From positions 1 through 34,326 of the IMG/VR virus record IMGVR_UViG_3300034021_001102: a stretch of DNA of 34,326 bases; one strand, given 5' to 3'. Source of the stretch: a virus. Below the pieces are notes generated by a model. That model saw only the letters and a list, made by a program, of their open reading frames with translations, had not been told where the DNA came from and searched no databases. Shown here in pieces: positions 1 to 34,326 of the stretch; position 1 is the stretch's first letter; the number at the start of each line of letters is the position of its first letter. The translations under genes and the position numbers were made by a program.

Positions 1-478
1 GCTCTTCCAGCAAGCCGGAATCGACGAAGGCGGTTTCAGTAAATGGGGACTTTACTGCTTTGGTGTATACCTTCCGGAGAATAGTAGCTGGAGCTTCGGC
101 CTGCGTAGTAGGCTGTGCGGTAAGGGATGGTCCAACTTTTGCGTTGGTCTCAGACATAAACGCCCGATCCTGTTCACGTTGCTCTCGATTAAGACCACGA
201 TCATAGTCGCGAATGACCCTTTCTTCCGTACGCGCAAGTCGCCGTTGTCCGGATCGGTTCAGCTCGCCTGCGGCATTAAGACTTCTCATGTACGAAGCAT
301 CATCGTACTTGCGCATCGCAGAACGACTCAAGCCTTCAGGATCAACAGATTCAAAAGTAGTACGCTGCTGTTCTAGCACGGCCATCTCTTGCTGGCGGCG
401 CTCCTCTTCTTGCCTCTTGCGTTCCTCCTCTTGAAGATCAGCCCTTGATTTGCCGATTGTGTCTAGTGCTCCTGCCAT
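1..478 (-). CDS. Coiled-coil protein, cut at window start (partial)
   Basis: The minus-strand frame is open from ATG at 478 to the window edge (159 residues visible, no stop). The first 45 residues are very rich in Glu, Gln and Arg and should form a long helix or coiled coil; a second charged helical stretch rich in Arg, Glu and Gln follows at about 75-105. The start lies 2 nt after the stop of the gene at 480-770 (TAA-T-ATG), so the two are translationally coupled. I do not recognise the family. Its position after the terminase and a small conserved protein, on the head-gene strand, suggests a virion or assembly protein. If the window were circular this frame would continue in frame into the scaffold-like gene at the right edge, but that join is unproven. 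Confidence 0.7.
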   Translation of the reverse strand, partial: MAGALDTIGKSRADLQEEERKRQEEERRQQEMAVLEQQRTTFESVDPEGLSRSAMRKYDDASYMRSLNAAGELNRSGQRRLARTEERVIRDYDRGLNREQREQDRAFMSETNAKVGPSLTAQPTTQAEAPATILRKVYTKAVKSPFTETAFVDSGLLEE

Positions 479-479
479 A

Positions 480-770
480 TTACCAGTTGTAGTTGCACGC
501 CCAATACTTAGGCGTAAGTTTGTCCTTCGCCTGAGCACAGTTCATGCGGCTCTTAAAATTCTTGCGGCGCTTTTCGCTGCCGTGCTGCAAGTAGTCCTCG
601 TAGCCCCTTTGCCCGAACTTGACTTTGCGAACTTTATCTCCGCTCTTTGCGAGAACTACATACTTCTTCTCGTCGCCTTTCGGAGCACGCTTCGGTTTGT
701 TGAAACCGCTGAAGATCTCGCCCCTGTACGAGATGCCTCCAGAGGCGGTACGTTTGAATTGAGCAGGCAC
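480..770 (-). CDS. Small conserved phage protein with RRKNF / KLTPKYWAC motif
   Basis: This 96-residue basic protein begins at GTG 770; an in-frame stop just upstream leaves no better start. It contains KKYVVLAKSGDKVRKVKFG in the middle, then RRKNFKSRMNC and a C-terminal KLTPKYWACNYNW block. From memory, this Lys/Arg-rich beta segment followed by RRKNF-R-R-C and a 'T-x-YWxC-W' ending recurs in small proteins of marine phages and algal viruses whose function is unknown; I could not check this. Neighbours are the large terminase upstream and a coiled-coil protein immediately downstream, both on the same strand, which suggests a head or packaging accessory role. No catalytic motif is visible. 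Confidence 0.8.
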   Translation of the reverse strand: MPAQFKRTASGGISYRGEIFSGFNKPKRAPKGDEKKYVVLAKSGDKVRKVKFGQRGYEDYLQHGSEKRRKNFKSRMNCAQAKDKLTPKYWACNYNW

Positions 771-788
771 GACAGAATCTTGCCGTTA

Positions 789-806
789 TTTGTCAACTAA
801 ATCAAG
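789..806 (-). promoter_or_regulatory. TTGTCAAC-type intergenic motif, copy A
   Basis: On the plus strand this reads TTTGTCAACTAAATCAAG, matching 16 of 18 positions of the copy at 17791-17808 and similar to 33888-33904. On the minus strand it is an AT-rich stretch ending in TTGACA, a perfect sigma70 -35. Here the GTG of the downstream gene is only about 26 nt away and no -10 is visible, so this copy may be an operator or a relic rather than a working promoter. Confidence 0.35.
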
Positions 807-825
807 CAGAAATTTTTTTCGCTCG

Positions 826-860
826 CCCTGTATCCTGTTTCCTGTATCCTGTGTCCGTAT
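826..860 (+). repeat. Degenerate 7-bp tandem repeat (TCCTGTN) running into a start codon
   Basis: Five consecutive heptamers can be read: CCCTGTA, TCCTGTT, TCCTGTA, TCCTGTG, TCCGTAT. The last contains the first two bases of the ATG at 859. The period is exactly 7 with no indel. Similar 7-bp arrays, with different unit sequences, precede the starts at 8798 and 11306. Confidence 0.8.
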
Positions 861-1179
861 GGTACGCAGCGTGACAATTGCCGGAAACAGGATTCCGGTT
901 CGGTATCGGATCATCGATGACGGGGCAACTTACGGCCAGTACTTGCCTGAAGAAAAAGTCATCGAAATCGATAAGAACCTACCGAAGAGGCCGGATGTCT
1001 ACAGGGCTACGCTGTGGCACGAAATGGTTGAGGCCACGCTGTTCATCACCGGAGTGGCGTGGTCCGAGAAGTACGAGCAAGAGCTGGTCGTGCGGGCTTT
1101 GGAGAACGTCTTTTATCCGGCATGGCGTAAGGTCGAGCAACGACTCAACAAACTGGCTACGCCGTCCGGTACAGTATAA
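859..1179 (+). CDS. ImmA/IrrE-like metallopeptidase-fold protein with altered zinc motif
   Basis: This 106-residue protein resembles the small phage proteins related to M78 (ImmA/IrrE) peptidases: an N-terminal beta part (SVTIAGNRIPVRYRII, then YGQYLPEEKVIEID), a helix carrying the usual metal-binding segment, and a C-terminal amphipathic helix (RALENVFYPAWRKVEQRL). Family members usually carry HExxH; here the helix reads TLWHEMVEAT, so the second His is Glu. It may bind a metal differently or be inactive. ATG at 859 is preferred over upstream in-frame codons because the translated upstream region is low-complexity heptamer repeat. It is the only plus-strand gene left of the terminase, alone between two minus-strand genes. 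A role in cleaving a host repressor is only inference. Confidence 0.6.
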   Translation: MVRSVTIAGNRIPVRYRIIDDGATYGQYLPEEKVIEIDKNLPKRPDVYRATLWHEMVEATLFITGVAWSEKYEQELVVRALENVFYPAWRKVEQRLNKLATPSGTV

Positions 1180-1197
1180 AGTATTTCTTCCTATAGG

Positions 1198-1255
1198 TAA
1201 TTCATAATAACTCAGTAATTCAGAATAAATTGAATTATTGAATTATTATGAATTA
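1198..1255. repeat. Nested AT-rich inverted repeats between convergent genes
   Basis: TAATTCATAATAA (1198-1210) and TTATTATGAATTA (1243-1255) are perfect 13-bp inverted repeats. Inside them TAATTCA (1216-1222) and TGAATTA (1231-1237) form a second perfect 7-bp pair around an 8-nt loop. The block lies between the stop of the plus-strand gene (1179) and the stop of the minus-strand terminase (1304), so a bidirectional transcription end or an extrudable cruciform are both possible. There is no GC-rich stem with a clean U tract, so it is not a textbook terminator. Confidence 0.6.
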
Positions 1256-1303
1256 TGGGGTTTCCAGAAACTTTTCAGACTCTCACGTGTGCGCGACCCT
1301 CTG

Positions 1304-3112
1304 CTACGCCGTCAGGTGTGCATGTTTCGACCTGCCAACCACGTCCAGATCCTTCATCGTCATGCTGCGACGAACTCCAAACAGCCCGACGTCCGACTGC
1401 TTCGGCGGGTCCACAGCGACGAAGCCGTGCCGCTGCCGAGCCAGATCCAGAGCCACGAACGCGGCGTCGGCCATGTCCGGTGATGTACCAATTCTGGAAC
1501 GTAGCTCGCTCTTCGATTCGACCTTGACCCGCAGCGTGCCGCTCTTGATCATTTCATAGCGGCGAATGCAGAACTCTTTGGCTAGCTCTGCGGTTAGCCC
1601 GAACATCTGTTTGGTCCGCATGAACTCCTTGCCGACGAACCAGAGCTCGCTGACCCTATTCATGTACAGCTCTTCTCCGGTAAGTTGGCTGTTCATGCTG
1701 ACCCTCCGGTCGGAAGCCTTGCCGCCGAACTGAACCCGCAGAAAAGCGTCCGACCACTCTCCGGCAAGCACGTCACAGAACGGCGAGCCCGCTCCGGTAG
1801 CGTCCACCGCTACGTCTTGCGGATCGATCTTTCGTTTCTCGCACTCGCGCTTGATCTGGTTGACAATCTGATAAGTTCTCGGAATCGACTTGTTAGTCGC
1901 GTCGTCGTTGAGCTGGATGCACTCCTCGTACTGAAGGACGTACTGTCCGGTCTGGTCGTAGCCGACCCGCGCCGTGTACATAATGGTCTTGTCGCCGCCA
2001 TTGGTAAACGCCGGATCAACTCCGGCAATGAGGGTAGACTTGCCGACAAACTGGACCTTGTTCATTGCGCCTGCCTTTAGAATCTCCGCCTCGCCGTAGA
2101 TGCCCTCAGCCTCGTCGGAGTCGAAGAACACCGCCCGTACCATTCGGTAGTAGGCTCGACTCTTCTCGCCCAATAGCGCCTTGTCCTCCTCGATCTTCTC
2201 AGCCGTCGGCAGGAACGGGTATAGAGTCTGGCCAGCCAGCACGTTCGGAGATCGCTCTCCGTCGAGCCTGATGTACTTGCCGCCCCATTTGGTCGTCCAC
2301 TCGTCGTCCGCCTCCGGCGTTACGGACTCCCAGCCGTCTTTCGGCGTGGACCAGACGCCGAACGCATCGAAGCGACTCGCAGGGTTGGATAGGCCGACGA
2401 ACTCGAAGCGCGGGTTCTTGCTCAAGTTGGCGAGCGCCGCTTGCTGGATCGCCTCAGAAAGCTCGCCCAACTCGTCACCGATGAGCAGCACGTTCTTCTG
2501 CTTGAGACCGATGAACTTGCCGATGGCCTCTCTGGTCCGGCTTTTCTCTGCCGCAATTAGGGACAGTCCGGCTCGATCGAACGTCTGGCCGTTCTCGTCC
2601 ACGTAGTTTGCGGAACCGATTGAATCCCGTATGTTGATCGGTGCGCCCTCGATGACGGACAGCAACGAGATGACCGAACCCCAGATCCGCTTACGTGCTT
2701 CCCGCAGTGTCGTCGAAGTCATTAGGACCAGCGTGTCCCTCGGCCTTGCTAACCAGCTGATGATTCCGTAGCCTGCAAGAGTATGGCTTTTTCCTGAGCT
2801 CGCGGCTCCGCCGACGGCGACGTACTTGTTGTTGATGCACTCATGGATGATCTTCTCCGCCCACGGATGCTTAAGGAACATGTGCTCCGGCAGGTCGTCT
2901 CGATTCCACAGCAGGTCGGCTACGCGCCAGAAATAGAACTCTCTAGCTCTCGGCGACGTATGGTTTGCAAAGCCGTACAGGAGCGCCGTAAGCGTATTGG
3001 TTACAGGAATCAGAAGACCGCCGACGTCCATCTTATTGGTCGTGCTGTCAATCTTCGGTTCCAACGTGGACGTCGTGATCCTATCGGGATCGTACTTTCT
3101 CGGTCGGCCCAT
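1304..3112 (-). CDS. terL: Terminase large subunit
   Basis: This is the DNA-packaging motor: an ATPase that pumps DNA through the portal and a nuclease that cuts concatemers. The 602 residues match the family's length. Walker A is GGAASSGKS (about 101-109); Walker B is NVLLIGDEL (about 207-215) with the Asp-Glu pair at 213-214. The C-terminal RNase H-like nuclease shows GVDPAF (Asp 366), VAVDATG (Asp 437) and SPDMADA (Asp 546 and 549), the expected acidic triad. The start ATG at 3112 is preceded by a possible promoter (TTGTCA, 16 bp, TATTCT). It is transcribed divergently from the plus-strand replication operon and away from the HTH gene at 3186, which is unusual because small and large terminase genes normally share an operon. 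Downstream on the same strand lie the 770-480 gene and the head genes. Confidence 0.95.
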   Translation of the reverse strand: MGRPRKYDPDRITTSTLEPKIDSTTNKMDVGGLLIPVTNTLTALLYGFANHTSPRAREFYFWRVADLLWNRDDLPEHMFLKHPWAEKIIHECINNKYVAVGGAASSGKSHTLAGYGIISWLARPRDTLVLMTSTTLREARKRIWGSVISLLSVIEGAPINIRDSIGSANYVDENGQTFDRAGLSLIAAEKSRTREAIGKFIGLKQKNVLLIGDELGELSEAIQQAALANLSKNPRFEFVGLSNPASRFDAFGVWSTPKDGWESVTPEADDEWTTKWGGKYIRLDGERSPNVLAGQTLYPFLPTAEKIEEDKALLGEKSRAYYRMVRAVFFDSDEAEGIYGEAEILKAGAMNKVQFVGKSTLIAGVDPAFTNGGDKTIMYTARVGYDQTGQYVLQYEECIQLNDDATNKSIPRTYQIVNQIKRECEKRKIDPQDVAVDATGAGSPFCDVLAGEWSDAFLRVQFGGKASDRRVSMNSQLTGEELYMNRVSELWFVGKEFMRTKQMFGLTAELAKEFCIRRYEMIKSGTLRVKVESKSELRSRIGTSPDMADAAFVALDLARQRHGFVAVDPPKQSDVGLFGVRRSMTMKDLDVVGRSKHAHLTA

Positions 3113-3126
3113 AAATATGTGTTGTC

Positions 3127-3154
3127 AGAATACCAGCCGAAAAAGGTTTGACAA
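3127..3154 (-). promoter_or_regulatory. Putative promoter for the terminase operon
   Basis: On the minus strand TTGTCA (3154-3149) is followed after 16 bp by TATTCT (3132-3127). The predicted transcript would start about 8 nt before the ATG at 3112. The -35 box overlaps the -35 of the divergent plus-strand promoter at 3148-3153, so the two directions would compete for polymerase. Confidence 0.4.
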
Positions 3155-3176
3155 GTAATTGTTTTGTGGGTTAGCT
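3148..3176 (+). promoter_or_regulatory. Putative promoter for the early/replication operon
   Basis: TTGACA (3148-3153), a 17-bp spacer and TTAGCT (3171-3176) precede the GTG at 3186 by 9 nt. A start site about 7 nt after the -10 would give an almost leaderless mRNA. The -35 is a perfect match; the -10 is weak. Confidence 0.5.
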
Positions 3177-3185
3177 GTTTACACA

Positions 3186-3824
3186 GTGTCTGACGAACAG
3201 CCCAAAAAGTATTCCGCCGCAGCGGCAGCTCTAGCGAAACGTGTCGGCAAAGCCGCTCCGAAGTCCCCGACGGCCCAACTGCGTGAGGGGCAAGAGCTTA
3301 GGCGTCGGGCTAAGACAGAAAGAATCGAGCGAGCGAAGAGCATGTACGCCAACGGCGTAGCTAAAACCCGCATCGCTGAAGAACTCCAGACCCACTACGA
3401 TACCGTCTGCCGCTGGCTCAAGAACGAGCCGAAGCCCGTGAAGGAAGAGGTCGTTGATGAGTTTGCTCACCATTTGGATAGCACCACCGAAAAGGTTGTG
3501 GCCGACGCCAGACTGGCTGCGCGGGACGCGGAAGAGAAGGCGCTAATGGAAGTGGCCGAGAATCAGTCCAGTCCGGCGGACAAGTATCAGGCGTACGTTG
3601 CGGCCAGCGCCATCAAAATGCTGCGCGACAATCTGGTCAATATCCGTGGGCCACGGACAGTTCGCGAACTTTCTGAGCTCGATCAGCTTATCCGCCGCAA
3701 CTTAGGGCTGAACCCAAAAAACGGTTCCGGCTCCGGCTCACTGACCATTGACATCTCAATTCTCAACAATGCGAAGGCAGCTAACGGAGGGGCAGACGTA
3801 ATCGTAGAAGCTGAAGAAGTATGA
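3186..3824 (+). CDS. HTH DNA-binding protein, candidate terminase small subunit
   Basis: From the GTG at 3186 this is 212 residues. A homeodomain-like helix-turn-helix lies at about 44-79 (AKSMYANGVAKTRIAEEL ... YDTVCRWLK). It is followed by a charged, mostly helical middle and a Gly/Ser-rich C-terminal tail after VRELSELDQLIRRNLGLNP. HTH plus helical oligomerisation region plus disordered tail is the plan of many small terminase subunits, and the neighbour is the large terminase. However, it is divergent from terminase and leads the replication operon, so an early transcription regulator is a fair alternative. GTG 3186 is preferred over an upstream TTG at 3159, which would overlap the promoter. 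The next gene overlaps its stop by ATGA. Confidence 0.6.
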   Translation: MSDEQPKKYSAAAAALAKRVGKAAPKSPTAQLREGQELRRRAKTERIERAKSMYANGVAKTRIAEELQTHYDTVCRWLKNEPKPVKEEVVDEFAHHLDSTTEKVVADARLAARDAEEKALMEVAENQSSPADKYQAYVAASAIKMLRDNLVNIRGPRTVRELSELDQLIRRNLGLNPKNGSGSGSLTIDISILNNAKAANGGADVIVEAEEV

Positions 3825-4051
3825 ACACAGAATTAGTGTCGGACTTTGCCGGAGGATCGGATGACTTCGTCTACGATGCTCTTGACTCACTGGACAAATC
3901 AGATAAGCCGTACGTGCTAATGGTGATGAGCAACATCGACGAAGGGCATTTGATGTTCCGGCTTACGCCGAAATCAAGACAAACGATACTGGACATGGCC
4001 AGCAACGGCGAACTCCAAAATCTTTTTCTTGAACAAATCGGCGGAAGGTAG
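3821..4051 (+). CDS. Small acidic protein of unknown function
   Basis: This 76-residue protein starts at an ATGA overlap with the HTH gene. The N-terminal half is acidic (FAGGSDDFVYDALDSLDKSD), followed by a beta-like YVLMVMSNIDEGHLMFRLTP and a helical C-terminus. No known domain is recognised. Its place between the HTH protein and the DnaA-like gene suggests an early or replication accessory role, by context only. Confidence 0.7.
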   Translation: MNTELVSDFAGGSDDFVYDALDSLDKSDKPYVLMVMSNIDEGHLMFRLTPKSRQTILDMASNGELQNLFLEQIGGR

Positions 4052-4064
4052 AAAGTCGCCGCCG

Positions 4065-4367
4065 ATGTCCAACCGATTCACAGAAGAAAACCGCAACCTA
4101 ATCCTTGATCTTGTCTGCGAAGAGTTTGTCACCGACAGGCAGAGCGTCCTCAGCCCATCGCGCTGCCGCCGAGAAGCAGCCGCACGCCACATGGCGATGG
4201 CGCTAATGCGCGTGCTTTTGAAGTGTTCCGTTACCGAGATCGGAAAAGTATTCGGACGACACTACACAATGGCGATCACTGCGCTGAAGAAAGTTGAACA
4301 GGACAGAGAACTTGCAGAGATCGCCGTGCGTCTGGCGAAACAATACAAATCCAACTTTAGCGAATGA
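4065..4367 (+). CDS. Stand-alone DnaA domain IV-like DNA-binding protein
   Basis: This 100-residue protein aligns along its length with the C-terminal origin-binding domain of bacterial DnaA. RHMAMALMRVLLKCSVTEIGKVFG matches DnaA's R-QMAMAL...SLPEIG-FG block, with the segment split here as RHMAMALMRVLL then SVTEIGKVFG. GRHYTMAITALKKVEQ stands where DnaA has the signature GRDHTTV and the following helix. The AAA+ domain is absent, so it should bind DNA but not hydrolyse ATP. ATG 4065 is preferred over a TTG at 4029, which lies inside the previous gene. It sits just upstream of a RuvC-like resolvase in the replication operon. Possible roles are recognising phage or host DnaA boxes, initiating phage replication, or interfering with host initiation; the sequence does not decide among them. 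Confidence 0.75.
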   Translation: MSNRFTEENRNLILDLVCEEFVTDRQSVLSPSRCRREAAARHMAMALMRVLLKCSVTEIGKVFGRHYTMAITALKKVEQDRELAEIAVRLAKQYKSNFSE

Positions 4368-4852
4368 TCATCGGCGTTGATAACGGACTGGACGGCGGGC
4401 TGTGTGCTCTGTCTCGATTCAACGGCTCCGTTATCTCACACCGCCCGATGCCGTGCTACAAACGAAAAGGCAAGCGAGAGATCGATGTAGTGGCAGTTTA
4501 CCGCTGGATGGAGGACTTTCATACCGAACTACTCGTTGCCATTGAGGAGCCGCTGAAACACGCCCGATCGTCACAGGCCGTACGTTCAATGGGCATATCG
4601 TTCGGTCAGCTGATTGCGTTATGCCGACTCAAAGGCATTCCATTTATTCCAGTCGAAGTTCACGACTGGCAGAAGAAAATGCTAGGTCTAGTGCCGAAGG
4701 GCCAGACCAAATCGTTCGCGTTGAAGGCGGTCAAAGAACTGTGGCCCGATGAGAAATGGCTGGCGACTGAAAGAAGTTCTGTTGCGCACGACGGAATGGT
4801 TGACGCCGCACTGATCGCTAAGTATGCTCTCACTTGTAATCTGAAGCCATGA
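4364..4852 (+). CDS. RuvC-like Holliday junction resolvase (RNase H fold)
   Basis: This 162-residue protein has the RuvC-type acidic residues: IIGVDNGLDGG at the N-terminus (Asp 6), VAIEEP (Glu 61 and 62) on the central strand, and HDGMVDAALIAKYA near the C-terminus (Asp 143 and 147). The family cuts four-way junctions and branched DNA with two metal ions, resolving recombination intermediates before packaging. The length fits a single-domain RuvC fold. The start overlaps the stop of the DnaA-like gene (ATGA), and the next gene overlaps this one the same way, so the three are coupled in translation. Confidence 0.85.
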   Translation: MIIGVDNGLDGGLCALSRFNGSVISHRPMPCYKRKGKREIDVVAVYRWMEDFHTELLVAIEEPLKHARSSQAVRSMGISFGQLIALCRLKGIPFIPVEVHDWQKKMLGLVPKGQTKSFALKAVKELWPDEKWLATERSSVAHDGMVDAALIAKYALTCNLKP

Positions 4853-5082
4853 GTGACAACTACATCACGGATGCTCTCGAAGCAATTCTTGAAGACATTA
4901 CCGGATTCTGTATGCGGGTTCCGATGTCAATGGAGTACGATTCGTTCTTCGACGAAGCGCAGATGGATCGGTTCCGCGATCTCGTACAGCGCGAATTCAA
5001 TCTCTCCGACAATACGCTAGTGGATTCCTGTAGTACGTTCCGCGAACTTGTAGTCCTTTTGCAGGACGAATTGTTCGGCTGA
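4849..5082 (+). CDS. Small acidic helical protein, unknown function
   Basis: This 77-residue acidic protein overlaps the resolvase stop by ATGA. It is predicted mostly helical (ITDALEAILEDITGF, then DEAQMDRFRDLVQREF, then TFRELVVLLQDELF). The spacing of an Asp-Ser pair, a helix and a final FRELVVLL helix vaguely recalls acyl-carrier folds, but the Gly-x-Asp-Ser attachment motif is not present and I do not claim that. It is the last gene before a promoter-like site at 5094. Confidence 0.65.
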   Translation: MSDNYITDALEAILEDITGFCMRVPMSMEYDSFFDEAQMDRFRDLVQREFNLSDNTLVDSCSTFRELVVLLQDELFG

Positions 5083-5093
5083 GAAAAAATAAT

Positions 5094-5122
5094 TTGACTT
5101 TCCGGTCCGGTCCGTTTAAGTC
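5094..5122 (+). promoter_or_regulatory. Putative internal promoter
   Basis: TTGACT (5094-5099), a 17-bp spacer containing a CCGGTCCGGTCCG run, and TAAGTC (5117-5122) lie 6 nt before the ATG at 5129. This repeats the promoter-to-start geometry seen before 3186 and implies a leaderless or nearly leaderless transcript. Confidence 0.45.
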
Positions 5123-5128
5123 GCGGGC

Positions 5129-5320
5129 ATGTCATTTGGAACTGGAGCAGGAAAAGGGTCACTCCCCCGACCCGTCAAGGGGGATACATACCGAGACAAC
5201 TATGAAACTATCTTTAGGAGATCAGAGCGAGAGCAATTTTGTAATGCAGATTCTTCTGGACGGGTACTTCCAGAAGATCAAGAAGGAAAAGTATCCGAAC
5301 ACGCCGAAGACGACGGATGA
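5129..5320 (+). CDS. Small conserved GKGS-PRP phage protein, overlapping the next gene
   Basis: This 63-residue product begins MSFGTGAGKGSLPRPVKG and continues with TYRDNYETIF. The pattern GKGSxPRP ... Y-xNYxxIF is, from memory, typical of a tiny widespread phage protein of unknown function, usually about 35-45 residues ending soon after the IF. Here the frame stays open for another 30 or so polar residues with no recognisable content, while another ORF starts in the +1 frame at 5202. The N-terminal part is therefore the supported portion. A promoter-like element ends 6 nt before its ATG. Confidence 0.65.
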   Translation: MSFGTGAGKGSLPRPVKGDTYRDNYETIFRRSEREQFCNADSSGRVLPEDQEGKVSEHAEDDG

Positions 5321-5390
5321 ACTCGATGCTTTAGAAGAAATCATTTTCGCTATGAAACAAACCGGAAACAATGAACCACCATCCAAATGA
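5202..5390 (+). CDS. Small protein in an overlapping frame
   Basis: This is a 62-residue frame starting at ATG 5202, inside the preceding gene and shifted by +1. It reads MKLSLGDQSESNFVMQILL, then a lysine-rich FQKIKKEKYPNTPKT and an acidic helix DELDALEEIIFAMKQ. Composition looks like a real small helical protein and its stop overlaps the start of the next gene, so it is kept. It shares 119 nt with the GKGS protein. Either the two are true overlapping genes or a frameshift joins the GKGS N-terminus to this C-terminus. No function is recognised. Confidence 0.6.
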   Translation: MKLSLGDQSESNFVMQILLDGYFQKIKKEKYPNTPKTTDELDALEEIIFAMKQTGNNEPPSK

Positions 5391-5820
5391 CCCCAAAGGA
5401 GAAGCAGGAAGCAAAAAATGCCCACTCGGACTCGTACCGCCGTACGCGATGCAGGAAACCGCGTGGGTCCATAAGTTGGGTTCGGCCAAGTACGGGCCCT
5501 TTAACTGGCGCGATTCCGGCGTTTGTGCCAGTACCTACGTCCACGCGATCCTCAGACACCTGAACGCATGGCGTGACGGCGAGGACAACGATCCGGAATC
5601 CGGCAGATCGCACATCGCACACGTAGCCTGTTGCTGCAACATTCTGCTGGACGCCGCGAATTGCGGTAAGCTAGTAGATGACCGATCATCAATCCCGCCG
5701 AACAAGAAACGGGTAGACACCGTTGAAGTGGTCTGTCGTTCTTGCGGAGAGCAAACCGAATACAACTACATCCACGGCTCGATCTGCGACGAGTGCGTCG
5801 GGCCGGACACACCGTACTAA
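5371..5820 (+). CDS. dATP/dGTP diphosphohydrolase-type protein (DUF5664-like) with C-terminal zinc ribbon
   Basis: The N-terminal 95 residues match the all-helical phage family I know as DUF5664 or the dATP/dGTP diphosphohydrolase N-terminal domain: KYGPFNWRD (about 40-48), RHLNAWRDGEDNDPESG (about 62-78) and HIAHVACC (about 81-88). The clustered His, Glu and Asp residues are the expected metal-binding set. Such enzymes trim purine dNTP pools. After a basic linker, Cys 122, 125, 139 and 142 form a CxxC...CxxC zinc ribbon that is not part of that domain, which may tether it to nucleic acid or a partner. The ATG overlaps the end of the previous gene by 20 nt. I see no purine-Z biosynthesis genes (purZ, datZ) nearby. 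Confidence 0.75.
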   Translation: MNHHPNDPKGEAGSKKCPLGLVPPYAMQETAWVHKLGSAKYGPFNWRDSGVCASTYVHAILRHLNAWRDGEDNDPESGRSHIAHVACCCNILLDAANCGKLVDDRSSIPPNKKRVDTVEVVCRSCGEQTEYNYIHGSICDECVGPDTPY

Positions 5821-5821
5821 A

Positions 5822-6034
5822 ATGAACCCGATCGACATTGACCAGTTTTGCCCTTTGCCTCCGGCCCGCAAACCGTGGGAAACCGACACGCCGACGCTGA
5901 TCTCAGCGCTGTTCGTGCTGGCCGCGTCCATAGAAAGCGAGGACGGCGTAGCCAATGGGTGTATCTACGAGGCAGCCCACAGGCTGGAAGAACTCTACAA
6001 AAAGTTACAAGAACTGCAACCAAATGAGCCTTAA
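5822..6034 (+). CDS. Small hypothetical protein
   Basis: This 70-residue protein starts 1 nt after the stop of the diphosphohydrolase gene. It has a Pro-rich N-terminus (CPLPPARKPWETDTPTLISA) and a C-terminal helix ending EAAHRLEELYKKLQELQPNEP split around a heptad-like pattern (EAAHRLEELYKKLQEL). Small phage proteins with 'A-RLEEL' C-terminal helices are common and uncharacterised. No catalytic motif is seen. Confidence 0.7.
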   Translation: MNPIDIDQFCPLPPARKPWETDTPTLISALFVLAASIESEDGVANGCIYEAAHRLEELYKKLQELQPNEP

Positions 6035-6179
6035 CGAATCACACATCGTCGGGGTTGTAACCGTGCTCTACGCTTGGGTCGGCATTTCGTATGCCGCGAA
6101 AGGCGAGTTCCCGTGGGCCTTGACTTGGCTGGCCTACGCGCTGGCTAACGTAGGGCTTATTTGGGCCGCGAAAGAATAA
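6024..6179 (+). CDS. Small two-helix membrane protein
   Basis: This 51-residue protein overlaps the previous gene by 11 nt. It has two hydrophobic segments, VVGVVTVLYAWVGISYAA-like (about 8-25) and ALTWLAYALANVGLIWAA (about 32-49), separated by a short KGEFPW turn. Both termini would lie on the same side of the membrane. It lies in the early operon, far from the lysis genes, so a role in host membrane modification or superinfection exclusion is more likely than a holin, but this is inference. Confidence 0.7.
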   Translation: MSLNESHIVGVVTVLYAWVGISYAAKGEFPWALTWLAYALANVGLIWAAKE

Positions 6180-6183
6180 ACCA

Positions 6184-6375
6184 ATGAACGACGAATCCAC
6201 TGAACTGGAAAGATACCGTAAGCATTCACAGATGCTCGGTCGAATCGGCTCCTTGATTCCAGACGAGTTTTTCGCGACAGACGAATCAACAACCGAAGAA
6301 GCCGTAGGCATGCTGCTTGAGCGCTACTACTCAGAGATGGCCACCAAGTTTTTCAATTGGAACAACAAGCTATGA
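6184..6375 (+). CDS. Small acidic hypothetical protein
   Basis: This 63-residue acidic protein is preceded by ACCAATG and no Shine-Dalgarno site. It contains ELERYRKHSQMLGRIG, a Thr/Glu-rich middle and a C-terminal aromatic helix (LLERYYSEMATKFFNW). The stop overlaps the next start (ATGA). No family recognised. Confidence 0.65.
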   Translation: MNDESTELERYRKHSQMLGRIGSLIPDEFFATDESTTEEAVGMLLERYYSEMATKFFNWNNKL

Positions 6376-6770
6376 GACCATATTACTACGTTTACCGATA
6401 CGGCCACGAAATGCCAACAGTGCGCCACGCAACACTCAAAGAGGCTCAGGCCGAAGCCGAGCGTCTGGCCAAGAAGCATCAAGGGTTCCCATTTGAGATT
6501 CTTGAGTTCAAAGGTCTTTCGAGCCTTCACGAATCCATCACCTTTTGGGTGGACGGCGTAGATCCAGATGACGATGAGTACGTCCGTGACGGACACGGCA
6601 ACGAGTGGGCCAAATGCGGGCCGGACTGCGACATGGAGGTTGTTCGTGTTGGGAAAGTGCAATGCTCATGTCGGGAGCAGCAGGTAAATCCTGAGTTGAC
6701 CAATGAACTGGAACCTAAACAAGTTTGGGAAAAATTCTGGGATCTCCTAAATAAACTGGAAAGCAAATAA
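6372..6770 (+). CDS. Hypothetical phage protein with N-terminal 'PTVRHATLKEAQAEAERLA' domain
   Basis: From the ATG at 6372 (ATGA overlap) this is 132 residues. The first 45 residues (YYYVYRYG, PTVRHATLKEAQAEAERLA, FEILEFKG) form a small beta-alpha-beta unit that recurs in many phage early genes; its function is unknown to me. An acidic region follows, then a segment with four Cys (KCGPDCDMEV ... VQCSCREQQ) that could bind zinc, and a helical C-terminus. An upstream in-frame ATG at 6357 lies inside the previous gene and is less likely. Confidence 0.7.
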   Translation: MRPYYYVYRYGHEMPTVRHATLKEAQAEAERLAKKHQGFPFEILEFKGLSSLHESITFWVDGVDPDDDEYVRDGHGNEWAKCGPDCDMEVVRVGKVQCSCREQQVNPELTNELEPKQVWEKFWDLLNKLESK

Positions 6771-6961
6771 TGACTGATAAAACAGACATATGGGCCGTTA
6801 GTGACCGATTTATCGACACCGTGCTGGATTATTACCGCAGCTATACCGACGACGAGCTGACGCAAGTTTTCGCCAGAGGCCCGTTTGCAGGCATGTCCGA
6901 GCGGGAACTTTACGAGCTCGCGAAACACTGGGACGACAACCGAAAAATTGTGCGGTTGTAG
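6770..6961 (+). CDS. Small hypothetical protein
   Basis: This 63-residue protein starts at a TAATG overlap. It is helical and acidic with conserved-looking segments VSDRFIDTVLDYY, TDDELTQVFARGPFAG and MSERELYELAKHWDD. No family recognised. Its TAG stop falls inside the first copy of an 18-bp direct repeat. Confidence 0.65.
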   Translation: MTDKTDIWAVSDRFIDTVLDYYRSYTDDELTQVFARGPFAGMSERELYELAKHWDDNRKIVRL

Positions 6962-7002
6962 CCGAACGCCGACAAACCAAACGTGTAGCCGAACGCCGAC
7001 AA
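6958..7002 (+). repeat. Two 18-bp direct repeats, 27-bp period
   Basis: GTAGCCGAACGCCGACAA occurs at 6958-6975 and again, identical, at 6985-7002. The period of 27 bp is close to 2.5 helical turns. The first copy supplies the stop codon of the preceding gene; the second ends 8 nt before the next ATG at 7011. It may be a recent tandem duplication or a binding site. It is one of the very few gaps in the early operon. Confidence 0.85.
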
Positions 7003-7010
7003 GTGAACCT

Positions 7011-7643
7011 ATGAGAAACGTAAATTTACCAAAATCACGGGTCTATGTTCGCCGCGATGCGTTTGGTGGAAGTGAAAACGAGTTTGAGCCAGCATGGCTT
7101 TTGAGTGTTCGCGCAATGCGGAATCGTCCGTTCTGCTTTCAAGTATGGGTTGACGATTACGCCGCTTGTTTTGACAAAATCCCACCACACTGTATTTATT
7201 GGTGTGAACCAAAAGATAATCAAGTGAAACTGCCACTCCATAAAATCCAAATGTGGGAGTGCCTTTCCGGCAACATCGAAGTGTGGCAGAAAAACCAATT
7301 GTGTGACGTTCCAATGTTAGTAAACATGGGAAAGGGATGTGAGCCCATAAGCGGACACTACTGGTTTACAATAGACTTTATTCCGGAGAATCAATTCTCT
7401 GGCATGTTTGACATCGGTGACTCTGAACTGCTTGAGGAACACAAGGAAGGCAATGTGGTGAAACTGTCCAATGGGCAGATCGCCATCTATCCAAACAACC
7501 GCCTGAAATGGTTGCCTGTCAGTTTAACAAAAGATGGCGCGGCTGAGCGCATTCCCAATTGGGAAGTGGCTACAAATAAACAATGGGATGACTGGTGGCA
7601 GGACTCAACAGAAATCTTTGGAAACTCCAAATGGGCTTACTGA
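7011..7643 (+). CDS. Hypothetical protein (210 residues)
   Basis: It starts at ATG 7011, just after the direct repeats. The protein is beta-rich and rich in Trp, Tyr and Asn, with several Cys. Visible segments include VYVRRDAFGG, FCFQVWVDDYAACFDKIPP, HYWFTIDFIPENQF and a C-terminal WDDWWQDS. I do not recognise a domain. Its base composition appears more AT-rich than its neighbours, which could mean recent acquisition. The next gene overlaps its stop by TGATG. Confidence 0.7.
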   Translation: MRNVNLPKSRVYVRRDAFGGSENEFEPAWLLSVRAMRNRPFCFQVWVDDYAACFDKIPPHCIYWCEPKDNQVKLPLHKIQMWECLSGNIEVWQKNQLCDVPMLVNMGKGCEPISGHYWFTIDFIPENQFSGMFDIGDSELLEEHKEGNVVKLSNGQIAIYPNNRLKWLPVSLTKDGAAERIPNWEVATNKQWDDWWQDSTEIFGNSKWAY

Positions 7644-7966
7644 TGAAATCGACAAAACAGGACGAAAAGTGTCCGTATCCGCCGAGTTCAACACCGATTA
7701 CCGATGAGGCCCACGCCCGCTGGGCAGAGGGCGAGATCAGCTGGATCGACGAGATGGCCAAACTAGAATTGGAAGTGTATGAACAATGCAAATTACTGGA
7801 CATGAGCGGCGAACGGGAATACGTCTTGCGGGGCGAACTTGAGCGTTGGCGCGACTGCGCCCGAATGCTGGCTGCATTGGGCATGCCCAAGAGCTGGCAA
7901 AATTCCGACGAGTGGTACAAAGCTATGGAGTTCTACCGAAAACTACAGAAACAAGATGAAGCCTAA
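7643..7966 (+). CDS. Hypothetical helical protein
   Basis: This 107-residue protein starts at ATG 7643 in a TGATG overlap; in-frame ATGs further upstream lie inside the previous gene. The N-terminus is Pro/Ser-rich (CPYPPSSTPITDEAHARW). The rest is a long Glu/Arg-rich helical region ending in WYKAMEFYRKLQKQDEA, consistent with a coiled coil. No function recognised. Confidence 0.7.
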   Translation: MKSTKQDEKCPYPPSSTPITDEAHARWAEGEISWIDEMAKLELEVYEQCKLLDMSGEREYVLRGELERWRDCARMLAALGMPKSWQNSDEWYKAMEFYRKLQKQDEA

Positions 7967-8132
7967 ATCGTACAAGATATTGACTGACTGCATTGAGAAC
8001 GGTATCGAGTACGGCTGGAGTCGGGCGCACAAGCACACCGACCAGCCAGACTCGAATGTCGTCAAAGACTGCATCGAGAACGCCATCATGCTGGAAATCT
8101 CCGAAAATTTTTCTTTCGAGGACGACGACTGA
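7956..8132 (+). CDS. Small conserved phage protein (CIENGIEYGWSRAHKH motif)
   Basis: This 58-residue protein overlaps the previous gene by 11 nt. It contains ILTDCIENGIEYGWSRAHKH, then IENAIMLEISENFSFED. Small proteins with a 'CIExGIxxGxxRAHKH ... F-F' pattern are, from memory, frequent in phage early regions and have no known function. The His-rich turn could bind a metal. Confidence 0.7.
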   Translation: MKPKSYKILTDCIENGIEYGWSRAHKHTDQPDSNVVKDCIENAIMLEISENFSFEDDD

Positions 8133-8138
8133 CCTACA

Positions 8139-8474
8139 ATGACGACTTGCGAAGAGAACTGGGGTGAGGTACACTGCCCACCCATGCCGAAAAAGATCAA
8201 CTACCCGTTACGCGGGCGCTACGGAGTTAGCGCGACTATGCAGCAAGACCAGCCGAACCTTTGGGTTCTGCGCTCCAAATCAGGAATGATCCGTTTCGGT
8301 GGGTCGGTAGACGATCCAAATAAAATTTCTTTTGTTGACTTCGACGGCGGCCCGTTTATTGAAATCGGGACCGACATCGGTCACCTGCACACTCTTCTAC
8401 CGGAAGGCATCGTTGCTGAGATCAATCTGGTCAAAGGCAAAGGTGTCTGTGTTACGACTAAACCAGCCGAATAA
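8139..8474 (+). CDS. Hypothetical beta-rich protein
   Basis: This 111-residue protein starts at ATG 8139 (preceded by CTACA, no Shine-Dalgarno site); an internal ATG at 8184 would remove 15 residues. It is beta-rich with many Gly and hydrophobic residues (LWVLRSKSGMIRFGG, FVDFDGGPFIEIG). No family recognised. Confidence 0.65.
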   Translation: MTTCEENWGEVHCPPMPKKINYPLRGRYGVSATMQQDQPNLWVLRSKSGMIRFGGSVDDPNKISFVDFDGGPFIEIGTDIGHLHTLLPEGIVAEINLVKGKGVCVTTKPAE

Positions 8475-8479
8475 AACCA

Positions 8480-8746
8480 ATGCAACAAGTATTCGTTTCC
8501 CTTGAATGGGGTGATATCATCGAGACCAAACAGGGATACTACCTGACAGAGTCAGAAGTAGCGGACGGTGATCTCGCTGTCTATTCTATTCAACAACAAA
8601 CTAACAAGCCAAACGCTAGATTCTTCGTGTTCCGTCTTACTCTTAGTGGCGAAAAACCTGTCGGCAATTTCGCGACACTAGACGAAGCAAAACAGGGAGC
8701 TGAGAATGATCTCTGTGCCCTACTAAAAGGCCGCTTTGGAACTTGA
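8480..8746 (+). CDS. Small hypothetical protein
   Basis: This 88-residue protein starts after AAAACCA. It is beta-strand-rich at the N-terminus (QQVFVSLEWGDIIETKQGYY) and ends in a short helix (ATLDEAKQGAENDLCALLKG), a layout also seen in the 6372-6770 product. No function recognised. It is followed by the heptamer array before the helicase. Confidence 0.65.
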   Translation: MQQVFVSLEWGDIIETKQGYYLTESEVADGDLAVYSIQQQTNKPNARFFVFRLTLSGEKPVGNFATLDEAKQGAENDLCALLKGRFGT

Positions 8747-8755
8747 ATCCTGCGC

Positions 8756-8804
8756 CCGAAACCCTAAATCCGAAACAAGAAACCCGAAACATGAAACATG
8801 AAAA
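8756..8804 (+). repeat. Seven degenerate heptamers ending in the helicase start codon
   Basis: Consecutive 7-mers: CCGAAAC, CCTAAAT, CCGAAAC, AAGAAAC, CCGAAAC, ATGAAAC, ATGAAAA, with no indel. Each of the last two begins with ATG, at 8791 (a 14-codon ORF in another frame) and 8798 (the helicase start). The array fills the whole gap between the two genes apart from a few bases. Confidence 0.85.
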
Positions 8805-10099
8805 CACTATTCCCAAAACAGCGAGAGTCAGTTGACTTCCTTAAATCCGCGCTTGTCTGCTACGGCGGTGCGTTAGACTCCAGCCATACCGGAGTCGGCA
8901 AAACAATCATCGCGTGTAGAGTGGCGGCTGAAATGGATCTTCCGGTAGCAGTAGTCTGCCCGAAGATCGTCATTCCACATTGGACTAGGGAACTTAAAGA
9001 GGTCGGTGTCGAGCCGCTGTTCGTCACCAACTACGAGAAGATCAAAAGAGGTAAGGACGAGTACCTGTCGAAGATCGGTAAGAAACTGTTCCGTTGGAAC
9101 CTACCGGACAACACACTCCTCATCTGGGACGAGTGCCACAAATGCAAGTCACCGTTCAGCCAGAACAGCCAGATGCTTGTGGCGGCAAAGCAGGCCGGAT
9201 ACTTCAACCTGATGCTATCCGCGACCGCCTGTCAGGATCCCACAGAGATGAGGTCCATAGGCTACGTCTTGGGCTTGCACTCACTCAACAGAGGCGAGGG
9301 CAACTTGAAGAGCTGGTTCTCATGGATGATGGAGTACGGCTGCCGAAAAGATCAGTGGAACAACTGGGTAACCGGAGCGGTGTGGCGCTTAAAATCCCTT
9401 AATGAGAAACTGTACAGCTCGAATTGCGTAAAGCTGACGGCGGACGACCTGCCCACTGCGTTCACTCAGAACCATGTGATCACCGAGCCTTTGGCTTTCG
9501 CCGCCCTTAAAGACATCGCCAAGTTCTACAAGGAGCACGGAGTCACGCCGGACATCGTCGAACAGTTTCTGGAAGACGGCGGCGCGTCGCCTCATGTGCT
9601 CGTCGAAATCCTTCGGGCTCGGCAAATGGCTGAGGCGGCAAAGGTTCCCGACATTATCGACATGACTAACGATGCGATTAGTGAGGGATTTAGCGTTGCC
9701 ATTTTTGTCAACTTTGTGGATACCGTCAGAGCCTTACAGGTCGGCCTACCGGACTGCGCAATAGTCGTAGGGGGGCAGTCGGCAGCAGACCGCGAAGCTA
9801 ACGTGCAGAGATTCCAGACCAATGACGCAAAAGCCATCGTCTGCAACATTGCCGCCGGAGGAGTTGGCGTGTCACTCCATGACACAGAAGGCGGGCATCC
9901 TCGGATGTCGTTGATCTCACCGACATTCAACGTCAAGGACTACATCCAGACCCTAGGCCGAGTACATCGGGCCGGAGCCAAAACCCCTGTGGTTCAACGC
10001 ATTCTAGTCGCCTCAAAAACAATCGAAGAAAAAATCATTGACAAGTTGGAACAGAAGCGCTTGGCTCTCGACACACTTCACGCGAAACAAGAACCATGA
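8798..10099 (+). CDS. SNF2/DEAD-like superfamily 2 helicase
   Basis: This 433-residue protein has the SF2 motifs in order: Q-like KQRESVDFL at the N-terminus, Walker A HTGVGKT (30-36), VVCPKIVIPHW (motif Ia region), Walker B DECH (111-114), SATA (141-144), and a C-terminal RecA lobe with the arginine-finger motif QTLGRVHRAGAK near residue 395. The lack of extra domains and the 'R-H-R' motif VI fit the compact SNF2-like helicases of phage replication modules. It is expected to remodel replication forks or displace proteins from DNA. The start at 8798 is the second of two ATGs in the heptamer array; only this one is in frame. It overlaps the exonuclease gene by ATGA. Confidence 0.9.
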   Translation: MKTLFPKQRESVDFLKSALVCYGGALDSSHTGVGKTIIACRVAAEMDLPVAVVCPKIVIPHWTRELKEVGVEPLFVTNYEKIKRGKDEYLSKIGKKLFRWNLPDNTLLIWDECHKCKSPFSQNSQMLVAAKQAGYFNLMLSATACQDPTEMRSIGYVLGLHSLNRGEGNLKSWFSWMMEYGCRKDQWNNWVTGAVWRLKSLNEKLYSSNCVKLTADDLPTAFTQNHVITEPLAFAALKDIAKFYKEHGVTPDIVEQFLEDGGASPHVLVEILRARQMAEAAKVPDIIDMTNDAISEGFSVAIFVNFVDTVRALQVGLPDCAIVVGGQSAADREANVQRFQTNDAKAIVCNIAAGGVGVSLHDTEGGHPRMSLISPTFNVKDYIQTLGRVHRAGAKTPVVQRILVASKTIEEKIIDKLEQKRLALDTLHAKQEP

Positions 10100-11226
10100 A
10101 TCCAGAAACAACACTACCAGCACACGCCGAGTTCGGCCCTTCGTCGCTTAAATACGTATCGCTCTGCGCCGGATTCCACGGCAAGAACGAGACTAACAAA
10201 GCCGCAGAAGTAGGCACTCGTATACATGAGGCGCTTGAGACCAGAGACCCGTCCGCGCTGCAAAGCGAGGAGGAACTGCAAATGTACGAGCGTTTACTCT
10301 CGGAAGAGAACGAAGTCTTTGAGAACGTCTTCGGCGGAACTGACGGAGTCACAATCCACAAAGAGATGCGCCTGCATCTTGAGCTGGACTGCAAGACTCC
10401 GACCTTCGGTACTTCGGATATTGTCGCTTTCAAAGACGGCATCGGTCTATTGGTTGACTACAAGACTGGCATCAGCAAGATCGACGAGCCGAGAAACAAC
10501 TGGCAGGCCAAAGCGTACACACTCGCGGCGTTCCAGATGTTTCCGGACCTCAAACTGATCCACTTTGCTTTCCTCGTTCCGAAGCGCGACGAGATTCTTG
10601 TCGGGCACTTCGAGCGCGGAGAAGCCGACCGCCTCCGCGAAGAGATCAGTTCTGTTATCCTCGCAGCAGAGCAGACTCGCCCCAAATGGGAGACCAAGAC
10701 GGTTGACATCGACGACCTCAACCCAACGGTCAACTGCCGATTCTGCCGACATGAGGACCACTGTCCAGCATTAGGCGCTGTCTGCATCGAAGTCGCAGAG
10801 CGTTACAAGCCGGAGCTTCTTCCGGACGGGCCGATCGCGTCGCACGATGTGGACGATCCGGAAACTCTGGAGAAGCTGTACGTTGTGGCGAAGATCGTCG
10901 AGAACTGGGCCAGCGGAATTAAGAACAAAGCGACGGCTCTTGCGCTCTCCGGTCAGGAGTTCAACTCACTGAAACTTCGTTCAATGGGCGCACTCAAAAA
11001 GACGGTCGAGAAAAATTATCTTGCACAACTCGCGATTCGGTATGGACTTGAGCTCTCCGACGTCATCGAAGCCGCTGACCTTACCATGAACCAGTTGTCC
11101 AAAGCACTGCACGACAAAGCGCCTAAAGGCAAAAAATCTTTCGTAGTCCAATCCTTCGAACGCGAAGCCGTTGATCTCGGCATCGTGCAAGTCGGCCAGA
11201 CACGATACACACTTTCCTCGAAGTGA
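10096..11226 (+). CDS. Cas4/RecB-like PD-(D/E)XK exonuclease with Fe-S cluster cysteines (DUF2800-like)
   Basis: This 376-residue protein carries the RecB-family nuclease signature: GTRIHEALE (40-48), Glu 90, GTSDIV (Asp 108), LLVDYKTG (Asp 121, Lys 123) and the WQAKAY motif (Gln 137 to Tyr 141). Cys 24 together with Cys 214, 217 and 223 gives the one-plus-three cysteine layout that holds a 4Fe-4S cluster in Cas4 and AddB. The C-terminal 150 residues are helical and outside the nuclease core. The architecture fits DUF2800-type phage exonucleases. Directly downstream is a putative ssDNA-binding or annealing protein, so the pair may process ends for recombination-dependent replication. Confidence 0.85.
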   Translation: MNPETTLPAHAEFGPSSLKYVSLCAGFHGKNETNKAAEVGTRIHEALETRDPSALQSEEELQMYERLLSEENEVFENVFGGTDGVTIHKEMRLHLELDCKTPTFGTSDIVAFKDGIGLLVDYKTGISKIDEPRNNWQAKAYTLAAFQMFPDLKLIHFAFLVPKRDEILVGHFERGEADRLREEISSVILAAEQTRPKWETKTVDIDDLNPTVNCRFCRHEDHCPALGAVCIEVAERYKPELLPDGPIASHDVDDPETLEKLYVVAKIVENWASGIKNKATALALSGQEFNSLKLRSMGALKKTVEKNYLAQLAIRYGLELSDVIEAADLTMNQLSKALHDKAPKGKKSFVVQSFEREAVDLGIVQVGQTRYTLSSK

Positions 11227-11273
11227 GGGAAATGGGAGTCGGTAGCCCCCTTCAATCAAGACGATCAAAGTCA

Positions 11274-11308
11274 GCTGCCAAATCAGAAACCAGAAGCCAT
11301 AATCCATG
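11274..11308 (+). repeat. Degenerate heptamers ending in a start codon
   Basis: GCTGCCA, AATCAGA, AACCAGA, AGCCATA, ATCCATG can be read without gaps; the last three bases of the final unit are the ATG at 11306. Units are more diverged than in the other two arrays, and the shared pattern is A-x-C-C-A-x-A. Confidence 0.55.
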
Positions 11309-11926
11309 AGCACAGCACTAACTACAACCAGTAACAGTCTTGCGTTTGTTTCGCAGGACATCGACATCCCCCGTCTCAACGTCATCCAAAAGATGTCTGA
11401 GATTGAGGGACCAGTTGGCTCCGTCGTTCTCGACAAGGAGTCTGTTCTCCTACAGGCAGAACAGAAAGCTCCGGTCGTGGTCGTCGGCGCTCTCAAGCGA
11501 TGGAAGGAAGACGTACCCTTCGGAGAAGAGTACATTCCCAAAATCGTAAGCACCGAAGCCGAAGCTGAGGAACTCGCTAAAACTAGCGACTACGAAGTGA
11601 CGGAGTTCGCCGAAATCATCCTCCTCATCCCACAGGTTGGTGAAGATGACAGTCTGTTCCCGTATCCGATCGGGGACAAGAACTACCAGATCGGCCGGAT
11701 CACGGTCCAGAAGGACGCATACCGCCTCACCTACAAGAGGCTGTTCACCTTCCAGACCTTCAATCCTTCCGTTCCGGTTTCCTCCCGCTTCTGGAACTTC
11801 AGCACTGAGCTGATGTCCAAAGGCAAGTACAGCTGGTATGTTCCGACTCTTTCGCACACGAAAGACGACGTGCCTGCTGAGGTCACCGAGTTCGCAACTC
11901 GTTTGACAGGAGGAGGTGCAGCATGA
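11306..11926 (+). CDS. Putative ssDNA-binding or recombination accessory protein
   Basis: This 206-residue protein has a Thr/Ser-rich N-terminus, then IDIPRLNVIQKMSEI and a beta-rich core (APVVVVGALKRWKEDVPFG, YQIGRITVQKDAYRLTYKR) with many aromatic residues that could stack on bases. It ends in a Gly-rich tail. Position directly after a DUF2800-like exonuclease is where phages often encode an OB-fold-type partner, and the size and strand-rich look agree. No signature motif proves it, so the call rests mainly on context. An overlap by ATGA links it to the next gene, which here does have a GGAGGAGG ribosome-binding site. Confidence 0.5.
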   Translation: MSTALTTTSNSLAFVSQDIDIPRLNVIQKMSEIEGPVGSVVLDKESVLLQAEQKAPVVVVGALKRWKEDVPFGEEYIPKIVSTEAEAEELAKTSDYEVTEFAEIILLIPQVGEDDSLFPYPIGDKNYQIGRITVQKDAYRLTYKRLFTFQTFNPSVPVSSRFWNFSTELMSKGKYSWYVPTLSHTKDDVPAEVTEFATRLTGGGAA

Positions 11927-12162
11927 TTATCAACACACCTAATCCGTTAGCGGTACTCAAAAGGGAGTCCGACTCGATCCGTGCAGTAATTACCACAATC
12001 GACGGTAATATTGCAGACCTCAACAACAAGATCACTGAGCTTGCTACTCAAAAGCACTCGCTCAACCTTGTCGTGACTGCGATCGACAATGAGATGGATC
12101 GACTCCGCAGTATTGGAGTCGAAGAACAACTTGAACTTCCTCTCGACGAGGAAGTTGAGTAA
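11923..12162 (+). CDS. Small coiled-coil protein
   Basis: This 79-residue protein has a near-continuous heptad pattern (SIRAVITTIDGNIADLNNKI, then ITELATQKHSLNLVVTAI) and an acidic tail (EEQLELPLDEEVE). The acidic C-terminus could dock a partner. It overlaps the preceding gene by ATGA and has a GGAGGAGG sequence 7 nt before its ATG, one of the few Shine-Dalgarno sites in the window. Context suggests a replication accessory factor. Confidence 0.7.
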   Translation: MIINTPNPLAVLKRESDSIRAVITTIDGNIADLNNKITELATQKHSLNLVVTAIDNEMDRLRSIGVEEQLELPLDEEVE

Positions 12163-12175
12163 ACGCATGGGACAA

Positions 12176-12207
12176 GCCTGCACGTCGTTGGACATCGGCG
12201 TGCAGGC
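12176..12207 (+). promoter_or_regulatory. Strong hairpin in the DNA polymerase leader
   Basis: GCCTGCACGTCG (12176-12187) pairs with CGGCGTGCAGGC (12196-12207) through 12 bp including one G-U, around the loop TTGGACAT. It ends 16 nt before ATG 12224 and is followed by AACCTTTTAC. It could attenuate transcription into polymerase or control its translation. It also argues against the alternative in-frame ATG at 12167, which would make it coding. Confidence 0.6.
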
Positions 12208-12223
12208 AACCTTTTACAATCAT

Positions 12224-13999
12224 ATGGATACCTATGCCTTGGACTTTGAGTCCTACTACGATAGTGAGTGCTCGATCACGACTCTAGGCCCGAAAGGTTA
12301 CTTCTCTCATCCGGCGTTCGACGCCTATATGGCAACCGTCGTATCTGATAGCGGGTACGAGTTTGTCGGAAACCCTAGGGACTTTGACTGGTTGATACTC
12401 AACGGCCAGCGTGTGATTTCCCACAACGCGGCTTTCGATGAAAGCCTGTATCTTTTCGGCGTCGAGTCCGGCTGGTGGCCTGCATGCAGTCCTGCTGAGT
12501 GGCACTGTACCGCTGACATGACCGCTTTCCTTGGCCTGCCGAGATCTCTCAAGAACGCATCCGCTGCGGTCTTAGGGGTCGAGGTCAGCAAAGACGTGCG
12601 CTCGAACATGAAGGGCAAGCGGTGGGAGACTATGACAGAAGACTTCCGTACGCAAGTTAGGGACTACGCTCTTCTGGACTCACGGTACTGTTTGCAGCTA
12701 TGGCAAAAACTAGAGGATCAATGGCCGCAAACCGAACGCGAAATCAGTTTACTCAATCGGAGTATTGGACAGCGCGGCCTGCCGATCGATACCGATCTGC
12801 TTCGCAAGAATCTTGAGACAATCCATACGGAACTATTTGAGGCCGAGCAGTCGATTCCGTGGATCGGAGATTACACGCCGCTATCTAGAAAAGCATTCAA
12901 CGAGCAATGCCGAACCCAAGGCATTGAGCCTCCGGCCTCTATCGCGATGGGCAACAAAGAGTCCGACAAGTGGTTTGCTGCTCATCAGCAGGCTTGTCCG
13001 TGGGCGAGAGCCGTGCAGAACTACCGCCGCATCAATGCGTTCCTTCGTAAACTGGAAGCGTTTGATAATGGCACGATGCCAGACCAAAGATACTACGGCG
13101 GTCTGATGTACTGCGGGGCAAACCCAACTGCTCGCTTTAGCGGCAGCGGCGGCAACCTCAACCTTCAGAATCTTCCGAGAGATGAGATGTTCGGCGTCAA
13201 CTTTCGCCACATGATCCGGCCCAAGAAAGGATACAAGCTCATCGTAGCTGACCTGTCTCAAATTGAGGTTCGCACTCTATGCTGGCTGGCCAAAGACGAA
13301 GAAGCGCTAGAGCTAATCCGAGAGTCTGATGACATATACCATGCTTTCGGCGTGCTGCTGAAGTTGCATGATCCAGTTAACGGGCCGTTGAAAGCATTCG
13401 ATCCAAAGCTACGCCACAAAGTGAAATCAATTGTCCTTGGCTGTGGGTACGGTATGGGACCGACAAAGTTTGCTACATTCAGCGGACTGCCGTTGAGCGA
13501 AGCCGAGGAGGCGGTGGCTTTGTACCGAGACCGCATGCAGTCAGTTCGATCATTGTGGCGGAAACTCGATAGAAAACTGCCTGTTGCTTATTCGACCAAT
13601 GAGCCATTCAAACTCGATCTACCGTCCGGAAGAAAAATGCGTTATGGCGTACTCACGCGAATGACGGATAAATCCGCAGACAACATTCGCTACCGCTACA
13701 TAGGCAAATTAGTCCGCAACGGTCAGCTTCGTGACTTTGCCCTATGGGGCGGGATCTTAACAGAGAACCTGTCACAAGCGCTCGCGAGAGATATTTTCTG
13801 CGACATGCTGCTGCGAATTGACAAAGCTGGATTCCCGATCATTCTGCACGTTCACGATGAAGTGGTGCTTGAAGTTCCGGAAGACACAGCAGAGGACGCG
13901 CTACAGCAAGTCCTTCAAATCATGTCCACTCCTCCGGACTGGATACCGGACATTCCGGTTGCAGCCGAAGGCCACATCCTAAATCTTTACTCCAAATAA
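12224..13999 (+). CDS. Family A DNA polymerase with 3'-5' exonuclease
   Basis: This 591-residue replicative polymerase contains only proofreading and polymerase domains. Exo I is LDFESYY (Asp 7, Glu 9), exo II lies around ISHNAAFDESLY and exo III around YALLDSRYCLQLW. Polymerase motif A is DLSQIEVR (Asp 343), motif B is KVKSIVLGCGYG (Lys 401, Leu 405) and motif C is HVHDEVVLEV (Asp 545). The 5'-3' nuclease domain of bacterial Pol I is absent, as usual in phages. At the position equivalent to E. coli Phe 762 there is Leu 405. I chose ATG 12224 because family members begin close to the DFE motif and a hairpin precedes it; 12167 is the alternative and adds 19 residues. Confidence 0.93.
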   Translation: MDTYALDFESYYDSECSITTLGPKGYFSHPAFDAYMATVVSDSGYEFVGNPRDFDWLILNGQRVISHNAAFDESLYLFGVESGWWPACSPAEWHCTADMTAFLGLPRSLKNASAAVLGVEVSKDVRSNMKGKRWETMTEDFRTQVRDYALLDSRYCLQLWQKLEDQWPQTEREISLLNRSIGQRGLPIDTDLLRKNLETIHTELFEAEQSIPWIGDYTPLSRKAFNEQCRTQGIEPPASIAMGNKESDKWFAAHQQACPWARAVQNYRRINAFLRKLEAFDNGTMPDQRYYGGLMYCGANPTARFSGSGGNLNLQNLPRDEMFGVNFRHMIRPKKGYKLIVADLSQIEVRTLCWLAKDEEALELIRESDDIYHAFGVLLKLHDPVNGPLKAFDPKLRHKVKSIVLGCGYGMGPTKFATFSGLPLSEAEEAVALYRDRMQSVRSLWRKLDRKLPVAYSTNEPFKLDLPSGRKMRYGVLTRMTDKSADNIRYRYIGKLVRNGQLRDFALWGGILTENLSQALARDIFCDMLLRIDKAGFPIILHVHDEVVLEVPEDTAEDALQQVLQIMSTPPDWIPDIPVAAEGHILNLYSK

Positions 14000-14003
14000 T
14001 CAA

Positions 14004-16160
14004 ATGAGATACCGATACCTGAAAAACCATCGTGCCGTCGCCACGACTTCAATCGACGACCTGTCTACACTCAGCCTGCCCAAACCGAACTTCGACACAA
14101 AGGCGCAGTTTCGGAGTTGGTGTGCAGATGCAAACACCGACCACTGCTTCTACTCAATGGCCGAAGGGGACAACCCAAACGCCAGAATCAGCGAAGACAA
14201 TCCGGTCAATAAGATACATGGCTTCGTCGCCGACTATGATGCTCCGGTTGACTGGTCAAAGATTGACGAAGTTCTGAAAGCAAGATGCGAGGATGCGCTC
14301 ATGCCTACATGGCGGACGAAAACACAATCCGGTTACATCCGTCTGGTATGGGAGTTTGAAAGCGCATTGCCAATTCCTCCGGCATTAGCCGAGTCATTCT
14401 ACAAGCGGCTGTCCGACGGCCTCAAAGCATCGATGCTCGCAGCCGGATTCGACCGGACGAGCCTCAAGCCATCGCAGTACTTTGAACTCGGCGAGGACTG
14501 GACGAAGATCGGAGACCGCTTGTCGGAGCAGTTTGTTCGTACCGTTCTTCTCAAAGCAGCGAATGATACGACAATCAAGACAGAGGACACGAACATACCG
14601 ATCGACGAGATCGCCGCCGAAGTAGAACGTCGTTTCCCCAATCGTTGGTCTGGCGACTTCTCTGTCGGCGCTCGCGGCCCGCTGTTTTGGATCGACGACG
14701 GCATCGACCGCGATGGCTGTCAGGTGCGTGAGGATGGCATGATCTGCTACTCCGATCGCGCTGGAAAAGGATTTGTCAGCTGGCGGGAAATCTTCGGTAA
14801 GAAGTTCGTCGAGCAGTTTGAACAGAAGAAGCTGACCTGCCTGATGGACCAGTACTGGTTCAACGGTAAGAGTTTCTACAAGCTCTTAGGGAGCGGTCCT
14901 GTAGCTATTCCTAAGGAACAGCTTGTGTTGGAACTGCGCAAAGCCGGATTCTCACTCAAGATCAAGAAGGGTCAGACGATCTCTGAAATCGAGCAAGCGA
15001 TTCTCACGATCTCCAACGACTGCCGTGTGGAGGAAGTCGCTCCTGTGATCTTCTCTAAGGATCGAGTCGTCGGGTACAACGGACGCAAGATCCTTAACAG
15101 CTGCCGAACGATTCCGATTAAACCGGATACCGACGGCGATCCTTCGAAGTGGCCTTGGCTGCACGACTTCCTTACGCCGTTCTTTGCGGTAGACAACGAT
15201 GGCAACTCAACGCTGCCGTACTTCCTAGCATGGTATCAGAGACTGTATCGTGCTGTGCTTGAGCACCGACTTGACCAAGGTCAGCTGATGATTCTTCTCG
15301 GCCCAACCGGACGAGGCAAGACACTCCTGACCAACAAGATCATCGGATCATCGGTCGGCGGATTTAGTGACGCCTCTGACTACCTGTCCGGTAAGACCAA
15401 CTTCAACAAGGATCTGTGTGGGTCCGCCGCATGGGTCATTGACGACCAGACGGCTGCGACAACCTACGCCGATCAACGAAAGTTCGTCGAGCTTACGAAG
15501 CGGTGCGTTGCCAATCCGAGGCTTGAGTACCATGCCAAGTATTCGGACGCGATTCCGCTGCCGTGGTCTGGACGAGTAATGATGAGCCTCAACATTGATG
15601 CCAACTCGCTCGCCGCTCTACCGACACTGGACAGCAGCAACCGCGACAAGATTATTGCCCTCCGCGTAAACAGCGGCCACAAAGTCAAATTCCCCTCTAA
15701 TGAAATCGTTGAAAATACTATTAGCACTGAGCTCCCTCACTTCCTCCGTTGGCTGCTCGACTGGTCAGCGCCTGATACTATCAAGGACAGCAGTCGCTTC
15801 GGAGTGCGAACTTACATCGATTCATTCATTGAAGCTGCGGCCTACGACAACAGCAGTCGTTCCGCCATCGCTGAGATGGTCGAGTTCTTCAGCAAGAAAG
15901 TAAGGGAGGTGTCTGACCGACCGAAGTGGCGCGGCACGCTGACTGAGTTTACTGTAGTGCTACACGAATGCAACGGCGGTCGGTCAGTCGGCAACTCTCA
16001 CAATCTGGAGTTCGTCCGGCGCGGCATGACCGTACTGGAAGAAGTCAGCCAGCACAACAAGCACGTTCGTCCGGTTCGGAGCAAGGGCCACGGCGGCGGT
16101 AAGATTTGGGAGATCGACCTGTCGCCTGACTACGACATCGACAAGGGCGAGGACTTCTGA
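14004..16160 (+). CDS. Primase-helicase (AEP-like primase plus D5-type SF3 helicase)
   Basis: This 718-residue protein joins two activities. The N-terminal part contains INKIHGFV-like sequence followed by ADYDAPVDW, with Asp 77-Tyr-Asp 79 matching the catalytic D-x-D of archaeo-eukaryotic primases. The middle has a compact domain before the helicase. The C-terminal ATPase has Walker A LLGPTGRGKT (about 431-440) and a Walker B-like AAWVIDDQ, then a sensor-like GRVMMSLNID segment, the layout of phage D5/DUF5906 helicases. It would unwind the fork and lay primers for the adjacent polymerase. It starts 4 nt after the polymerase stop. Its last 31 nt overlap the convergent nuclease gene. Confidence 0.85.
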   Translation: MRYRYLKNHRAVATTSIDDLSTLSLPKPNFDTKAQFRSWCADANTDHCFYSMAEGDNPNARISEDNPVNKIHGFVADYDAPVDWSKIDEVLKARCEDALMPTWRTKTQSGYIRLVWEFESALPIPPALAESFYKRLSDGLKASMLAAGFDRTSLKPSQYFELGEDWTKIGDRLSEQFVRTVLLKAANDTTIKTEDTNIPIDEIAAEVERRFPNRWSGDFSVGARGPLFWIDDGIDRDGCQVREDGMICYSDRAGKGFVSWREIFGKKFVEQFEQKKLTCLMDQYWFNGKSFYKLLGSGPVAIPKEQLVLELRKAGFSLKIKKGQTISEIEQAILTISNDCRVEEVAPVIFSKDRVVGYNGRKILNSCRTIPIKPDTDGDPSKWPWLHDFLTPFFAVDNDGNSTLPYFLAWYQRLYRAVLEHRLDQGQLMILLGPTGRGKTLLTNKIIGSSVGGFSDASDYLSGKTNFNKDLCGSAAWVIDDQTAATTYADQRKFVELTKRCVANPRLEYHAKYSDAIPLPWSGRVMMSLNIDANSLAALPTLDSSNRDKIIALRVNSGHKVKFPSNEIVENTISTELPHFLRWLLDWSAPDTIKDSSRFGVRTYIDSFIEAAAYDNSSRSAIAEMVEFFSKKVREVSDRPKWRGTLTEFTVVLHECNGGRSVGNSHNLEFVRRGMTVLEEVSQHNKHVRPVRSKGHGGGKIWEIDLSPDYDIDKGEDF

Positions 16161-16678
16161 ATCGTCCGCTTTGTGATCTTTCGCTTTGGCGGGTTCAATT
16201 CGGATATCGGCAACGTGTACTCGTCCGCAAACGAGAGCTTGCCGTCATCCGGATTGATATGGCCTTTCGGCAGAAACAGTGCCTGCTCGATGAAAGATCG
16301 GGCGGGCAGCCAGCCGACGACGTAGACTTTGGACAGCGCCGAGTTGCACCTAACAAAATAGTAGACATCGCATTTGGCGCAGAGTTTTTCTTTGTCTTTC
16401 TCCGACCCGTACACACGGGCAACATAGTGGGGTAATGGCTCTACGCTTCCCCTAGTCGTCTTTACATCAACCGTTACGCCGTTCGGCAGAACAAGATCGT
16501 AAGCGTAAATCCGGTTGCCGACCCGCTCGCCGCCGAATAGATCGTGGATGACGATCTCACCCATCATTCCGGTCTCGTTGCCTTGGCCTCTAGTAAACGA
16601 GTTCCGTAAGGAACCCATATCCTTGGCCTCCCTCCGAGCTTGTTTTCGCATCGTCGGGGTGGGCTCGATAAAAATCAT
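16130..16678 (-). CDS. PD-(D/E)XK nuclease-like protein
   Basis: This 182-residue protein has GNETGMMGEIVIHDLFGG (Glu 41), YDLVLPNGVTVDVKTTR (Asp 61, Asp 71, Lys 73) and a C-terminal VYVVGWLPARSFIEQA region. The E...D...D-x-K pattern is the core of PD-(D/E)XK nucleases. From memory, small phage proteins with 'YDL-L-VDVKT ... GWLP' are frequent in marine phages, perhaps for host DNA degradation. It overlaps the stop of the adaptor-like gene (ATGA) on the same strand, so it belongs to the late strand operon. Its 3' end overlaps the primase-helicase 3' end by 31 nt on the opposite strand. Confidence 0.7.
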   Translation of the reverse strand: MIFIEPTPTMRKQARREAKDMGSLRNSFTRGQGNETGMMGEIVIHDLFGGERVGNRIYAYDLVLPNGVTVDVKTTRGSVEPLPHYVARVYGSEKDKEKLCAKCDVYYFVRCNSALSKVYVVGWLPARSFIEQALFLPKGHINPDDGKLSFADEYTLPISELNPPKRKITKRTIQKSSPLSMS

Positions 16679-17622
16679 CAGTAGATTGTGTAGAGATTAT
16701 TCCGATTGCTGGTCCCGTACGGATCCACGTTCAGGCGCGGAATCGCCGCACCTCTGGACGAAGCCATATCTTCCTCCAGAAGAAGCTGTGCACGTTGCCA
16801 ATGGTAGTCGGCACGCTCAAGGTCTGCGTTGTCCTCCGCTAGACGGCCCAACAAGCCGTGCTTGAGAGCGCCAATGTTCGTCAGGTAGACGACATCTTCG
16901 TCATCCCACAACGGCTTGAACGCCCGCTTGCAGAGCACATGGACAGTCGTGACGTTGTCGGTCGCCCGATTCAGGCGGAACCAGCGGTATCGAGTGACTC
17001 CGGAGTCCGGACCGATTGTGGCGATGGTCGTCTCAGAATCGTCTGCGTCTATTCGAATGTCGTAGATGTCGGTAAGCCCGTCGAACTTGATCTCGCGGAT
17101 CGTCGTGATGTCCTCAGAGAAGGTAAGGGGCACGGCACTGCCGACCGCGACTCCGGTAGTGGAGGTGTAGACCTTATCTCCATCGGTAGCCGAGATCGAA
17201 ACTGTGCCGCCACTGCTCGTACTAAAGGCAGTTGTCGCGGCGGACTCCGCTGCCGGAACTAGATGAAGGGTGTCGGTCGCGTCGTCGATTAGGAGCTTGG
17301 TCGGCCAGTAGCCCGCGTCGATCAGCCCCCATAGAAGATCGGCTCCGTTATGGTTGAGCCCGACCGAGCGGTAGTCATGCCACAAAGACCGGACCGGAGA
17401 AGGGTGGCCGTCCACCATTGTGTGCAATACCGAATCGGCTTCTTTCGGAAGCACGACATGTCCGCTTTGGACGGGCAGGCTGAACTGGATGGTCAGGTCC
17501 CGATAGGTTCCACTCCGTTGCAGGCGGTCGAGCACTTGATTTAGGCTAGACTTGAAGTCGCCGTTAGGCTCGATGTACGAACCTAAAAGCGGCCTGAGCT
17601 GATTGAGGGTCATTGCGGCCAT
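16678..17622 (-). CDS. Putative head-tail adaptor or tail tube protein
   Basis: This 314-residue protein begins MAAMTLNQLRPLLGSYIEP and has an N-terminal helical part, a beta-rich centre with low-complexity Thr/Ser segments (TTAFSTSSGGTVSISATDG), and a C-terminal helical region (ALKHGLLGRLAEDNADLERA) followed by WQRAQLLLEEDM. That C-terminal helix is typical of adaptor and tail tubular A-type proteins that stack below the portal. The central beta insertion could be a decoration. The assignment rests on this layout and on the late-strand position; no diagnostic motif exists. A second in-frame ATG lies at 17613. Confidence 0.45.
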   Translation of the reverse strand: MAAMTLNQLRPLLGSYIEPNGDFKSSLNQVLDRLQRSGTYRDLTIQFSLPVQSGHVVLPKEADSVLHTMVDGHPSPVRSLWHDYRSVGLNHNGADLLWGLIDAGYWPTKLLIDDATDTLHLVPAAESAATTAFSTSSGGTVSISATDGDKVYTSTTGVAVGSAVPLTFSEDITTIREIKFDGLTDIYDIRIDADDSETTIATIGPDSGVTRYRWFRLNRATDNVTTVHVLCKRAFKPLWDDEDVVYLTNIGALKHGLLGRLAEDNADLERADYHWQRAQLLLEEDMASSRGAAIPRLNVDPYGTSNRNNLYTIY

Positions 17623-17628
17623 ACTGGC

Positions 17629-17760
17629 TTACTTCTTCGGTTTGACTTTGACCTCACCGGAGTGAAGTTCTTTCTTCAGCTTGCTTTGCTGCTTGCCGGA
17701 CAAAGGACTTACTTTGGAAAGCAAATAGGCTACCTGTTTTTGGGATTTCTCCTGTGGCAT
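17629..17760 (-). CDS. Small basic protein (43 residues)
   Basis: The ATG at 17760 gives a Lys/Gln/Ser-rich product (QEKSQKQVAYLLSKVSPLSG then KQQSKLKKELHSGEVKVKP). A promoter-like TTGACA-N17-TAGTCT lies upstream and the next gene starts 6 nt downstream. Net charge is strongly positive. A DNA-binding or assembly role is possible; no family recognised. Confidence 0.65.
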   Translation of the reverse strand: MPQEKSQKQVAYLLSKVSPLSGKQQSKLKKELHSGEVKVKPKK

Positions 17761-17769
17761 GTCAGCGGC

Positions 17770-17798
17770 AGACTAGCCTACGGGCTCCGGTTTGTCAA
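17770..17798 (-). promoter_or_regulatory. Putative minus-strand promoter (TTGTCAAC motif, copy B)
   Basis: On the minus strand TTGACA (17798-17793), 17 bp, TAGTCT (17775-17770), then 9 nt to the ATG at 17760. The -35 lies in TTTGTCAACCAAATTAAG (plus-strand reading, 17791-17808), which matches copy A at 789. The spacing again predicts a nearly leaderless mRNA. Confidence 0.55.
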
Positions 17799-17810
17799 CC
17801 AAATTAAGAC

Positions 17811-17839
17811 TTGACCGGATACAGGATTCTGCTTAAGGT
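17811..17839 (+). promoter_or_regulatory. Putative plus-strand promoter of the virion-protein island
   Basis: TTGACC (17811-17816), 17 bp, TAAGGT (17834-17839), 20 nt before the ATG at 17860. The spacer contains GGATACAGGATTCT, two heptamers like those at 826-860. It is divergent from the promoter at 17770-17798, and the two -35 boxes are 12 bp apart. Confidence 0.5.
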
Positions 17840-17859
17840 ATGGCTGATTCCTAAATACT

Positions 17860-18633
17860 ATGGCCCTTACAGCAGACCAAAAAAGACGGGTTCAAGAAGC
17901 ACGATCCGGCAAACAAGAGCCCCCTTTGAGCATACAGGGGCAGCGACAGTCTCCTTTGGCGGCAGCTAAATCTGAGATTGCTCAGGCGAACGCGGCGTTT
18001 GAACAGAAAAACAAATATTTTTTGGACACAGGAGTTGATTTTGTAAATAAAGCTGTCAATACATCCAATAAAGGAGAAGTTGATTACGGTGGGGCAAATG
18101 AAGCGGGAAACTTTTTTCAAGGACAAGCAAAAGATTTAGCTTCAATTGCAGGCAATGTCGCTAGACAAGGGCAGAAATGGGGGGAATACACCCCGTCTCC
18201 AAGTAACAGTAAACTTACAAACATGTCTACATATGCAGGCGTTCCCTTTGGGACGGCTGGTGCTGCCCTTTTGGCTAGGGGGGCTGAAAAAACTCTTGCA
18301 GAAGCTGAGAATGCTCGTTTGACAGGCAGGGCATCTATGACAAATGCAAACGCCTCTTTGTTGTCCTCCCAATCCGGCGCGGCAAAAAATTACGCCGATA
18401 TCGGAATGACGGAAAAAGAACTCCCGTTCCGGCTAGAAAATCTCCGTGCCGGAGCGGCCAAAACCTACGGCGATATAGGAAGAAACATCTACTCTTTGCC
18501 GTACGACGTTGATGCGACAAGGTCCGGTGCTGTTAGAAATTACACCGACAGCGCTACATCTTCTTTCCTTGCCCCGTATCAAGCACAACAAGCAGCGGCT
18601 CAGGCTATGGCTAATCTTAGATACTTCCGATGA
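17860..18633 (+). CDS. Ala-rich putative virion protein with 25-residue repeats
   Basis: This 257-residue, Ala/Gly/Asn/Ser-rich protein has no signal peptide. Its C-terminal part holds three tandem 25-residue repeats beginning at about 166: SGAAKNYADIGMTEKELPF..., AGAAKTYGDIGRNIYSLPY..., SGAVRNYTDSATSSFLAPY.... The shared pattern is xGAxxxY-DIG...LPY/F. The N-terminal half is Gln/Lys-rich and contains LAAAKSEIAQANAAFEQKN. I do not recognise a family. Its place in a plus-strand pair inside the structural cluster suggests an internal or ejected virion protein. It overlaps the next gene by ATGA. Confidence 0.6.
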   Translation: MALTADQKRRVQEARSGKQEPPLSIQGQRQSPLAAAKSEIAQANAAFEQKNKYFLDTGVDFVNKAVNTSNKGEVDYGGANEAGNFFQGQAKDLASIAGNVARQGQKWGEYTPSPSNSKLTNMSTYAGVPFGTAGAALLARGAEKTLAEAENARLTGRASMTNANASLLSSQSGAAKNYADIGMTEKELPFRLENLRAGAAKTYGDIGRNIYSLPYDVDATRSGAVRNYTDSATSSFLAPYQAQQAAAQAMANLRYFR

Positions 18634-19106
18634 GCAACTACAAAATCGGCTCAACCTACACGTCCTCCGGCAGCCTGAATCCGAGAGCGTTTAGCACGAT
18701 CTCGGATCCGAATACCGGAAGGAGGCTCACATGGGGGCAAACGGAATCTATGTTCCCGTCGTTCGGAACAACGAGTCCTACGACAGGTTCGGCGTTTAGT
18801 GAGACGACGTCAAACATCCGTGCAGGCTTAGCGGGCTCCGCTTTCGGTGACCCGAATGATCGTACCGGACGCCTAGTTGAGCGTGCCTTAGGCAGAGCAG
18901 ATCGGGTCTTAGGCACTGGCGGCGCAGCTTCCGGAGGAGTCCGGACAGACGCCTTCGGCAAACCGCTCGATCAGAACAACGGCAGTCCGTTCCAGTACGC
19001 TAAAGACACGAATGTGTACGGTCGTCCGTTCGGTACACAAATCACCGGAAACTACGGGAATAGGCCGCTTGAAGGAACTAGGGTAGCGACTAACTGGCGT
19101 TACTAA
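18630..19106 (+). CDS. Gly/Thr/Ser/Asn-rich putative virion protein
   Basis: This 158-residue low-complexity protein starts at an ATGA overlap. It is rich in Gly, Ser, Thr, Asn and Arg, with short motifs such as GSTYTSSGSLNPRAFS, RLVERALGRADRVLGTGG and TNVYGRPFGTQITGNYGNRP. The look is that of an intrinsically flexible structural or ejected protein. It ends 4 nt before the convergent minus-strand gene. No family recognised. Confidence 0.55.
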   Translation: MSNYKIGSTYTSSGSLNPRAFSTISDPNTGRRLTWGQTESMFPSFGTTSPTTGSAFSETTSNIRAGLAGSAFGDPNDRTGRLVERALGRADRVLGTGGAASGGVRTDAFGKPLDQNNGSPFQYAKDTNVYGRPFGTQITGNYGNRPLEGTRVATNWRY

Positions 19107-19110
19107 TTCT

Positions 19111-19794
19111 TCAAAAGAACGTACTGCTCATTGAAATTGTCATAGTTTCTTTGAGCTGGTAGCCTCCAATATAGGATATTTGCTCAAGATAAATCTGGCT
19201 AAGCCCGACACTTTTGAATTCTAACGCAAGCTGGGCGTCGTTAACGTGCCAGTTAAAAAAAAACCGTCCGTATTTGTGGATACAGGATATGTATGGAACA
19301 GGACTGAAATCGACATCTCCCTCATACACTCCATACCAATTATATCGCGAGAATAAACCCCAGTACACATCTGCCGTTTCGTCATCAGCACTGCCTGTTT
19401 CGAAAGCCCAATAGCCCGTAGACGATCCTTGGTCTCCGTTTAAAGTAAAATTTGCTGGGCCTTGCGAGAATATAAAATTGTAGGGGTCGTTTACTTGAGC
19501 TCCAATTATTGGACCAGATAAATTAAATATGCGATCATAAAATCTTGTTTGGCTATCCGTCTGTACCGTGCACGTGTCTTCATCGCACACCAAAGAATCA
19601 AGTGTGCGAGTTACTTGAATTGATTTGGCGTTCATTAGCCACTGCCCAAAAACATCGGAACCTACTTCTATGCTGTCATAGATGCCGCTATCGGAGCCGT
19701 TCCAAAAGTCTTCGTCTTTAGCGGTATTCTCAAACCCTCCCATATATGGGCCGAGAATATACGTGGCATTCCGCAAATATTCCTGAAGATCCAT
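19111..19794 (-). CDS. Hypothetical tail-region protein
   Basis: This 227-residue, beta-rich acidic protein has many aromatic residues. Visible segments are TYILGPYMGGFENTAKDEDF, CDEDTCTVQTDSQTRFYDRI, WGLFSRYNWYGVYEGDVDF and IHKYGRFFFNWHVNDAQLAL. The two nearby cysteines (CDEDTC) may pair. No known family recognised. Encoded on the minus strand downstream of the large propeller protein, it is probably a late protein. It ends 4 nt from the convergent plus-strand gene. Confidence 0.65.
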   Translation of the reverse strand: MDLQEYLRNATYILGPYMGGFENTAKDEDFWNGSDSGIYDSIEVGSDVFGQWLMNAKSIQVTRTLDSLVCDEDTCTVQTDSQTRFYDRIFNLSGPIIGAQVNDPYNFIFSQGPANFTLNGDQGSSTGYWAFETGSADDETADVYWGLFSRYNWYGVYEGDVDFSPVPYISCIHKYGRFFFNWHVNDAQLALEFKSVGLSQIYLEQISYIGGYQLKETMTISMSSTFF

Positions 19795-19803
19795 ACCGGA
19801 CCA

Positions 19804-20223
19804 CTAAAAAGGTTTAAAGTGGAAACGAGCCATTAGAGACACTACGCCCAATTGGCCGTTTTTCCACGCCAGCATCGGGATCAAGTGTTCCACTGAACCA
19901 GAAGTCAGTGCTGAAGCGGGAGGAGGGGCGGGAGGAATTGACGGAACAGACGGAAGTTGTTGTGATGCTGGCTTGCCTTCGTCAGCAGCTTTAGAGACCG
20001 ACGTAGAAATAACGCCCCCTCCGGATACTGAACCGGAACGCTTAGACCGACTTTCGTCAACGAATGTGTTTACAAACTTCTGCATCTGCTCTTGGGACAC
20101 AAACGCACTCGTCGGCGCGTTCACGACGGCACTGACCATTTCCGCTGTGTTCATGCCGCGAGTATCAATACCCGCTTCAAACGCAGTTTCTTTTGCGATC
20201 GTTCTTTTAGATTCGTCAGCCAT
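19804..20223 (-). CDS. Proline-rich putative virion protein
   Basis: From the ATG at 20223, placed right after the upstream stop as TAAATATG, this is 139 residues. A helical N-terminus with KRTIAKETAFEAGIDTRGM and FVSQEQMQKFVNTFVDESRS is followed by a Gly/Ser/Lys stretch and a proline-rich hinge (PSVPSIPPAPPPAS). The C-terminus is hydrophobic (HLIPMLAWKNGQLGVVSL then ARFHFKPF). No family recognised. A longer in-frame reading starting at 20280 would overlap the previous gene heavily and is less likely. Confidence 0.6.
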   Translation of the reverse strand: MADESKRTIAKETAFEAGIDTRGMNTAEMVSAVVNAPTSAFVSQEQMQKFVNTFVDESRSKRSGSVSGGGVISTSVSKAADEGKPASQQLPSVPSIPPAPPPASALTSGSVEHLIPMLAWKNGQLGVVSLMARFHFKPF

Positions 20224-20225
20224 AT

Positions 20226-23200
20226 TTATGCGAGTTGTCTTGCGTCTACAACGGTGGCAGCGCACCGGAACCAACCCCATTTGTAGTACTCAATCTTGTA
20301 ATCAATCAAGTACAATCCGACCCTAGGAATATCGGTTGGGCTAGATCTCGGCACACCACACACGGCTTGAGCTCTAACATTGGAAGCAACTGAAGATGGT
20401 TTGTGTGTAGTCGTAGCTGAATTAGCAGCTGACAAACCTACGATTTGTGATGTAGGGGATACAGACTTGGTGCTTTGAAACGAAACGCCGTTTGTGAGAA
20501 CATTTGAAATCTCCGAAACTGAGATTCTTGTGTCGACACTGTACGAAAAACTTTGGGATCGTGAGACACTAGCATAAATTGAATCTTCGGTCACAGCATC
20601 CGTTTTTTGCTCCCCTTTTGTCGTTCTTCCAGACACACTCTTAGACACTCCGACAGCACGACCGGAAGATGTCTTAAAAACAGGCCAAGGCAAAAGTGTG
20701 TATGAGTCTGAATCCTGTTCATCGGTCACACTTACCCGAAGAGTTCTGGTCTCCCGAACACCGCCTTTTCGTACATGCAATTTGAAGTCGGTTGTTTTGT
20801 ATACCGCTACCCTCAAAGTTCCTTGTTTTTTAAGCCAGTAATTTTTCTGTGGCCTATAAGGAACTACGCTGAACAAAGGATCGCTTTGTTCGCTTTTCGA
20901 GAAGAATAGAAAGCCTGCGTCATCGGGCGCTTCGATTTTAATCTCAAAGGTATCTGAACCCGTTCCGTCGGAGTATCCAGCAAACTGTCGGTCGGAGTTT
21001 TGTATTTGATAAGATCCCCACATATCTTTGATTGTCGGAGGAGGCGGGCCCGTAGGTGTTCCGGCAATGGAGAATGAAGTGCCCGTACTGGTATTGATGT
21101 ACCTAATGGAATGGTTATAAGTATCACATATTACCAATCTATCGTCCCCTGAAATGTTCTTAAAGAACAATCCGTGGGGCGCGTAGAACCGCATGTTTAG
21201 GCCAGTTCCGTCCGTAGTCTGAGGTTCTCGCAAATTGCCGTACGGTGATGTTACAACGCCAGCTGAAGTTATTTTTCGAATGTTGTTAAACTGGGATGTT
21301 ACGTACAAGTCGCCGTTGGACTTGTTTATTGCCATTCCTCTAAAAAAATAAAATCTAGCTGACGCACCCGTGCCATCATCAAGACCCCACACTCCGGCTT
21401 GTCCGGCTAAGGTAGTCACTGAATACGCTCCACCGCTGTACTCGATCTTTCTAATCCTACGGTTTTCAGCAACATAAATTGTTGGGTTAGCTCCGGACCC
21501 AACAACAATTCCCTCAGGATAGGTAAACCGAGCGTTCGCAAGAGTTCCCTCCGCAGTTCCAGAAGTTCCGGATAGTCCGGCAAAGGTAGTTACAACTCCA
21601 GCTGAAGTAATTTTACGGATGGAGTGGTTATAATAATCCGCCACATAAATATCCCCATTATCTGCTGCTGCGATACCGCTAATATAGGAACCAAATCTAG
21701 CTGCACTTCCGGTTCCATCTGTTGTTCCTGTTTCTTTTGGGTCTCCAGCTAGTGTTGTCACAACCCCCGCCGGAGTAATTTTTCGGATAGCGCTTCCACT
21801 ATCTGCCACATAAATATTATCTGAACTATCAATTGTCAAAAACTTAGGAGTCGTAAAACGGGCGCTCGCTCCAGTTCCGTTTGTCGTTCCAGTTTGTCCT
21901 GCCGTTCCAGCAAATGTCGTCACTGTGTCAGTGAATCCCGTAGATTTTCTGATAACATGGTTTGCAGAGTCGGCGACAAAAAAGTTATTGTTGCTGTCAA
22001 CAACTATTGCGGTAGGCGTGTTAAATCTAACGCCTGCAATTGTAGTGGCCCATTCTAGAACCACATCATCTCCTGACTGTACGTATGATTTGTTTACATC
22101 AAACTTCGAAATCAACGTGGAGTCTGCCGACTCAACTACAGCGACGTTAATCGCTTTCTTTGTAGAGCCGTTCGAGTTAGTTAGTACCAGCTCATAATTG
22201 GTACTGGTTGTCGGACTAACTGTCAACGATCCAACGGAGTTTACAGGTGAGCCGTTTAATGTTACGGACGATGCGCCTCTAGTATCCCACTTTAGAACGG
22301 TACTATTACCGTTTATGATCGTAGACGGCTCCGCGTTAAACTCAAGAATAGACGGCTTGAAAAACCTACGCTGAACTTCTTGGCGGATCTCTTCCTCAGT
22401 AAAAGAAACTCTGGAAAGGTCTTCCGTGCTCTTATCGATAAAAAAGACAACATTATCAGCTTTAATGTCCCTCCCCCATATCCGTTGAATTTCAATGAAG
22501 AACTCCGGACTTGCACCTGCTGATCCTGAGGTGTCGGTTGAGCTCCCTCTTGAAACAGAAATTTTGTTTTCGCCAACATCGTCTCCTGTAAACGAAGTAG
22601 TCGCACGACCTCCGGACGAGTCGATGCTCCATAACACGCCTACCGATTTAAGGACTGGCGGGAGATCAAGATTGATACGTGACGGAAACGAGAACTTGTA
22701 GTTGGCCAGACCCGCTGCTGGCGTCTCCTCAGTGACTTTCAAGTAGCGGTCCTCATTGATCGGCGAGAACGAAGTAAAAGGAGTCTGAATGTCTGTGTCC
22801 GAAGGCGGCGCGACAAAAGTCTGCTTCGTTACAACCGGAGTGTTTAGTAATGGATCCCATTCCGATCTGCGCAGCTCCGGCCATGAATCGACCTTAACCG
22901 TCTCGACTACAAATTTGCCATCACCTAAAGGAGTGGACCGCGACTGGACTACATAGAGACCTGTTTCGGTCTCGTTACTGGACGTCAAAGTCTCGGTTAC
23001 TGAAGCAACGGTGCTGTTCTCTACGTAAGCCTGCGATCCGGTCAGAGTAATGGTGTCCGCCAGTTCGTCTCGGCTGATGTTCGTGACCAGCTTGACGTCC
23101 GGATTGATTTGCTTTTCTGTTACCGCCAGATCGTCGGCGTCGAGAGTCGGCTCTTCGGCCTGCCCTTCAACAATTCGATCGGTCCGAAGTGTTGGATATG

Positions 23201-23783
23201 TGGCCCTAAATCTTTCTGGGATAACGTCAGGCCGTTCTTTCTCGAAGGACGGAATGTCGTCCAGCAAAGACCGCTCGATGTATCGGTGGGCCTCAATGAT
23301 ATACAGCGAATCGAGTTCAGGTTGGTTCGTCTTCTGCTGTTCCTTGTCGAAGAAGATGTATTCGTCTTTTTCGAACATTCCCTTCGGCACATCAGGCATC
23401 GCAGTGCCGAACGGAATGTCCACCGGATCATATTCTGACCTCGGAGTGACGTAGACTCGTGTAATGATCCTGTAGTTCCGGTCTCCGGCCCGCCCGCCGA
23501 TACTCGCAAAACCTGTTGAGAAATTGTACAGATCCTGATTGGCGCGGTCGGCGGCGTAGTAGAACTCGAACAGACCTTCGCGCTGATCGGCTTCGACCTG
23601 CTTGACAAAAACCAGCTTATGATCAGGCCACTTTTTGGAATCCGGATGCGCCGTGCCGTATGCAGGAATCTCGGTACGGGTGCAGTCGCGCAGTTCGCTG
23701 AACAGCACATCGCTGCTCAGCGGAGTCGGAAAGATTTTGGTATCTTGCCGGAACGGCGACAGAGGTAGCTTAGAGATAGCCAT
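20226..23783 (-). CDS. Large virion protein with Ig-like domain and inserted NHL beta-propeller
   Basis: This 1185-residue protein is the longest in the window. The N-terminal 480 residues (with FSELRDCTRTEIPAYGTAHP) look, from memory, like structural proteins of uncultured marine podoviruses. An Ig-like domain follows at about 479-551 (STVLKWDTRGASSVTLNG, ending TVSPTTSTNYELVLTNS). A second Ig-like domain begins at about 555 but is interrupted by a six-blade NHL propeller at about 578-912. Each blade carries VTTxAG...DGTGxxARF...IYVAD...IRKI; the last is closed by SFSIAGTPTG. After a Pro-rich hinge the C-terminus is beta-rich. It is likely a tail or baseplate protein that binds a surface ligand. 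Minus-strand position just after a tail fibre supports this. Confidence 0.7.
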   Translation of the reverse strand: MAISKLPLSPFRQDTKIFPTPLSSDVLFSELRDCTRTEIPAYGTAHPDSKKWPDHKLVFVKQVEADQREGLFEFYYAADRANQDLYNFSTGFASIGGRAGDRNYRIITRVYVTPRSEYDPVDIPFGTAMPDVPKGMFEKDEYIFFDKEQQKTNQPELDSLYIIEAHRYIERSLLDDIPSFEKERPDVIPERFRATYPTLRTDRIVEGQAEEPTLDADDLAVTEKQINPDVKLVTNISRDELADTITLTGSQAYVENSTVASVTETLTSSNETETGLYVVQSRSTPLGDGKFVVETVKVDSWPELRRSEWDPLLNTPVVTKQTFVAPPSDTDIQTPFTSFSPINEDRYLKVTEETPAAGLANYKFSFPSRINLDLPPVLKSVGVLWSIDSSGGRATTSFTGDDVGENKISVSRGSSTDTSGSAGASPEFFIEIQRIWGRDIKADNVVFFIDKSTEDLSRVSFTEEEIRQEVQRRFFKPSILEFNAEPSTIINGNSTVLKWDTRGASSVTLNGSPVNSVGSLTVSPTTSTNYELVLTNSNGSTKKAINVAVVESADSTLISKFDVNKSYVQSGDDVVLEWATTIAGVRFNTPTAIVVDSNNNFFVADSANHVIRKSTGFTDTVTTFAGTAGQTGTTNGTGASARFTTPKFLTIDSSDNIYVADSGSAIRKITPAGVVTTLAGDPKETGTTDGTGSAARFGSYISGIAAADNGDIYVADYYNHSIRKITSAGVVTTFAGLSGTSGTAEGTLANARFTYPEGIVVGSGANPTIYVAENRRIRKIEYSGGAYSVTTLAGQAGVWGLDDGTGASARFYFFRGMAINKSNGDLYVTSQFNNIRKITSAGVVTSPYGNLREPQTTDGTGLNMRFYAPHGLFFKNISGDDRLVICDTYNHSIRYINTSTGTSFSIAGTPTGPPPPTIKDMWGSYQIQNSDRQFAGYSDGTGSDTFEIKIEAPDDAGFLFFSKSEQSDPLFSVVPYRPQKNYWLKKQGTLRVAVYKTTDFKLHVRKGGVRETRTLRVSVTDEQDSDSYTLLPWPVFKTSSGRAVGVSKSVSGRTTKGEQKTDAVTEDSIYASVSRSQSFSYSVDTRISVSEISNVLTNGVSFQSTKSVSPTSQIVGLSAANSATTTHKPSSVASNVRAQAVCGVPRSSPTDIPRVGLYLIDYKIEYYKWGWFRCAATVVDARQLA

Positions 23784-23784
23784 G

Positions 23785-25236
23785 TTATGCGCTTACTACT
23801 GCTTTGATGATAGCGAAATTGAAAACGGGCTGTTCGGTTGTAGTATCTCCCGTTGTCGCAAAGGTAATCCTAAATGATCCGGCGGCGACACTGGTCACAT
23901 GAATCCTGTATCGGTCAGCGCCGGATTTCTGGTTCACAATAACCGTGTCGGTCGCGTCAACTGTGCTGTTGGTAACGGTGAATGACTCAAATGTGGCACT
24001 ACCAGCAGCAGAGCACAAAGTAATCGCGCCGTTTGTCTTGTTGAGCGTTACACCGGTAGTACGGTTGGTTTGCTGTGTCACCGCACCTCCGGAGCCTGTG
24101 TCGTACCCGATTTTACCTGAGCCTGAAACAATGACATTGCCTGTACCGGATGCTTTTAGATTTCCTGATCCTGTGGTTTCGATATTGCCGTTGGCTGACT
24201 TAATCGTGAAGGTTCCGGTCACCGCCACATCGGCAGCAATTGCGGTCAGGCTATTGAAGCCCGTTCCGCCATTAGCCGCGCCTAAGATACTGCTTCCGAC
24301 AGTTCCGGCTGCTGATAGGTCGAGGGAGCCCCAAACAGGGAGACCTCCGTCTACCTTTAAGATATTATTTGAACTCCCGATATTTCTTTTTGCAAGCTGA
24401 TTTGTATTGGACGCGTAAATAATATCACCTGTAGCATAAGTCGTAAAGCCTACGCCACCGTTGTCTACGCCTACTGTTACCGTGCCAACAGCAGGAGAAA
24501 CCCACGCCAGCAAACCGGAAGAGTTTAGGCCGAGTACCTTATCGGCGTTATTAGTAAACGACGGAAGTATCTTTTCAGCAGCTCCGTCAGGAGTGGTCTG
24601 CTGTAGCATTCCGGTCTGGTCCTCTTTTAGGAAAATGTCACTCAACTGAATCGGGCCGTAGGCTCCGGAGATTAGTGCGCCGACAAGAGTTCCGCCGAAG
24701 TTAATGACATCCGCGTCCTCTAGCTTTTTGAGTGTGACCGCACGGTCTCTGATATGGTCGGCGGTGACAGCTCTATTTGAGTCGATAACGGAATCTGACT
24801 TCAACTTCGTTGAATCGATCGCGTTGGCCGAAACCGTAAGCACTCCGGACCCGTTGAGCGTAGCGTCTCCTGAAATCGCTTGATACGCAGGAGTAAAAGT
24901 AGGAGAAGCGCCAGCAATAGGAATCTGCCCAGCAACTGTTCCGGCAGCGAGCTTGCTCAGAGCAATCGCAGCGGTCGCGCTAACGTCCGCGTTTACAATT
25001 GCTCCGGCAGTAATGCTGAAGACTCCGGTGTCGCTGATGTCAACGTCGCCGGACGGGTTGACAGAGGTAGGGACGCCGCCGCTGCTGCCGACTAGAATGT
25101 TGCCGGAGGACAGAGCGGCCAGCTTGCTAAACGCAATGGCAGCGTCTGCGGCAACGGACGCATTGGTCACGGAACCGGGTGCCGGAATGGCGTTGGACGC
25201 ATCGGAAATGGTAAGGGTGTAGGTATCGGAGGGCAT
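23785..25236 (-). CDS. Tail fibre protein
   Basis: This 483-residue protein has the low-complexity beta-rich look of a trimeric fibre: many Gly, Ser, Thr, Ala and Asn, spaced DATLNGSGVLTVSANAI-type strands, and an AANGGTGFNSLTAI repeat of the kind seen in phage fibres. The C-terminal 85 residues (GAITLCSAAGSATFESFTV, then a strand-rich segment ending FNFAIIKAVVSA) resemble fibre tip domains. The C-terminus should carry receptor binding. Preceded by a paralogue of the 29399 protein, it forms a repeated unit with it. It begins 12 nt after that gene's stop. Confidence 0.75.
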   Translation of the reverse strand: MPSDTYTLTISDASNAIPAPGSVTNASVAADAAIAFSKLAALSSGNILVGSSGGVPTSVNPSGDVDISDTGVFSITAGAIVNADVSATAAIALSKLAAGTVAGQIPIAGASPTFTPAYQAISGDATLNGSGVLTVSANAIDSTKLKSDSVIDSNRAVTADHIRDRAVTLKKLEDADVINFGGTLVGALISGAYGPIQLSDIFLKEDQTGMLQQTTPDGAAEKILPSFTNNADKVLGLNSSGLLAWVSPAVGTVTVGVDNGGVGFTTYATGDIIYASNTNQLAKRNIGSSNNILKVDGGLPVWGSLDLSAAGTVGSSILGAANGGTGFNSLTAIAADVAVTGTFTIKSANGNIETTGSGNLKASGTGNVIVSGSGKIGYDTGSGGAVTQQTNRTTGVTLNKTNGAITLCSAAGSATFESFTVTNSTVDATDTVIVNQKSGADRYRIHVTSVAAGSFRITFATTGDTTTEQPVFNFAIIKAVVSA

Positions 25237-25248
25237 CGGTATGTATGG

Positions 25249-25923
25249 TTAGCTTATTGGATCAACGGGGACGCCTTTGGTGTAGTTGGGCCTAACGGTT
25301 AGTGAGCCGTAGATTAAGCGTTCCATTTTTGTGCTACGTTGCATAAAGATGTCGTACTCATAATTGGTGCTGCTATTAAGCAACAAGGTCTGGGCTTCGT
25401 TGAGCAAGAACTTTATTTCGTTGCTCTGGGTAGCTACGCCGCCTGTCAGAGTACCGCTGCCGCTAACCGTTACATTGGTTGCGCTTCCGGTCAGTACAAC
25501 GCTATTACCGGCGGTACCACCGGTACGGGCAAATACCGTTACGACGGTGCCATCTATGTAGCCGTTGGCCGAGGTATTAGTAGCTAACTTGGCGAACAAG
25601 TTCTGGGCAGTAGCGGCTGCAGTAAGGCCGATCTGTACGTCATTGGTAGCCGCCGCGGTAGTCTTGAACGTGTACGTAGTAGTGCCCACAACAACGGTGT
25701 CATTGTTTAGTGGCAAACCGCTGAAGGTAATGGTACCGGTAGCCGCGTTGAGTTTAATGGGGGTAAAGGCTACGGCCTCTTTCTTGGTGTCGGAATTGCG
25801 TATTTCGGCGTAGGCCGCGGCGGCGGTTAGGTCAACCGCAGCGCCAGACTGATCTTTGATCGTCAGCACGAACGCGTATTCGGCTGCACGGTCTAAGGTA
25901 ATGTCGTAGTTGGCGGCGAGCAT
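25249..25923 (-). CDS. BppU-like N-domain protein with inserted beta domain
   Basis: This 224-residue protein shares its ends with the protein at 29025-29399: N-terminus AANYDITLDRAAEYAF versus AAKYDLNIARGADYTF, and C-terminus MERLIYGSLTVRPN versus VDRLLYGDVNVIPN. Between them it carries about 100 extra residues (TYTFKTTAAATNDVQIG, GNSVVLTGSATNVTVSGSG), a beta domain found in many phage structural proteins. The short ends resemble baseplate-wing domains that fix fibres to the tail. It is directly upstream of a fibre, so it probably anchors that fibre. Its ATG overlaps the upstream stop. Confidence 0.6.
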   Translation of the reverse strand: MLAANYDITLDRAAEYAFVLTIKDQSGAAVDLTAAAAYAEIRNSDTKKEAVAFTPIKLNAATGTITFSGLPLNNDTVVVGTTTYTFKTTAAATNDVQIGLTAAATAQNLFAKLATNTSANGYIDGTVVTVFARTGGTAGNSVVLTGSATNVTVSGSGTLTGGVATQSNEIKFLLNEAQTLLLNSSTNYEYDIFMQRSTKMERLIYGSLTVRPNYTKGVPVDPIS

Positions 25924-26183
25924 TACAGCGAAGGCTTGTACGATTTATAGGCGCGAACGGCTCCGGCGGACAATGTGAACGCCGTAAACTTGCCGCGCAA
26001 CTGGGTTCCTGCGGGCCAAGAAGTTCCAGTGAGCGCATCTCCGCTTGCATTGACTTCGGTTAAAAGTGAGAAGGTAGTAGCGGTAATACAGTCAATGACG
26101 TCAAACTCGCCAGTAACAGCGGTAGTTCCTGTCTCGTTAACGACTCCGGCTGCGCCGTAGTAGGATTTTTCAATAGGGCTCAT
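25923..26183 (-). CDS. Small putative structural protein
   Basis: This 86-residue, beta-rich, Thr/Ala/Ser-rich protein contains EFDVIDCITATTFSLL and WPAGTQLRGKFTAFTL. The pattern 'GxF..I....AT.FS.L......G....T.PAGT.L.G.F' is common in small phage proteins near fibres. The ATG is preceded by AACCCCCTT, a C-rich leader also seen before the capsid gene. It overlaps the next gene (TAATG). No function is proven. Confidence 0.6.
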   Translation of the reverse strand: MSPIEKSYYGAAGVVNETGTTAVTGEFDVIDCITATTFSLLTEVNASGDALTGTSWPAGTQLRGKFTAFTLSAGAVRAYKSYKPSL

Positions 26184-26190
26184 AAGGGGG

Positions 26191-26553
26191 TTATTCTGGT
26201 TGGGGTTCGGTTGGTTGCTGCGGTTTCGGCAGCGGGATTACGCTAAAGGTTCCATCCTCGGCCACCGTGAACTCGCGGCCCGCGGTTGTTTTGGCGCGTT
26301 TGGCTTGGCTGTTGGATGCATCGAGTGCTACATTGACAGCCGTTGAAATTGATTGATGCGCGGAAAAGATGGCGTTGACCTGTGTTGCGCCCAAGTGGTT
26401 CAGCAACGCGGACAGTCGGTCATCTGGTAGCTGCCACACGGCTGCGTGGGCGCGATCTAGGGCTGATGCAAGGCTGGCAACGGAGTAACTTGCAGCATCA
26501 ACTGCTCGTTGCACATTGGCCAAGTCTGTTTCAAGTTGTGTTTTCGTAATCAT
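26191..26553 (-). CDS. Small helical hypothetical protein
   Basis: This 120-residue protein has an N-terminal helical half (TQLETDLANVQRAVDAASYS, VASLASALDRAHAAVWQL) and a C-terminal beta segment then proline-rich tail (IPLPKPQQPTEPQPE). It lies between the long fibre and the small structural protein on the minus strand. A fibre chaperone or connector is possible, but nothing in the sequence proves it. Confidence 0.6.
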   Translation of the reverse strand: MITKTQLETDLANVQRAVDAASYSVASLASALDRAHAAVWQLPDDRLSALLNHLGATQVNAIFSAHQSISTAVNVALDASNSQAKRAKTTAGREFTVAEDGTFSVIPLPKPQQPTEPQPE

Positions 26554-26561
26554 AAAGTTTA

Positions 26562-29024
26562 TCAGTAAACATACATTCGGATTAACCCAGCCCCTCCATT
26601 GCCGCCTGCTCCCGACGCTTGGCCGTTCAGTCCAGCACCTCCGCCGCCACCGCCCCCTCCGACAGTACCGTTTGCGCCAGTCCGAAGGGTGAGTGTCCCA
26701 GACCCTCCGCCGCCGCCGGACCCAAAACCGAAGACTGAAGTATCACCAGCAGTCGCCCCCACCAGCGACGTAGCCCCAGCTCTGCCCCCGATACGATAAA
26801 CATTGGTGTTGCCTGTGAAACCAGACCTACCACCATTTCCGGCAACATTCGATGTGTTGATTCCGCCGCCTCCTCCGCCACCGGATCCGGCCAACATATT
26901 GTTGCTGTCACTCGCGTTAGCCCCTGCACCGTTCGATCCTGCACCGCCTCCTTGTGACGTTACTGTGTTTCCGGGGAGTAATTGCGATGCGTCAGCGCGA
27001 CTCGCCGCTGCGGTTCCGGTTGTTGTGCCTCCGCCACTTCCGGCAAGACCTCCAATCGCCTGAATGAGTCCAGCGACGCTTGTGTTGCCACCGTTTGTAC
27101 CATTGTTACCGTTCGTGTCGGTCGCTGATACACTAGCTCCACCATTTCCGGCAGACCCAACGGTGTAAGAGATTGGCCAAGACAATGCGCTTACTGGGAT
27201 TATTTGGGTTATTACAAAACCACCAGAACCCCCGCCGCCGCCGCCTGATCTATCGGAAGCTGCGGCACCGAGCCGACCGCTACCACCACCCCCTCCGCCC
27301 CCGATAAGAAGAAATGAAACGAACTGCGCCCCAGTTGGTTGCGCTATTGTTCCGGTTCCGGGCGTACCATAGTCTTGAATTACTGGAGTAGATAGAGTGC
27401 CAAAAGACGCCCCGCCTGCGCCGTCTGCCGTCAATACTTGGCCACTCGTCGCGGCACCGCTGTTGATGTATCCAGCCGAAACCGTGCCGTCCGTCTGATC
27501 GGTTAGAGCAATAGTCCCACTATCATCCGGCAATTGGAAAGTTTGTAAATCAGTCAGGTCATCGCTCCTGATCGATCCGCCATAATAAACGCTTTGGATG
27601 AAGACTTCATCCTCTGATACCACTCTGCTGAAGTTGCAATCGCCATTGCCATCGCGGAATGCAAGCGTATGTGCCGTGTTACCGACAGACGACAAGCCGT
27701 TGACCTTCACGATGAAAGCGCCGTTGTTCTGATTGTCGCGCTCGACGCGGCCAACGGGTTGGATCAAATAGCCTTCCGGCGGCGTGTTAATAAGCCCACC
27801 TGTTTCGGCTACATACAACGTGTCGTTGATGGCGTAAGCGTTCGTATTGAACTGGGTCACTTGGCCTATAATGACCATGTGGCCCTCCGCGTTGGCCGAA
27901 AGGGCAGAGTCCATGACGCCGACGGCGGGCATTTTCGCTGGGTTGTCCGCCCGTGCCTTGCTGACCTCTGCGATAAGTGTTGGGCCGGAGCCGTGTGAGC
28001 CGGAAATGTAAACCGGATCACCCTTGGCAAGATTCTCGCCTGCGCGAACGTGTGCGTAGACAGATCCGGCAAGATTGCCGTGGATGTGGTCGGCGGTCAG
28101 GATGCCAGTAACCGCTGCGGTCGTCGCGGAAAGGTCGGTCAAGCCAGTAATAGAACCACCAGTAATTGTGACGTTGTTAGCGGCCTGCGTAGCGATAGTC
28201 CCAAGCCCAAGTGTCGTGCGCTGGGCAGCAGCGTCAGCATCGTCCAAGATCGCTCGTCCTGCAGCAGTGCAGGTGATTTCTTCGGCGTCACCTGCGCCGG
28301 AACTTTGTCTGCCGAGAATCTTATCGGTAGCTGAGATGTTCTGAATCTTTGCGTAAGTGACTGCATCATTGTCGATCGTCCATGTAGCGCCTGAACTGGA
28401 TACAGTGATGTCTCCTTTGTCGCCATCAGAGACGCCTGCAGTTGACCATTCGACATCGGTTGCGCCTGTGTTTACGGCGAGAAACTTTCCTGCGTTTCCT
28501 GTATAGCTCGGCAACAAATTGGTGCGGGCTCCGGCTGCGGTGGAAGCGCCAGTACCTCCGTCGGCTACGGCTAAGTCGGTAATGCCAGTAACGGAGCCGC
28601 CAGTGATTGTGACGTTACTAGCGTCTTGAGTAGCGATTGTACCTAAACCGAGGTTTGTTCTTGCGCCTGAGGCTGTAGAAGCGCCAGTACCTCCGTCGGC
28701 TACGGCTAAGTCGGTAATGCCAGTAACGGAGCCGCCAGTGATTGTGACGTTGTTTGCATTTTGAGTAGCAATCGTACCCAAGCCGAGATTTGTACGCGCT
28801 CCTGAAGCGGTAGACGAACCAGTACCGCCGTCAACAACAGGTAGCGGCACTTCGAGGTCCAACGAATTTATATGGAGATCGGCTGTGCCATCAGAGGCGG
28901 TCGAGCTCGTAACAACAAAGTCCTGCGGCGCTGACGGCGTGATGCCAGAAAGCGAAATCGTCTTTCCATCGATGACGGTCAGCTTGTACTTAGGTACTTC
29001 GGTGATGACGATGGTTTCAGCCAT
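26562..29024 (-). CDS. Long tail fibre with glycine-rich tip
   Basis: This 820-residue protein has three parts. Residues 1 to about 60 form a beta N-terminal domain (ITEVPKYKLTVIDGKTISLS). The shaft has repeats of VADGGTGASTASGARTNLG, LGTIATQDASNVTITGGS type, with a 45-residue period and near-identical copies at 28543-28751. The middle (about residue 300 on) includes HVRAGENLAKGDPVYISG, a strand-rich domain. From about residue 568 the tip is strongly glycine-rich (FLLIGGGGGGGSG onward), ending GGNGGAGLIRMYVY. Poly-Gly tips of this kind are receptor-binding in several phages. It is preceded by the short N-domain protein at 29399, so the pair mirrors 25923 and 25236. Confidence 0.8.
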   Translation of the reverse strand: MAETIVITEVPKYKLTVIDGKTISLSGITPSAPQDFVVTSSTASDGTADLHINSLDLEVPLPVVDGGTGSSTASGARTNLGLGTIATQNANNVTITGGSVTGITDLAVADGGTGASTASGARTNLGLGTIATQDASNVTITGGSVTGITDLAVADGGTGASTAAGARTNLLPSYTGNAGKFLAVNTGATDVEWSTAGVSDGDKGDITVSSSGATWTIDNDAVTYAKIQNISATDKILGRQSSGAGDAEEITCTAAGRAILDDADAAAQRTTLGLGTIATQAANNVTITGGSITGLTDLSATTAAVTGILTADHIHGNLAGSVYAHVRAGENLAKGDPVYISGSHGSGPTLIAEVSKARADNPAKMPAVGVMDSALSANAEGHMVIIGQVTQFNTNAYAINDTLYVAETGGLINTPPEGYLIQPVGRVERDNQNNGAFIVKVNGLSSVGNTAHTLAFRDGNGDCNFSRVVSEDEVFIQSVYYGGSIRSDDLTDLQTFQLPDDSGTIALTDQTDGTVSAGYINSGAATSGQVLTADGAGGASFGTLSTPVIQDYGTPGTGTIAQPTGAQFVSFLLIGGGGGGGSGRLGAAASDRSGGGGGGSGGFVITQIIPVSALSWPISYTVGSAGNGGASVSATDTNGNNGTNGGNTSVAGLIQAIGGLAGSGGGTTTGTAAASRADASQLLPGNTVTSQGGGAGSNGAGANASDSNNMLAGSGGGGGGGINTSNVAGNGGRSGFTGNTNVYRIGGRAGATSLVGATAGDTSVFGFGSGGGGGSGTLTLRTGANGTVGGGGGGGGAGLNGQASGAGGNGGAGLIRMYVY
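28543..28751 (-). repeat. Two identical 74-bp copies, 135-bp period, in the fibre gene
   Basis: The stretch 28543-28616 recurs without difference at 28678-28751, an offset of 135 bp or exactly 45 codons, so loss or gain keeps the reading frame. Sequence between the copies is diverged but related. A third, more diverged copy lies around 28140-28230. Recombination between copies would shorten or lengthen the fibre shaft. Confidence 0.8.
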
Positions 29025-29399
29025 TTACAGATTGGTGATATTCGGTATTACGTTAACATCGCCGTAAAGCAGCCTGTCTACAAAGCCTGTCCGGTCGGTA
29101 AAGAAGAAGTCCCACTGGTACTTCTTGTTGACGTCCAGTGACAACGTAGCCGTATCGGTTAAGGTGAATTGGACTTCTCCGGCAGACAAAGCCGCGTCAA
29201 CGTTGCTTGCTCCAGCTCCGCTTTCGGTAGTAATAGCGAACGCGGCAGTGAGCGGCTTGCGATGTGCCTCGCGGATCTCGGCCTTAAAATTAGCGGAAGC
29301 GTCAAAAACAACCGGATCCTCGTTGATGTCCAGCAACCGAAGCGTGAACGTATAGTCCGCGCCTCTGGCAATATTCAGGTCGTACTTAGCCGCGCTCAC
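29025..29399 (-). CDS. BppU-like N-domain protein (short form)
   Basis: This 124-residue protein starts at GTG 29399 with SAAKYDLNIARGADYTFTLR and ends DRLLYGDVNVIPNITNL. It is the compact paralogue of 25249-25923, without the inserted beta domain. It precedes the 820-residue fibre, with the two separated by TAA-ATG. Strand-rich N-domains of this sort can attach fibres to a baseplate or tail. A promoter-like site ends 7 nt before the GTG. The GTG start is supported by its alignment with the paralogue's ATG start. Confidence 0.6.
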   Translation of the reverse strand: MSAAKYDLNIARGADYTFTLRLLDINEDPVVFDASANFKAEIREAHRKPLTAAFAITTESGAGASNVDAALSAGEVQFTLTDTATLSLDVNKKYQWDFFFTDRTGFVDRLLYGDVNVIPNITNL

Positions 29400-29406
29400 G
29401 ACCAGA

Positions 29407-29435
29407 AATGTAGGCTAAGGCAAGCCTAAAGTCAA
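29407..29435 (-). promoter_or_regulatory. Putative promoter for the tail operon
   Basis: Minus strand: TTGACT (29435-29430), 17 bp, TACATT (29412-29407), 7 nt, GTG at 29399. The spacer carries TAGGCTTGCCTTAGCCTA, an imperfect palindrome that could hold an operator. As before 3186 and 17760, the start codon lies at the expected transcription start. Confidence 0.5.
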
Positions 29436-29737
29436 CTGCGTTTTAGGGCTTTCTCGACGGCCACAATAAAACCCATCTGTTTCTTTGGGCACTCCGGACA
29501 CATATGCTCCGGTCCTTTTTTGTACGCCCCGCAACATCCGTCCTCCTCTTTCTCGTACTCCTCTTCTTCCTCGTAATCTTCGTCTTCGGACTCACAAGAA
29601 ACTGCAACACCCCCTAACTCCAAAGGGACTAGCTTGCCCCCCATTACCAAAAACTTGCCGCTAAGACTGAACGGCTTTACATTGGCGTCCTGCGGGAGCT
29701 GGAGACCGGAAGGGATAGTAATGGCGTTCTTTTTCAC
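29432..29737 (-). CDS. Acidic protein with C-terminal cysteine cluster
   Basis: This 101-residue protein begins at GTG 29737 in a GTGA overlap with the amidase stop. A beta-rich N-terminus (AITIPSGLQLPQDANVKPFS) precedes an extreme Glu/Tyr/Asp block (EDEDYEEEEEYEKEED), then DGCCGAYKKGPEHMCPECPKK with five cysteines, which could bind zinc or an Fe-S cluster. No family recognised. Its place right after the lysis amidase and before the fibre operon is odd, and a regulator or packaging decoy of acidic character is only speculation. Confidence 0.65.
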   Translation of the reverse strand: MKKNAITIPSGLQLPQDANVKPFSLSGKFLVMGGKLVPLELGGVAVSCESEDEDYEEEEEYEKEEDGCCGAYKKGPEHMCPECPKKQMGFIVAVEKALKRS

Positions 29738-30363
29738 TGCAGAAATTTATGGATTGCTGCGGCGTATAATAGCCCTAATTCATTTACTTTGATACTAAAA
29801 AATGCAGTTTCCTCAGGATTTGAGCCGAAGAATGGCTCACAAATAATTGACGGGCAGTGGGTTTTGGACAGAAACGCTGCGCCCCTTGAGCTTTCGTCTT
29901 TTGGCTTGATGCCCCGATCCTTCCGGCCCGCATACACAAAAGCGAAGTCCTTTCGGAATACTTCTGCCAGCTTTTGGCTCTTCTTGCTGGTCTTCCAGTA
30001 CAGCCATTCATGGCCCTCGGCCTTCTGGCTACTCGACGAGTTGAAGTGCAGCTCAATGGCAACGTCTACGGCCTTCTGCTTGAGGTCGGCAGCGAGCCAG
30101 CTCATGGCCGCGCCGTAGCTGTTGCCCTCGTAATGATCGTAGAAGTGGACTACGTGACCGTATTTCTTGAGCTTCGCGGCAGCGACAAGACCGACCATGC
30201 GGTTAAACTTGTGCTCGTTCATGCCGTCCGTATTGACAGCGCCCTTGTCGTTGCCTCGGCTATGGCCTACGCAGACTCCGATAACCTTTCCGGTCTCGGT
30301 TCGCAGCGGCGGCTCGTCGCAAAAATAGAGGATTTTTTTCAACACTGTGAGGATGGTGGCCAT
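29734..30363 (-). CDS. N-acetylmuramoyl-L-alanine amidase endolysin (Amidase_3-like)
   Basis: From the ATG at 30363 this is 209 residues, a single catalytic domain without a recognisable cell wall-binding part. The zinc ligands of the Amidase_3 fold are visible: VGHSRG (His 34), GMNEHKF (Glu 50) and IELHFNS (His 106); the catalytic Glu is in CEPFFGSN (Glu 176). It cuts the bond between N-acetylmuramic acid and L-Ala in peptidoglycan. No signal peptide is seen, so it needs a holin. It follows two small basic proteins and the spanin and holin-like genes on the same strand. A start at 30480 would overlap the upstream gene and is rejected. Confidence 0.85.
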   Translation of the reverse strand: MATILTVLKKILYFCDEPPLRTETGKVIGVCVGHSRGNDKGAVNTDGMNEHKFNRMVGLVAAAKLKKYGHVVHFYDHYEGNSYGAAMSWLAADLKQKAVDVAIELHFNSSSSQKAEGHEWLYWKTSKKSQKLAEVFRKDFAFVYAGRKDRGIKPKDESSRGAAFLSKTHCPSIICEPFFGSNPEETAFFSIKVNELGLLYAAAIHKFLQ

Positions 30364-30364
30364 T

Positions 30365-30601
30365 TCACTTACGGTACTTAGCGGTTTTCTCGGCAATGCT
30401 TTTGGGCTGCGGAACAAACTGCTTGCCCTTCGACATGCCTTCTCGTTTCGCTCGGCTAGTCGCCGCGTACTCGGCGGCACTTAGATTCTTGATTGCGGCT
30501 TCAGGCAAGTATCGCTCTCCGGTCTCGGAGGACGGCTTGCCGCTCTTAGTCCGCCAGTTCTGTTCGGTCCAGTACTTGAGGGATTTTTGTGGCGCTTTCA
30601 T
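30365..30601 (-). CDS. Small conserved basic protein (WRTKSGKPS motif)
   Basis: This 78-residue, very basic protein contains SLKYWTEQNWRTKSGKPSS and TGERYLPEAAIKNLSAAEYA, then KGKQFVPQPKSIAEKTAKYR. The pattern is one I recall from many cyanobacterial-phage and other marine viral proteins as a short DUF with unknown function, probably linked with the virion; this is unverified. It is one of few genes here with a strong Shine-Dalgarno-like run (AAAGGAGGGGG) upstream. It is coupled (ATGA) with the previous gene and followed by the amidase after TGAA. Confidence 0.75.
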   Translation of the reverse strand: MKAPQKSLKYWTEQNWRTKSGKPSSETGERYLPEAAIKNLSAAEYAATSRAKREGMSKGKQFVPQPKSIAEKTAKYRK

Positions 30602-30774
30602 TTGTAGCCCCCTCCTTTAGATTTGTAGAGTCGAGCTAGAAGCTGTGCCTTGCGGGCGGACCATTGTCCTGCCTTTGTGCCGTGGGTCTCTTTGGCCTTG
30701 ATTTGCTCAAACAATCGTTTACGCATTTCAGGCTTCGTGTAGTTGCCAGCCTCGTTGACTCTGGACTCTTTCAT
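30598..30774 (-). CDS. Small conserved basic protein (RVNEAGNYTKP motif)
   Basis: This 58-residue protein reads MKESRVNEAGNYTKPEMRKR, then LFEQIKAKETHG and a Lys/Gln/Arg-rich end (WSARKAQLLARLYKSKGGGY). The same order (this protein just before a WRTKSGKPS protein) is, from memory, common in marine phages, so the pair is probably functionally linked. Basic residues suggest binding to DNA or to a virion surface. The gene is too short for a long-ORF screen but its overlaps at both ends (ATGA) support it. Confidence 0.7.
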   Translation of the reverse strand: MKESRVNEAGNYTKPEMRKRLFEQIKAKETHGTKAGQWSARKAQLLARLYKSKGGGYK

Positions 30775-30947
30775 CGTTTACGGAACATACGATACAATGT
30801 AACACAGCCCACTGCAATACCAATGAGCAGAGAAACGATTCGAAGTCCGTATTCCAGCTGCTCTTGCATGCTGGTCAATAATCCCAAAAAACTGGCGGTT
30901 GTTCCAGCAAAACCTTCCAACGCAGTTCTATGAGGGTCGCCCGTCAT
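30771..30947 (-). CDS. Small membrane protein, candidate holin
   Basis: This 58-residue protein has a short hydrophobic stretch (EGFAGTTASFLGLLTSM) and a full transmembrane segment (LRIVSLLIGIAVGCVTLY) followed by a basic C-terminus RMFRKR. Length, position between the spanins and the small basic genes, and the amidase nearby fit a holin or antiholin. Its ATG overlaps the o-spanin stop and its stop overlaps the next ATG. Another small membrane protein lies at 31250-31405, so either may be the actual holin. Confidence 0.6.
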   Translation of the reverse strand: MTGDPHRTALEGFAGTTASFLGLLTSMQEQLEYGLRIVSLLIGIAVGCVTLYRMFRKR

Positions 30948-31162
30948 TTGCCGATGATGATAGCGCGTTGATAGCTATAGTCGCTATGAAACTTTTGGCC
31001 TCTGCCAGCCAAAGTTCCTTCACGAAACTGGTAGACCTTATTCGGCAGGAGGGTCACTGTCGGCGGATCGTACAGTGAGCTTTCGTTTGTAGCGCTTCGC
31101 CAGCCGCTCGATACGCAGCTTTGAAGCAGCATCGCCGTTAGCAGCCAGCCGATCGATCTCAT
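30944..31162 (-). CDS. Outer-membrane spanin lipoprotein (o-spanin), starting inside the i-spanin gene
   Basis: From the ATG at 31162 this is 72 residues: MRSIGWLLTAMLLQSC is a lipoprotein signal peptide with lipobox LQSC, so Cys 16 would be lipidated, followed by SSGWRSATNESSLYDPP and a mature domain of about 57 residues. It begins within the upstream ORF in another frame, the classical Rz/Rz1 overlapping layout, and extends 94 nt beyond it. O-spanin and i-spanin together would fuse outer and inner membranes at lysis, implying a Gram-negative host. A reading starting at 31213 would add a non-signal stretch and is rejected. Confidence 0.7.
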   Translation of the reverse strand: MRSIGWLLTAMLLQSCVSSGWRSATNESSLYDPPTVTLLPNKVYQFREGTLAGRGQKFHSDYSYQRAIIIGK

Positions 31163-31253
31163 CCTCAATGAGGTCGAGTTCCCGTTCACGCTGCCACCGC
31201 ACCCATTCGACATAAGCTAAGAGTGCGGCGGTTAGCGCGGGCAGGGGGTTCAT
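31038..31253 (-). CDS. Inner-membrane spanin (i-spanin)
   Basis: This 71-residue protein starts at an ATGA overlap with the small holin-like gene. The N-terminus is a short membrane anchor (LPALTAALLAYVEWVRW) and the rest a highly charged helix (RERELDLIEDEIDRLAANGD, then SKLRIERLAKRYKRKL), as expected for a periplasmic coiled coil. The o-spanin ORF starts within this gene in another frame. The short coiled coil is within the small end of the family's range. Function is inferred from this pairing and from adjacency to holin and amidase genes. Confidence 0.65.
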   Translation of the reverse strand: MNPLPALTAALLAYVEWVRWQRERELDLIEDEIDRLAANGDAASKLRIERLAKRYKRKLTVRSADSDPPAE

Positions 31254-31405
31254 TTTGAAGCGTCGGCGGCCTTGACCAGACCGACTCCGGCTGTGATTGC
31301 GGCGATTGTTGCGCCGAAGTCAATGCTCTGCCCGTTGAGCAAAGCAACAGCTGCGTTAACGACGGCGGCGAGGATAGTCAGAATTCCTAAGGCAGTAGTT
31401 TTCAT
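31250..31405 (-). CDS. Small membrane protein, holin candidate
   Basis: The 51-residue product has two hydrophobic segments, ALGILTILAAVVNAAVALL (about 5-23) and FGATIAAITAGVGLVKAA (about 30-47), with a polar loop NGQSID between them and a short C-terminal tail. Small phage proteins with this 'IDFGATIAAITAGVGLV-A-DASK' ending are common and are often annotated as holins. It overlaps the upstream and downstream genes by ATGA. Two membrane proteins flanking the spanin pair may be holin and antiholin. Confidence 0.6.
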   Translation of the reverse strand: MKTTALGILTILAAVVNAAVALLNGQSIDFGATIAAITAGVGLVKAADASK

Positions 31406-31632
31406 CGTGCTGGTTTTTGGGGTTGTGACATCGCCGCTTCAACAGCGGTCATGAAATCGGCTTCCTCTTCCGGAGTCATCTCCGGCTCTTCGGCTTCGCC
31501 TTCAGGAATCGGCATGCCGTCGACCGCAAGGGCGTAGAGCATTCCGTCACGCATCTCAAAGGTCACCGGAAGCTCGAACGTCTTTTCGGTCGGAGGCTCC
31601 ATGCCCTCCGGTACAGGAATGTATGCTGGCAT
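31402..31632 (-). CDS. Small acidic protein
   Basis: From the ATG at 31632 this is 76 residues. The N-terminus is Pro-rich (MPAYIPVPEGMEPPTEKTFE) with a beta-like centre (LPVTFEMRDGMLYALAVDGM) and a strongly acidic C-terminal helix (EEPEMTPEEEADFMTAVEAA). A TTG at 31650 is in frame but would place the start inside the hairpin. It overlaps the holin-like gene by ATGA. No family recognised. Confidence 0.65.
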   Translation of the reverse strand: MPAYIPVPEGMEPPTEKTFELPVTFEMRDGMLYALAVDGMPIPEGEAEEPEMTPEEEADFMTAVEAAMSQPQKPAR

Positions 31633-31646
31633 TTTAGGGAAAGGGT

Positions 31647-31675
31647 GCAACTGTCAAGGATTGCTTGACAGTTGC
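31647..31675 (-). promoter_or_regulatory. 12-bp perfect hairpin between the decoration and small acidic genes
   Basis: GCAACTGTCAAG (31647-31658) and CTTGACAGTTGC (31664-31675) pair perfectly around GATTG. The minus-strand transcript has no U tract after it (ACCCTTTCCC), so it is not a classic terminator. It ends 15 nt before the next ATG. An embedded TTGACA may also serve as a -35. RNA processing or partial attenuation are possible. Confidence 0.6.
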
Positions 31676-31686
31676 TGGTTTGGGGT

Positions 31687-32259
31687 TTACGTAGCGGGAA
31701 CAAGGTTTGCGTAATCGGCAATCTGTGTGAGACTGACGAGCACAACAACCTGACCTGCGGTGAGTTCATCCAGTGCTTGCGAGTTGGCGGCAGGATCGAA
31801 CGTGATCAACAGATTCTGGTCCGAAGCAGTGACAACATCAATTTCGTTGACGGTGTCAATTTCAGCTCCGGTGTTTTCCACCACGTCCTTTGAAAGGAGA
31901 GACTTGGAGGCGATATAGCCATCAGCATCTCCAGTGCGCCCGACAAAGGCATTCACTGCGGTAAGACCTGTAAACGCCGTAGTGATGACAAGGCGTGCCT
32001 TATCAATAACGGAGTTGGCAGGAATCGCCATCAATGTAATAACTTCATCGGTGTCGTTAGTAGTCTGCGCTACAAGCTCCGCATTGTTGTAGTTGATCAC
32101 CCATGCGTGGGTAAACCCTTGGGCAACAAGCGCAGCAGGAAGAGCCTTCACCTTCGACGCGCCTGAGTAAGAACCGGAAGCATCAGCCACCGGAACCAAG
32201 TCGTTTGCGCTAAGGCTGGAGAGTTTTGGGAGGATCGAAAGGTCGTCGAGAGTAGGCAT
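31687..32259 (-). CDS. Putative head decoration or minor capsid protein
   Basis: This 190-residue protein lies directly after the capsid gene. It is rich in Ala, Val, Asp and Thr with a strand-rich pattern: SANDLVPVADASGSYSGASK, VITLMAIPANSVIDKARLVI, NAFVGRTGDADGYIASKSLL. Proteins of this kind after the major capsid are often decoration or fibre-like head proteins. Its ATG has the leader AACCCCCTACTAC shared with the capsid gene. Strong hairpins lie at both ends, which may set its expression apart from neighbours. No diagnostic motif is present. Confidence 0.55.
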   Translation of the reverse strand: MPTLDDLSILPKLSSLSANDLVPVADASGSYSGASKVKALPAALVAQGFTHAWVINYNNAELVAQTTNDTDEVITLMAIPANSVIDKARLVITTAFTGLTAVNAFVGRTGDADGYIASKSLLSKDVVENTGAEIDTVNEIDVVTASDQNLLITFDPAANSQALDELTAGQVVVLVSLTQIADYANLVPAT

Positions 32260-32263
32260 AATG

Positions 32264-32276
32264 GTAGTAGGGGGTT
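32264..32276 (-). promoter_or_regulatory. C-rich start leader AACCCCCTACTAC (copy 1)
   Basis: On the minus strand AACCCCCTACTAC lies 4 nt before the ATG at 32259. It is identical to the one before the capsid ATG (33655-33667). A shorter relative, AACCCCCTT, precedes the ATG at 26183. It replaces a Shine-Dalgarno site and may be a translation enhancer. Confidence 0.55.
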
Positions 32277-32278
32277 GT

Positions 32279-32316
32279 GCTGGCGAGCCCTACCTTTTAC
32301 AGTAGAGCCCGCCAGC
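32279..32316 (-). promoter_or_regulatory. 15-bp hairpin after the capsid gene
   Basis: The minus-strand RNA can pair GCTGGCGGGCTCTAC (32316-32302) with GTAGGGCTCGCCAGC (32293-32279), 15 bp with two G-U pairs, around TGTAAAAG. The palindrome GGTTAACC (32317-32324) lies between it and the capsid stop. No U tract follows (ACAACCCC), so full termination is unlikely. It may be an RNase III site, a stability element or a partial terminator giving more capsid than downstream mRNA. Confidence 0.65.
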
Positions 32317-32324
32317 GGTTAACC

Positions 32325-33653
32325 TTAGGCAGCAGGAGTGGTGCTGGTGCGCTTGAAGAGGATCACATAACCGAATTCGGTTTTGATCGGCTTCGAGGCA
32401 GAAGCAAGCACGCCACGGAAGAAACCAATCGTGCCGTCCGGATTGAGTTCGACAGATGGGATGTTTTTCCATGCGAACTTGCCGCGATAGTTGACCGGAT
32501 CAAAGGTCAAGCCGTTCGAGCCAGTGATCGGCTCCGGAATCTGCGACTCCATCACGTCCTGATGAAGGATGTATGCAGCTTCGTAGTCGGCGGTTTCGTA
32601 ACCCGAATTGAGCGAGATCACGCCGCTGGAAGCGGAGTACGGAGACACGCGGGTAAGCGTTCCGGATGACGCGGTGAAACGCGGCGCAAGATCGTCGATC
32701 AGGTGGTAGAAGCCACGGAAGGACTTCTCGATACCCAACGGAGCGATGAGCTCGCTGACCTTCGCGTTGTTGTAACGAACGTCGTCGCGGAATCCGGCTT
32801 CGGTCTGGAGCGCGTAGGACGCTTCGGACGAGCAGACCAGCGCAAAGACCGGACGGGCGTTCTCGCGACCGTAAGCGTTCGTGCCAGCTCCGGCACGGAC
32901 CAAACGGAAGTAGATCGAGTCGAGGATCTTGTTGCTGATGTTCGCGGACGGGGTGTAGTCGATATCGACGCCGGACGACACGAAGTCGTTGTTGAGGTCG
33001 ATGCTGACGGTCGCCGTGTTCTCCTTCTTAGTGCTAGCGGAGACGTCGATCGTGGTAACGAACGGAGTTCCGGTGGAAAGACAAGGCACGAAGTTCGCGC
33101 ACAGCTTGTCGTACTCGTCACGGTAACGCTCTTCCCAAGAGTAGCGGGTCGAGTCGGTCAGCGCGTCCATCACAGCGCGAAGCTGCTCTTGGCGGTAAGC
33201 GGCGAAGCGGAGGTCTTCCACGTTGATGCGCGGCGACTCCACAACGGCACGCTTCAGCGAGTACTGCTTGAGCTGGCGAGCGAACGAGATGAACGCTTTG
33301 CCGTCAGTAGGACCAATGTTGGTGTCACGCGCACCGGTGATGATCTGGCTGACCGTGCTGGTCGTCAAAAGGCTCTCAGAGGTGTCAGCGCCGACGTCCG
33401 TCCAGCTCGTTCCGAAGAGAATCGAGCCGTTGGCTTCGGTCACAGGCAGTGCGCGATCATAGATCAGCGTGCCTAAGGTATAGCCCATTCCGTCAGGAAA
33501 GGCGGTTTGCTTGATGAGGTCCATCCACGGCGACACGTGAAGCGTGCGACGGTGAATGTCCTGACCGATCCGGTTCGCTTCTTGCGTAAGGATCGTGTCG
33601 ATATTGGTGGTTCCGTCCGTTTGGGTGAACGTTTGACCTGCTAGAATAGCCAT
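32325..33653 (-). CDS. Major capsid protein
   Basis: This 442-residue protein is the best major capsid candidate: correct size, next to a scaffold-like gene, on the late strand, with its own long leader and promoter-like element, and flanked by a decoration-like gene. The N-terminal arm reads MAILAGQTFTQTDGTTNIDT, then IGQDIHRRTLHVSPWMDLIK. Central parts such as ARPVFALVCSSEASYALQTE and a C-terminal strand-rich region fit an HK97-fold without N-terminal protease region. It would form the icosahedral shell. No sequence motif is diagnostic. The ATG at 33653 follows AACCCCCTACTAC and a short AT spacer, with no Shine-Dalgarno sequence. Confidence 0.75.
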   Translation of the reverse strand: MAILAGQTFTQTDGTTNIDTILTQEANRIGQDIHRRTLHVSPWMDLIKQTAFPDGMGYTLGTLIYDRALPVTEANGSILFGTSWTDVGADTSESLLTTSTVSQIITGARDTNIGPTDGKAFISFARQLKQYSLKRAVVESPRINVEDLRFAAYRQEQLRAVMDALTDSTRYSWEERYRDEYDKLCANFVPCLSTGTPFVTTIDVSASTKKENTATVSIDLNNDFVSSGVDIDYTPSANISNKILDSIYFRLVRAGAGTNAYGRENARPVFALVCSSEASYALQTEAGFRDDVRYNNAKVSELIAPLGIEKSFRGFYHLIDDLAPRFTASSGTLTRVSPYSASSGVISLNSGYETADYEAAYILHQDVMESQIPEPITGSNGLTFDPVNYRGKFAWKNIPSVELNPDGTIGFFRGVLASASKPIKTEFGYVILFKRTSTTPAA

Positions 33654-33887
33654 AGTAGTAGGGGGTTAGTTTGGGTGGAAGTTGAAGTTATTCGTTTCCG
33701 GTTGGAAACAAACGGTTGGTTTTTGTTGTCGCTGAAGCAGGCGACAGGCGCATAGGCCCTTAGCTTCAAGTTCCCATCAATCTGCCCTTACCGTTAGAAT
33801 CGGGATTCGCCTTTTGGGCTGGCTCCGAAGCGGGCCATCGGTGTTGCAAACTTCAGGTGCGCACGTAGTTTCGCCGCTAATGGAAAA
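33654..33887 (-). promoter_or_regulatory. Structured leader of the capsid gene
   Basis: These 234 nt contain no convincing ORF. Several small inverted repeats are visible: GTTTCC/GGAAAC (33694-33709), TGTCGC/GCGACA (33727-33746) and GAATC/GATTC (33797-33808). The last 13 bases before the start region are AACCCCCTACTAC (33667-33655). Together with the -35-like motif at 33888-33904, this is a long, probably folded 5' leader for capsid mRNA. I do not recognise a named RNA class. Confidence 0.5.
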
Positions 33888-33904
33888 GTTGTCAACTAAA
33901 AAAG
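33888..33904 (-). promoter_or_regulatory. TTGTCAAC-type motif, copy C (possible capsid promoter -35)
   Basis: Plus strand GTTGTCAACTAAAAAAG, minus strand CTTTTTTAGTTGACAAC, immediately after the scaffold stop. TTGACA is at 33895-33890 with a T-rich upstream part; 17 bp downstream GAAACT is a poor -10. It matches the core of copies at 789 and 17791. Likely promoter or regulatory element for capsid transcription. Confidence 0.45.
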
Positions 33905-34326
33905 TTATCGACCCCCAAAAGCAGCGGTTACGGCCTCAAGGAAAGACTTTCCGTCGGCGGTCGTGGGCGTGCCTGCGGTGTTGAGCGAGCCGCCTCCGGC
34001 CTTCGGCGTCGCGCCGTCGTACTCGGCGAGCCGTTCAGTCAACGCATCGACCTCCTTTTGGAGGGCAACGTACTGGCGGGCAATGTTCGGCAGCAGCTTC
34101 GCGGCCATCGCCTGATAGGTTCCGGTTACGGGATCAAGGACAGTCGGCTCTTGTTCGGCGGCCTCAGCAGCAAGCTGCTTGAGATCCAGCCCGTCAATGG
34201 CGGCAATGAACGGCAGCTTCGAGCGGAGTTTCTCAGCGACCGAATCCGCCGCACTACGGCGCTGCTCGGCACGCTCAATCAAATACTGCTGCTGGCGTTG
34301 CTCTTCCAGCATTTGAGCCTCAGCGG
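33905..34326 (-). CDS. Scaffold-like protein, cut at the window end (partial)
   Basis: The frame is open from the window end to the stop at 33905. The first in-frame ATG is at 34312, but codons upstream (Ala-Glu-Ala-Gln) remain open, so the start probably lies outside. The visible part is a charged helical protein (LEEQRQQQYLIERAEQRRSA; KLLPNIARQYVALQKEVDAL) with a Pro/Gly-rich acidic centre and a C-terminal segment KSFLEAVTAAFGGR. That composition, and position just before the capsid gene, fit a scaffold protein that guides shell assembly. No protease motif is seen. The truncated N-terminus could be the C-terminal part of the protein at the left edge; see findings. Confidence 0.65.
   Translation of the reverse strand, partial: AEAQMLEEQRQQQYLIERAEQRRSAADSVAEKLRSKLPFIAAIDGLDLKQLAAEAAEQEPTVLDPVTGTYQAMAAKLLPNIARQYVALQKEVDALTERLAEYDGATPKAGGGSLNTAGTPTTADGKSFLEAVTAAFGGR

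Follow-up and report, generated by a model that had tools for sequence, protein, structure and literature searches.

Gene layout of the composite protein

What does an NHL beta-propeller do inside a phage protein, and how did it come to be there? The gene that raises this question lies on a virus contig of 34,326 bases, the whole of which was analysed in this work and is called the window below. The initial annotation had given the span of the gene as 20226-23783. This span stands, and a reading-frame check supplies the strand, which had not been stated: the plus strand is full of stops throughout, and the minus strand carries one open frame that starts at an ATG at 23783 and codes for a protein of 1185 aa, here called P0001. 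Its parts are listed below, the borders of the NHL units having been set by eye.

20229-23783, minus: whole protein P0001, 1185 aa (open frame; stop codon at 20226-20228)
23253-23783, minus: conserved N-terminal module, residues 1-177, common to the whole family (family profile, E 2.1e-63)
22890-23249, minus: single copy of a unit of about 126 aa, residues 179-298, likely a shaft repeat (71 bits)
20703-22355, minus: inserted block, residues about 477-1027 (empty-site profile, alignment, relative L012)
22128-22355, minus: first Ig-like domain, residues 477-552 (Ig profile, tblastn with an S-PM2 protein, pLDDT)
22038-22115, minus: probable second Ig-like domain, first part, predicted strands 560-579 (weak profile match)
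21048-22037, minus: six-bladed NHL propeller, residues 583-912 (Pfam NHL, model, structure match at Z 43)
21924-22037, minus: NHL unit 1, residues 583-620 (sequence)
21762-21923, minus: NHL unit 2, residues 621-674 (sequence)
21594-21761, minus: NHL unit 3, residues 675-730 (holds the best Pfam NHL stretch, 700-724)
21420-21593, minus: NHL unit 4, residues 731-788 (sequence)
21255-21419, minus: NHL unit 5, residues 789-843 (sequence)
21075-21254, minus: NHL unit 6, residues 844-903 (sequence)
21048-21074, minus: residues 904-912, final part of the last blade's outer strand (DSSP of the model, strand 902-907)
20718-20957, minus: probable second Ig-like domain, second part, within residues 943-1022 (Ig profile match)
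20229-20702, minus: C-terminal domain common to relatives, residues 1028-1185 (77.5 bits, E 1.1e-25; match to L012)

The NHL repeats form a six-bladed propeller

The NHL repeats of P0001 are not a chance resemblance, since the Pfam NHL family (PF01436) matches the protein with E 1.2e-22 (79.2 bits against a cut-off of 20, with matches above the cut-off at positions 21612-22025) and the teneurin NHL model, TEN_NHL, with E 7.5e-11. Beyond these two models Pfam finds nothing in the protein. Six repeats had been counted at about residues 578-912; the number is upheld, and the six units lie at residues 583-912.

A closed six-blade fold, as anticipated from the letters, is also what structure prediction points to. 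We used an AlphaFold2 model of residues 355-1185, built on an alignment of the close relative L004 with 32 viral and bacterial propellers; a full-length joint alignment of the family with the propeller proteins was set aside, as it pulled the propellers onto the N-terminus. The model has 24 strands over residues 590-907, arranged as six blades of four consecutive strands, with a pLDDT of 83-98 (mean per block of ten residues). Over the whole modelled piece the mean pLDDT is low, 64.9, because the outer parts are poorly covered, and values fall below 50 at the propeller junctions, near residues 581-583 and 911-948. In VIA-align the propeller is superposed on that of SOQ1 (7djl) with Z 43.1 and an rmsd of 1.8 Å over 315 aligned residues, and on that of human NHLRC2 (6g7w) with Z 42.2. 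Both solved proteins have the same six-bladed NHL fold (Z 42-43, rmsd 1.8-2.2 Å, 22-25% identity), and unlike P0001 neither has a phage context, SOQ1 being a protein of the plant chloroplast and NHLRC2 a human one. We consider the propeller fold established, and the model supports a complete closed ring of six blades, closure being read from the matches to solved structures. The remark that the last blade closes in velcro fashion through a strand containing AGTPTG is unsupported, because the strand order of the model has no strand exchange; the AGTPTG segment comes after the last blade's outer strand.

An Ig-like domain and a probable second one split by the propeller

Residues 477-552 match an Ig profile with 98 bits, a score that is inflated because the profile contains P0001 itself. 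A tblastn comparison independent of this profile matches a virion structural protein of the Synechococcus phage S-PM2 (protein 221, T4-like GC 737) to residues 480-581 of P0001 with E 5e-5, and the pLDDT by block is 72-94 over most of this first Ig-like domain. Besides the first Ig-like domain, the S-PM2 match takes in the leading part of the probable second one, and it breaks off at the start of the propeller of P0001; protein 221 has three Ig-like repeats without a propeller and is otherwise a different protein.

The initial annotation had the propeller interrupting a second Ig-like domain, and its two halves do flank the propeller. The first part ends at residue 582, immediately before the first blade. 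Positions 7-28 of the Ig profile match residues 561-582 weakly (-2.4 bits in place) and positions 43-78 match residues 985-1020, again weakly (4.1 bits); in L004 the latter positions match residues 949-985 with 10.5 bits. The pLDDT is about 63-76 for the first part and 63-79 across the parts. Joined, the two halves score 14.5-15.0 bits, whereas none of 400 same-letter shuffles exceeds 5.7; scored apart they reach 5.6 and 10.2 bits, so that little is gained by joining them, and for L004 the joined halves (15.4 bits) score below the C-terminal part by itself (17.0 bits). From these sequence matches the propeller is likely to be nested inside the second Ig-like domain. The one bacterial locus L175 has an Ig pair and then a propeller, in order and not nested, and partial Ig matches were seen at L205. 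We did not find the nested build in the literature searched, which takes in only a minority of subscription journals.

The block is an insertion with an empty site in relatives

Using the N-terminal 476 residues as query we obtained 80 phage loci, most of whose proteins are 400-550 aa long and without NHL repeats, and with an N-terminal alignment of the nearer members as query, 80 further loci. Among the roughly 153 contigs of the family, NHL repeats occur only in L004, a close relative from the first scan that is 53% identical in its best segment and has the same build. A chimeric assembly of P0001 was considered and is unlikely, L004 being a separately assembled contig.

To define the empty site we took, from the 80 further loci, 33 proteins of 612-649 aa with a like C-terminus, or 23 after removal of near-copies. 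By the profiles used, these 23 relatives have neither NHL nor Ig-like domains. Their profile matches P0001 in two collinear pieces, residues 1 to about 476 and 1028-1185. The first piece starts at model position 1 and scores 631 bits, its extension past residue 476 into the first Ig-like domain being of low confidence; the second places model positions 468-628 on residues 1028-1185 (77.5 bits, E 1.1e-25). L004 is likewise matched in two pieces. In the alignment at this site the relatives run from a loop straight into the motif WPVFKP, where P0001 has about 551 residues more. An alignment of the more distant L012 (512 aa) across the join scores 153, against 48 ± 8 for shuffles, none of 300 reaching it, and so confirms the homology of the C-terminus independently. 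The surroundings are also partly shared: judged by gene sizes and strands, L228, one of the 23 empty-site relatives, agrees with the window in gene order, and L012 shares two neighbours, of 314 aa and, by eye, of 182 aa. Neither terminal part had a relative in a protein search of INPHARED, and no further phage came from scanning with L012 or with A3, an alignment of the C-terminal region.

By these comparisons residues of about 477-1027 were inserted at a site that is clearly empty in relatives from the phage family, and on this alignment evidence we regard the insertion as established. The propeller had been read as an insertion into an Ig-like domain, and relatives lacking it were found; what was inserted is larger than had been thought, a whole Ig-Ig/propeller unit of about 551 aa.

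Divergence between two sister phages

The only two filled copies of the site are in phages that are near-identical around it. Over a 4-kb flank the window phage and L004 are 94.3% identical in DNA, and residues 1-235 of P0001 are 96% identical in protein (dS 0.52, dN 0.02). From there identity falls to 73% over residues 236-352, to 44% over residues 353-476 and to 39% for the propeller, where synonymous sites are saturated; the C-terminus is 55% identical, and the two genes downstream of P0001 differ as well. The strong divergence of the block between these two otherwise near-identical phages is thus established. At the DNA level the region strongly unlike L004 spans window positions 17761-22730, from the middle of the gene to the two downstream genes, with flanks of 83-94% identity. 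This region has either been exchanged by recombination or is changing very fast, and the gradual fall from residue 236 fits both. A tree in which the two propellers are held together is not rejected (p-AU 0.42), a result that speaks neither for nor against their being sisters.

Where did the propeller come from? It had been proposed that a host-derived domain was captured for receptor binding, in a spelling frequent in secreted proteins of Verrucomicrobiota, Planctomycetota and some other phyla. A scan of bacterial genomes with the propeller alone bears out the likeness, in that Verrucomicrobiota make up most of the top rows among the matches listed. The tree places no donor: the window propeller is at the tip of a long branch, none of its neighbours is supported, and for this reason we name no donor.

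A probable fibre-like carrier and the proposed role of the block

The N- and C-terminal parts of P0001 match nothing in PHROG, Pfam or NCBIfam, so that the case for a virion role is made from the gene context. Tail fibre and minor tail PHROGs are matched by the neighbouring gene at 26562-29024, a gene for an amidase/endolysin lies close by, and P0001 starts 2 bases past the end of the preceding 483-aa gene. The unit of about 126 aa, present once in P0001, occurs in one to four copies among relatives; the protein L240:1882-4923 has four, two of which are identical at 120 of 126 residues, which suggests a recent change of length. Because the copies of this unit vary as fibre shafts vary in length, we infer an elongated appendage, and taken with the gene context P0001 is probably a fibre-like virion protein. 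A model of the family member L010 has a pLDDT of 87, and its structure search gave no clear solved match; the best rows, at Z 4-6, include some tail-tip and baseplate chains tied with unrelated folds. Two other leads were followed. A virion assignment through the 314-aa neighbour at 16678-17622 was dropped, this protein being unrelated to the gene of L046 with a match to a virion PHROG, and a major capsid protein (MCP) role for 32325-33653 was not confirmed by any library searched. The family is variable in further ways: L041:4239-7364, of 1041 aa, has by eye the N-terminal module three times in tandem, and L007:6001-9108 and L008:6001-8820 carry very long TSTGTNTS and SSSGSQSS repeats, these two proteins differing little beyond the number of repeats.

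Our best reading is that the block is an adhesin cassette which was captured, sits at a fixed site in a family of phage fibres and is changing rapidly, and we think the explanation as a whole, a fibre-like phage protein with a captured Ig-propeller adhesin block, probably correct. The carrier would consist of the N-terminal module, the repeat unit of about 126 aa and the C-terminal domain, and would be a fibre-like appendage of the virion. At one loop in its C-terminal half it would have taken up the adhesin block of about 551 aa, in which an Ig-like domain is followed by a probable second one whose two parts flank the NHL propeller. The likely working is that the Ig-like domains would carry the propeller at a distance from the fibre, where it would bind a molecule of the host surface. 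A more elaborate version, to which we give somewhat less than even weight, is that the fixed acceptor loop takes whole heads, the propeller sitting in the strand B-C region of an Ig-like domain and the Ig pair in the fibre, with the head swapped between sister phages.

Could the block serve only as a spacer or decoration? It might lengthen or stiffen the fibre or make weak, unspecific contacts with particles or polysaccharide, with no specific receptor. We consider this unlikely, if still the most credible of the alternatives. Relatives do differ in length through the number of 126-aa units, the long Ser/Thr/Gly-rich repeats of L007 and L008 lie in the same half of the protein, so that bulk itself may vary, and the S-PM2 virion protein has its Ig-like domains without any propeller. 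However, a block that differs strongly between phages near-identical around it fits a changing partner better, and a closed propeller has the shape of a compact head rather than of a rod.

We give little credence to the idea that P0001 is made during infection as a protein for secretion or for the cell surface and is no part of the virion. Secreted proteins of bacteria often carry NHL and Ig repeats, and no library places the family in the virion. Against this, the gene follows the 483-aa gene so closely, in a run with tail fibre and endolysin genes whose order is the same in L228, and no signal peptide is recognisable by eye at the start of P0001.

The best matches of the propeller are the NHL domains of SOQ1, NHLRC2, TRIM and teneurin, none of which, to our knowledge, is an enzyme. 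It is least probable of all that the propeller is a depolymerase that attacks polysaccharide of the host surface as a lyase or hydrolase. Beta-propeller depolymerase domains have been reported in phages (PMC11448410), and a viral protein named beta-1,4-xyloglucan hydrolase is among the structure matches; P0001 matches no enzyme family of Pfam or NCBIfam.

If the block is an adhesin cassette, as we favour, and its propeller binds the host, NHL propellers join the five- and seven-bladed propellers as heads for phage adsorption. The locus offers a before-and-after case of a phage appendage gaining a large folded block, the same gene being empty in dozens of phages and filled in two, and by comparing its empty and filled forms, a pair supplied by nature, one could test what the block contributes.

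Other propellers on phage tail proteins

The initial annotation knew of no phage tail protein of this kind. Propeller-bearing phage tail proteins, those with NHL repeats included, are in fact already known. The tail fibres of the Nitratiruptor phages NrS-2 and NrS-3 (NRS2_61/NRS3_61) are reported to have NHL repeats, six in NrS-2 and three in NrS-3 (PMC9723563). As in P0001, itself a probable adhesion protein, the NHL part is variable, three repeats being absent in the sister phage. In contrast to P0001, the fibre is a different one, its repeats are by eye spelled differently, and it is described by annotation only, with neither a structure nor an empty site; with three repeats it does not necessarily form a closed propeller. 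Propellers are also discussed as receptor-binding domains in gp45 of the Staphylococcus phage phi11, P2 of PRD1 and gp131C of phiKZ (PMC4901313). On the reading proposed for P0001, it shares with them a beta-propeller on an adsorption protein and a proposed host binding; they are five- and seven-bladed, are not described as NHL, and no insertion in an Ig-like domain is mentioned in the passages on them.

In IMG/VR, NHL propellers are present in other proteins with tail PHROG matches, L121, L095 and L098; the first 781 residues of L121:3649-7083 match the tail protein family phrog_1101 (9e-193). The propellers of these proteins and of L086 differ from that of P0001 in being terminal or in tandem, on unrelated proteins. 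The recurrence of NHL propellers on unrelated phage tail proteins suggests repeated capture.

Some of these proteins deserve mention for their build. Both L121:3649-7083 and L123:3634-7047 are about 1140 aa long, with NHL-like repeats near residues 840-970. The 2193-aa phage protein L086:4603-11184 has four NHL propellers in tandem and by eye comes directly after genes like those of T4 gp25 and gp6; the next frame, 11212-13329, has NHL repeats too. Finally, at L093, L096, L097, L099 and L107, collagen-like GPTGPQG repeats are joined to one or more NHL propellers.
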